DNA of 44,265 nt from Magnetococcales bacterium. GTDB lineage: Bacteria > Pseudomonadota > Magnetococcia > Magnetococcales > DC0425bin3. This document shows positions 1-44,265 of this stretch, piece after piece. Every line of letters begins with the position of its first letter. Position 1 is the stretch's first letter. Where the stretch lies: assembly GCA_015228935.1 (NCBI GenBank), contig JADGCO010000029.1, positions 1-44,265 on the forward strand. The letters are read 5' to 3'. The notes beneath the pieces are model-generated. The model searched no databases, was not told the DNA's origin, and worked only from the letters and a program-made list of their open reading frames with translations. Made by a program: the position numbers and the translations under genes.

Positions 1-66
1 CCCGCCAGGAGGAAGGGCACAGCCCTTCCTCCTGGACCTCCTTCCCAGTTTTTCATACGTTTTTCA
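1..66 (+). repeat. Palindromic mobile-like repeat, copy A (cut by window start)
   Basis: This is the right-hand part of a repeat family seen six times in the window. It contains a perfect 14-bp inverted repeat (5-18 with 22-35, loop ACA), then the conserved tail that reads GGACCTCC, CCCAGTTTTTCAT and a T-run. The left part lies outside the window. It sits just upstream of the dehydrogenase gene at 106. Confidence 0.85.
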
Positions 67-105
67 CGGTGAACAACCTCAGACAGCAACCTGGTACCAA
101 AACTT

Positions 106-1209
106 GTGAACATGCGCGGATTCGGCAACAAATTATTACGAGGCCTGCAAATCGCTTTTGGAATTTTTTTGGGCTTTCCCGTTTTGATCATCCTGCTGCC
201 AACCTGGTACCTCTATCGATGGACGGAAATTCGCGCTGGCCGACCGGCACCCGTCACCCCCTGGCACTATCTGCAAACCCTGCTGCAATCCCGGAAAGCA
301 GCCTACAGCCTCCAAATGGATGGTCGGGAATTGGGAGGCACATTCACAGACGCTTTTGCAACCAATTCGGACCCCGAACCTGCCGAACCGGATAACTGGG
401 CCGACACTCCAGACAGACTGCAGCAGACCCCCTTCCTCCAGGCAACTTGCGGGGAAAGGGATGGACTCGGCAACGCCATGCCTTGCGAAGGGGTTGCCCT
501 GGTCACCGGGGGCGGCAAACGGTTGGGGGCAAGCCTCTGCCAGGAGCTGGCCCGTCTTGGCTTTGCCGTGGCGGTGGTTTATCACCATTCCGAGCCGGCA
601 GCCCGCCGTCTGGCCAAGGATTTGCGCGCCCGGGGCGGCCAAGCCGAGGCCCTGGCCGTGGATCTGGGCAATCCGGCCCGGATTCTGTCCCTGCTCCATA
701 ATGTGGAAAGATGCCTGGGTCCCGTGCGGCTTCTGGTCAACAACGCCGGGGTTTTTGCCCCGACCCGGATCGTGGACGGCAGTTGGGAGGCCATGGATGC
801 CCTGTTCAAGAGCAACCTGCAAGGTCCCCTCTGGCTCTCCCTGCAAGCCGCCGAAAACATGCGCCGTCATGGGGGTGGCCTGATCATCAACATGGCCGAT
901 CTGTGGGGTGAACGCCCCCTGGCCGGGCATGCCGCCTATTGCGCTGCCAAGGCGGGTTTGATCATGGCCACCCAGGTTTTGGCACGCGATCTGGCTCCCC
1001 GGGTACGGGTCAACGCCATTGCGCCAGGCGGAATTTTACCACCCGATTCACCAACAGATGCCGCTCCCTTCCAAACCCTGCTGCAACACACCCCATTGGC
1101 CCACCACGCCAATCCCGATGCGGTTTTGCGAGCCGTTCGATATCTGCTCGCGGCACCCTTCGTGACCGGTGAAATTTTGCATGTGGACGGAGGACGGCGG
1201 CTTGTTTGA
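106..1209 (+). CDS. Short-chain dehydrogenase/reductase with N-terminal membrane extension
   Basis: The last 245 or so residues are a classical Rossmann-fold SDR. The nucleotide-binding motif TGGGKRLG lies near residue 133, NNAG near 213, the catalytic YCAAK (Tyr and Lys) near 278-282, and the C-terminus ends in the usual VDGG. TGGGKRLG resembles pteridine reductase or FolM-like SDRs, but the substrate cannot be read from sequence. The first ~123 residues are unusual: a hydrophobic segment at about residues 15-37, then a polar linker. An internal ATG at 478 (MPCEGVALVTGG) would give a standard-length SDR without the extension, so the start is uncertain. The final codons and stop lie at the edge of the direct repeat that starts at 1201. 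Confidence 0.8.
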   Translation: MNMRGFGNKLLRGLQIAFGIFLGFPVLIILLPTWYLYRWTEIRAGRPAPVTPWHYLQTLLQSRKAAYSLQMDGRELGGTFTDAFATNSDPEPAEPDNWADTPDRLQQTPFLQATCGERDGLGNAMPCEGVALVTGGGKRLGASLCQELARLGFAVAVVYHHSEPAARRLAKDLRARGGQAEALAVDLGNPARILSLLHNVERCLGPVRLLVNNAGVFAPTRIVDGSWEAMDALFKSNLQGPLWLSLQAAENMRRHGGGLIINMADLWGERPLAGHAAYCAAKAGLIMATQVLARDLAPRVRVNAIAPGGILPPDSPTDAAPFQTLLQHTPLAHHANPDAVLRAVRYLLAAPFVTGEILHVDGGRRLV

Positions 1210-1351
1210 TAACAGCCGTATAAGTCTGTCGCATGGATTCGTCACCTTCGGTCGAATGACCAAGAATCAATTGCCACCGGGCAGGTCACCGGAAAATCAA
1301 AAATTCTCCGGCACCTTGCCCATGGTATCGACCCGTGTGGGTAACGGGTTT
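1201..1351. repeat. 151-bp direct repeat, copy 1 (remnant of hicB 5' end and motB 3' end)
   Basis: It matches 1963-2113 at a constant offset of 762 bp with no gaps. I count three mismatches over the first ~125 positions and several more in the last 25. Read on the minus strand it holds the last codons of motB (ending GKVPENF), the intergenic gap, and the first ~20 codons of the HicB-like gene, which then run out into the dehydrogenase gene. It is therefore a truncated duplicate, not a functional gene. Confidence 0.9.
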
Positions 1352-1368
1352 GGCTTATCATGAGAATG

Positions 1369-1396
1369 TTGACTGATGATATTTTGTAGCTATCAT
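1369..1396 (+). promoter_or_regulatory. Putative sigma70 promoter of brnTA
   Basis: TTGACT (1369-1374), a 16-bp spacer, then TATCAT (1391-1396). The -10 box ends at the first possible ATG of brnT (1395), so transcription would begin at about 1403-1404, next to the second ATG (1404). An octamer TATCATGA occurs at the -10 box and again about 35 bp upstream, and could be an operator half-site for the antitoxin. This is inference from motif match only. Confidence 0.45.
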
Positions 1397-1403
1397 GAAT
1401 CAC

Positions 1404-1703
1404 ATGAAGATTGAGTTTGATCCCGCCAAGGATTTAGTCAATCGCATGAAGCACGGGGAATCCCTGCGCGAAGCGATTGATCTTGATTGGGAAAAACTCC
1501 TTGTCTCCCTGGATTGCCGTCGCGACTATGGAGAGCCGCGCCAGGTTGGCTACGCACCAAAGGATGGAAGGATTTATTGCGTCGTGTTTGTAGACCGTGG
1601 AGATACCCGGAGAATCATCAGCCTGCGCAAAGCAAACAAACGGGAGGTCAGGGACTATGTCAGTGCCAGAAACATACATGGGGTTCATACTCCCCACTCC
1701 TGA
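1404..1703 (+). CDS. brnT: BrnT family toxin (DUF497)
   Basis: A 99-residue protein with the family layout: MKIEFDPAKD at the N-terminus, the MKHGESLREA segment, a central strand ending in VVFVDRGD, and the RRIISLRKANKREVRDY block. BrnT toxins are RelE-fold ribonucleases that inhibit translation and are neutralised by the BrnA antitoxin encoded just downstream. The ATG at 1404 is preferred over 1395 because family members begin at this MK and because the likely promoter -10 box overlaps 1395. The 3' end overlaps the antitoxin gene by about 47 bp, typical of coupled toxin-antitoxin genes. Confidence 0.85.
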   Translation: MKIEFDPAKDLVNRMKHGESLREAIDLDWEKLLVSLDCRRDYGEPRQVGYAPKDGRIYCVVFVDRGDTRRIISLRKANKREVRDYVSARNIHGVHTPHS

Positions 1704-1848
1704 AGAGGAGGAAGCGATCGCCCGTGGCATTGCGGCAGACCCGGATACATACGAGCCAACAACCGAGGAGATCATGGCCATGCGTCCCCTGCGTGACTGG
1801 CCAGTTGATCCCGAAATGAAGGTTCTCTTGTCCGTGCGATCCGATTGA
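1657..1848 (+). CDS. BrnA-like antitoxin
   Basis: A 63-residue acidic protein with the signature of antitoxins paired with BrnT: TPEEEEAIARGIAADPDTYE followed by a TTEEIMAMRP stretch. The ATG at 1657 has a good ribosome-binding site (GGAGGT at 1642-1647). Upstream in-frame codons are only a shadow of brnT. It is short for BrnA: the C-terminal DNA-binding helix region seems brief, ending MKVLLSVRSD, so it may be C-terminally truncated. Its 3' end overlaps the convergent HicB-like gene by 77 bp. Expected role: bind BrnT and autorepress the operon. Confidence 0.7.
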   Translation: MSVPETYMGFILPTPEEEEAIARGIAADPDTYEPTTEEIMAMRPLRDWPVDPEMKVLLSVRSD

Positions 1849-1996
1849 ACTCAATCGCTTCCCGTAACGTCACCACCAGCGATTCCAGCAGGGATTCACG
1901 TGTCATTTCCTGACAATTCACCCCGGAGATTTCTTCGATCCATCCAATCCAGAAGCCATCCACTTGTTTGATAACAGCCGTATAAGTCTGTTGCAT
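1772..1996 (-). CDS. HicB-like antitoxin (orphan)
   Basis: A 74-residue protein matching the partially degraded RNase-H-like fold of HicB antitoxins: TYTAVIKQVDGFWIGWIEEISGV, then a conserved T-x-E helix (TRESLLESLVVTLREAIEF). The start at 1996 has AAGGTGA upstream at a suitable distance. HicB normally neutralises the HicA mRNA interferase, but no HicA-like gene lies beside it, and there is no C-terminal DNA-binding domain. Its first ~20 codons are duplicated at 1201-1263. Its 3' end overlaps the convergent BrnA-like gene. It could be a solitary antitoxin or a relic. Confidence 0.65.
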   Translation of the reverse strand: MQQTYTAVIKQVDGFWIGWIEEISGVNCQEMTRESLLESLVVTLREAIEFNRIARTREPSFRDQLASHAGDAWP

Positions 1997-2113
1997 GGAT
2001 TCGTCACCTTCGGTCAAATGACAAAGAATCAATTGCCACCGGGCAGGTCACCGGAAAATCAAAAATTCTCCGGCACCTTGCCCATGGTTCCGGCCCGGGC
2101 GGGTGACGGGTTT
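1963..2113. repeat. 151-bp direct repeat, copy 2 (intact context)
   Basis: Partner of 1201-1351. Here the sequence lies in its natural context, running (minus strand) from the 3' end of motB across the 62-bp gap into the first codons of the HicB-like gene. The two copies bracket the brnT/brnA pair. Confidence 0.9.
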
Positions 2114-2949
2114 TGTTCGATGATCAAGGGCGGCTTCAGGCCAATGGGATCGACGGGGGAATTTTTGTCGGCACCTTTGGGTGATTGCAGACCCAACGGA
2201 TCGGCAGTCAGATCGGGTTTGATATAAACCGGACGGGTCTCCCTGGAGATCATGATTTCCACCCGGGCATTTTGCAAGGGACTGGGGCGCATTTTTTCAG
2301 ATTTCAAAGGGTGGATTTTCTTGTTCTCAGCCGGTTCGAACTCTGCCATGCCCCGCAGTTGCAGACGATTGGGATCAATCCCCCCTTTGACAGTCATCAG
2401 ATCAATGACTGCCGCAGCCTTGGCACCCGATATGCCCCAATTGGTGCTGAAGGGTCCTGTCGGGTCGGGAGGCTGGGCATCGGTATGACCCGTCACGCGA
2501 ATCAGGTTGGGAATGTCGGCAATGGAGGCCGCAATCTGCAACAAAACAATCTCGGTTTCCGGTTGGATTTGCAGCGTACCACTGGTAAAAAGTGCCTGAT
2601 CATTGATCTGCAACGAAAACCCCTGTTCGGTCTCCATCAATTCCGCATCCCCATTGTCCACCATGGGTCGGGAGAGAACCTCCAGTTTTTCCCGTAGCTT
2701 GACCAGAATGATCTGCTGGGAAAATTCGGTGGCAATCAGGGATTCGCCAGAGGGGTCGGCATTGATTTGTTCGACGGTCTGGACCCCAAACGCATTGCGC
2801 AGGGAACCTGCTGCCGTCTTGAATTTGACGATATCCAACTGGGCCATGGAGAGCAGCAACACAAAAAAAGTCAACAACAGCGACATCATGTCGCCGAAGG
2901 TCATCATGTATGCTGGTGCCCCTTTTTTGCATTTTGGGCAATCGGCCAT
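2059..2949 (-). CDS. motB: Flagellar motor stator protein MotB
   Basis: A 296-residue stator subunit. Residues 14-36 form the single membrane helix with the proton- or ion-carrying aspartate (Asp20 in YMMTFGDMMSLLLTFF). Residues ~115-235 are the OmpA-like peptidoglycan-binding domain, with VTGHTDAQ and the closing NARVEIMI. A ~60-residue proline-rich tail follows, with two similar phrases (DPLGLQSPKG and DPIGLKPPL), which is longer than usual. The four cysteine/lysine residues at the extreme N-terminus (CPKCKK) are notable. It lies 38 bp downstream of motA in the same operon. With MotA it forms the stator that powers flagellar rotation. Confidence 0.93.
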   Translation of the reverse strand: MADCPKCKKGAPAYMMTFGDMMSLLLTFFVLLLSMAQLDIVKFKTAAGSLRNAFGVQTVEQINADPSGESLIATEFSQQIILVKLREKLEVLSRPMVDNGDAELMETEQGFSLQINDQALFTSGTLQIQPETEIVLLQIAASIADIPNLIRVTGHTDAQPPDPTGPFSTNWGISGAKAAAVIDLMTVKGGIDPNRLQLRGMAEFEPAENKKIHPLKSEKMRPSPLQNARVEIMISRETRPVYIKPDLTADPLGLQSPKGADKNSPVDPIGLKPPLIIEQNPSPARAGTMGKVPENF

Positions 2950-2987
2950 TGTCCGGATTCCTGTTGATCAAAGATGAGTGTACTGGA

Positions 2988-3743
2988 TCACAGTTCACGC
3001 TGTTTGGGTGGCAGCGCGGTCAGCAGGGCCTCCTGCAACAGACGTGGATTGAGGCCTTTCTGGATGCCGAGCATGCCATCGATGATGACCTTGCGCACTT
3101 TTTGTTCTTCGGCACTGTAGCTGGAGAGTTTGGTGGCAATGGGCGAGGCAATGAGATTGGCCATCAAGGCACCATAAAACGTGGTGATCAAGGCCACCGC
3201 CATGGCCGGACCGATTTTCGATGCATCCTGCATATTGGCGAGCATTTGCACCAGGCCGATCAACGTTCCGATCATGCCAAAGGCCGGGCCGAATTCGGCA
3301 ACACCCTCCATGAAGGCAATTCCTTTTGCATGGCGTTGTGCCAGAGCATCAACCTCCTTGTTGAGAACATCCGCCAGAAATTCCGGGTCAGCACCATCGA
3401 CGCAGTAGGTAATGGCCGATTGCAGGAACGGATCACTGGCCTTGACTTTTTCCAGGGCCAGGATGCCATCCTTGCGGGCGATGTTGGCCAAATCCACCAA
3501 TTGGGAAATGACCTTTTCCAGACTCTGCTCCTTGACCACGAACACCTTGGCGGTGACTGCCGCCACATTGGCGATTTCGCTCAGCTTGTGCCGCACGAAC
3601 ATGGCGCAAACCGTGCCCCCGCATGTGATCAACACACTCGGTATGTCGATAAACATTGCAAAGGTGCCACCAATGAGGATGGCCCAGGAAATCAAGCCAA
3701 GACCGGCCAGGAGACCAACGATTGTCGCAACATCCATTTTCAA
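2988..3743 (-). CDS. motA: Flagellar motor stator protein MotA
   Basis: A 251-residue, four-helix inner-membrane protein of the MotA/PomA family. Helices 1-2 are at the N-terminus (VATIVGLLAGLGLISWAILI and FIDIPSVLITCGGTVCAMF). A cytoplasmic loop follows, then helices 3-4 with the conserved proline-bearing GPAFGMIGTLIGLVQML and the AVALITTFYGALMANLIASP segment. The length fits the PomA-like short form. GAGG lies 10 bases before the ATG. The AT-rich stretch 3744-3870 upstream probably holds the promoter, though I see no clean box. It works with MotB as the torque-generating stator. Confidence 0.95.
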   Translation of the reverse strand: MKMDVATIVGLLAGLGLISWAILIGGTFAMFIDIPSVLITCGGTVCAMFVRHKLSEIANVAAVTAKVFVVKEQSLEKVISQLVDLANIARKDGILALEKVKASDPFLQSAITYCVDGADPEFLADVLNKEVDALAQRHAKGIAFMEGVAEFGPAFGMIGTLIGLVQMLANMQDASKIGPAMAVALITTFYGALMANLIASPIATKLSSYSAEEQKVRKVIIDGMLGIQKGLNPRLLQEALLTALPPKQREL

Positions 3744-3870
3744 TGATCCTCATTGCATTGAAGTACAAATCAAAAAAAACAGGCCAATTCAATCCTCAAT
3801 ATCAACATAAATATCAAAATCATGATCAAGTATTATTTAATATTATATACGCATATGAATCCTTGAACAA

Positions 3871-4113
3871 TCATATTTTCCGCTTGTTCGATGTTGCTGA
3901 CCTGGTTTGCAATCCGGTCTTTCTCCTCTTGTCCTGTTCCCTGGAATCTTTCTTTTCTTTCAGTTTTTCAGCCCTGTAACGCCTGATCAGATAGACTGTC
4001 AGGAGGAGAGCCACAAGCATCATGAACCCGACAAAACCCCATGCCATGTCCGTATTGTCATGTACCTTGTTTTTAAAGCCTCTGGATGCTGATTCAACGC
4101 GACTGGTTTCCAT
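3871..4113 (-). CDS. Small single-pass membrane protein, unknown function
   Basis: An 80-residue protein with one clear membrane helix (MAWGFVGFMMLVALLLTVYLI, about residues 23-43) followed by a very basic, Lys/Arg-rich cytoplasmic tail to the C-terminus (positive-inside). The ATG at 4113 has AGGAA seven bases upstream; a weaker ATG two codons earlier (4119) is possible. It lies upstream of motA on the same strand, separated by an AT-rich gap of about 127 bp. I recognise no family. Codon use agrees with a real gene, but it could also be a chance frame. Confidence 0.5.
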   Translation of the reverse strand: METSRVESASRGFKNKVHDNTDMAWGFVGFMMLVALLLTVYLIRRYRAEKLKEKKDSREQDKRRKTGLQTRSATSNKRKI

Positions 4114-4203
4114 GGTCATTTCCTGAAACGATGGTACCTGGTGTACGGTGGGGCAGAGTCGCAAACTTCCACTCACCCCATGATTGAACATTCATCTTTC
4201 TTA

Positions 4204-4365
4204 AAGGCTGTCCATTAACCCTCGGATAAAAAAATTGGAAAGAAAGACTTTATTGGGGCTCCGCCCCAAACCCCGCCAAGAGGAAGGGCACAGCCCTTCC
4301 TCTTGGACCTCCATCCCAGTTTTTCATTCTTTTTTTTTGAAATTAACAAGTTATTAGACAGTCTC
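4204..4365 (+). repeat. Palindromic mobile-like repeat, copy B (full length)
   Basis: The most complete copy, 162 bp. The ends are imperfect inverted repeats (AAGGCTGTCCATTAA at the left; the complement of GAGACTGTCTAATAA at the right), each flanked by TTA, which looks like a short target-site duplication. Inside are GGGGCTCCGCCCC, the long perfect hairpin AGAGGAAGGGC-ACA-GCCCTTCCTCT, then CCCAGTTTTTCATTC and a T-run. It encodes no protein. It lies just beyond the 3' end of nhaD. Confidence 0.88.
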
Positions 4366-4385
4366 TTATGTTTTTTCGCTCTAAT

Positions 4386-5855
4386 TCAATGCACGATAAC
4401 AGCAACATTATTGAACAGGTGGCTATTGACCAGCAGATGCGCCCCAATGCTGGCTGCGAAGCCCAGGGCCACGACCGGAGTCCATTTCAGATGGGAAAAG
4501 AAGGTATATTTTCCCCGGGCCTGTCCCATGAGGGCGACACCGGCGGCGGAGCCGATGGAAAGGAGGCTCCCACCAACCCCGGCGGTCAGGGTCACGAGCA
4601 GCCACTGTCCTGCATCCATGGCCGGCATCATGGTCAGGATGGCAAACATGACGGGAATGTTGTCCACAATTGCGGAGAGTACGCCTACGGACACGTTGGC
4701 CAGGGTCGGACTCCATTCGACATACAGGGCCTGGGAAACGAGGGCCAGGAAACCCAGGAAACCCAACCCTCCAACACAGAGAACGACCCCATAGAAAAAC
4801 ATCAGGGTATCCCATTCGGCCCGCCCCAATTCACGAAAAATGTCGAAGCGAATATCGCCGATAAATTCGTTGGATTTCAACGGGTGGGAATTTTCCGGAT
4901 GTTGGCGGCGATAGCGTTCGACGGTCGTTTTCAGGTAAAAGCCCAGAAACTGGATATAGGCCAGACCAAGCATCATGCCGGCTGCCGGGGGAAGATGCAA
5001 ATATTGGTGAAACGAAACCGAGGTCATGATGGTGAGAAGGAACAGGAAGATGGCTCGTTTGGCACCGCGCCGCATCCGCACGACTTCCTGGCTGGGTGCC
5101 GGTCGTTCGTCGGGCACGGAAAAATGCATGATGGCACAGGGAACCAGCCAGTTGACCAATGCCGGGATGAACAAGGCAAAAAAGCCGGCAAAGGGAATGA
5201 CCCCTTTTTGCCACACCATCAGGGTGGTGATGTCGCCAAAGGGGCTGAACGCGCCTCCGGCATTGGCTGCCACCACGATGTTGATGCAGGAGAGCGCGAC
5301 AAAGCGGGTATTGTCCTTGCCGACGGCCAGCACCACGGCACACATGAGCAGGGCGGTGGTCATGTTGTCCGCCACCGGTGAAATGAAAAAGGCCAGGACT
5401 CCGGTCAACCAGAACAGTTTCCGATAGCCGAAACCGGTCCGAATGAGCCAGGAGCGCAAGGCCTGAAACACCTGCCGCTCATCCAATGTATTGATATAGG
5501 TCATTGCAACGAGCAGAAACAGAAACAACTCTGCATAGTCCAGCAGATTGTGGCGCAAGGCTTCCCCGACCACGCCGGGCAGGTTGTGTTCGGCATAGAC
5601 CCAGGCAATCATGGCCCACATGGCACCCGCCGCCAGCAGGACCGGTTTGGACTTGCGCAGGTGTGTAAACTCTTCTGTCATGACGAACAGATAGGAGACG
5701 ATGAAAGTCCACAAGGCAAATATGCCCACGCTGTGGTTGGTCAAATCCAGGTGCCTGGTGGCCGCACCGGTCCCCCCTGTGGACGCCCAGGTCAGACCCG
5801 GCCATCCCCACAGCGGAACAATCGCTGCGATCCACATGCATAACCTGTTGAACAT
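4386..5855 (-). CDS. nhaD: NhaD-type Na+/H+ antiporter
   Basis: A 489-residue polytopic inner-membrane protein of the ion transporter superfamily. After an apparent N-terminal hydrophobic leader (residues 1-25) come about 11-12 membrane helices. Conserved NhaD segments are visible: FISPVADNMTTALLM, NAGGAFSPFGDITTLMVW and the second re-entrant motif SAIVDNIPVMFAI. NhaD exchanges cytoplasmic Na+ (or Li+) for H+ and supports salt and alkaline tolerance. A strong ribosome-binding site (GGGAGGCGATC before the ATG) supports the start. It is a single gene, standing between inverted copies B and C of the repeat family. Confidence 0.9.
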   Translation of the reverse strand: MFNRLCMWIAAIVPLWGWPGLTWASTGGTGAATRHLDLTNHSVGIFALWTFIVSYLFVMTEEFTHLRKSKPVLLAAGAMWAMIAWVYAEHNLPGVVGEALRHNLLDYAELFLFLLVAMTYINTLDERQVFQALRSWLIRTGFGYRKLFWLTGVLAFFISPVADNMTTALLMCAVVLAVGKDNTRFVALSCINIVVAANAGGAFSPFGDITTLMVWQKGVIPFAGFFALFIPALVNWLVPCAIMHFSVPDERPAPSQEVVRMRRGAKRAIFLFLLTIMTSVSFHQYLHLPPAAGMMLGLAYIQFLGFYLKTTVERYRRQHPENSHPLKSNEFIGDIRFDIFRELGRAEWDTLMFFYGVVLCVGGLGFLGFLALVSQALYVEWSPTLANVSVGVLSAIVDNIPVMFAILTMMPAMDAGQWLLVTLTAGVGGSLLSIGSAAGVALMGQARGKYTFFSHLKWTPVVALGFAASIGAHLLVNSHLFNNVAVIVH

Positions 5856-6145
5856 GATCGCCTCCCGGAGGTTTCGTTCGTTTCGCTTTCGTCGTTATCT
5901 TTATCAAATTTTAACATGCTTCATTCTCCAGTCAATGTTTTCTCGTGCCACGTTCGTTCCGGACGTGGCAGCACCGCCCATAATTATTATTATCATCATC
6001 CTGAATAATAAATTGAATAAATAAATGATAATAATTCAAGAATGCCATGGAGTTTCCCCGGAAGGTGAGGCGCAACCCTTCTTCCTGGGCTTTCATCCTT
6101 GTATTTAATAATTTTTATTTTATTTCCAAATCAAAAATTTACTTA

Positions 6146-6255
6146 GAGGCTATCCAATAACTTGTTGATTTCAAAAAAACAAATGAAAAACTGGGATGGA
6201 GGTCCAGGAGGAAGGGCTGTGCCCTTCCTCCTGGCGGGGTTTGGAGCGGAGCCCC
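6146..6255 (-). repeat. Palindromic mobile-like repeat, copy C (inverted, one end lost)
   Basis: Reverse orientation to copies A, B, E and F. It begins with the terminal repeat TTA-GAGGCTATCC, runs through TTGATTTCAAAAAAACAAATG and CCCAG complement, the perfect AGGAGGAAGGGC hairpin, and GGAGCGGAGCCCC. The other terminal repeat is missing: sequence unlike the family starts at 6256. Confidence 0.85.
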
Positions 6256-6278
6256 ATGCTGTTTTTTTACGCCCCCCT

Positions 6279-6320
6279 TTTCCCAGGCTTTTTTTGCGCC
6301 GTTTGCAAAAAAAGCCCAGG
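6279..6320. repeat. Inverted repeat with A/T-tract stem
   Basis: GCTTTTTTTGC and GCAAAAAAAGC form an 11-bp perfect stem around a 7-base GCCGTTT loop, with partly complementary CCCAGG-type flanks extending it. On either strand it could act as a factor-independent terminator-like hairpin; on the minus strand it lies downstream of ntrX. Confidence 0.55.
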
Positions 6321-6332
6321 GGGCGGGCCATG

Positions 6333-6372
6333 GTCTGACTCTTGGCGCGTTGTTCAGCGCCAAGAGTCAGAC
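6333..6372. repeat. Perfect 16-bp inverted repeat
   Basis: GTCTGACTCTTGGCGC (6333-6348) and its exact complement (6357-6372) enclose an 8-base spacer GTTGTTCA. It lies about 105 bp past the stop of ntrX. It could be a terminator stem without a strong T-run, a transposon end, or a protein-binding site. Confidence 0.75.
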
Positions 6373-6477
6373 GTATTGCAGGTTTTTTAAAGAGAAAGCA
6401 CGCATCGTGGCCGAAAGGATGATCATGGCCTGGAGTAAGAACGGAATTATAATGATGGGATGTATCGTTGCAATCTT

Positions 6478-7890
6478 TCAACCCAACCCCAGAGATTTCA
6501 GCTTGCGGTGCAACGCCGACCGTTCCATGCCCACCGCTTCCGCCGTGCGGGAAATGTTGCCCTGATGGCGGGCCAAGTGTTCCGCCAGATAGTGCCGTTC
6601 AAACTCCTCCCTGGCGGTGCGCAGATTGGCGCTGCGCAGGAGCTGCTCCCAGGGAGATTGCACCTCGCGGTCACGCCGCACGATAAAGTCCGGCAAATCC
6701 TCGGGACGCAGCACCGGTCCGGGGGCCATGATCAGCAGGCGTTCCACGAGGTTTTTCAACTCCCGGACATTGCCCGGCCAGTGATACTCGGCCAACAGAT
6801 CGAGTGCTTGTTGGGCAAAACTCCAGTGTGGTGTGACACTCTGGTGCTGACCGATAAAATAGGCCACCAGGGCCGGAATATCCTCGCGCCGCTCCCGCAA
6901 GGGAGGAACCCGTAACGGAATCACGTTCAAACGATAGAAAAGGTCGGCCCGAAAGCGGCCCTGGGCAATCAGCTCTTCCAGGTTTTTGTTGGAAGCGGCG
7001 ATCACCCGGACATCCACCTGGACTTCCCGACTCCCCCCCACCCGCTGGAAACGCTGTTCCTGGAGGATGCGCAATATTTTGGCCTGGGTATTCAGGGCCA
7101 TGTCGCCAATCTCATCGAGAAAGACCGTGCCCCGATGCCCCTGTTCGAAGCGTCCCACCCGGGGATCCTTCTCTTCGTTCATGCCGCCTGGTTCATATCC
7201 GAACAGTTCGCTTTCGATCAGGGTTTCCGGAATGGCCGCCGAATTGACGGTGATGAAGGGACCTTCCGCCCGCTGCGAAAATTTATGGATGCGGCGGGCA
7301 GCCACCTCCTTGCCGGTACCATTTTCGCCGGTAATCAAAACCCAGCCGCTGGTCGGAGCCACCCGGCGGATCTGCTGGTCCAACTCCCGCATGATGGGTG
7401 TATCGCCGATCATGGGTTGATCCAGGACCACCCGCGCCTTGAGATCGCGATTTTCCCGCACCAGGACCAGCTCCCGGATGGCCCGCTCCAGCAGCAGCAG
7501 GACCCGATCCAGGGAGAGGGGTTTTTCAAGAAAATCGTAGGCACCACCCTTGGTGGCCACCACGGCGGTATTGATGGTGCCATGCCCCGACATCATGATG
7601 ACCGGGGCATCGACATTGGCGGCCAGAATCATCGGGGACGTCGCTCCCGGATGGGTCTCGCCGGCGGCTGATTTTTTCTGCCCCTTGATGCGATCCAACG
7701 TTTCGATACCGTCGATGCCATCCATCCAGATATCCAGGAGAATGGCATCCACGAGCTGGCGCGCCAGCAGGCGCAGGGCTTCTTCGCCCGAGGCAGCCTC
7801 CAGGACCCGATACTCCTCGTCCTCCAGAATGCCCCGCAAACTGGTGCGGATGGACTCTTCATCGTCCACGATCAGGATGGTGTGACTCAT
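6478..7890 (-). CDS. ntrX: NtrX-family sigma54-type response regulator
   Basis: A 470-residue regulator paired with NtrY. Residues 1-125 are the receiver (VDD at 8-10, phospho-acceptor Asp53 in LLDIWMDG). Residues ~150-385 are the AAA+ domain, with Walker A GENGTGKE and Walker B-like VFLDEIGDM. The C-terminus is a Fis-type helix-turn-helix (NISRTAEAVGMERSALHRK). The GAFTGA loop needed for sigma54 contact is replaced by a divergent EPGGMNEEKDP stretch, as is common in NtrX. The receiver has an extra ~20-25-residue insert (about 70-93) before the PVIMMSGHG strand. The ATG at 7890 overlaps the ntrY stop region, so the two are co-translated. Likely role: nitrogen or redox/envelope control. Confidence 0.92.
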   Translation of the reverse strand: MSHTILIVDDEESIRTSLRGILEDEEYRVLEAASGEEALRLLARQLVDAILLDIWMDGIDGIETLDRIKGQKKSAAGETHPGATSPMILAANVDAPVIMMSGHGTINTAVVATKGGAYDFLEKPLSLDRVLLLLERAIRELVLVRENRDLKARVVLDQPMIGDTPIMRELDQQIRRVAPTSGWVLITGENGTGKEVAARRIHKFSQRAEGPFITVNSAAIPETLIESELFGYEPGGMNEEKDPRVGRFEQGHRGTVFLDEIGDMALNTQAKILRILQEQRFQRVGGSREVQVDVRVIAASNKNLEELIAQGRFRADLFYRLNVIPLRVPPLRERREDIPALVAYFIGQHQSVTPHWSFAQQALDLLAEYHWPGNVRELKNLVERLLIMAPGPVLRPEDLPDFIVRRDREVQSPWEQLLRSANLRTAREEFERHYLAEHLARHQGNISRTAEAVGMERSALHRKLKSLGLG

Positions 7891-7892
7891 GG

Positions 7893-10163
7893 TCAACAAA
7901 CCGTTGGCCCAGACAAGGTTGATGCCGATGTGGGACCATGCATGGACAGTTGAAACTCCACCTGCACCCCCTGCCAGGGAGATTCCCGCAGCCGCAGGGT
8001 GCCACCATGATCCTCGATGATTTTCTTGACGATGGCCAGGCCCAGGCCGGTACCCTTTTTCTTGGTGGTGAAATAGGGTTCCCAAACCCGTGACCGGTCT
8101 TCCGGGGGAATGCCAATGCCGTTGTCGGCCACCACCACCCTGGCCCATTGGCCATTCTGCGCAAGCGCGGTGGAAATGACAAGTCGGCCAGGTTGGGCGG
8201 CATCCCCCTCTTTTTCCTGCCGTTCATGAATCGCCGCCAGGGCGTTGGCGATCAGATTGGTGACCACCTGCTTGATCTGGCCGCGATCATAGGGAAACAG
8301 GGTCAGTTCATTTGAAAATTCACTCTTGAAATCAATCGCACGCAACTCTGTATCATGCAGGGTCAACACGTCGCGGATGGTGGCGTTGAGGTCATCGTTT
8401 TTCAGATCCGGGCGCGGCATGCGGGCAAAGTTGGAAAATTCATTGACCAGCACGCGCAGCTCCTCGACCTGACTGATGATGACACGGGTTCCTTCGTCCA
8501 GGATGCGCCAATCCCGGCGCTCCTGCTCCCCCTCCCGCAGATATTTGCGGCGCAGGCGTTGCGCCCACAATTGAATCGGGGTCAATGGATTCTTGATTTC
8601 ATGGGCAATCCGGCGTGCCACATCACTCCAGGTCCGGGTCCGTTGCGCCTGCAGAACATCGGTCAAATCATCGAAGGTCAGAATGAACCCGCTCCCTTCA
8701 TCTTGTTGATTTTCCAGCAGGGTCAGGCGAATCAGCAGGGTCAGATGCCGGTCCGGGGCCTGAATCTGAATCTGGGTGGAGAGCATGTTGCCACCTTCGC
8801 TGCCGGGACCCGGGACCCGTTCGGAGCGCATGGGAGCATTTTTCAACAAGGTGCGTACCGGCTCCAACACCTCTCCCGGCAACACCGTCGCATAAGGCTG
8901 GCCCATGGCCGCAGCCAGATTCACGCCCAACAGCTCGCCGGCCACAGGATTCATCAAGGTGATTTCATCGAAGCGATTGACGCTGATCACCGCCGAGGAA
9001 ATATTGCGCAGAATGGCGGCCATGAAGCGCCGCCGCTCTTCCAGCAGGGCATTGGTGGTTTGCAGATCCCGCTGATTTTCCGTCAGCTTCAAGGTCATGG
9101 CATTGAAGGCGGCCTGCAAGGTGGCCAGTTCATCGTCACCGGTCACCGGCAGGGTGACGGAGAGATCGCCGGCGGCCACCTTGCGGGTTCCCTCCACGAG
9201 TTCGGTGATCGGATCGGTTATCTCTCCGGCCATTCGGAACCCGGACCACATGGCCGCCAGCAACAACAACAACGTCATCAATGCCAGGGTCAGGGCATGG
9301 CTGTTTTTGAGCAGTCCATGGGCGGCCCGCAACTGGTTGTAATCGACATAGGCGGCTTCGATCACCTCCATCTGGCCGAGAATCTGCCGGTCGATCCAGC
9401 GACCGGTGGAGAGATAGACATCCCCTCCCAGATAGACAAAGGCCCGCACGCGCGTTCCAGTGTCATTGCTCACCAAAAGTGCCCGGGTTGAACCGTCGCG
9501 CAGCGTTGTCAGACCCGGAAGAGGATCTGGAGGCAGGTCCCCCGCATGACTGATGCGGGTGCCATTGCTGCGCTGGATGACGATTTCATCCAGACCACGC
9601 GCCAACCGTTCCAGCTCCAGGGCCGCCCGGGTCGCATCCTGGTCCTGCAAGGCGACGCTGGAGGTGATGATCCGGTTTCTGGCAATATCCTCGGCGTCGT
9701 GGCGGATGGTCCGTTGGCTCTCCTGATAGTATGAACGGGCCACTTCCAGGGAGTGGGCCAGTGCCTGGGTGATCCGGTCGGAAAACCAGGAATCCACCCC
9801 GCGATTGAGCAGCTCCAGGGACAAAATCGCCACCACCACCGTCGGCACGAGCGACAAGGCCACAAACATGGCCACCATGCGGGTGCGCAGTTGCGACCCG
9901 GCCCGTTGTTGCCGCCGGTCCAGCCAGAGCCGGGAGAGGTTGCGCACCACCAAAAATCCCAGCGCCAGCAACAAAAACAGATTGATATACAAAAGTATCA
10001 AAAATGCCAGGCTGTAGTTGCCCCCGGCTGCCGTCTGCACCTGCAAGCCCAGGCCCGTGGTCAGGGTGGTTGCCACCACCAAAAACAAAAACAGCGTGGC
10101 CAGCCAACCCCGTTTTGAACGGGTTGCCCACGCCGCCCATCTGACCCACCGCCAGTTGCTCAT
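7893..10163 (-). CDS. ntrY: NtrY-family sensor histidine kinase
   Basis: A 756-residue membrane kinase. The N-terminus has three to four membrane helices, a periplasmic region, then a further helix, HAMP linker (ITDPITELVEGTRKVAAGDL), PAS domain (ILRNISSAVISVNRFDEITL), and the HisKA dimerisation domain with the phosphorylated His in RRIAHEIKNPLTPIQ (near residue 520). The ATPase domain has N-box NLIANALAAI, G1 VADNGIGIP and G2 GTGLGLAI. The start at 10163 forms an ATGA overlap with the stop of the DUF4390 gene, which fixes it; codons farther upstream are unlikely. NtrY phosphorylates NtrX, encoded next. Confidence 0.94.
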   Translation of the reverse strand: MSNWRWVRWAAWATRSKRGWLATLFLFLVVATTLTTGLGLQVQTAAGGNYSLAFLILLYINLFLLLALGFLVVRNLSRLWLDRRQQRAGSQLRTRMVAMFVALSLVPTVVVAILSLELLNRGVDSWFSDRITQALAHSLEVARSYYQESQRTIRHDAEDIARNRIITSSVALQDQDATRAALELERLARGLDEIVIQRSNGTRISHAGDLPPDPLPGLTTLRDGSTRALLVSNDTGTRVRAFVYLGGDVYLSTGRWIDRQILGQMEVIEAAYVDYNQLRAAHGLLKNSHALTLALMTLLLLLAAMWSGFRMAGEITDPITELVEGTRKVAAGDLSVTLPVTGDDELATLQAAFNAMTLKLTENQRDLQTTNALLEERRRFMAAILRNISSAVISVNRFDEITLMNPVAGELLGVNLAAAMGQPYATVLPGEVLEPVRTLLKNAPMRSERVPGPGSEGGNMLSTQIQIQAPDRHLTLLIRLTLLENQQDEGSGFILTFDDLTDVLQAQRTRTWSDVARRIAHEIKNPLTPIQLWAQRLRRKYLREGEQERRDWRILDEGTRVIISQVEELRVLVNEFSNFARMPRPDLKNDDLNATIRDVLTLHDTELRAIDFKSEFSNELTLFPYDRGQIKQVVTNLIANALAAIHERQEKEGDAAQPGRLVISTALAQNGQWARVVVADNGIGIPPEDRSRVWEPYFTTKKKGTGLGLAIVKKIIEDHGGTLRLRESPWQGVQVEFQLSMHGPTSASTLSGPTVC

Positions 10164-10738
10164 GAATGACGAAATTCCGTCACAAGACGATAATCCACCG
10201 GTCGCCAAAAGGTGAACAACCGGTTCAAAAAACGCAAGGGACGCGATATGCCTTCCCGCTCCAATTCAAAATGGGTCTCCAGGAGATAGCGTCGCCCCGG
10301 AAGCAAAAAATGGGTGGTCGCCCCGGTTTTACGTTCTTCCAGAAGAATGTTGCGCGGATGTCCCAAAAATTGCAGGGCTTCGTCGTCGTCGTCGGTGTAA
10401 TAGGTCTGTCCCCGGGTGATTTCCTGCATTTCATACCGTTGCGTGATCAGATGGTAACGCAGACGGCGCTTCAGTTTCAAGCGCGACACCTCCCGATCCG
10501 GCAGGAGGGTACGCACTTCCAGCAATCGAAAACGATAGGCCGCCAGGATCGGCTCCCCCTGTTTCAAGAGTTCCAGCGCCTCGCGCTGAAACGCCGGCGT
10601 CAGGGTTGCCTGGGCATACAGATTGTTCCCCTGCATGGAAGCCACCACCTCCCGCAGGGGATTGGGAGGTGGGGCATGTTCCGTCTGACAAGCCGTCAGG
10701 AAAAACAACAACAGCAACCCGAGACCATACTGAACCAT
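10160..10738 (-). CDS. DUF4390 family lipoprotein
   Basis: A 192-residue protein with a lipoprotein signal peptide: MVQYGLGLLLLFFLTAC, the Cys at residue 17 being the probable lipidation site. The rest matches the DUF4390 pattern: LLKQGEPILAAYRFRLLEVR, RLRYHLITQRYEM, and the closing RPVDYRLVTEFRHS. DUF4390 genes are commonly found directly before ntrY-ntrX, as here. The function is unknown; an envelope role beside NtrY is reasonable. The ATG at 10738 is chosen for the signal peptide; an upstream in-frame extension to 10912 has no family support. Confidence 0.85.
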   Translation of the reverse strand: MVQYGLGLLLLFFLTACQTEHAPPPNPLREVVASMQGNNLYAQATLTPAFQREALELLKQGEPILAAYRFRLLEVRTLLPDREVSRLKLKRRLRYHLITQRYEMQEITRGQTYYTDDDDEALQFLGHPRNILLEERKTGATTHFLLPGRRYLLETHFELEREGISRPLRFLNRLFTFWRPVDYRLVTEFRHS

Positions 10739-10908
10739 CCGCAGCAGCAACCCACGGCCACACCGATGCAGTGGATGGCCTTGATCATCGTTTTCACCAG
10801 TCCCCTGCCCATGGCCGAAATGACGATCAAGGCCCAACAGATGCATCCATTCGGAAAAACCAAGCCGTCTCTCCCCATTTCCGGGGAAAAACCAAACCGA
10901 CCGACTCA

Positions 10909-11841
10909 TCAATTCGGAAAAGCCACGGCGGGTTCTCCCACTCCCAGCGAATAGGGATGGAAGGTTGGGACGGGAAGATCGAACGACTCCCCCTCGACAA
11001 ACTCCCAGGCTCCAGATTGGGACAACAATTTGTGGAGCAGCATGTTGTTCATCGTATGGCCGGAGCGGATTCCCTCGAACTGGCCCAGGATGGGGTGACC
11101 CAGCAGATAGAGATCACCGAGGGCATCCATGATTTTATGGCGGGCAAACTCGTCTTCATAGCGCAGACCGCCATCGTTGAGAATGCGAAAATCCCCGATG
11201 GCAATGGCATTGTCCAGGGAGGCTCCCCGGGCCAGACCATTGGACTGCAACTTTTCCACTTCCTTGAGAAAGCCGAAGGTACGCGCCCGACTCACCTCTT
11301 TGACGAAGGAGGTTTCGGTAATTTCCAGATCCACGCTCTGTTCGGTCAGCAGGGGGTGGTCGAAATCGATCATGAAGCTGACCTGGAACCCGTCTCCGGG
11401 ATAGAAGGCGGCCCGTTTGTCCCGATCTTCGACGATCACCGGTTTCCTGACACGGATCCATTTTCTTGACACGCGCTGTTCCACGACCCCCGCGCACTGG
11501 ATCAGAAAAACAAACGGGGCGGCGCTGCCATCCATGATGGGCACTTCGCGGGTGTCCAGATCGATGTAGGCATTGTCCACGCCCAACCCGGCGAAGGCGG
11601 CCAGGAGGTGTTCCACCGTGGAGACCTGCACCCCGTCATCATTGGCGAGCGTGGTGCAAAGGCGCGTATCGATGACATTTTCGACCCGGGCCGGGATCAA
11701 GGCGTTCCGGCAGTCCGTGCGACGAAAAACGATACCGGTATTTTCAGGGGCCGGTCGCAGCGACAGGTAGGTCTTTTCGCCGCCATGCAGGCCAATACCG
11801 GTACAACGAATCGTGTTTTTTAAAGTTCTTTGCAAGTACAT
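10909..11841 (-). CDS. lpxC: UDP-3-O-acyl-N-acetylglucosamine deacetylase LpxC
   Basis: A 310-residue zinc hydrolase that carries out the committed step of lipid A synthesis in the cytoplasm. Visible landmarks are the N-terminal [19 protein letters not shown], the zinc-ligand helix [17 protein letters not shown], the MDGSAAPFV strand, the second metal region [18 protein letters not shown], and the C-terminal [12 protein letters not shown]. The start at 11841 (MYLQRTLKN) matches the family; a longer frame to 11925 adds unrelated residues. It follows ftsZ at the end of the division cluster, the same order as in Escherichia coli. Confidence 0.96.
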
Positions 11842-11998
11842 GAAAAAGCACCCTGGATTCCGTTCCGACCCCCTCTGTGGGGCCTCCATGACAACCTTGC
11901 CTGGAGTATGGAAAAAATATGCCAAATTCTAAAACCGGGCAAATATCTTTCTGCCATTCGAGGTTGGTCACAACGGTCCTGCCGGCTCCCTGAACGCT

Positions 11999-12024
11999 TT
12001 CGGACGACCCGAGGGTCGTCCGAA
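11999..12024. terminator. Strong hairpin between ftsZ and lpxC
   Basis: TTCGGACGACCC and its exact complement GGGTCGTCCGAA form a 12-bp perfect stem with GA at the centre, 18 bp after the ftsZ stop on the minus strand. No T-run follows, so it is more likely an RNA stability element or partial attenuator than a full factor-independent terminator. Confidence 0.5.
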
Positions 12025-12042
12025 GCCTGTTTTCCGTGCTGA

Positions 12043-13260
12043 TCAGTCAATTTGTCGGCGCAGGAAGGTCGGGGTATCCAGGACATCGGCATTGACCGGG
12101 GCGAACTCTTCCAGGTCGGCGCGTCGCCTGGGACGACGGTTGGACTTGCTCATGGCTTCAGCCGGGGTTGCAGCATCCATCTCTTTTTCCGGCTGGGCAG
12201 AGGCAACCTGCCGGAAATTTTTTTGCTGACCGACTTGTTGCGGGGCGGGCTTTTCACGGCTGTCACGGCTGTCACGGCTGGGGAAGGCCATTTTTTCGGC
12301 GCTGCCGATGCCTGTTGCCACCACGGTGACGCGGACCGAATCTTCCATGGCTTCGTCGAGAACGGCACCGAAGACAATGATGGCATCTTCATGGGCCATG
12401 TCCCGGACCACGGTGGCAGCTTCGTCCACTTCCTGGAGGGCCAGATTGTAGCCACCGGTAATGTTGATCAGGACCCCGCGGGCACCGTGGATGGAGACAT
12501 CGTCGAGCAGCGGACTGGAGATGGCCTGGGTGGCGGCGTCGAGGGCGCGGGTATCGCCGGAGGCTTCGGCGGCTCCCATCATGGCCTGGCCCATTTCGTC
12601 CATCACGGTGCGCACATCGGCAAAATCGACATTGATCAGGCCGGGAATGGTGATCAGATCGGTGATGCCGCGCACGGCCTGGTGCAGGATGTCATCCGCC
12701 TTGCGGAACGCTTCCAGGATGGTGGTATTTTTTCCCACCACGCCCAGGAGTTTCTGGTTGGGGATGGTGATGACCGTATCGACGTGTTTGCGCAGTTCGG
12801 CCAAGCCTTCTTCGGCGAATTTCATGCGGCGTTTGCCTTCGAAGCCGAAGGGTTTGGTCACCACGGCCACGGTCAGGATCTGCATTTCCTTGGCAATCTT
12901 GGCGATGATGGGGGCCGCGCCGGTTCCGGTACCGCCACCCATGCCGGCAGTGATGAACACCATGTCGGCCCCGTGCAGGGCTTCCTGGATGCGTTCCCGG
13001 CTCTCTTCGGCGGCCCGCATGCCCATATCGGGTTTGGCTCCGGCCCCGAGACCCCGGGTCACCCCTTCGCCGATCTGGATGCGGATGGGAGCCAGATTCC
13101 GGGTCAGGGCCTGCGCGTCGGTATTGGCAACGATGAACTCCACCTTGTCCAACTGGGACTGGATCATGTTGTTGATGGCATTGCCACCGCCTCCGCCAAC
13201 GCCGACGACCTTGATCCGCGCTCCTTTTGTTTCATCGTTCTGCTCAAATTCGATGCTCAT
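12043..13260 (-). CDS. ftsZ: Cell division GTPase FtsZ
   Basis: A 405-residue tubulin homologue that forms the Z ring. Motifs: the N-terminal [17 protein letters not shown], the tubulin signature [13 protein letters not shown] (about 107-119), the T7 region with NVDFADV, and a ~70-residue variable linker rich in Ser-Arg-Asp repeats ([10 protein letters not shown]). The C-terminal conserved peptide is [10 protein letters not shown], which binds FtsA and ZipA-type anchors. The length is normal. It sits 40 bp downstream of ftsA, as in most dcw clusters. Confidence 0.98.
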
Positions 13261-13300
13261 GGGACCCCCTCAATAGCCTGAAAATTTCGGGCATCATACC

Positions 13301-14539
13301 TCAAAAAATTTCTCCAAACCACTCTCGCATGCGATGCATCACCTTGCGGACACCTCCGGTCTCCTCCGGGATAAAACGTGTGGGGCGGTCCCGGTCGAAG
13401 CGGGTGGCGAACTGCACCAGGCCCACAGCCGTGGAGTATATCGGACTGTTGACGACATCCGTCAATCCACCCACTCCCTGTGGGGATCCCCGGCGAACCG
13501 GCTTCTGAAAAACATCCTCGGCCAGCTCGGCCATTCCTTCCATGATAGCCGAACCGCCGGTCAAGACAATGCCTGCTGCGATCTGTTCCTCGAAACCGGA
13601 GCGGGCAATTTCGCGCTTGACCAGGGTGAACAGCTCTTCCACACGCGGCTCAATGATTTCCGCCAGGATGTGCCGCGCCAGGGTACGGGGTTTGCGGTCG
13701 CCGATACTGGGAACTTCGATGATCTCTTCCGCGTTGACCAGGGAAGAGAGAGCCGCTCCATAGGTTTTCTTGAGCTGTTCGGCCTCCCGGGTCGGGGTAC
13801 GCAGACCAACGGCAATATCGTTGGTGATATGATCGCCACCGATCGCCAATACGGCAGTATGCTTGATATGACCTTCCGCAAAGATGGCAATATCCGTGGT
13901 ACCGCCGCCAATGTCAAGCAGGCAGACGCCCAACTCCTTTTCGTCCGAGGTCAGGACGGCCTCGGCGGAGGCCAACTGTTCGAGGATGATGTTGCCCACA
14001 TCCAGTCCGCAACGGTTGGCGCATTTGATGATGTTGTGGGCCGAGGAAACTGCGCCGGTGATGATGTGAACGTTGGCTTCCAGACGAACTCCCGACATGC
14101 CCAGAGGTTCCTTGATGCCATCCTGGCCATCCAGGATGAACTCCTGGGGAATGGTATGGAGAATTTCTCGATCCTGGGAAATGGGTTGTGCCCGGGCGGC
14201 ATCCAGAACCCTTTGGATATCGCTGGCGGTCACCTCCCCTTCCTTGGTGGCCACCACGCCGTGAGAGTTGCCGCTCTTGATGTGGCTGCCGGCGATGCCG
14301 GTGTAGACCATGTTGATCTCCACCCCGGCCATCATTTCCGCTTCTTCCACGGCCATGCGCATGCTTTCGACCGTGGAGTCGATGTCGATCACCACCCCCT
14401 TGCGCAACCCCCGGGAGGGGTGGGTGCCGATACCGATGATATCCAGGCGTCCATCCTGTTGCTGATCGGCGACGATGCAGCAGATCTTGGTGGTTCCAAT
14501 ATCAAGGCCAATAATAAGATTTTGATCCTGTTTCGCCAT
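13301..14539 (-). CDS. ftsA: Cell division protein FtsA
   Basis: A 412-residue actin-fold ATPase that anchors FtsZ filaments to the membrane. The phosphate-1 motif IGLDIGTTKICCIVAD is at the N-terminus, the SHUT/1C-type region with GIAGSHIKSGNSHG follows, then the phosphate-2 motif LLDIGGGTTDIAIF and the adenosine motif GIVLTGGSAIMEG. The extreme C-terminus (MREWFGEIF) is the expected amphipathic membrane-targeting helix. It lies between ftsQ and ftsZ on the same strand. Confidence 0.97.
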   Translation of the reverse strand: MAKQDQNLIIGLDIGTTKICCIVADQQQDGRLDIIGIGTHPSRGLRKGVVIDIDSTVESMRMAVEEAEMMAGVEINMVYTGIAGSHIKSGNSHGVVATKEGEVTASDIQRVLDAARAQPISQDREILHTIPQEFILDGQDGIKEPLGMSGVRLEANVHIITGAVSSAHNIIKCANRCGLDVGNIILEQLASAEAVLTSDEKELGVCLLDIGGGTTDIAIFAEGHIKHTAVLAIGGDHITNDIAVGLRTPTREAEQLKKTYGAALSSLVNAEEIIEVPSIGDRKPRTLARHILAEIIEPRVEELFTLVKREIARSGFEEQIAAGIVLTGGSAIMEGMAELAEDVFQKPVRRGSPQGVGGLTDVVNSPIYSTAVGLVQFATRFDRDRPTRFIPEETGGVRKVMHRMREWFGEIF

Positions 14540-14637
14540 ATTGCTTCCGAATCATCCTGATCGTTTGAGGCCTGGCAGGGACCATGCTCACCCTTGAAAC
14601 AGGCTCTCTTCCCTGGCTGCGACGTGAGATCTTTTCC

Positions 14638-15351
14638 TTAAAGCTGCTTTTCGGGGGGCATGGGGCGCACTGCCACCAGGCCCGACACGCGCATATCCAC
14701 TTGCCGGATACGGCGATCCAGGACCCGATACCGGTCCTGAAGCTGTCTCAACAGGTTCATCTCTGCCTCCGTGCGCTGTGAAAACAGGATTCTGACACCT
14801 TTCTTCGTATACACGATCCAGCGGTCACCGGGAATGCTGATCGCTTCCGACAGTTGCTCCCGCAACCAGGAGTGTTTTCCCAAAAGGTTCATGAGTGAGA
14901 CCACTGTTTCCGGCTCCAAAACCGACTCCTTGCGAAACACCACCGGCATCCGCAGGGGATCTCCCTTTTCCAGGAGCTTGATTGGTTTGCCATATTCATC
15001 CAGCAGGGTCAACTGCTCCCCCTGCCGCCCCATGCAGACCGCCACTTTTTCAATCATGGCAATGGACAAAATACCCGGATAGACCCGTTCGACACGTACC
15101 TTCCGAATCCAGGGCAGGGCTGCCATGCGTTCCATGACCTGGCGCGGATTGATCAACAACAAATTGGTTCCCTGCACAATCCCGATGTCGCGCAGGGCGT
15201 TCAGGATGGCTTTCTCATCCGTATGCACCCGACCCAACAAGCGGATTTCCTGCAACTGAAAATGCCCGGGCTGACGGGCTTCACGCCACCCCAGTGACAC
15301 CCCTCCTGCAATCAACAAGGCCAGTAGGAAAATCAGTAAACGGGACCACAT
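14638..15351 (-). CDS. ftsQ: Cell division protein FtsQ/DivIB
   Basis: A 237-residue bitopic protein. One membrane helix (residues 4-21, LLIFLLALLIAGGVSLG) precedes a periplasmic POTRA domain (FQLQEIRLLGRVHTDEKAIL, about 32-100) and the FtsQ-type beta domain (VVFRKESVLEPETVVSLMNLL onward). It scaffolds FtsL, FtsB and later division proteins. The short cytoplasmic N-terminus (three residues) is less than usual. The gene overlaps the end of ddlB by 19 bp, and a 98-bp gap separates it from ftsA. Confidence 0.93.
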   Translation of the reverse strand: MWSRLLIFLLALLIAGGVSLGWREARQPGHFQLQEIRLLGRVHTDEKAILNALRDIGIVQGTNLLLINPRQVMERMAALPWIRKVRVERVYPGILSIAMIEKVAVCMGRQGEQLTLLDEYGKPIKLLEKGDPLRMPVVFRKESVLEPETVVSLMNLLGKHSWLREQLSEAISIPGDRWIVYTKKGVRILFSQRTEAEMNLLRQLQDRYRVLDRRIRQVDMRVSGLVAVRPMPPEKQL

Positions 15352-16310
15352 GACTTCAATGCAGCACTTCGCAATATTCGTGCCACAAGTTGATCGAAAC
15401 TCATTCCCATGGCAGCGGCAGCCTTGGGAGCCAAACTGAGTTCGGTCATACCCGGCACGGTGTTGATCTCAAGGACCCAGGGTAATTCATCACGATCCAG
15501 CATGATATCGACCCTGGCCAAACCACAACATCCAGCCACCCGATAGGCCGCCAGAGCGGCATCTCGCGCCCGTTCCAAAGCCAGCGCCGAAACATTTTGC
15601 GGGGGGATCCGGTACTCTGTCCGACCTGCCGTATATTTGTTTGTATAATCGTAGAAACCACTGACCGGATGAATTTCGATGGGGGGCAGCGGCTGGTCAT
15701 CGAGGATGGAGATGGTCAACTCCTTGCCGACGATGGCCGTTTCCACCAGAATGCGGGCCACGCCGTCGGCGGGCAGATCGTCGGTTTTGGCGGCTTGCAG
15801 CAAGGCTCCCGCCAGTTGTGACCGTTCCGTCACGCGCGTGACGCCGACGCTGGAGCCGGAGTTGGCCGGTTTGACATACCAGGGAGGCGTGGATTTGACC
15901 CGGGCGGCAGCGGCTTCCGGGTCTCCGCCGCTTGCGGTCAGAATGATCTCTTCTCCCGGGGGTGTCGGCACACCGGCGTCACGGAACAGACACTTGGTCA
16001 AACTTTTGTTCATGCACACCGCCGACGCCGCCACACCGGAGCCGCTGTAGGGGATCCCCATCACTTCCAGGAGTCCCTGGACCGTGCCATCTTCCCCCAG
16101 AGGGCCGTGCAGGGCCAGGACTGCGACCTGGATGCCTTCCCGAACCAGGAGCGTGGCCAGATCCCGTCCCGCATCAATCGCCACGACCCGATGACCGAGG
16201 CGTTCGAGGGCGGCGGTCATGGCGCGCCCGCTCCGCAGGCTGACCTCCCGTTCCGCCGAAATCCCCCCCATCAACACACCGATTTTTCGACCTTGCCATT
16301 CCATGTTCAT
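15333..16310 (-). CDS. ddlB: D-alanine--D-alanine ligase
   Basis: A 325-residue ATP-grasp enzyme that joins two D-alanines for the peptidoglycan stem peptide. Visible: GVLMGGISAEREVSLRSG (N-terminal substrate loop), LHGPLGEDGTVQGLLE, YSGSGVAASAVCMNKSLTK, the ATP-binding PAWYVKPA-like PPWYVKPANSGSSVGVTRV, and the C-terminal VLEINTVPGMTELSL with Mg2+ ligands. It lies between murB and ftsQ, the usual dcw position. A 108-bp gap to murB is slightly longer than elsewhere in the cluster. Confidence 0.97.
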   Translation of the reverse strand: MNMEWQGRKIGVLMGGISAEREVSLRSGRAMTAALERLGHRVVAIDAGRDLATLLVREGIQVAVLALHGPLGEDGTVQGLLEVMGIPYSGSGVAASAVCMNKSLTKCLFRDAGVPTPPGEEIILTASGGDPEAAAARVKSTPPWYVKPANSGSSVGVTRVTERSQLAGALLQAAKTDDLPADGVARILVETAIVGKELTISILDDQPLPPIEIHPVSGFYDYTNKYTAGRTEYRIPPQNVSALALERARDAALAAYRVAGCCGLARVDIMLDRDELPWVLEINTVPGMTELSLAPKAAAAMGMSFDQLVARILRSAALKSCGPVY

Positions 16311-16418
16311 TTTATTTCAACCCGAAAGTTGCTTCCCTGCGCCTTTGTGGTCCGGATGCCATAAGGTAGGGGTTTCGCTTCTTCCGCGCAAGTCATTCTT
16401 CTCATCCGTCGCTCTTTT

Positions 16419-17342
16419 TCACCACGGCGGTGATGTCCCATCCGGGGAGAGGACGCACACTTCCGGTTTCAACTCTATCCCACTGTCATGCAATACTTTT
16501 TCCCGAATCGTTTCCATCAATGTCAAAACATCCCGACTCCGGGCACCCCCACGATTAAGGATGAAATTACAGTGTTTTTCCGCCACCTGTGCCTGGCCCT
16601 GCCACACGCCCCGCAATCCGGCGGCTTCGATCAGGCGCCAGGCGGCAGGCCCCCGCGGGGGATTGCAAAACACGCTGCCTGCCGAGGGGTGATTCAGGGG
16701 TTGGCTGGCGATGCGGCGGTGATTGAAATCCTGCATGGTCCGCCGAATGATGGCCGGATCTTCCGATTGCAACCGAAACCGTCCCGACAAAAAAATGCTC
16801 CCGGCAGCAAGATTGGTATGTCGATAGGACATGCCGAGTTCCCGGGGCGTCTGTTCCTGTTCCTGACCGGTCGGCGTCAAAATCCGTGCAGACAAAAGAA
16901 TTTTGCTCATGTCGCCACCGTAGGCACCGGCATTCATCCGCAGGGCACCCCCCACGCTCCCGGGAATGCCGGAGAGAAATTCCGCACCTGTCAGGCCCTG
17001 GTGGCGGGCAAAGTGGGCCAGGGCGCGGGTGGAAACGCCGGCCTCGGCCTCGATGGTCACCGCATCCACCAAATGCAGCCGGTTCAGGCCGGCAGTCAGA
17101 TTCAAGACAACCCCATGGAAACCGGCATCATCGACCAGGACGTTACTGCCTCCGCCCAGAACCAGCCAGGGCACCTTGCCGGCCAGACGCTGCACCAACT
17201 GGGCAATTTCCAAAGTTGTCACGGGAAACACCATCCAGCGAGCCGGACCGCCCAGTCGCCAGGTGGTGTGGGGGGTCAGGGAAACCTGCTCGGCCACAGG
17301 CCGGGTCAGAACCGGAAAATCGGGCGTCGTCACCTCCATCAT
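16419..17342 (-). CDS. murB: UDP-N-acetylenolpyruvoylglucosamine reductase MurB
   Basis: A 307-residue FAD enzyme that reduces UDP-GlcNAc-enolpyruvate to UDP-MurNAc. Motifs: TTWRLGGPARWMVFP, the FAD-binding LGGGSNVLVDDAG, SGIPGSVGGALRMNAGAYGG, YRHTNL, and the catalytic-serine region NHPSAGSVFCNPP near residue 230. The layout is the shorter type II-like form common outside enterics. The gene starts two bases after the murC stop, so both are tightly coupled. Confidence 0.96.
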   Translation of the reverse strand: MMEVTTPDFPVLTRPVAEQVSLTPHTTWRLGGPARWMVFPVTTLEIAQLVQRLAGKVPWLVLGGGSNVLVDDAGFHGVVLNLTAGLNRLHLVDAVTIEAEAGVSTRALAHFARHQGLTGAEFLSGIPGSVGGALRMNAGAYGGDMSKILLSARILTPTGQEQEQTPRELGMSYRHTNLAAGSIFLSGRFRLQSEDPAIIRRTMQDFNHRRIASQPLNHPSAGSVFCNPPRGPAAWRLIEAAGLRGVWQGQAQVAEKHCNFILNRGGARSRDVLTLMETIREKVLHDSGIELKPEVCVLSPDGTSPPW

Positions 17343-17343
17343 C

Positions 17344-18753
17344 TCAAGTCAGCGAACCGGCGTAGGCGCGTGCCCGCTGGGATATGTTGCCGGCTCCCAG
17401 AAACAGGACAATATCACCCGGTACCAGATGCGCCGTCAGGTCGGCAATCCAGGCGCTGCCGCCGGGCAGGGGGGCGGTCCGGGTCCGGCTTTGTTCGCGG
17501 ATGGCCGTCATCAGGATTTCCTGACCCCGCTCGCCCAGGGGGGGATCCTCGGGCGGCGTCTCGCCAGCCGGATAAATGTGATCCACCAGCACGAGGTCGG
17601 TCTCCCCAAAGCTGGCGGCAAATGCCTGAAAGTGATCCCGGACCCGGGTATAACGATGCGGCTGAAACGCCACCACGAGACGCCGTTCCCGGCCAAACCC
17701 GGCCCGCACGGCGGCCAGTGTGGCCTGAATTTCCACCGGATGGTGACCATAATCGTCGATCACCACCCGCTCCGGGGTGTTCAGCAGCAGGTCAAAGCGG
17801 CGCTGCACCCCCTTGAAGCCGGCCAGGGTGTGAGTCACCGTAGCCCAGGGTATGTCCAGTTCCCGGGCCACGGCAATGGCAGCCAGGGTATTGGTCACGT
17901 TGTGCAATCCGGGCAGCGAGAGGGAGACCCATCCCCAATCGACCGGTGCGGCCTGCGGATCGGCGGTCACCTCGACCCGGAACCGGGTACGGATCCCTTC
18001 CTGCACGACCTCCACCGCCCGAATGTCCGCCCCCTCTGACAAGCCGTAGGTGACAACCCGCTTGTCGCCCAGATCCGGCAGCATGGCTTTGACCTCGGGG
18101 TGGTCCCGGCACAGGATGATCAAACCATAAAAAGGCACCTTGGCCACAAATTCCCGAAAAGCCCGGCGCACGGCATCGAAGTGGCCATAGTGTTCCATGT
18201 GTTCCGGATCCATGTTGGTCACCACGGCCATGGTGGGAAACAGCTTCAGGAAGGAGCCGTCCGACTCATCCGCCTCGGTGACCAGAAAATCGCCCCGTCC
18301 CAGATGGGCATTGCTTCCCAGGGATTTGACGATGCCGCCATTGACCACGGTCGGATCCATGCCGGCCTCGCCCAGCAGCGTGGCGATCAGGGAGGTCGTC
18401 GTGGTTTTGCCATGGGTTCCGGCAATGGCGATGCTGTATTTGAACCGCATCAGCTCGGCGAGCATTTCCGCCCGGGGCACGACCGGAATGCGGCGGCGGC
18501 GGGCGGCCACCATTTCGGGATTGTCCGCCGTGACCGCCGACGAATACACCACGGCATGGGCCTCGCCCACCTGGTGGGCCGCATGACCGATCTGGATGTT
18601 CGCTCCCAGACGGCGCAGACGCACAACATTGGCATTTTCCGCCACATCCGAGCCGGAGATCACATACCCCAGATTGATGAGGACCTCGGCAATGCCGCTC
18701 ATGCCGATGCCGCCGATACCCACAAAATGCAAACGATTGATTTTTTCGTACAT
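17344..18753 (-). CDS. murC: UDP-N-acetylmuramate--L-alanine ligase MurC
   Basis: A 469-residue Mur ligase that adds L-alanine to UDP-MurNAc. The N-terminal Rossmann domain reads HFVGIGGIGMSGIAEVL, the central ATP domain has the P-loop GTHGKTTTTSLIATLL (about residues 109-124), then EADESDGSF and NMDPEHMEHYG; the C-terminal domain has the YGHHPVEI motif. The ATG at 18753 is chosen over a longer frame to 18783 because MYEKINRLHFVG aligns with the family start. It is the first recognisable dcw gene in transcription order; murG and ftsW, usually just upstream, are absent from the window. Confidence 0.97.
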   Translation of the reverse strand: MYEKINRLHFVGIGGIGMSGIAEVLINLGYVISGSDVAENANVVRLRRLGANIQIGHAAHQVGEAHAVVYSSAVTADNPEMVAARRRRIPVVPRAEMLAELMRFKYSIAIAGTHGKTTTTSLIATLLGEAGMDPTVVNGGIVKSLGSNAHLGRGDFLVTEADESDGSFLKLFPTMAVVTNMDPEHMEHYGHFDAVRRAFREFVAKVPFYGLIILCRDHPEVKAMLPDLGDKRVVTYGLSEGADIRAVEVVQEGIRTRFRVEVTADPQAAPVDWGWVSLSLPGLHNVTNTLAAIAVARELDIPWATVTHTLAGFKGVQRRFDLLLNTPERVVIDDYGHHPVEIQATLAAVRAGFGRERRLVVAFQPHRYTRVRDHFQAFAASFGETDLVLVDHIYPAGETPPEDPPLGERGQEILMTAIREQSRTRTAPLPGGSAWIADLTAHLVPGDIVLFLGAGNISQRARAYAGSLT

Positions 18754-18825
18754 GATCCGTAAACCGCATCCATTCGGTGTCAAGAGTGGGAGAGGGATTT
18801 CGGTGCCAGGGTCGGGACAGAAGGG

Positions 18826-20064
18826 TTATTGCAGTGCCCGTTCCACTGCCTCCACAACAACCGGAGCCTGAAGTTCCCAGCAATAACGGGATTTGGCCAG
18901 TTCCAGAGCCGCCTTCCTGCCAGCGGCCAAGCGTAACGGATTGCCTGCCAATTCATCAAGTGCTGCCGCCAGGTGGCGGGCATCGCCGGATGGCACCAGA
19001 ATGCCGGCCTCGGGATGGTCACCCAGAATCTCCCTCTGCCCCCGGGTATCCGTGGCCACAATAAACAATCCCGCCAGCAAATACTGGAACAATTTATTCG
19101 TGACGGTCAAATCCCGACTCGGAATGACCGTGTCATCCAGGGACAGCCCCACATCGTGTTCGGCAATGCGCGACAACAAATCCCGGTTCGGGACCAGGGG
19201 GTGGACAAAAACCCGTTCCCGCCAGACAGGAGACAGTTGCCGGGCCAGCCACGCCCGAGAGCCTGGCGAATCCTGGGCACGCAGGTGAATTTCGACCGGA
19301 ATGCGCATATGCGGCAGGGCCGCAAAAAGAAACTCCAGACCGCGACCCGGACCCAGAGTCTGGGAAAACCAGTGCAGGGAGACCCTCTGCCGCCCCGGGG
19401 GTCGATCCAGGGCGAGGGTATCCAGCGTTTCCCGATCCGCCCAGGGAAATACATTGTAGACCACCTGCGGCGCGGGTGTCTCATAACGTTCCGCCAGACT
19501 GGCCGCCAGGGCATGGGACGTGGTCAGGGCATAACGACAATTCCGCAAGGCATCCTGTTCCAGCCGCCGCAAAAAGGTCAGTGGGCGACTCTGCCGCATG
19601 GCCGCAGTCAAATCCTCGGAAAACCAATCCTCGAAATCCACTCCCACCCGCAGACCGGCCTGCCGGAGTTGTTCTCCGACCCACAACCCTCCTTCGGCAT
19701 GCACGATGGTCAAATCCGCCCGGCGGGCCAGGGCGGCCCGCAACAGATGGTGTACTCCGTATCCAAGCAGGGCGGGCGTCACCCGGCCCCGGCGTTGATA
19801 CAGTTCCCTGGCCCAGCGGGACTGGAGACGCACCCCAATATTTTTGACCTTGCCTCGCCAGCCCTGGGGTCGAAAATCCAATGCCGGCTGAAAATGCCAG
19901 ATTCCCTCTTGCATCAGCAAGGCATCCCGCTCCACCCAGGCCTGGCTGGACCAGACACCCAGGATCTCCACGTCATGACCGGCGGCCAGCAGGGCCATGG
20001 CCTCTTTTTGTGGTCGGGGTGCCGAAGCAAGATGGGCACCGATCAGAATCAAGATTCTGGCCAT
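18826..20064 (-). CDS. GT4-type glycosyltransferase
   Basis: A 412-residue GT-B fold protein. The N-terminal domain starts ARILILIGAHLASAPRPQKEAMAL and contains VGVDFEDWFSEDL. The C-terminal domain has the nucleotide-sugar region: HWFSQTLGPGRGLEFL, then LTVTNKLFQYLLAGLFIVATDTRGQREIL, a variant of the family EX7E motif, and a closing LAAALDELAGNP. It probably transfers a sugar to a surface polysaccharide or lipid; donor and acceptor cannot be told. It is not a MurG. It sits 72 bp upstream of murC on the same strand, with repeat copy D just before its start. Confidence 0.8.
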   Translation of the reverse strand: MARILILIGAHLASAPRPQKEAMALLAAGHDVEILGVWSSQAWVERDALLMQEGIWHFQPALDFRPQGWRGKVKNIGVRLQSRWARELYQRRGRVTPALLGYGVHHLLRAALARRADLTIVHAEGGLWVGEQLRQAGLRVGVDFEDWFSEDLTAAMRQSRPLTFLRRLEQDALRNCRYALTTSHALAASLAERYETPAPQVVYNVFPWADRETLDTLALDRPPGRQRVSLHWFSQTLGPGRGLEFLFAALPHMRIPVEIHLRAQDSPGSRAWLARQLSPVWRERVFVHPLVPNRDLLSRIAEHDVGLSLDDTVIPSRDLTVTNKLFQYLLAGLFIVATDTRGQREILGDHPEAGILVPSGDARHLAAALDELAGNPLRLAAGRKAALELAKSRYCWELQAPVVVEAVERALQ

Positions 20065-20084
20065 GAATCCAAACAATCAATGTA

Positions 20085-20181
20085 CAAAAAAATAAACGAA
20101 AAACTGGGATGGAGGTCCAGGAGGAAGGGCTGTGCCCTTCCTCCTGGCGGGGTTTGGGGCGGAGCCCCAACAAAATCTTTC
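20085..20181 (-). repeat. Palindromic mobile-like repeat, copy D (inverted, ends degraded)
   Basis: Reverse orientation. It contains AAACGAAAAACTGGGATGGAGG, the perfect AGGAGGAAGGGC hairpin, GGGGCGGAGCCCC and AAAATCTTTC of the family. Neither terminal repeat is recognisable. It lies between the glycosyltransferase start and the Sel1 gene end. Confidence 0.85.
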
Positions 20182-20200
20182 ATATCAAATCCTTTTTTTG

Positions 20201-20272
20201 GAAAGGTTCTGAATTTTTGGAAGGGTTCTGAATTTTTGGAAAGGTTCTGAATTTTTGGAAGGGTTCTGAATG
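20201..20272. repeat. 19-bp tandem repeat, nearly four units
   Basis: Four successive units of GAA(A/G)GGTTCTGAATTTTTG: 20201-20219, 20220-20238, 20239-20257 and a partial fourth to 20272. The fourth base alternates A, G, A, G, so the array may have grown by doubling a 38-bp pair. It directly adjoins repeat copy D. Confidence 0.9.
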
Positions 20273-20298
20273 GTGACTCATCATGGATGAAAGATCGA

Positions 20299-21282
20299 TC
20301 ATGGACCCGGCTGGACAGGATGCCCGGATTTCAACCGTTCCAGCATGGCAACGGCTGGCGGGAAACCACTTTGTCCGGAGCGATCCAACCAGCGCATGGC
20401 CTCCTCGCGGTTGGCCAGATGGGGTGAAGCGGTCAACAGGAGCAGGCCCAGATTGTATTGGGCCGGTGCCAGACCTTTTTCCGCTGCCTGTCGCAAATGG
20501 TCCATGGATTTTTGTTCATCCCTGGCAACGCCCTGACCGGAACGATAAATCCGTCCCAGAATCAGATGGGCATCGGCAGATCCCTGGGCAGCGGCTTTTT
20601 CCAGCCAATTGCGTGCCTGCACCGGATCGGCGGGAGTTCCCCGGCCATCCAGCAGGGCCAGGGCCAGCCAGAAGGCGCTTTCGCCATCCCCTTTTTCCGC
20701 CCCGCGTCGCCACCAGGTGACGGCCTCGGCCAGATTTTCCGCAGAGGGTTTATCCCTGCCGGGCAGTTGCGACAACAATTGCGCCAGATTGTTCATGGCG
20801 GGAGTATAGCCGGCAGTGGCGGCCCGCTGGTACCACACCCGCGCCTGGGAGGGGGGAAGCAGGGAAGCCAGATTGTGCATGGCCGGGGCAAATCCCTGCT
20901 CGGCGGAGCGGGCAAACCAGATTTGCGCCACATCCGGATCCTGGTTCACGCCCCGCCCCCGTTGATAAAACACCCCCAGATTGTACTGGGCTTCCGGGCG
21001 ACCGGCCTCGGCAGCCAGGGTGTAATGGTGCAGCGCCTTCTGTAAATCCCGTGGCAAAACAGCCCCGTTTTCCCACAACGTTCCCATGACGAAATGGGCC
21101 GCCGGGTCATTTTTCTCCTCGGCCAGGGGTTGGCAGGTTGCCCGTGCCCTCTCCATCTCCTGGGATAAAAAATAGGCCAGACAGACCCGGGATTCCTGTT
21201 GTTCGGCCCAGAGCGTGCCAAACCAACCCATCCCCGCCAACAGGATCCACAAGCCCCATCCGTCAAAATATTTCCGCACCAT
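20299..21282 (-). CDS. Sel1-like repeat protein, secreted or periplasmic
   Basis: A 327-residue protein with an N-terminal signal peptide (WGLWILLAGMGWFGTLWA, cleavage likely after residue 26 or so) and about six or seven Sel1/TPR-like repeats from residue ~60 to the end. Typical units read AEAGRPEAQYNLGVFYQRGRGV, AAAQGSADAHLILGRIYRSGQGV and AAEKGLAPAQYNLGLLLL. Such solenoids mediate protein binding in the envelope; no partner is indicated. The ATG at 21282 is well supported by GGGGAGGAG five bases upstream. It is a single gene between inverted repeat copies D and E. Confidence 0.88.
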   Translation of the reverse strand: MVRKYFDGWGLWILLAGMGWFGTLWAEQQESRVCLAYFLSQEMERARATCQPLAEEKNDPAAHFVMGTLWENGAVLPRDLQKALHHYTLAAEAGRPEAQYNLGVFYQRGRGVNQDPDVAQIWFARSAEQGFAPAMHNLASLLPPSQARVWYQRAATAGYTPAMNNLAQLLSQLPGRDKPSAENLAEAVTWWRRGAEKGDGESAFWLALALLDGRGTPADPVQARNWLEKAAAQGSADAHLILGRIYRSGQGVARDEQKSMDHLRQAAEKGLAPAQYNLGLLLLTASPHLANREEAMRWLDRSGQSGFPPAVAMLERLKSGHPVQPGP

Positions 21283-21380
21283 GGTGACTCCTCCCCTTCG
21301 GAAGGCTACGGCATGCAACCTCTGCGCCTCAAGGCAACCACTCTCAATCCCCAGCGCCACAAGGCAAACACTTCAGATAT

Positions 21381-21535
21381 CTATTAACCCTCGAATAAAA
21401 AAAATTGGAAAGGAAGATTTTATTGGGGCTCCGCCCCAAACCCCGCCAAGAGGAAGGGCAGAGCCGCTTCCTCCTGGACCTCCATCCCAGTTTTTCATTC
21501 GTTTTTTTGAAATCAAGATATTGTTAGACAGCCTC
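21381..21535 (+). repeat. Palindromic mobile-like repeat, copy E
   Basis: Forward orientation, about 155 bp. The left end is CTATTAACCCTCGAATAAAA (outer terminal repeat lost), then AAGATTTTATTGGGGCTCCGCCCC. The hairpin is damaged (GAGGAAGGGCAGAGCCGCTTCCTC has an extra base). The right terminal repeat TTAGACAGCCTC is intact. It lies about 100 bp upstream of the tRNA gene. Confidence 0.85.
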
Positions 21536-21581
21536 TCAGATCCATGGTCGGTTTGCACATGCGGTTGCCCTGGCGAAAAGG

Positions 21582-21609
21582 TTGACCCGGCACAAAAATG
21601 GGTTACAAT
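21582..21609 (+). promoter_or_regulatory. Sigma70-type promoter of tRNA-Gly
   Basis: TTGACC (21582-21587), a 16-bp spacer and TACAAT (21604-21609) lie 31 bp before the mature tRNA 5' end. Both boxes are close to consensus, and the position suits a tRNA transcription unit. Confidence 0.7.
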
Positions 21610-21639
21610 GGGACGCGAGGGTTGGAAAATCACGTCCAG

Positions 21640-21713
21640 GCGGGTGTCGTCTAATGGTAGGGCCTAAGCTTCCCAAGCTTAAGGCGGGGGTTCGATTCCC
21701 CTCACCCGCTCCA
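21640..21713 (+). tRNA. tRNA-Gly (anticodon CCC)
   Basis: A full cloverleaf can be folded. The acceptor stem GCGGGTG pairs with CACCCGC, the D arm carries CTAATGGTAGGGC, and the anticodon stem TAAGC/GCTTA has loop TTCCCAA (anticodon CCC, reading GGG). The T arm is GGGGG-TTCGATT-CCCCT, and CCA is encoded. Its length is 74 nt. Confidence 0.95.
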
Positions 21714-21757
21714 TCTCCATCATGACACAGTAACCTGGCAGGGCCAACATTTTCGTC

Positions 21758-22399
21758 ATGCAACCCCTGCTTCATCTTGATCGGGTGGTCATGCCACCAC
21801 CCCTGGGAAGATCGCCCCTGACCCTCTCGATCCAGCCTGGCGAACGGTGGGCATTTCTGGGTCCGGAAGCGTGCGGCAAGAGTACCCTGCTGCGTCTTCT
21901 GGCCGGTCTGCAAGCACCCGCCGCCGGGGTGATCCGTCTGGAAAACAAACCGCTGCCGCAGTGGTCCGATCAGGAACGCTCCCGTCTCCTGGGAGTCCTG
22001 TTTCAGGACCCCGAACCCCGTTTTTTGACCCAACAGGTCTGGGAAGAGGTGGCCCTGGTCCCGGCCAGTCGCGGCATGACGGGTTCGCAGCTTGACCGGC
22101 ATTGTCACGCGGCCCTGCTTCAGGCCGGGTTGTCGCCAGCCCTGGCCCGACGCTCCCCGGATACCTTGTCGGCCTCTCAATGTGCCCGGCTGGCACTTGC
22201 TGCCGTCCTGGCCGCCACGCCGCGCCTCCTCCTGGCCGATGAACCCGGTCGTGATCTTGCCCCGGATGGTGAACTTGCCCTGGCCGCCACCTTGCAAAAT
22301 TTGACCCATTCCGGAACCACCACCGTCATCTTCACCAGCCATCCGATCCGCGCCCAGCGTTTTGCCAGCACCATCATTCCCCTGGATCCGCCCGCGTGA
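21758..22399 (+). CDS. ABC transporter ATP-binding protein, CbiO/ECF-like
   Basis: A 213-residue nucleotide-binding domain. Walker A is GPEACGKST (about 36-44) and the Q-loop is LFQDPEPRFLTQQVWEEVAL, which is typical of CbiO/EcfA ATPases for cobalt, nickel or vitamins. The signature is degenerate (LSASQ in place of LSGGQ); Walker B is RLLLADEP and the switch His is in FTSHP. No ECF T-component, S-component or membrane permease is adjacent, so it is either an orphan or serves a transporter elsewhere. The ribosome-binding site before the ATG is weak. Confidence 0.82.
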   Translation: MQPLLHLDRVVMPPPLGRSPLTLSIQPGERWAFLGPEACGKSTLLRLLAGLQAPAAGVIRLENKPLPQWSDQERSRLLGVLFQDPEPRFLTQQVWEEVALVPASRGMTGSQLDRHCHAALLQAGLSPALARRSPDTLSASQCARLALAAVLAATPRLLLADEPGRDLAPDGELALAATLQNLTHSGTTTVIFTSHPIRAQRFASTIIPLDPPA

Positions 22400-22443
22400 C
22401 CGCATCCCCTCTGTCACAATCCAACCCCGAAAGAGCTACGTCC

Positions 22444-22782
22444 ATGTTCAAATCCATCCTGTTGCCTCTGTTGTTGTGTATGGCCCTTCTGGCTGCATCC
22501 ACCGTTGAAGCCGGTCGCAAAAAAAGCAAAGGCGACGACGATATCATCGATCTCAACGCCGTGACCTGTGGCGAGTTTGTGGAAGAGTTGCAACAAAAAG
22601 ACAACGTGGAAAATGTCACCTTCATGATCATGTGGATTTATGGTTATCTGGGAGGACTCTCCGAGGCGACCAGGATCGACATGAATGAATTTGGCAAACT
22701 CACCGAAAAACTGGGCGAGTATTGTGCAAAAAATCCAAAAACCAATCTGCTGAAAGCCGCCAAGAAATCAAGTCCCTACTGA
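22444..22782 (+). CDS. HdeA-like periplasmic protein
   Basis: A 112-residue protein. A signal peptide (FKSILLPLLLCMALLAASTVEA, cleavage after VEA) is followed by the pattern of the HdeA/HdeB acid-stress chaperone family: VTCGEFVEEL, an IMWIYGYLGGL segment, and EYCAKNPKTNLLKAA, with two cysteines that would form a disulfide. In that family the protein protects periplasmic proteins at low pH, although many homologues are uncharacterised. The start at 22444 gives the signal peptide; an upstream frame to 22396 overlaps the ABC gene. The 3' end has been altered by a 37-bp tandem duplication. Confidence 0.75.
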   Translation: MFKSILLPLLLCMALLAASTVEAGRKKSKGDDDIIDLNAVTCGEFVEELQQKDNVENVTFMIMWIYGYLGGLSEATRIDMNEFGKLTEKLGEYCAKNPKTNLLKAAKKSSPY

Positions 22783-22818
22783 TCTGCTGAAAGCTGCAAA
22801 AAAAGCAGGCCCCTACGA
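22745..22818. repeat. 37-bp tandem duplication at the hdeA-like 3' end
   Basis: 22745-22781 (ATCTGCTGAAAGCCGCCAAG onward) is repeated, diverged, from 22782 (ATCTGCTGAAAGCTGCAAAA onward). The second copy, in the +1 frame relative to the current gene, reads DLLKAAKKAGPYDDEA and then stop. This suggests the ancestral C-terminus was displaced. Confidence 0.75.
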
Positions 22819-22846
22819 TGATGAGGCATGAAGGGGAGGTGTTCCC

Positions 22847-23107
22847 GTGACCACTCTCGAAAACATCACCAGGCATGCTGTCCGCCTGCCGGAAGCCTTG
22901 CAAATCGAGTTGTTGCATTACGCCTTGTATCTCGAACAGCGGTTTGCCAGGACCGGTCAACCCATCGAGATTCCATCTGAAGAACGGCAACGTTTGTTGG
23001 CAGAATCATTGGAAGCCGCCGCACGCTTGAATCCGTTCCAGGAAATTTCCGATCCCGTGGCATGGCAACGCGAAATCCGGCAGGACCGCTCCCGGGCAAC
23101 GCCTTGA
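22847..23107 (+). CDS. Antitoxin-like protein (DUF2281/VapB type), C-terminus altered
   Basis: An 86-residue protein: ITRHAVRLPEALQIELLHYALYL (the helix typical of DUF2281-type antitoxins), then IPSEERQRLLAESLEAAARL and SDPVAWQREIRQDR. In such antitoxins the SDPVAWQREIR tail is usually followed by RPLPGR or similar; here it ends SRATP and runs directly into a remnant of a PIN-domain toxin. It is therefore the upstream half of a toxin-antitoxin pair that has lost its toxin. GGGGAGG lies before the start (GTG at 22847). Confidence 0.65.
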   Translation: MTTLENITRHAVRLPEALQIELLHYALYLEQRFARTGQPIEIPSEERQRLLAESLEAAARLNPFQEISDPVAWQREIRQDRSRATP

Positions 23108-23217
23108 TCGCTGCAACCGCATTGGAACACCAGCAGACATTGGCAACCGCGAACGTCGATGATTTTCGTTGGATCGAAGGGTTGACTGTGTTCAACCCAC
23201 TGAAGACGTTTTCGTAA
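23101..23217 (+). pseudogene. C-terminal remnant of a PIN-domain (VapC-type) toxin
   Basis: Frame 1 from 23101 reads ALIAATALEHQQTLATANVD, then DFRWIEGLTVFNPLKTFS and stop. This is the standard C-terminal end of PIN ribonuclease toxins (the D-x-x-x-A-A-T-A helix, then T-x-N-x-x-D-F). The N-terminal ~90 residues with the first catalytic acids are missing, so it cannot be active. The junction falls at the 3' end of the antitoxin gene, consistent with one internal deletion. Confidence 0.75.
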
Positions 23218-23387
23218 ATAATAATTGTTGGCTCAATACAGATTCCGGTTAAACCATATTTTGGCAAAATCAGCTTCAGCCTTGTTCATCAGACGAAGAA
23301 CGAGCGGGCCAATGGTTTTACCTTGCGACTGTCGAAATTTTCGGGTCGCGGGTGTGGTTGCCGCCCAGCCTGTGCTATCATGAATCC

Positions 23388-24308
23388 ATGAATCAACAAG
23401 GACCCTCAATCATCAGCCGATTGTTGTCTGACGCCGAAGAGATTCTTCTGGGCAAGGGGCGACAGATCCGTCTGGCCATGGCCTGTCTGCTCGCCGGGGG
23501 GCACCTGCTGATCGAGGATCGCCCAGGGGTGGGCAAGACCACCCTGGCCCTGACCCTGGCCCGTCTGCTGGGCCTGGGGTTTCAGCGGATACAGTTCACG
23601 AGTGATCTCCTGCCGGCTGATCTCCTGGGTGTCTCCGTGTTGGCGCGGGAGAGCGGCCAGTTTCGTTGGCATCCGGGACCGGTTTTCACCCCGCTCCTTC
23701 TCGCCGACGAAATCAACCGGGGCATGCCCAAGGTCCAGAGTGCCTTGCTGGAAGCCATGGAGGAAGGTCAGGTAACCGTGGAGGGGGAGACAAGACCCCT
23801 GCCCAGACCCTTTTTTGTCATTGCCACGCAAAATCCCCTGGAACATGCAGGCACCTTTCCCCTCCCCGACTCGCAGCTCGACCGGTTTCTCATCTGCCTG
23901 GATCTGGGCCTGCCGGATCCCAGGGCCGAACGGACACTCCTGGAAGGGGAGTCCCGCCGTCACCTGCTCGGGCGTTTGCAGCCACGCATGGATCCGGCAA
24001 CCGTGCTGGAGTTGCAGATCGCGGCGGCCCGTGTGCATGCAGCCCCCCCGCTCCTGGATTACATCCAGAATCTCCTCGCCTTTTCCCGCCACTCTACCGA
24101 TTTTCGGGAGGGAGGCCTGTCGCCACGGGCCGGTCTGGGTTTGTTGGCTGCGGCCCGGGCGTGGGCCTTCATGGCCGAACGACCCCATCTCCTGCCCGAA
24201 GATGTCCAGGCAGTCCTGCCGGGCATCGTGGGACACCGCCTGCGGCTCCATACCCGGGCCGGAATGGATGTCGGCAGGCATCTCCTGACTTCGGTTCCGG
24301 TGCCCTGA
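23388..24308 (+). CDS. MoxR family AAA+ ATPase
   Basis: A 306-residue ATPase. Walker A is DRPGVGKTTLAL (about 44-55), Walker B LLADEINRGMPKVQSALLEAM, sensor 1 FVIATQNPLEHAGTFPLPDSQLDRF, and the C-terminal lid contains GLSPRAGLGLLAAARAWA. MoxR proteins act as chaperones for partner complexes and normally sit upstream of DUF58 and transglutaminase-like genes, as here. The ATG at 23388 gives the family N-terminus. The last 14 codons are copied in a 46-bp tandem duplication that fills the gap to the next gene. Confidence 0.92.
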   Translation: MNQQGPSIISRLLSDAEEILLGKGRQIRLAMACLLAGGHLLIEDRPGVGKTTLALTLARLLGLGFQRIQFTSDLLPADLLGVSVLARESGQFRWHPGPVFTPLLLADEINRGMPKVQSALLEAMEEGQVTVEGETRPLPRPFFVIATQNPLEHAGTFPLPDSQLDRFLICLDLGLPDPRAERTLLEGESRRHLLGRLQPRMDPATVLELQIAAARVHAAPPLLDYIQNLLAFSRHSTDFREGGLSPRAGLGLLAAARAWAFMAERPHLLPEDVQAVLPGIVGHRLRLHTRAGMDVGRHLLTSVPVP

Positions 24309-24357
24309 TATGAATGTCGGCAGACATCTCCCGACTTCGGTTCCGGTACCCTGATCA
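24268..24357. repeat. 46-bp tandem duplication between moxR and DUF58 genes
   Basis: 24268-24313 and 24314-24357 are near-identical (ATGTCGGCAGGCATCTCCTG versus ATGTCGGCAGACATCTCCCG and onward). The first copy encodes the last residues of the MoxR protein; the second repeats them, with a stop, just before the ATG of the DUF58 gene. Confidence 0.9.
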
Positions 24358-25295
24358 TGCCAGATGACATTCTCCAGTCTCGCTGTCCATTGCCGACGCT
24401 CCTGGATGGGCACCGTTTCCAGGTGGCCCCCGACTGGTTCGGCATCGGCATCCTGCTCGTCATCCTGGTCGTGGCCCTGCAAACCGGCTTGAACCTGGCC
24501 CTGGGATTGGTCGCCCTGTTGCTCGGGGTCTCCCTGGTGTCGATTCTCCATGCCTGGCGCAACCTGGCCGGCATTCGGGCCGTGCCCTTGCACCCGGCAG
24601 CCGTGTTTGCCGGTGAAACAGCATGTTTTCCCGTGCAACTGGCAGCCACCGGCCAGGATGCGCGATGGGCCATCCGGGTACGGACCGACACCAAAACAGC
24701 CACCTCCTCTCCAGAAACGGTGCATGTGCCGCCAGTCGGCCAGGTGATCCAGGAAATTCATCTCCCAACTACCCGGCGGGGTTGGCTGGCATTGACCGGG
24801 GTCTGGATCGAAACCGATTATCCTTTGGGATTGGCCAGGGTGCGAACGCCCCTGGATGGCACATGGCAATGTCTCGTCTATCCACAACCGGAGCAGGCGT
24901 CGTTGCCGTTACCGGTGGAACCGGGCGGCAGTATCGGCCAGGGGCAGGGATCGGGCGAGGATGATCTGGCCGATTTGCGCCTGTACCACCCCGGAGACCC
25001 CCTCCATAAAATTCATTGGAAATCCTCGGCCAAACGGGATGAACTGCTGGTACGGGAATTTTCCGGCCATGGTGAACCGGTGGTGTGGTTGCAATGGGAA
25101 CGTCTGGCCATGCTGGACGATGAGGCCCGTCTTTCCCGCTTGTGTCGCTGGGTTTTGGATGCCGATGCCATGGGGGTCACTTTCGGGTTGAGGGTGCCGG
25201 GAGTGACCATCGCCCCGGCGCGTGGGGATGCGCATTGTGTCCAATGTCTGACGGCGTTGGCGCTGCATGATGTGGAACGCCTGTGCAATCCATGA
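24357..25295 (+). CDS. DUF58 domain protein
   Basis: A 312-residue protein. Two membrane helices occupy residues ~25-65 (WFGIGILLVILVVALQTGL and LALGLVALLLGVSLVSIL). A beta-rich periplasmic-type region follows, then the DUF58 signature: EDDLADLRLYHPGDPLHKIHWKSSAKRDELLVREF (about 198-232). DUF58 proteins are vWA-like partners of MoxR ATPases, found with transglutaminase-like proteins and thought to assist envelope or complex assembly. The stop overlaps the ATG of the next gene (ATGA at 25292-25295), so translation is coupled. Confidence 0.9.
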   Translation: MPDDILQSRCPLPTLLDGHRFQVAPDWFGIGILLVILVVALQTGLNLALGLVALLLGVSLVSILHAWRNLAGIRAVPLHPAAVFAGETACFPVQLAATGQDARWAIRVRTDTKTATSSPETVHVPPVGQVIQEIHLPTTRRGWLALTGVWIETDYPLGLARVRTPLDGTWQCLVYPQPEQASLPLPVEPGGSIGQGQGSGEDDLADLRLYHPGDPLHKIHWKSSAKRDELLVREFSGHGEPVVWLQWERLAMLDDEARLSRLCRWVLDADAMGVTFGLRVPGVTIAPARGDAHCVQCLTALALHDVERLCNP

Positions 25296-26461
25296 CTGCC
25301 CTGCTGCCTCTTCTCTGCCTGGAATTACTGCTGGCAACAGGACCGGGATACCTGCACCTGCCCTGGAGCGCGGCCCTGTTGGCCTGGGGAATCACGATCT
25401 TCTCCCTGACAATCATCCTCCATGGACATGCCCACCCTGAACGTCGCCGCCCGCCCAATCGCCCCACACTTGCAGGCCTGTTGATCCTGGCCTCCCTGTT
25501 GATCGTGCTGGCCAGGGAGAATGTCCCACTGCTCGATCTGGGCAGCAGTTTTCTGGGTGTCATCCTCTTCATCAAACTCCTGGAACTGAACTCCCGACAA
25601 GAAGCCAAGGGACTTTTGCTGGTCAGTCTGTTGCCGGCCCTGGCCGAATGCCATCACGATCAATCCTTCCTGGTGGGTTTGCGCCTGTTTGTGGTCGTGT
25701 TGCTTGTGATCGGTTTGCTCCTCTCCCTGACCCTGCAATCCGGTGAGATGCCCGCCCCCCCCCTGCTCACCGGAAAATGGTCCATCCCATGGGTCAATAG
25801 ATCTCCCCGGCTGCGCCAGATCGGCATTCTGCTTCTCCAGGCCTTTCCCCTGGCCACGGTTCTTTTTTTGCTGTTGCCGCGCCCCCAGGGTGACCGGGAA
25901 CTGTCACACTCCTTGCGCCAGATCATCTATGGCACGGATGGTCCCCAATTTGGCGGCGATGCCCCCGGCAGTTTGTCCCAGGCTGGGGGCATGCCTTTCC
26001 TGGGCGACAAGCCGGTCTCCGGAATGTTGCAGGATCTCGCCTCCTGGGTGAAAACCCTGTGGAATGCCTTCATCGATTATGGTGCCTTGGAGCAGCAGGA
26101 GATGTGGCTCGCCCTGGGCCTGCCGCACAAAATGCCCTGGTGGTGGGTTGTCGGCGTGGTCAAACTGCTGCTGGCACTGCTGCTGGCACTCCTGACGGGT
26201 TGGATTTCCTATCGGTATTGGCGGCGGGAAGATCCGGCAGTACGGCTCTATCGTCGCTTTTGCCAGCGTATGGCACGCCATGGCACGCCCCGCCTGGCCT
26301 GCGAAGGACCGGTCGCGTTTTCGCAACGGGCAGCAAAACACCATCCGCTTCTGGCCCCAAAAATCGAGCAGATCGGCCAATTGTATGCCGCGCTGCGGTA
26401 TGGCAGGGATGCCCCTCCAGAAGCCATGCACCAATTGCGGTATCTCATTAATAATATTTGA
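25292..26461 (+). CDS. TgpA-like membrane protein lacking the transglutaminase core
   Basis: A 389-residue protein in the place of TgpA in MoxR-DUF58-TgpA operons. Residues 1-205 match the DUF3488 membrane region: several helices (LLILASLLIVLARE, VILFIKLLELNSRQEAKGLL, LFVVVLLVIGLLLSLTLQ, LLLQAFPLATVLFLLLPRPQ), then GDAPGSLSQAGG. The sequence then jumps to what is normally the segment after the enzyme domain (LASWVKTLWNAFIDYGALEQQEMW), a last membrane helix (near residue 290) and a DUF4129-like tail. The ~270-300-residue periplasmic transglutaminase domain with its Cys-His-Asp triad is absent. The frame is open throughout, so it is an in-frame loss rather than a frameshift. Confidence 0.78.
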   Translation: MTALLPLLCLELLLATGPGYLHLPWSAALLAWGITIFSLTIILHGHAHPERRRPPNRPTLAGLLILASLLIVLARENVPLLDLGSSFLGVILFIKLLELNSRQEAKGLLLVSLLPALAECHHDQSFLVGLRLFVVVLLVIGLLLSLTLQSGEMPAPPLLTGKWSIPWVNRSPRLRQIGILLLQAFPLATVLFLLLPRPQGDRELSHSLRQIIYGTDGPQFGGDAPGSLSQAGGMPFLGDKPVSGMLQDLASWVKTLWNAFIDYGALEQQEMWLALGLPHKMPWWWVVGVVKLLLALLLALLTGWISYRYWRREDPAVRLYRRFCQRMARHGTPRLACEGPVAFSQRAAKHHPLLAPKIEQIGQLYAALRYGRDAPPEAMHQLRYLINNI

Positions 26462-26701
26462 AAAAACGCCATGAAGCCTGCGGGCGACCGGGCGATGACC
26501 CTCAGCGCTTCACGCCGCATCCTGAATGGAAACCACCAGACGCTTGCCGAGAACGAAAAGAGCCTGCTCAAGAAGAGGAAGTTTTGTGCCATGGCGCGGG
26601 TCGAGGATGCGACGCGCCTCTTTCTCATCACGAAATAAATTGATATTTTGCGCCATTTGTGCAAAATATCAATTTATTATCCATTCACGTGGTGGTGTTC
26701 C
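26462..26701. other. 240-bp intergenic stretch before the defence-like pair
   Basis: It holds one possible 47-codon frame (26495-26638, MTLSASRRILNGN at its start) without a good ribosome-binding site or recognisable family, and a perfect inverted repeat at its end. I do not call a gene here. Confidence 0.5.
26634..26678. promoter_or_regulatory. Perfect 18-bp inverted repeat upstream of AAA/rloB operon
   Basis: AATAAATTGATATTTTGC (26634-26651) and its exact complement (26661-26678) flank a 9-base spacer GCCATTTGT, 23 bp before the ATPase start codon. The AT-rich symmetric sequence is suited to binding a dimeric regulator or to forming an RNA stem near the ribosome-binding region. The role is inferred. 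Confidence 0.7.
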
Positions 26702-27955
26702 ATGCTTGTCGAGTTTCGGGTCAAAAATTTTCGCTCCATTCGCGAGGAGCAGTGTCTGAGTCTGGTGGCTGCCAAGGATGCCGCCCACAAGGAGACACAC
26801 CTTTTGGCGACAGGTATCCATGCCGTGCCGCATCTGCTCAAATCGGCGGTCATCTATGGTCCCAATGCCGGCGGCAAATCGAATTTGATCCGGGCATTGG
26901 AATTCATGCAGGGTGTGGTGGCCACTTCAGCGACCCAGACACGCGAGGGCGATCTATTCAATTATTCCGCATTCATGCTGGATGCCGTATCCAGCAAGCA
27001 ACCCAGTGAATTTGAATTGACTTTTATTGACCAGGGTGTGCGTTTTCAATATGGTTTTTCCTTGATGCCGGAACGGGTGGTCGAAGAGTGGTTGCTGGTT
27101 TACAAGAGTGCCAAGCCACAAATGTGGTTTTCCCGGCGTTTTGATCCTGATGGTGGGAAGGATCTCTATGAATTTGGCCCGCACTTGACAGGAAAACGTT
27201 CCCTTTGGAAAGAGTCTACGCGCTCCAACGCCCTGTTCTTGTCCAAGGCCGTCGATCTCAACAGCGAGGGATTACGTCCCATTTATTCATGGATTACCAA
27301 AAAGCTCAGGATCATCGGTGCCGGGGATCGACCTCCATTTCATGCCTCGATCCTGCATGCAAAGACTGAGGAGGGAAAAACAGAGCTGTTGCGTTTTTTG
27401 GAAGCGGCTGATCTTGGTATCGTTGGCCTGGTGGCAAGTGATGAAAAAAAACTGAAGCAAATAATCAAAATGGGGTTGACGGCAGATGGCAAACCAGCAG
27501 CCGTGTACGCTGAAATGCCGATGCCCGTTTTTTTACATCAAGTCGAGGACATTGTGGCAAAAATTGACTTGGAAGATGAATCCGCAGGTACACAGAAATT
27601 TTTTGCTTTTGCCAGTTTTGTGATCAACATTCTTAAGGATGGTTGTGTATGGGTCGTCGATGAACTCGATGGCAGTTTTCATCCATTATTGGTACGCTTT
27701 TTGATCGGCTTGTTCCATTCCATCGATAATAATAAGAATGGTGCGCAATTGATTTTTACCACGCATGATGTTTCAATCTTAAACACAGAAATTTTTCGGC
27801 GTGATCAGATATGGTTTATCGAAAAGGATCAAACACAATCCAGCAAGCTTTATCCCCTGACAGATTTCAGTCCACGCCAAAAAGAGGCAATTGATCGTGG
27901 TTATCTCATAGGTCGGTATGGAGCGCTGCCATTTATTACAAATTTTAATTTATAA
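26702..27955 (+). CDS. AAA family ATPase (RloA/AbiLi-like)
   Basis: A 417-residue SMC/OLD-like ATPase with the layout of single-gene-adjacent defence ATPases. The N-terminus is MLVEFRVKNFRSIREEQCLS, with Walker A GPNAGGKSN (residues 53-61). An inserted middle domain follows, then Walker B VWVVDELDGSFHPLL (near 316-330) and the switch region LIFTTHDVSIL. Such ATPases pair with RloB-family Toprim proteins in abortive-infection-type systems. Base composition falls along the gene and is low by the 3' end, suggesting horizontal transfer. The rloB start lies 11 bp downstream. The start at 26702 aligns with the usual MLxEFRVxNFRS opening. Confidence 0.85.
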   Translation: MLVEFRVKNFRSIREEQCLSLVAAKDAAHKETHLLATGIHAVPHLLKSAVIYGPNAGGKSNLIRALEFMQGVVATSATQTREGDLFNYSAFMLDAVSSKQPSEFELTFIDQGVRFQYGFSLMPERVVEEWLLVYKSAKPQMWFSRRFDPDGGKDLYEFGPHLTGKRSLWKESTRSNALFLSKAVDLNSEGLRPIYSWITKKLRIIGAGDRPPFHASILHAKTEEGKTELLRFLEAADLGIVGLVASDEKKLKQIIKMGLTADGKPAAVYAEMPMPVFLHQVEDIVAKIDLEDESAGTQKFFAFASFVINILKDGCVWVVDELDGSFHPLLVRFLIGLFHSIDNNKNGAQLIFTTHDVSILNTEIFRRDQIWFIEKDQTQSSKLYPLTDFSPRQKEAIDRGYLIGRYGALPFITNFNL

Positions 27956-27965
27956 GGATTTATTC

Positions 27966-28628
27966 ATGGCTATAGACAATCATCCTCGAATACGCCAGAA
28001 TAATAAATTAAAAAGAAAGAAATATAAGCGTGCGAGTTATGATCGTATTTTGATTGTTTGTGAAGGAGAAAAGACTGAGGTGAATTATTTTGAAGAAATT
28101 CGAATAAGTTGCAGATTGCAAACTGCTAATGTACAGATTAAACATAGTGAATACGGAACAAATCCATTGCAAATAGTCGAATATGCTGTAGATTACTGTA
28201 GGAAACATGGCAATAGGTATGAACGTATTTATTGTGTTTTTGACCGTGATGAACATATTAATTATTTTAATGCAATAAATAGCGCTTCAGCAAAAGACAA
28301 AAAAATTAAAAATGAACTTGGTAAATATATTTATTTTTCAGCAATTCCATCCAATCCTTGTTTTGAATTGTGGCTATTATTACACTTTGAATTGATCACT
28401 CGCGAAATTCACCGTGACGAGGTCAAGCGTTTATTGCGTCAATCAGAATATTTGCCTGATTATACCAAAGGAGGAAGCAAATATTTTGAGCGTACCCGAC
28501 ACAAATTGAACGATGCTTTTGCAAATGTCGAAAAACAAAATTCCGAGCGTCAACGTCATGGGCACGAGAATCCATCCACAGCGGTAGGTCAGCTCGTCAA
28601 GTGTCTATTGGCCATGGGGGAACGTTGA
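27966..28628 (+). CDS. RloB family protein (Toprim-like nuclease domain)
   Basis: A 220-residue protein of the RloB family. After a basic N-terminus (NNKLKRKKYKR) comes the Toprim-like acidic motif RILIVCEGEKTEVNYFEEI (about 26-44), then CVFDRDEHINYFNA (DxD motif near 93-95), and IPSNPCFELWLLLHFE (near 130-145). Toprim-like nuclease domains in such proteins are expected to cut nucleic acid when the ATPase senses infection. The gene is strikingly AT-rich compared with its neighbours. AAGGA lies before the ATG; the ATPase gene ends 11 bp upstream. RloB occurs both in type I restriction loci and with AAA ATPases in AbiL-type modules; no hsd genes are present here. Confidence 0.85.
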   Translation: MAIDNHPRIRQNNKLKRKKYKRASYDRILIVCEGEKTEVNYFEEIRISCRLQTANVQIKHSEYGTNPLQIVEYAVDYCRKHGNRYERIYCVFDRDEHINYFNAINSASAKDKKIKNELGKYIYFSAIPSNPCFELWLLLHFELITREIHRDEVKRLLRQSEYLPDYTKGGSKYFERTRHKLNDAFANVEKQNSERQRHGHENPSTAVGQLVKCLLAMGER

Positions 28629-28685
28629 TGCGGTTTGAATATTTTGCCTTTTTCAACGGCGAATGGATTACAAACCGTTAATATT

Positions 28686-30200
28686 TCAGCGCTGTTTTTT
28701 GCGACGGAAATAATCCAGGACGGCGTGGACGGGAATGTAGCCGCGCAGAACGCCTTGTTTGCTGACCACAGGGAGCATGCGGAGGGAGTGTTCCAGGATG
28801 AGGTTGGTGGCCTGGTTGATGCTGCCCTGCATGGGGATGGAGATCAGGACCTGGTTTTCGTTGATTTTTCCCAGGGGCAGGGTGCAGATGGCCTTGTCGC
28901 GGGCGCTCATGGCCTGGGTGCCGAAAAAAGGCCCCATCAATTGCCTGAGGTCGCTTTGACTGACCACCCGGACCAGCTTGCCATGACGTTCGATGCCGAT
29001 ATAACGAAAACCATCCTGCCGCATGGCGTTGATGGCTTTGATGACCCGATCTTCCTCTTTCAGGCTGAAGGGGGGAATCGTGGTGACGATCTTGATGCTG
29101 CCGGCTTCATCTGGATGGGGCAGACCATCCGCAACCCCATAGACAAGATTGGGCGGCGGCAAAACGATGCCACCCTTGCCCCCAGCCATCTGGGATGCAT
29201 GGGGTCCGGATGCGTCTTGCTGCTCCTGAAGGGAATCACCTTCGGTGGCGAATTCAGAAAGGGGGAACCCTTTTTGTTGCCCGACCAGATCGACATCCAG
29301 TCCACTCAGGGTGGTGTCTGAGGGTTCGATGGCGGCATTTTCCGGCTTGCCTTTACCTCCGGGAGCGGATTTGGAAGGAGAGGCGGGTGTTTTTCCTGCC
29401 GGTGGTGCGGCGGTTGCCTTGGTGGCAGTGGCTGACTTGGTTCCAGTCGCTTCCCGGGATGGTTCGACTGGTGCCGGTGCGGCGGCCTTCGCCGGAGCTG
29501 GAGCCGGAGTCGGAGCGGGAGTTGGCGCTGGTGTCGGGGCTGGTGTGGATTCCGGTTCGGCTGGAGCAGCCTTTGCCTTGGGCTCCTTGTTTTCGTCCGC
29601 CGTCCCTTCGATATCCACCTTGAACAATATTTCGCACAGCCCCTTGGAGAGGATCCATACGGAAGGTTCAACGGGAAACTTGGAAACCTGAATATCGACC
29701 GTGGCGGCCAGGTAGGTGCGGTTGTCGGGAATGGATTCCGGAAACTCGGCATATTGCGTATAGCTGGTGGGGAGGACCAGAAAAAGGTGCGAACCGTCCA
29801 CCTTTTTTTCCACCAGATCGTTCATGGCACCAACCACCTGGTTGGCAATTTCCTGGAAACCTTCGCTGACCTCTTCGTTGTAATTGCGGTTTTTGACCTG
29901 TTCCTGGATGGCGGCCTCGGGGATCATCATCATCAGCCCGGCCAGGGAGATGGAGGTGGCCACATCCATGACGATATGGATATCGCCGGAGTTTTTGCCA
30001 TCCTCCAGGACATAGGCGATGGTTCGGTCTGTTTCGAAGACCGGCTCCATTTCCTCACGGCCACGCATCAGGGCAAGATCCTTCAGCACGCAGGTGATGG
30101 GGGCTGCGGTGAGGGTGTTCAGGTCATTGGCCAGTCGCGTGAAGAAGTTCAGAAAAAAAGGACGGGCCTTTTTGAGGATCTGCTCTTCAGATGTGGGCAT
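28686..30200 (-). CDS. CheC/CheX-like phosphatase domain fused to a CBS pair
   Basis: A 504-residue protein at the 3' end of the chemosensory operon. Residues ~1-195 resemble the CheC/CheX/FliY fold; the segment EGFQEIANQVVGAMNDLVEKK carries the E-x-x-N phosphatase-type motif (near 114-117) with a proline about 23 residues on. Residues ~205-330 are a disordered Pro-Ala-Thr-Lys linker with perfect TPAP repeats. Residues ~370-500 form two CBS motifs (INAMRQDGFRYIGIERHGKLVRVV and LILEHSLRMLPVVSKQGVLRGYI), which usually bind adenine nucleotides. The combination suggests nucleotide-controlled dephosphorylation or sequestration of the CheY proteins. The phosphatase part is an inference from motif likeness. 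Confidence 0.7.
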   Translation of the reverse strand: MPTSEEQILKKARPFFLNFFTRLANDLNTLTAAPITCVLKDLALMRGREEMEPVFETDRTIAYVLEDGKNSGDIHIVMDVATSISLAGLMMMIPEAAIQEQVKNRNYNEEVSEGFQEIANQVVGAMNDLVEKKVDGSHLFLVLPTSYTQYAEFPESIPDNRTYLAATVDIQVSKFPVEPSVWILSKGLCEILFKVDIEGTADENKEPKAKAAPAEPESTPAPTPAPTPAPTPAPAPAKAAAPAPVEPSREATGTKSATATKATAAPPAGKTPASPSKSAPGGKGKPENAAIEPSDTTLSGLDVDLVGQQKGFPLSEFATEGDSLQEQQDASGPHASQMAGGKGGIVLPPPNLVYGVADGLPHPDEAGSIKIVTTIPPFSLKEEDRVIKAINAMRQDGFRYIGIERHGKLVRVVSQSDLRQLMGPFFGTQAMSARDKAICTLPLGKINENQVLISIPMQGSINQATNLILEHSLRMLPVVSKQGVLRGYIPVHAVLDYFRRKKQR

Positions 30201-30264
30201 GCAGCATCACCTCGTGCGGGTCCGTATGATTTCCTCCGGTCCGGATCGAGACGCCTTTCGACAA

Positions 30265-30627
30265 TTATTTGAAAAACTGACCCAGGGTGGCGCGCAGGGT
30301 ATCCGGGGTAAAGGGTTTTTTGATATGGCCATTGGCACCGCTTTTGACGGCTTCGGCGACTTTGGCTTCGCCCCCTTCGGTGGTGACCATGACGATGGGC
30401 GTTTTGTCACCTGTTTTGCGGACCTCCTTGACGAAGGTGAGTCCGTCCATGTTGGGCATGTTCCAGTCGGAGAGGATCAGATCGCATTTGGATGCGGCCT
30501 GGGTTTCCAGTCCTTTGACACCGTCACCGGCTTCCAGGATTTCATCAATCTTGAAACCGGCCTGGCGGAGGCCCCGGGTAACGATCTTCCTCATGACGCT
30601 GGAATCATCGACGATCAGGACACGCAT
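30265..30627 (-). CDS. cheY: CheY-like response regulator
   Basis: A 120-residue single-domain receiver. VDDSS (6-10) supplies acidic residues, Asp54 in LILSDWNMPNMDG is the phospho-acceptor, TTEGGEAKVAEA carries the conserved Thr, and Lys in HIKKPFTP closes the active site. It is the closest match here to a motor-binding CheY. It lies between the CheX-like gene and the CBS-fusion gene in the operon, and is likely phosphorylated by the hybrid CheA. Confidence 0.93.
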   Translation of the reverse strand: MRVLIVDDSSVMRKIVTRGLRQAGFKIDEILEAGDGVKGLETQAASKCDLILSDWNMPNMDGLTFVKEVRKTGDKTPIVMVTTEGGEAKVAEAVKSGANGHIKKPFTPDTLRATLGQFFK

Positions 30628-30772
30628 GTGATTTGTTCCTCTCTGGTTGGAGAAATTTCCTGTTATTCTACATGGTTATCTATGGTGCCGGAAGGGGGAT
30701 CCGGGTCGCCCGTTCCGGATAATTCTGCCACACCGGACCATTATAGCCCAAAACGATGTCTGAATAAAACGT

Positions 30773-31246
30773 TCAAATGCTGAAGATGACGATCAGGGAG
30801 TGATCCTGCATGTGAAAGGTAAGCTGTTGCGTGGGATGGGCTGTTTTCCATTGGGCAACATACTCCGAACCCATGATGGCCATGGGGGTGCTGATGGTGA
30901 TGCCGCTGATCTGCGACTGCGACTTCATGCCGCCGCAGACCATGTTGGCCAGTTCGGCGACACCGTCCAGGAGATCCTCCTGGGTCAATTCCCTGGTTTC
31001 GTTGCCGGTGATGGATTTGATGATGGCGGCAAGGGAACGTTGGCTGGTCATGACGGCGACGACGCCGGGGCAGGAGCCAAGCAGGTAGATCACGCCGCAC
31101 ACCTCCTGAGTCAGTTGGAAGATGGGCAGGGTTTTCACCGGCTCGCAGACGACGCGGTTCCAGGTTTCCGATTCGAGGATTTGGCAGGTCACGTTTTGCA
31201 ACGTTTCCACCATGATACGGCAATTGTTTGCCTGGTCTGACATCAT
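30773..31246 (-). CDS. cheX: CheX-like CheY-P phosphatase
   Basis: A 157-residue protein of the CheX type. It has a GVIYLLGSCPGVVAVMTSQ strand-turn region, then the catalytic helix EDLLDGVAELANMVCGGMKSQ with the D-x-x-x-E-x-x-N motif (about 89-96), and STPMAIMGSEY after it. CheX dimers hydrolyse the aspartyl phosphate of CheY. It is encoded between two cheY genes, which would be its substrates. It is distinct from, but shares the fold of, the first part of the CBS-fusion protein. Confidence 0.8.
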   Translation of the reverse strand: MMSDQANNCRIMVETLQNVTCQILESETWNRVVCEPVKTLPIFQLTQEVCGVIYLLGSCPGVVAVMTSQRSLAAIIKSITGNETRELTQEDLLDGVAELANMVCGGMKSQSQISGITISTPMAIMGSEYVAQWKTAHPTQQLTFHMQDHSLIVIFSI

Positions 31247-31258
31247 GCGGAAAATCTC

Positions 31259-31633
31259 CTAGCCACCCACGCCCAGGGCTTCCATGATGCGGGCCGCCAT
31301 CTCTTCCTGGGAAAAGGGCTTGGTTTGGTAGTGAACGGCTCCGGCTTGAATGGCTTTGATGATATATTCCCGTTCCCCTTCCGTTGTGACCATCATCACC
31401 GGAATATTTTTGATGCGCGGATTGGCCTTGATGGATTTCAGGACTTCGAGGCCATTCATGCCGGGCATGTTCCAGTCGAGGAGGATGAGATTGATTTCCT
31501 GGCCGAGGTCCTGGAGAATTTCCAGACCGGCGACCCCATTTTCGGCTTCCAGCACATCGAAACCCAGGATTCCCCCGATACCGGCAATGACGCGGCGTAT
31601 GGTTTTGGAATCGTCAATGGTGAGCAGTTTCAT
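31259..31633 (-). CDS. cheY: CheY-like response regulator (second)
   Basis: A 124-residue receiver: IDDSKTIRRVI at the N-terminus, phospho-acceptor Asp53 in LILLDWNMPGMNG, TTEGEREYI with the conserved Thr, and Lys in YQTKPFSQEEM. The ATG at 31633 has AGGA eight bases before it; the alternative at 31639 is too close to that site. The cheR stop (31644) is a few bases upstream, so translation is probably coupled. Having two CheY proteins in one operon suggests separate outputs or a phosphate sink. Confidence 0.92.
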   Translation of the reverse strand: MKLLTIDDSKTIRRVIAGIGGILGFDVLEAENGVAGLEILQDLGQEINLILLDWNMPGMNGLEVLKSIKANPRIKNIPVMMVTTEGEREYIIKAIQAGAVHYQTKPFSQEEMAARIMEALGVGG

Positions 31634-31643
31634 GGCCATGATC

Positions 31644-32561
31644 CTATGTACCTGGTTTCGGCAACACGCGATCCGGTGGGGATGGCCTGTAGGTGGCGGC
31701 GGTGGACGCTGTTGCTGTTTGCCTGGGCTTGGGACGGTACAACGTGGCGCTGCCGAGGGTAACCTGATCGAAAGCGGTTGTATAGCCTCGCGGCGATTCA
31801 GAAGCACCGATGGCCAGAAGGCCATCCGGGGCCAATGACGCATGCAGTTTTTGATAAATCTCGCTTTTCAATTCATTGGAAAAATAGATGAGTACATTGC
31901 GACACAGAATGAGATCAAAAACGCCATGTTCGGCAAAGCTCTCCTTCAAATTGAAGGATTTGAAGGTCACGAGCCGGCGTATGGCAGAATTGACTTCATG
32001 AGCCAGATTGTTGGCCTGCGGGATGAAATAGCGTTCCAGGAAGGCCGGGCGCATCCCCCGGGAGATGGCCAACTGGCTGTAGCGGGCTGTTTTGGCAATC
32101 ATGAGGGCAGTCGGGGAAATGTCGGTTGCCAGGATTTGAAAGCGTTCCAGGGGGGGGGCGGTGGAGCCCATCTTGCGGCAACCGTGATCGAGCAGCATGG
32201 CGATTGAGTAAGGTTCCTGACCGGTCGAACAGGCCGCTGACCAGATGCGCACCTGGGGCTGATGTTCCCCTTTTTTCAACAGGATCGGAACCACAAAATC
32301 CGCCATGGCCGAAAAAAACGAGGCATCCCGAAACCAGAGAGTCTCGTTGGTGGTCATCGCATCGACAACCTTGGTCTTCAAAGGTCCCGTATCGGCCAGA
32401 AGTTTTTGATGAAATTCAATAAAATCCCGGCAGCCGGACTGGACCAGCAGCACGTTCAGCCGGTTTTCGACCAGGTACTCCTTGCCATCGGCAATCAGAA
32501 TGCCACTATGTTCATGGACATAGTGCCGAATCAGGTCGAATTCTTCACGCGAGATAGGCAT
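31644..32561 (-). CDS. cheR: Chemotaxis methyltransferase CheR
   Basis: A 305-residue S-adenosylmethionine-dependent enzyme that methylates glutamates on the MCP. The N-terminal helical domain is ISREEFDLIRHYVHEHSGI. The catalytic domain shows RIWSAACSTGQEPYSIAMLL (AdoMet loop), ILATDISPTALMIAK and FDLILCRNVLIYFS. The C-terminus is short and proline-rich, without TPR repeats. The ATG at 32561 fits the family start and lies 7 bp after the cheB stop (32569). Confidence 0.94.
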   Translation of the reverse strand: MPISREEFDLIRHYVHEHSGILIADGKEYLVENRLNVLLVQSGCRDFIEFHQKLLADTGPLKTKVVDAMTTNETLWFRDASFFSAMADFVVPILLKKGEHQPQVRIWSAACSTGQEPYSIAMLLDHGCRKMGSTAPPLERFQILATDISPTALMIAKTARYSQLAISRGMRPAFLERYFIPQANNLAHEVNSAIRRLVTFKSFNLKESFAEHGVFDLILCRNVLIYFSNELKSEIYQKLHASLAPDGLLAIGASESPRGYTTAFDQVTLGSATLYRPKPRQTATASTAATYRPSPPDRVLPKPGT

Positions 32562-32568
32562 GCGCTGG

Positions 32569-33930
32569 TTACCGGCATAGATCCGAAATTCTGGGGCCAA
32601 TCTTGTCCAACGGCAAGACTTCGTCCGCGAGTCCCGACTCTTCCACCGCCCGTGGCATGCCGTAGACGACGCAACTCTCCTGGTTCTGGGAGATGCACCA
32701 GGTATGCTTTTGTCGTTTGAGCAGCTCCACGCCCTGTGCGCCGTCACGACCCATCCCGGTCAGGATGACTGCCAGGACATTGCCGGTGAAATTTTCCGCT
32801 ACGGATTGGAAGAGAACATCCACTGCCGGACGACACTCATTCACTCTGGGTCCTTCATTGAGGGAAACAACCATGCCGCCGGCGTCACTCTTGATACCCA
32901 TGTGAAATCCACCCATGGCCAGGATGACACGCCCCGGGCCGATTGGCAATCCTTCCTGAGCTTCCTGAACTTCCATACCTGAAGTTCGACTCAACTGAGC
33001 AGCCAGGGAGGCCGTAAAGACCGGGGGCATGTGTTGCACGATCAGGGTCGGGATCGTCAGGGATCGGCCAATTCCGGACAGCAGTTGGGTCAAGGCTGCC
33101 GGACCACCGGTGGAGGAACCGATCAACAGCAGGTCAAAGTGCATGGGTTCCGCTTTGTCCTGGCTGGAAACTTTTCGGTGTGGTGACATGGATCGCGTGG
33201 CAGCGGCGGTTGGGGTCACAGGGGAAGGAGATGGTCCCGGACGTGGAGCCGCAGACGGCACGGAACGCAGGGCCGGAGTCGGCACGCTCCGTGGCATCGG
33301 GGGAGGCACCTTGGGGGGAAGCGTCACGGAAGGAGCCGGAAGCGGTGGCGAAGCAGGTGACCGGGATGGTGCCGGACGTGGCATCGGAAATGGTGCCGGT
33401 TTTTGTTCTTCCGGTTCGGGCGCGGTCCTGGTCGAAACAGGAGCGCGTGGTCCAGAAACATCCACGTTGACAACAGGTCTCCCGGGGGCCACCGGGGTGT
33501 TTGATTGGGCCGGATGGTCTTTTTTCTGCAACAACAGGGTCAGAATGGGTTCAAGATCGCGTCGCAGGGCTTCCCGTGCCCGGGTGGCATTGGACTCCAG
33601 GGGTTTGGTGACAAAATCCAGGGCACCGGCCTGCAAACACTCCATGACCAGATTGGCATTGGAGCGGGAAAGGCCGCTCACCATGATCACGGTGATGTCG
33701 GGATGGTTCTTGTGAAGATATTTTAACGTTTCCAGCCCATCCAGGACCGGCATTTCCACGTCGAGAAGGATCACTTCCGGCTGATGCAGCGCCAACTGGT
33801 CGAGGGCTTCGCGGCCATTGCTGGTCGAGGCGACCACCTGCACACCGGCGACGCTGCCGGCCACACTCTTCATGATCATCCGGTAGGTGATCGTGTCATC
33901 CACCACCATGATGCGGAGGGAGGCACCCAT
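32569..33930 (-). CDS. cheB: Chemotaxis methylesterase CheB with long linker
   Basis: A 453-residue two-domain enzyme. Receiver: VDDTITYRMIM, phospho-acceptor Asp57 in VILLDVEMPVLDG, Lys in DFVTKPLE. The C-terminal methylesterase has the catalytic Ser in LLIGSSTGGPAAL (near residue 268), His in LIVQHMPPVF and Asp in ILTGMGRDGAQG. The ~130-residue linker between them is very rich in Pro, Ser, Arg and Ala (for example PAPSRSPASPPLPAPS), far longer than in enteric CheB. It removes methyl groups added by CheR, giving adaptation. Confidence 0.94.
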   Translation of the reverse strand: MGASLRIMVVDDTITYRMIMKSVAGSVAGVQVVASTSNGREALDQLALHQPEVILLDVEMPVLDGLETLKYLHKNHPDITVIMVSGLSRSNANLVMECLQAGALDFVTKPLESNATRAREALRRDLEPILTLLLQKKDHPAQSNTPVAPGRPVVNVDVSGPRAPVSTRTAPEPEEQKPAPFPMPRPAPSRSPASPPLPAPSVTLPPKVPPPMPRSVPTPALRSVPSAAPRPGPSPSPVTPTAAATRSMSPHRKVSSQDKAEPMHFDLLLIGSSTGGPAALTQLLSGIGRSLTIPTLIVQHMPPVFTASLAAQLSRTSGMEVQEAQEGLPIGPGRVILAMGGFHMGIKSDAGGMVVSLNEGPRVNECRPAVDVLFQSVAENFTGNVLAVILTGMGRDGAQGVELLKRQKHTWCISQNQESCVVYGMPRAVEESGLADEVLPLDKIGPRISDLCR

Positions 33931-33954
33931 GAAATTATCAAATCCCTGAAGAGG

Positions 33955-35646
33955 TCATGAACTGGACCATCGGTAGGTGGCTTCGGCGATGTTCGCGTTG
34001 CCGTGATAGGTCAATTCCGTGCAGAGGGAACGCACCAGGGCAATGCCGCGGCCACCATGGTGCATGTTGCCTTCCAGGAAGGATTGTACCTGGTTGGGAT
34101 CAAAGCCGGTCCCACTGTCGGCGATGTGGATGCGCAGCTCACCGCCCTGGGGATGGGGCGTATGGGTCAGGTGGATTTCAATCTGACCTTCGGTGAGGGC
34201 CGCCAGCCGCTCTTCGCGCTGGGCATAGTAGCGCAGAAAGCCTTCCGGGGTCTCCTTGGTGCGGGTATCCAGCTTCAGCAGGCCATGGTCCAGGGCATTG
34301 GAAAAAAGTTCGGCCAGAACCGTATAGATCCGTTCCCGTTGCCCGGAGGGTGCCTGGAGATTCATCAGGGCATTGATGATGGTGGGCAGGGGATCGACCG
34401 ACTTCAGGGTGTGGGCGGAGAAGGTAAAGGAAATTTTCCAACTGGAAGGGGGAATATCCTTTTGGGGCAATTGTGGCCGACCTCCAGGCGGCTCTTCGCC
34501 GGCCCGGGCACAGACCACCTCCAGCAGACTGATATCGTCGGTTTGCACGGCATGACCACGAAAATGATTGAGTTTGTCCAGAATCATGGCAAACAACCGA
34601 TCCGGTGGGTTGTTGCCATCGAAGAGGGCATCCAGACCTTCCTGGGAAAACATCGCTCCCTGGTCATTGGTGGCTTCGGTCAGCCCATCCGAGTAGAGAA
34701 AGACCCGATAATCGTCTTGCATCTCCAGGATTTCAACCTTGCGGTCTTCCCGGCGCATGGGGGCGACGCCCAGGGGAAGATGGCTGGAAAGAATGCGCCG
34801 CACGATGCGGCCACTCTGATCGGTGACCAGGACATCGGGCAGTCCGCCATTCCAGACCATGATGCTTTTTTGCCGAAAGTCGATTTCGATCAGGCAGGCG
34901 GCGCAAAACATGCGGGTCGGCAGGACCTTGCGCAGTTTGTCGTTGATCTGTTCCGCCAGATCGCCGATGGAAAACCCTTGCGCCGTCAGGCCATAAAACA
35001 GTTCCGCCAGGGGAAGTGCCCCGACCGAGGCCGACAGCCCATGGCCGGTAAAATCGCCCAGCATGATGTGCAGGCTGCCGGCGGGGGTGTAACTGGCCAC
35101 GAGCAGGTCACCGTTGAACAGGGACATGGGGGTGGTCCAGTGGTTCAGACAGGGGGCATCCAGAAGATTGCCGGCCCGAACAATATTGGAAAAAAGATGT
35201 TGTCCAACCTCCATTTCGCGGCGGACGCTCTCCTGGTGTTTTTCCAACTGCTCTTTTTGGCTGCGCAGAACGGCATGGAGCTGGCGGATCCGCTCCATGG
35301 CGCTGATTTTGGCTTGCAGGATGACACGGTTGAACGGCTTGGTCAGAAAATCGTCGCCACCTGCTTCGATGCAGCGTGCCAACCCTTCGTCGTCGGTGAC
35401 GGCGGTGAGAAAAATAATGGGGACGAAGCGATCCAGGGAGGCTTCCTTGATCTGTCGGGCCGCCTCGTAGCCGTTCATCAACGGCATGCGGATATCCATC
35501 AAGACCAGATCGGGTCGTTCGGATTTGAACAGGGCCACGCCATCCCGGCCATTGTAGGCAGTGACCACAGGGTGGCCATCCCGGCTCAGCAGCCGGTTCA
35601 GGATGGTACTGTTGATGCGGTCATCATCAACGATCAGGATTTTCAT
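33955..35646 (-). CDS. HsbR-like response regulator: REC, SpoIIE phosphatase, HATPase
   Basis: A 563-residue three-part switch. Residues 1-120 are a receiver (VDDDRIN, Asp51 in LVLMDIRMP, Lys in FLTKPFN). A short coiled coil at ~125-155 leads into a PP2C/SpoIIE phosphatase domain (LFNGDLLVASYTPAGSLHIM, then LGDFTGHGLSASVGALP, FLYSDGLTEATN, TDDISLLEV). The C-terminal domain is an anti-sigma-factor-type ATPase (VLAELFSNALDHGLLKLD N-box, IADSGTGFDP, HGGRGIALVRSLC). This order is that of Pseudomonas HsbR, which both phosphorylates and dephosphorylates the STAS protein HsbA. A STAS gene lies 51 bp upstream here. The likely kinase is CheA of the same operon. Confidence 0.88.
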   Translation of the reverse strand: MKILIVDDDRINSTILNRLLSRDGHPVVTAYNGRDGVALFKSERPDLVLMDIRMPLMNGYEAARQIKEASLDRFVPIIFLTAVTDDEGLARCIEAGGDDFLTKPFNRVILQAKISAMERIRQLHAVLRSQKEQLEKHQESVRREMEVGQHLFSNIVRAGNLLDAPCLNHWTTPMSLFNGDLLVASYTPAGSLHIMLGDFTGHGLSASVGALPLAELFYGLTAQGFSIGDLAEQINDKLRKVLPTRMFCAACLIEIDFRQKSIMVWNGGLPDVLVTDQSGRIVRRILSSHLPLGVAPMRREDRKVEILEMQDDYRVFLYSDGLTEATNDQGAMFSQEGLDALFDGNNPPDRLFAMILDKLNHFRGHAVQTDDISLLEVVCARAGEEPPGGRPQLPQKDIPPSSWKISFTFSAHTLKSVDPLPTIINALMNLQAPSGQRERIYTVLAELFSNALDHGLLKLDTRTKETPEGFLRYYAQREERLAALTEGQIEIHLTHTPHPQGGELRIHIADSGTGFDPNQVQSFLEGNMHHGGRGIALVRSLCTELTYHGNANIAEATYRWSSS

Positions 35647-35697
35647 GCCGTGCCGTTGCAAGGATCGATGGAGGTTGTCTTTCGGGCTGTATGATCG

Positions 35698-36015
35698 TCA
35701 ATTGATTTTGAAAAGACGCTGAAAATTGGCCGTTTCCAAAATTTTGCGAATTTCCGGGCGGGCATTGACGATTTCAATATCGGCTTCGTTGGCCCCGGCC
35801 TCTTCCCGAAGCAGAAGGAGCATGCCCAGGGCCGAAGAGTCGATGTACTCGGTCCCGGTCAGATCGATGATGAATTTGCGATTTTTGTTGACCGACCCAT
35901 CGATCTCATTCTGATAGGCGGTACGAAACTGGGAGTGCATTTCAAAGTTGAAGCGGCCCTTGATGCTGATGGAGGTTTCGTTTTCATTGCGATTGACCGT
36001 GATGGTTCCCGACAT
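35698..36015 (-). CDS. STAS-domain anti-sigma-factor antagonist (HsbA-like)
   Basis: A 105-residue STAS protein: SISIKGRFNFEMHSQF, KFIIDLTGTEYIDSSALGML and RPEIRKILETANFQRLF. Ser60 in the YIDSSALG loop is the expected phosphorylation site, as in SpoIIAA. Its neighbour encodes a SpoIIE phosphatase plus HATPase in one chain, which fits a writer/eraser pair for this serine. The ATG at 36015 is preceded by GGAGA. What it binds when unphosphorylated (an anti-sigma factor or a diguanylate cyclase) is not encoded in the window. Confidence 0.9.
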   Translation of the reverse strand: MSGTITVNRNENETSISIKGRFNFEMHSQFRTAYQNEIDGSVNKNRKFIIDLTGTEYIDSSALGMLLLLREEAGANEADIEIVNARPEIRKILETANFQRLFKIN

Positions 36016-36055
36016 CGTTCTCTCCTGCTGGCAATGGGTGATGACCGACTGAAAG

Positions 36056-37069
36056 TCAAAACAGTTCAATGTCCCCTTCGTCCATGGAAGTCTGATCGAC
36101 AGGTTTGTGGCTGCTCTGGGCAAACAGATCCAGATGTTCCTGTAATGTCTCGCGTATCGCCTGAACTCGTGCCGCCTGATCCGTCAATCCCGGCTTGAGA
36201 CAGCCACAGCATACCACATGGGTGAATTGTTCCATGAGATTGATGTGTTTTTCCAGGCTTTGCACGAGCTGTGTCACCATATCCTCAAACTGGAGAGACA
36301 TCACCGCCGTTCCCACATCCTGATTGATCCGTTCGGTGATTTCCGACACCTTGACCAGGGTGGCGGCTGTGAACCTGTCGATCTTGCTGACTTCTTCCAT
36401 CATTTCATCGACCCGGCCCTTGGATTCGATGGCAAAGCTCATGTCCTTGGATGCCATGATTTCGATGATTTCCTTGGCTGATTCGATATTTTCCTGGGAG
36501 CGACGCACCACCTGATTGATTTTTTGACTGAACTGGTTTGAATCCTTGGAAAGCTTGCGGACCTGGTCGGCCACAACGGCAAACGCCTTGCCCGCCTCTC
36601 CGGCTCGTGCCGAGACAATTCTCGCATTGAGGGCCAAGACGTTAGTCTGTTCCGCAATGGCGTCAATGTCATGCAAAAAATTGACGACCTCGTTCATCTG
36701 GTTGGAAAGATCGTCGATGCGATGCACCATTTCCATGCTTTGGCGACTGACCAGCAGAATGTGGTCCACGAAAGAGCGCAAAATCCGGTCGGTTTCACTG
36801 ACGAATTGCCGGATATTGATGCGTTTCTGGGCCTCATCACCCTGGGGTTTTTCGGAACTTTCCGCCCCTTCCATGCTTGTGGTCAGGGAGGTCACCAGCT
36901 CGTTCTGACTGTTGGATTGATCGCGCAGACCATTGAAACTGGCCGTTAATTTGACGATGGCATCCTGGACGAGAAAGCGAATCTGGCCGGCATCATGGCG
37001 CAATACATCCATTTCCAGGTGAAGCTGCCCCTGGATCTCTTGCGCAAGCTGTTGTTCTTGATTGTCCAT
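36056..37069 (-). CDS. Soluble methyl-accepting chemotaxis protein
   Basis: A 337-residue MCP without any membrane helix or periplasmic domain. The signalling hairpin tip reads [20 protein letters not shown] followed by [17 protein letters not shown] (about 143-180), a slightly diverged form of the canonical tip. Coiled-coil helices extend on each side ([20 protein letters not shown]). A Cys-Cys-Gly-Cys cluster near residue 287-290 ([10 protein letters not shown]) could bind a metal or redox cofactor. The C-terminus is acidic and lacks the CheR-tether pentapeptide. It probably forms a cytoplasmic array with CheA and CheW. Its start lies within a 54-bp tandem duplication. Confidence 0.88.
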
Positions 37070-37152
37070 GATGGCGTTTTATGGATATCCGCTCTGCTCA
37101 AGCTGTTGTTCTTGATTGTCCATGATGGCGTTTTATGGATATCCGCTCTGCT
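37045..37152. repeat. Perfect 54-bp tandem duplication over the MCP start
   Basis: 37045-37098 and 37099-37152 are identical. Each holds, on the minus strand, the MCP start codon region, so the upstream copy supplies an extra ATG at 37123 followed after 14 codons by TAA (37079-37081), ending 9 bp before the true start at 37069. Confidence 0.95.
37079..37123 (-). other. Possible 14-codon leader ORF created by the duplication
   Basis: Reads [14 protein letters not shown] then stop, the first eight residues being the same as the MCP N-terminus. Whether it is translated is unknown; neither ATG has a strong ribosome-binding site. Confidence 0.4.
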
Positions 37153-37245
37153 GGGGTCTCACCGTTGGCTGTTCATGGATCGGGATGGGGAGCAGACCGT
37201 TGCGGGATCAACTTGCAATCAGGCCGTTGCGAGGAAAACACCCGA

Positions 37246-37749
37246 TCAGACTGTTTCGGAATCAACACCCAGGACACTGGCAACATCCAGGATGACCAGT
37301 AAATTGTTTTCAAACTCCACGACTCCATGGACAAAATCCGCCGCGATGCCGCGCAGGTTGGCCGGGGGGGGTTGAATGTTGTCGTCGGAAATTTCCAGCA
37401 CATCGCCCAGTTGATCGACGACCAGACCGACCGGATCCTGCCAGGGACAACGCGCCTCACCGATTTCCCGATTGATCTGGATCACCTCGCTGCGCGTTTT
37501 CATGATGACATTGTACTGCTTGCGCTTGTTGTTGGCCGTCCCCTCGCCGACAGGCTGTGCATCGTTCCAGCCCAGACGGCGTTTCAGGTCAAACAGGGTG
37601 ATGACGCGCCCGCGTATGTTCAGCATGCCGCGAATGTAATCGGGCGAGCCGGGCACCGGGGTACACTCCATGGAGCGATTGATTTCCCGCACGAGCAGAA
37701 TTTCGATGCCCAGATACAAATCGCCCAGGGTGAAGGTGCTGACGAGCAT
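37246..37749 (-). CDS. cheW: Chemotaxis adaptor CheW
   Basis: A 167-residue coupling protein: STFTLGDLYLGIEILLVREI at the N-terminus, then VPGSPDYIRGMLNIRGRVITLFDL (the conserved CheW core), VGLVVDQLGDVLEI, and VHGVVEFENNLLVILDV near the end. A ~20-residue insert (about 63-85, rich in Asn and Lys) separates two strands. CheW links the MCP to CheA. The gene starts 13 bp after the cheA stop and is followed by a 176-bp gap before the MCP. Confidence 0.94.
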   Translation of the reverse strand: MLVSTFTLGDLYLGIEILLVREINRSMECTPVPGSPDYIRGMLNIRGRVITLFDLKRRLGWNDAQPVGEGTANNKRKQYNVIMKTRSEVIQINREIGEARCPWQDPVGLVVDQLGDVLEISDDNIQPPPANLRGIAADFVHGVVEFENNLLVILDVASVLGVDSETV

Positions 37750-37762
37750 GGCTCACTCCCCC

Positions 37763-40700
37763 TTAAAAGTCTGTTGTCGGCTGGAGGGAAGAGACCACCT
37801 TCAGCAGCCGCTTTTTGTCGATGGTGGGCACGCAGGCGACAAATCCGGCCCGGATGCATCTTTGCTCCAGGTCGGAAGAGATGGAGGTCGTCGTGGCGAC
37901 CATGGGAATGTCACCATGGGAGGTGGCAGGCATTTCCACGGCCAGCTCAAAGCCATCCATGAGGGGCATGTTGATATCGGTGACGAGCAGATCGTATTGA
38001 TTGGAGCGCAGCATGGTCAGGGCCATCTGGCCATCTTCGGCCTGATCGATTTCAAAACCGATCTCCTTGAGATAGCTGGCGGTCAGCACCCGCAGGAAGG
38101 GGGTATCATCCACCACCAGGGCACGCAGACCGGCGGCATCGAATTTTGAATCCAACTGGGATGTGGTGATACGGGCCAGATCCAGAACCCGGTTGACATC
38201 CGGGAAGAGAACCACCCGGTCGTCCAACTGCGCCGAGCCAAACAGACCGTCCGCAACGATGGCCCGGGTATCCAGTTCAATATTGATTTCGCGGGTATCG
38301 ATGATGCGGGCGAAGATCAGGCCAGCCTGGATATCCGGAATATTGGGAACCACCATGCATAGATCATTGTCTTCATCCTCCCCTTCCGGACGGGGGGCCA
38401 GGCCCATTCCTTCCAGACCCATCACCTGATCCGGATAGATGGCCCGGAAGGTTTTGCGGTCGTAGCGCACATAGGGAAGGCCGCCAATATTGACGAGCAG
38501 GTTTGGCGATATTTTTTCCACCCGCCGCACCATGCTGTGGACGATGCCCATGAGCAGACCGGTATCGGTCTCCAGGAGGATGATGTTTTGCCGTTCGCGC
38601 AGGGCTTCGCGGCGTTCGGCATCCAGGTCCATGCGGGTGGCGCGTTCGACGTTGCTGAAGCTGATGTTGGCCCGTTCCATGACCCCGGCATAGTCGATGA
38701 TCAGGGAGACCGTGCCATCGCCCAGGATGGTGGTGGCCGAAAAGCAGACGTTGTCCTTGAAGAAGGAAGGGAGCGGTTTCACCACAATCTCTTCGCTGTC
38801 GAGGACCTCATCCACCACCATGCCAAACTCATTGCCGCCGACATTGAGGACCATGACGTAGGCGACAAGGCTGCCTGGATGGCGGCGATCCTCATTTTCC
38901 CGACGATTGCCGGAGTTCCGGCCACTGCTGACGCCAACCTTGGGGCGACTGGCAGCGGTGGCGGCCTCTTCGGCACGTTGCCGCCGGGTGCGCCGATCCG
39001 AGAGGCGCCCCCGCCGGTCGGGTTCGCTGCTGTCGGGCGGAAAGGTGCGTTGGATACCAAGGACATCAGCCAGGTCCACCAGGGGCAACAACATGTTACG
39101 CAAACGCAACACCGGGGCGTTGCCCACAGTTTCAATCTGATTGGAGCGATCTGATTCGGCCACCCGGACAATTTCCACCAGACCGATTTCCGGGATGGCA
39201 AAGCGTTGATTGCCAGCCGAAACGATCATGGCCGGAATGATGGCCAGGGTGAGGGGGAGTTTCAGGATGATGCGGGTACCCCGGCCGACCTTGGATTCGA
39301 TATGGACCGTGCCGCCCAATTTTTCAATATTGGTGCGCACCACGTCCATGCCCACGCCGCGGCCCGACACATCCGAGACTTTCTTGGCCATGGAGAGTCC
39401 CGGCAGGAAGATCAGATTCAGGGCCTCTTCCTCGCTCATGGCGTCGGCCTGTTCTTCGGTGATCTGACCTTTTTCGATGGCTTTCATCTTGATTTTGTTG
39501 CCATCGATACCGGCACCATCATCGCTCAGGGCAATATTGACCATGCCGTTTTCATGGTAGGCGGCGAGTTCCACCCGGCCGGCCTCGGGTTTGCCGATGG
39601 CGATACGGTCATTCGGTGCCTCGATGGCGTGATCGGCCACGTTGCGGATCATGTGGGTCAGGGGGTCGGAAAGATGTTCGATCACCGACTTGTCAAGGTC
39701 CACATCGCCGCCGCGCAGTTCCAGATCGATCTTTTTCTCCAGTTTGCGTGCCAGATCGCGAATGATGCGGGGAAATTTGTTGAAAACCACACTCACCGGC
39801 TGCATGCGGGCCTGCATCACCTTTTCCTGGATGCGGCTGGTGATCGAGTCCAGGTTTTGCACGAGCGGCCCGATGCTGGGATGCTGACTGGCCACATCGG
39901 CAGCGGCCCGGGTCAACTGGTTGCGGGCCAGAACCAGTTCTCCGGCCATATTGATCAATTCATCCAGCAACGAAACACTGACCCGCAGGGTCTCTTCCAC
40001 AGCTGGAGGCGCATTGCCCTTGCTGCTGCTGGTGGTGGTTGGCGTGGCTGCTGCGGCAGACGAAGATGTCGATCCTCCGCCCTTGCCGCTGCTCCCCTTG
40101 TTGTATCCCAGAATGCCACCAGTGGGTTTGCGCAGACGTGGCCGTCTGGTTTCCGGTTCTGCATCCGCCAGCACGGGCGTCAGTGCCGTGTCATCACCCT
40201 GTGCCCGCAACGGCAGGGGCTTGCCTCGTGAAACCGCAGAAATGGCCGAGGTCTCCGGTTGCAACTGCGGACGCAGTGCCGCCGCCAGCTTGACCAGGGA
40301 TTCGGGTATCTGAACGGGAGTAAAACTCTCACGCGAAAGTTGCAGCAGGGTTTGCAGGAGATCCGCTTCCAGCACGGTCGCCAGCAACACTTCCAGCACG
40401 TCATGGACCGTATGGAGACCCGGATCTGCGGAAACGTTCGGACTGGTTGCCACCACCAGACCGACGGATTCCATCAGGGCCTTCATTTTAGTGAAGAAGG
40501 ACTGTTTCTCGTCCGCATCCTTGGGGAGCTGCAGTTTGATGATGAAAAACAGTTGCCCGTGATGCACGGCATTGGTCACGGCTTCCGGGTACTGTTCAAG
40601 ATTTTTGAGATTGACCAGCACCGGGGGTCGGCTCAGTGCCCGGGAGGGTGCCGCCGGTTTTCCCGCAACGGCATCTTCGACCACGGCCTCCGCAACCCCG

Positions 40701-41260
40701 GCATCTTCGGCTGGAGGCTCGGATTCCGCCGGCGGGAGCGACTCACCTGCCGGTTCCGTTTCCGACGTTTCCGCCCCGGCGGGAGAAGACGGCTCCGGTA
40801 CCTCTGCCTCTGCCTCTGCCTCTACCGTTGCCGCTGCTGGTGTTGGTGCCGCTGCCGGTGGACCACCCCCGTCCAGATCCGCCAACAAGGCCTGAATCCG
40901 GGCCACCTGCTCGCTGGCATCGACACTCTCGCTGCCGCTGACATCGTTGATCATTGTCTGCAGCTTGTCGAGGCCCGCCAAAAGACTGTCGGTCACCGTC
41001 GGCGTGGCGACATTCGGATCATCGCGCACCTTGCCGAGCAGGTTTTCCATGGTATGGCTCAGCTTGGTGATGGCAGTGAGGCCAAAAAATCCAGCCGAGC
41101 CTTTGATGGAGTGAACACCCCGGAAAAGGCGATTGATGATATCCCGCTCCGTACTGCTGCCGTTCTCCTCCAACGTCAGCAGGTCGGGTTCTATGGTCTC
41201 AAGGTGTTCGACCGCTTCCTGGACGAACATCCCCAACAATTCATCGTCTTCCTCGGACAT
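37763..41260 (-). CDS. cheA: Hybrid CheA kinase with two CheW-like domains and receiver
   Basis: A 1165-residue kinase, first gene of the operon. Order: HPt domain (phosphorylated His50 in RGVHSIKGSAGFFG); a Pro/Glu/Ala-rich linker; a P2-like domain (~205-310); dimerisation helix (SLLDELINMAGELVLARNQL, near 420); ATPase domain (N-box HMIRNVADHAIE near 533, LSDDGAGID, GRGVGMDVVRTNIEKLGG near 637); a CheW-like domain (QRFAIPEIGLVEIVRV near 687) with a basic ~50-residue insert; a second CheW-like domain (~890-1040); and a C-terminal receiver (Asp near 1093 in LLVTDINMPLMDG). The ATG at 41260 (MSEEDDELLGMF) is preferred to a GTG frame from 41377. It would phosphorylate the CheY proteins, CheB, its own receiver and probably the HsbR-like protein. 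Confidence 0.93.
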   Translation of the reverse strand: MSEEDDELLGMFVQEAVEHLETIEPDLLTLEENGSSTERDIINRLFRGVHSIKGSAGFFGLTAITKLSHTMENLLGKVRDDPNVATPTVTDSLLAGLDKLQTMINDVSGSESVDASEQVARIQALLADLDGGGPPAAAPTPAAATVEAEAEAEVPEPSSPAGAETSETEPAGESLPPAESEPPAEDAGVAEAVVEDAVAGKPAAPSRALSRPPVLVNLKNLEQYPEAVTNAVHHGQLFFIIKLQLPKDADEKQSFFTKMKALMESVGLVVATSPNVSADPGLHTVHDVLEVLLATVLEADLLQTLLQLSRESFTPVQIPESLVKLAAALRPQLQPETSAISAVSRGKPLPLRAQGDDTALTPVLADAEPETRRPRLRKPTGGILGYNKGSSGKGGGSTSSSAAAATPTTTSSSKGNAPPAVEETLRVSVSLLDELINMAGELVLARNQLTRAAADVASQHPSIGPLVQNLDSITSRIQEKVMQARMQPVSVVFNKFPRIIRDLARKLEKKIDLELRGGDVDLDKSVIEHLSDPLTHMIRNVADHAIEAPNDRIAIGKPEAGRVELAAYHENGMVNIALSDDGAGIDGNKIKMKAIEKGQITEEQADAMSEEEALNLIFLPGLSMAKKVSDVSGRGVGMDVVRTNIEKLGGTVHIESKVGRGTRIILKLPLTLAIIPAMIVSAGNQRFAIPEIGLVEIVRVAESDRSNQIETVGNAPVLRLRNMLLPLVDLADVLGIQRTFPPDSSEPDRRGRLSDRRTRRQRAEEAATAASRPKVGVSSGRNSGNRRENEDRRHPGSLVAYVMVLNVGGNEFGMVVDEVLDSEEIVVKPLPSFFKDNVCFSATTILGDGTVSLIIDYAGVMERANISFSNVERATRMDLDAERREALRERQNIILLETDTGLLMGIVHSMVRRVEKISPNLLVNIGGLPYVRYDRKTFRAIYPDQVMGLEGMGLAPRPEGEDEDNDLCMVVPNIPDIQAGLIFARIIDTREINIELDTRAIVADGLFGSAQLDDRVVLFPDVNRVLDLARITTSQLDSKFDAAGLRALVVDDTPFLRVLTASYLKEIGFEIDQAEDGQMALTMLRSNQYDLLVTDINMPLMDGFELAVEMPATSHGDIPMVATTTSISSDLEQRCIRAGFVACVPTIDKKRLLKVVSSLQPTTDF

Positions 41261-41776
41261 GGCCGTTCCGCTTCCAAGCGCAGGGGTTGTAATAAGGATG
41301 CAAACCCAATCCGTGTGTCGGTTAAGCGGCCTGCAAGACCGGTACCAGAGAAAAAAAGGCCCGGTCACACTCTGCACACATCATTAAATGGATTGCCGTG
41401 CAAAACCAGGAAAAAAATATGATGAAATTTCCCCGGCAATTTTGTTATGATCTGTTGCGAAACTGGATGGGAATTGTGAAGATTGTCGGGAAGCTTTTGT
41501 TTATCGACTGTTTTTGGGCGTTTTCATGGTCCGCAGCCGGTTTCAGGGATGCAGTTGGAAAAACTTTTTTGTCTGGAACAAAATTTGCTGAACCGCTCAA
41601 CGCCCAATCATACATTTCAGCAAGGCTGTCGCGTCGCTGTTGAGGGCGCTGGCACCGAAGACCCATGTCGCAAATTGCCAAACCAGCAGGTGTTGCAAGC
41701 GATCACGGAGTCTTGCACGGGCCAGCGATCCGTCCAGACGCAGGTTTGAACCGGTTGCCCGAGGGAGGAAAAGCTG
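41261..41776. other. 516-bp intergenic stretch between divergent cheA and unknown gene
   Basis: It must hold the promoters of the chemosensory operon (minus strand) and of the gene at 41777 (plus strand). An 81-codon frame at 41398-41643 has no family likeness and is not called. I see no clear -10/-35 pairs or repeats. Confidence 0.5.
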
Positions 41777-42151
41777 ATGAGGAAAACGGTTTTGTCGGAA
41801 ATTTTGGATGAGCCGGTATTCGATAACAATGACACCCACCTCTGGATGGCTGTCATGGATCGGGCCGTGCGCGATCTTGTAGCGCTGGAACGGTACCGGC
41901 AGGATCCGACTGTCATGGAAGATCCCGTTTTTCGTTACGATTATCGTACCCTGAAAAAATGGTTTCACTCCTCTTCCATGGAGCCCGGTTCCTTCAACTG
42001 GATCTGTTCCCTGGTCAATATTGATCCGCGCTGGGCCTTGCGGCGCCTCGAAGATCGCCTCAAAGTGTGCCTGCTGCCCGAGTCGGCCAGAAGGGCCAGC
42101 GCCGCCCGCAATGAACGGGTACGGGCTGCCGCCGCAGCGCGAGCGGCCTGA
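41777..42151 (+). CDS. Unknown protein
   Basis: A 124-residue protein starting MRKTVLSEILDEPVFDNNDT. It has a central stretch YDYRTLKKWFHSSSMEPGSF, then NWICSLVNIDPRWALRRLED, and an Ala/Arg-rich C-terminus (RASAARNERVRAAAAARAA). There is no signal peptide or membrane helix. GAGGGAGG upstream of the ATG is an excellent ribosome-binding site, and a strong terminator follows 38 bp after the stop, so it is very likely a real, independently transcribed gene. I recognise no family. Confidence 0.7.
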   Translation: MRKTVLSEILDEPVFDNNDTHLWMAVMDRAVRDLVALERYRQDPTVMEDPVFRYDYRTLKKWFHSSSMEPGSFNWICSLVNIDPRWALRRLEDRLKVCLLPESARRASAARNERVRAAAAARAA

Positions 42152-42188
42152 GCGGTTTTTTTTTGTCGGTTGGTCAAATCCATTTTCA

Positions 42189-42213
42189 GGCCGGGCTTGC
42201 CCGGCCTTTTTTT
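42189..42213 (+). terminator. Factor-independent terminator
   Basis: GGCCGGGC and GCCCGGCC form an 8-bp GC-only stem around TT, followed by seven T residues. It ends the transcript of the unknown gene at 41777. Confidence 0.85.
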
Positions 42214-42234
42214 GACGTATGGAGTCAACAGAAC

Positions 42235-43251
42235 ATGATGGTGGATCGGTTGCAGGAGTCCTGGTTGCGCGGATCCCGCTTTTTGGGGGCCCGCCATGCC
42301 ATTCTTTGTGGAGCCATGTCCTGGCTTTCTGAACACAATCTGGTGGCAGCCATCTCTGCTGCGGGTGGCTTCGGGGTCCTGGCCACCGGCAACATGCCTC
42401 CCGAAACCTTGCAAAATGAGATTCACCAGGTACGAAAACGCACCAGCAATGCCTTCGGAGTCAATCTGATCACCCTCAATCCACGCCTGGGCGAACTGGT
42501 GACCGTGGTGGTGAACGAAAAAGTGAGCCATTGCGTCCTGGCCGGCGGCCTGCCAGATCAGGAAACCATGCGTACCCTCAAGGAGGCCGGAGTGAAGGTG
42601 ATCGTCTTCGCCCCGTCCCTCGCCATCGGCAAACGTCTGATTCGTCGCGGTGCCGATGCCCTGATCATCGAAGGCCATGAAGCCGGCGGTCATGTCGGGC
42701 CGGTCGCCACCAGCGTTCTGGTCCAGGAAATCCTGCCCCATGTCGATGAAGTCCCCGTCTTCGTGGCCGGGGGCATTGCCAACGGCGACATGGTGGCCAA
42801 TCTGGTGGCCATGGGAGCCGCCGGTTGCCAGATCGGGACCCGGTTCGTCTGCACCACCGAGTGCATCGCCCACGCCAAATTCAAGGATCTTTTCATCCGC
42901 GCCCAATCCCGGGATGCCATGGTGACCGTGCAGTTCGATCCCGTGTTGCCGGTGATTCCGGTCCGTGCCCTGGTCAACAAGGGAACCGATCTCTTCAATC
43001 AAATGCAGCTTCGCCTGGTCAGTGAAGTGAAAGAAGGACGCAAGGAACGCAAGGATGCCATCCTGGAACTGGAACATTTCTGGGTGGGTGCCTTGCGGCG
43101 GGCCGCCATCGACGGCGACGTGGAGTTCGGCTCGGTCATGGCCGGGCAGAGCGTCGGTCTGGTCCGCGCCATCCAACCCGTGGCCGAAGTGATGCAGGAA
43201 CTGGTCAGCGTCGTGGAAAATCGCCTGCACGCTTCGGCAGCGGTTGCATGA
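42235..43251 (+). CDS. Nitronate monooxygenase / enoyl-ACP reductase II-like flavoprotein
   Basis: A 338-residue TIM-barrel FMN enzyme of the 2-nitropropane dioxygenase family. Visible: HAILCGAMSWLSEHNLVAAI, SAAGGFGVLATG, NAFGVNLITLNP, the active-site IIEGHEAGGHVGPVA (with the catalytic-type His), VFVAGGIANGDMVANLVAMG and GCQIGTRFVCTTE (phosphate binding). The family includes nitronate monooxygenases and FabK-type enoyl-ACP reductases, which sequence alone does not separate well. Two ATG codons (42235, 42238) are possible; GGAG lies upstream. Confidence 0.85.
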   Translation: MMVDRLQESWLRGSRFLGARHAILCGAMSWLSEHNLVAAISAAGGFGVLATGNMPPETLQNEIHQVRKRTSNAFGVNLITLNPRLGELVTVVVNEKVSHCVLAGGLPDQETMRTLKEAGVKVIVFAPSLAIGKRLIRRGADALIIEGHEAGGHVGPVATSVLVQEILPHVDEVPVFVAGGIANGDMVANLVAMGAAGCQIGTRFVCTTECIAHAKFKDLFIRAQSRDAMVTVQFDPVLPVIPVRALVNKGTDLFNQMQLRLVSEVKEGRKERKDAILELEHFWVGALRRAAIDGDVEFGSVMAGQSVGLVRAIQPVAEVMQELVSVVENRLHASAAVA

Positions 43252-43310
43252 CGCAGGGTGAAAATTTTTTCACAACGCAACATGCAAATCCTGATTTTCG
43301 TGCGTCCATC

Positions 43311-43330
43311 ATCCCCGTGAAAACGGGGAT
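43311..43330. repeat. Small perfect hairpin with GAAA tetraloop
   Basis: ATCCCCGT-GAAA-ACGGGGAT lies between the convergent flavoprotein and DUF3782-like genes. There is no T-run, but the GNRA loop and GC stem would be stable in RNA of either transcript. Confidence 0.6.
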
Positions 43331-43359
43331 TCAAGCCGAAAAGGTGGGGGTTGCCGGTT

Positions 43360-44064
43360 TCAGGAAAGATGTGAAGTGTTGTTCCACAAGCGCGGCTTGA
43401 ACGCCACTGGATTGAGCAGACGGACCGAATCCCCGGACGGGGCTATGACGAAAAGTCCAGACTTCATGGCCTGTTTGGCCACCTGATCGGGAACGACCAT
43501 GGCGGCCATCGCACCCATGATCCGCATTCCGGCATAGGTCGGGAAAAAAAGCGGCACCTTGGGCAGTTTTTTCAGAAATTTTTTAATGTGTTTTTCGCTC
43601 AGTTTGGATTTGACCTCCACCACGACCAGCATTTGATCGTTGATCACGGTCAGATCCAGTTCCAGGCTGTCACCAAAGCGGCGGGCAAGGCGATTTGGAC
43701 TGACTTCATGGACCGGGATGCCGCGTTCGGCAAACAGGGTTTCACAGGCCGGGGCAACCATACTCTCCACGTACTCTCCCAGACGATTGCCCAGTTCACC
43801 GATTTGCCTGTCCACCCGGTCAATCTGTTCGTCCACCCGGTCAAGATGCTCATCCATCCGGTCAAGGCGTTTGTCCCTCTCGATCATTTGGGCATCGAAT
43901 CTTTTGCTGCTCTCGGCCAACTCGTCCAGTTTTTTTTGGATACGGGCGTGTTGAACCAGCGATTCTGCCTGAAATCTGGCATTGATTTCTGACATCTGTT
44001 TTTCTCGTTCTGCGATCTGATCGAAAGTCGCCCAGATTTTGTCATAAACAGCTTGATGATCCAT
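43360..44064 (-). CDS. DUF3782-like protein: coiled coil plus PD-(D/E)XK-type domain
   Basis: A 234-residue protein. The first ~100 residues are a long coiled coil with near-repeats of RMDEHLDRVDEQIDRVDRQI. The C-terminal half resembles the nuclease-fold DUF3782 family: LAERGIPVHEV-like FAERGIPVHEV, GDSLELDLTVINDQMLVVVEVKSKL (Asp, then E-x-K of a PD-(D/E)XK core), then KHIKKFLKKLP and a hydrophobic strand. Members of this family are common in genomes rich in repeats; their function is not settled. The 3' end is duplicated, diverged, in the fragment just upstream at 44083. Start at 44064 (MDHQAVYDKIW). Confidence 0.75.
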   Translation of the reverse strand: MDHQAVYDKIWATFDQIAEREKQMSEINARFQAESLVQHARIQKKLDELAESSKRFDAQMIERDKRLDRMDEHLDRVDEQIDRVDRQIGELGNRLGEYVESMVAPACETLFAERGIPVHEVSPNRLARRFGDSLELDLTVINDQMLVVVEVKSKLSEKHIKKFLKKLPKVPLFFPTYAGMRIMGAMAAMVVPDQVAKQAMKSGLFVIAPSGDSVRLLNPVAFKPRLWNNTSHLS

Positions 44065-44082
44065 GACTTGCTCCCTGGTCAA

Positions 44083-44174
44083 TCATCCAACCATCCATTG
44101 GGGTTGTCCGTGGACATGATCCCACAAGCGTGGCTTGAATTCCACCGGGTTGAGCAGACGGGCCGAATCCCCTA
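44083..44174 (-). pseudogene. 3' fragment of a second DUF3782-like gene cut by repeat copy F
   Basis: On the minus strand it reads DSARLLNPVEFKPRLWDHVH then GQPQWMVG and stop. This matches the end of the intact neighbour (DSVRLLNPVAFKPRLWNNTS). Upstream coding sequence is replaced at 44175 by the terminal repeat of the mobile-like element. The window ends soon after, so the rest of the gene may lie beyond the element. Confidence 0.8.
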
Positions 44175-44265
44175 GAGGCTGCCTATTAACTTTCGGATAA
44201 AAAAAATTGAAAAGAAAGATTTTATTGGGGCTCCGCCCCAAACCCCGCCAGGAGGAAGGGCACAG
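44175..44265 (+). repeat. Palindromic mobile-like repeat, copy F (cut by window end)
   Basis: It begins with the terminal repeat GAGGCTGCCTATTAAC directly after CTA, then TTTCGGATAAAAAAAATTG, GATTTTATTGGGGCTCCGCCCC, and the first arm of the hairpin. It interrupts the fragmentary DUF3782-like gene. Confidence 0.88.

Follow-up and report, generated by a model that had tools for sequence, protein, structure and literature searches.

The chemosensory operon analyzed here carries, between its chemoreceptor gene and cheB, the genes of a predicted partner switch of the type represented by CrsR/CrsA and HsbR/HsbA. The observed base is the gene content of the operon, the intact motifs of the pair, its conservation in the order Magnetococcales and the absence of RpoS. 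On this base we favor, with a probability of about 0.6, a partner switch coupled to chemosensory signaling, in which the phosphotransfer steps and the target are the parts that we infer. Such a switch would take the coupling of a chemoreceptor array to a sigma factor beyond Shewanella-like systems, into a whole order that lacks RpoS and into another lineage of CheA. The order and its relatives also provide a comparative setting for the question of whether CheA drives the switch, with the pair lying in or apart from a che operon and with either HptB or CheA as its neighbor.

The arrangement, which an earlier note on this DNA described, is not new in itself. The che1 cluster of Shewanella oneidensis already carries crsR and crsA together with two MCP genes and che genes, the MCP genes sharing their transcription unit (PMC9855816). 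RpoS is sequestered there by CrsR, which also phosphorylates CrsA; of Che1 it has been said that it "could be" involved in controlling RpoS in Shewanella (PMC9855816, PMC6482189). In Pseudomonas aeruginosa, HsbR binds RpoS, unphosphorylated HsbA binds FlgM, and phosphorylated HsbA binds both HsbR and HsbD (PMC6482189).

Organization of the operon

The window (the whole 44,265-nucleotide stretch of DNA that was analyzed) is contig C29 of genome G000, which comprises 4.7 Mb and is estimated to be 100% complete. Eleven genes run along its minus strand from position 41260 to 28686, from cheA through a CheX/CBS gene. In the order of their reading they are as follows, RSH being shorthand for the REC-SpoIIE-HATPase_c_2 protein:

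37763..41260, minus strand: CheA with HPt, H-kinase_dim, HATPase, two CheW domains and a C-terminal REC (Pfam; clade apart from che1-type CheA)
37246..37749, minus strand: CheW (Pfam)
36056..37069, minus strand: MCP, soluble, signaling domain only, with a conserved C-terminal tail (Pfam; tail conservation)
35698..36015, minus strand: STAS anti-sigma antagonist (CrsA/HsbA-like), predicted phospho-Ser60 (Pfam; TIGR00377 slightly below cut-off; conservation)
33955..35646, minus strand: RSH, REC-SpoIIE/PP2C-HATPase_c_2 (CrsR/HsbR-like) (Pfam; motifs; fold match to RssB and to RsbU-RsbW of Rv1364c)
32569..33930, minus strand: CheB (Pfam)
31644..32561, minus strand: CheR (Pfam)
31259..31639, minus strand: CheY (Pfam)
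30773..31246, minus strand: CheX-type phosphatase (Pfam)
30265..30627, minus strand: second CheY-like REC protein
28686..30200, minus strand: CheX-like N-terminus (weak Pfam match, E..N motif) with C-terminal CBS domains

The earlier description of a CheA-CheW-MCP-CheB-CheR core with a STAS and a REC-SpoIIE-HATPase protein between MCP and cheB is thus borne out by Pfam in its genes, order and domains. The interval then given, 33955-41260, covers cheA to RSH, and the same-strand run continues from there to 28686. Intergenic gaps within the che run measure 4-64 bp, with two exceptions, 176 bp ahead of the MCP gene and 145 bp ahead of the second cheY. The best start codon for RSH is the ATG at 35646 rather than the TTG at 35661, and that of STAS is at 36015. 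Scans of the operon for promoters and terminators gave results at or near chance level, with no conspicuous consensus promoter. Past the end of the operon and convergent with it (26648-28628) lie an AAA ATPase gene and then a RloB-family gene (Pfam RloB), an RloA/RloB-like pair. At the other end is a gene for a conserved small protein, ORF124 (41777-42151), which had no match in the Pfam search; in most Magnetococcales this gene is divergent from cheA.

Active sites and predicted structure of the STAS-RSH pair

The proposal of an HsbR/HsbA-type pair within a CheA operon holds at the level of catalytic residues. In RSH, the receiver conserves its acidic pocket and its Asp (the phospho-acceptor), Thr and Lys, the PP2C domain its metal-binding Asps, and the kinase domain its G boxes and N-box Glu/Asn; this holds for 31 Magnetococcales sequences and for nearly all of 39 other homologues. 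Ser60 of the STAS protein (after Asp; MSG counted as 1) is invariant in all 69 homologues compared; the Ser that follows it is replaced by Ala in 5 of the 69.

An AlphaFold model of RSH, built with an alignment of 31 sequences (mean pLDDT 82.6, pTM 0.51), finds its best structural matches in P. aeruginosa RssB, over the REC-PP2C portion, and in the RsbU-RsbW part of Rv1364c. As a prediction, the model fits the expectation for a receiver-controlled phosphatase and anti-sigma kinase. Unlike RssB, RSH has an added kinase domain and retains the PP2C metal-binding Asps. With the RsbU-RsbV-RsbW switch of sigma-B in Gram-positive bacteria it shares the logic of serine kinase, PP2C phosphatase and STAS antagonist, whereas RSH fuses kinase and phosphatase in one protein and carries a receiver domain. 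The C-terminal kinase domain of CrsR and HsbR is an anti-sigma domain (PMC6482189). The anti-sigma activity of the Magnetococcales system, by analogy, probably resides in the kinase domain of RSH itself, and the earlier statement that no anti-sigma factor is adjacent is probably wrong.

The Magnetococcales RSH proteins form a clade of their own with 100/100 support. Four Magnetococcales genomes also encode RSH paralogues (L138, L139, L140, L141), near which no STAS gene was found.

Conservation across the Magnetococcales

A full-length RSH orthologue is present in 41 of 48 Magnetococcales genomes, and each of the 7 genomes without it is 82% complete or less. In all 32 Magnetococcales loci read, the window included, STAS directly precedes RSH. 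Two of these loci are truncated by contig ends; among the 30 that are informative, CheA lies in the same run as STAS-RSH in 23 and is missing from it in 7. In most loci cheA-cheW-MCP stands upstream of the pair. With 23 of the 30 informative loci showing it, the gene order is retained far above chance level, and the search for conserved co-occurrence in related genomes that had been suggested as a check supports the arrangement.

The 7 loci in which the pair lies apart from CheA belong to six genomes of genus g17 and to G023. Wherever the contig reaches far enough, the pair in these genomes has kept its position next to ORF124 and a nitronate monooxygenase gene, with fliK-flgD-flgE-fliL-fliM farther out. 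This flagellar neighborhood holds for g17; the window contig stops short of that point and shares the synteny of ORF124 and the nitronate monooxygenase gene. Most of these 7 genomes encode, elsewhere, CheA proteins approximately 56-61% identical to that of the window. Since G010, the sister of G023 in the RSH tree, retains the full operon, the separation in G023 is derived, and g17 is probably a second case of derived separation. The separated loci therefore reveal that a genome can retain both the pair and the che genes after the two have come apart. The separation of the pair from cheA in 7 loci, most of whose genomes have CheA-clade genes at other sites, counts against the partner-switch reading given above.

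Genus g17 also carries the CheX/CBS gene twice (L131, L142, L147, L202, L203 and L204 versus L195-L197). In those read, the copy adjoining RSH has an E..N motif without its Asn, whereas the Asn is retained in the copy at the che locus. The CheX/CBS protein was considered as a phosphatase for RSH and was rejected on the loss of this Asn beside RSH.

Relatives outside the order and the chemoreceptor

Across 399 surveyed genomes of the phylum, 39 STAS-RSH loci were found outside the Magnetococcales. In 15 of these the gene immediately following RSH encodes a lone HPt protein (112-156 aa), and most of the 15 can be seen to lie in a flagellar cluster, which is the HsbA-HsbR-HptB layout. Another 13 are che clusters without a lone HPt; the remainder comprise 2 flagellar loci without HPt and 9 loci with neither. 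Because a lone HptB follows RSH in the 15 and is missing from the 13 che loci, HptB and CheA look, from gene neighborhoods, as if they were alternative donors. With most homologues from HptB-bearing fli loci, window RSH shares 39-45% identity, compared with 29-38% for most of the rest. The deep branch of the RSH tree that bears on affinity with HptB-linked versus che-linked homologues has a support of 81/38; an earlier quick tree had given 91.

The chemoreceptor gene appears to be a long-standing part of this neighborhood. Of the 13 che clusters outside the order, 9 have, just before STAS, an MCP gene whose product belongs to the subfamily of the window MCP; these 9 score 104-160 bits, and other full-length MCPs outside the order score at most 55 bits. 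The window MCP (gene at 36056-37069, tail at 36056-36085) and the MCPs beside STAS in distant che loci have in common the C-terminal tail MDEGDIELF, with the pattern (S/T/N)MDEG(D/E)(I/V)ELF conserved between Magnetococcales and distant che loci (L229:7905-9086, L245, L247). This type of tail is unlike the WEEF-type tails on other MCPs in those loci. In g17 this MCP persists elsewhere with its tail intact, and in G026, G034, G036 and G040 it shares a contig with the displaced che genes. The shared subfamily and tail in distant loci and the survival of this MCP in g17 thus indicate that MCP-STAS-RSH is an old neighborhood. A literature search on the DVELF tail found no paper. The window MCP has no sensor domain recognizable by Pfam, so that its input is undefined and the direct chemoreceptor input claimed earlier was overstated.

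The phosphodonor and the proposed mechanism

In the mechanism proposed, the MCP-CheW-CheA array would set the level of CheA autophosphorylation, and the HPt domain of CheA would pass phosphate to the RSH receiver, with CheY, the second CheY and CheB as competing acceptors. Phosphorylated RSH would have an active PP2C domain that dephosphorylates Ser60 of STAS; in unphosphorylated RSH, the HATPase domain would phosphorylate the same serine. The state of STAS would then determine its choice of partner, by which a sigma factor would be freed or sequestered, the holder of the sigma factor being either the RSH kinase domain itself or FlgM.

The counterpart in Shewanella is similar in that a REC-PP2C-kinase/anti-sigma protein and a STAS antagonist lie within a cheA/cheW/MCP/cheR/cheB locus (PMC9855816). 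However, S. oneidensis che1 has CheD and an RpoS target, whereas the operon in the window has no CheD, has CheX proteins and belongs to an order without RpoS. The CheAs differ as well. That of the window has two CheW domains and a REC domain and is of another lineage; in a quick tree, which includes two paralogues on very long branches, window CheA falls in a supported clade separate from the CheAs of the other STAS-RSH che loci, which are of che1 type. The C-terminal receiver of window CheA (37763-38000) keeps its Asp and has a degenerate KP motif (CVPTIDK). The HsbR-HsbA-HptB system resembles the Magnetococcales pair in protein architecture, in the closer relationship of RSH to HptB-linked fli homologues and in the presence of FlgM; it differs in that the Magnetococcales pair has no adjacent HptB, lies within a che operon and occurs without RpoS.

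CheA was said earlier to be the only phosphodonor in the operon. There it is indeed the sole HPt protein; the genome as a whole has about 50 HPt domains, among them one lone HptB-like protein. Another HPt, either the HptB-like protein or a hybrid kinase, may feed the switch, in which case the pair would share an operon with che genes just for co-expression. We consider this rather unlikely. HptB feeds HsbR in Pseudomonas (PMC6482189), the pair persists in 7 loci without an adjacent cheA, and the lone HPt of the window genome (133 aa, contig C114, 5505-5906) fits an HptB profile better than a general HPt profile (48 versus 39 bits). However, this candidate sits in a different signaling cluster, no HptB gene adjoins the pair in any of the 32 Magnetococcales loci (versus 15 loci outside the order), and embedding among che genes is the rule in the Magnetococcales and recurs in 13 outside loci. 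CheA as donor to RSH is thus favored by the lack of an adjoining HptB and weakened by the 7 loci without CheA; it is a better bet than the alternatives and would appear likely, although the readable literature yielded no case in which a CheA phosphorylates an RSH-type receiver. The cluster on contig C114 (L065:5505-11818), Wsp-like by gene order only, opens with the gene of the lone HptB-like HPt, which is followed by those of CheW, CheR, CheW, an MCP and the HPt-bearing start of a CheA.

Output of the switch

RpoS, the demonstrated target in both model systems, is absent from the window genome and from all 48 Magnetococcales genomes at the curated cut-off; as a control, 1 of 14 genomes scored above this cut-off, with E. 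coli listed first. The parallel to the known models therefore breaks down at the output, RpoS is rejected in this role, and the target must be another. The sigma factors of the window genome are RpoD, two RpoH-like proteins, FliA, an RpoE-like protein and one ECF. FlgM is present in 45 of 48 Magnetococcales genomes and in that of the window. FliA acting via FlgM is the most economical guess for the output, and RpoH or another sigma factor would be a second guess. A more far-reaching version of the favored partner switch, which we regard as doubtful, is that the chemoreceptor array directly sets sigma availability through STAS Ser60, with FliA/FlgM replacing RpoS as output; a taxis kinase would then tune flagellar genes as well as motor switching, and MDEGDIELF would be a docking signal of this branch.

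Alternatively, the target may be a diguanylate cyclase and not a sigma factor, on the model of HsbD, which binds phosphorylated HsbA in P. aeruginosa (PMC6482189); this seems improbable, as a check at the level of the operon found no such gene in it. Highly improbable is the reading of RSH as chiefly a sink for CheA phosphate or a regulator of the array, comparable to a sink CheY, with STAS working in the array and not on a sigma factor: the operon does have several REC domains to a single HPt, STAS and RSH are placed between MCP and cheB, and the tail of the neighboring MCP is conserved, but the phosphatase and kinase sites of RSH and the phospho-serine of STAS are fully conserved, even in loci without che genes.
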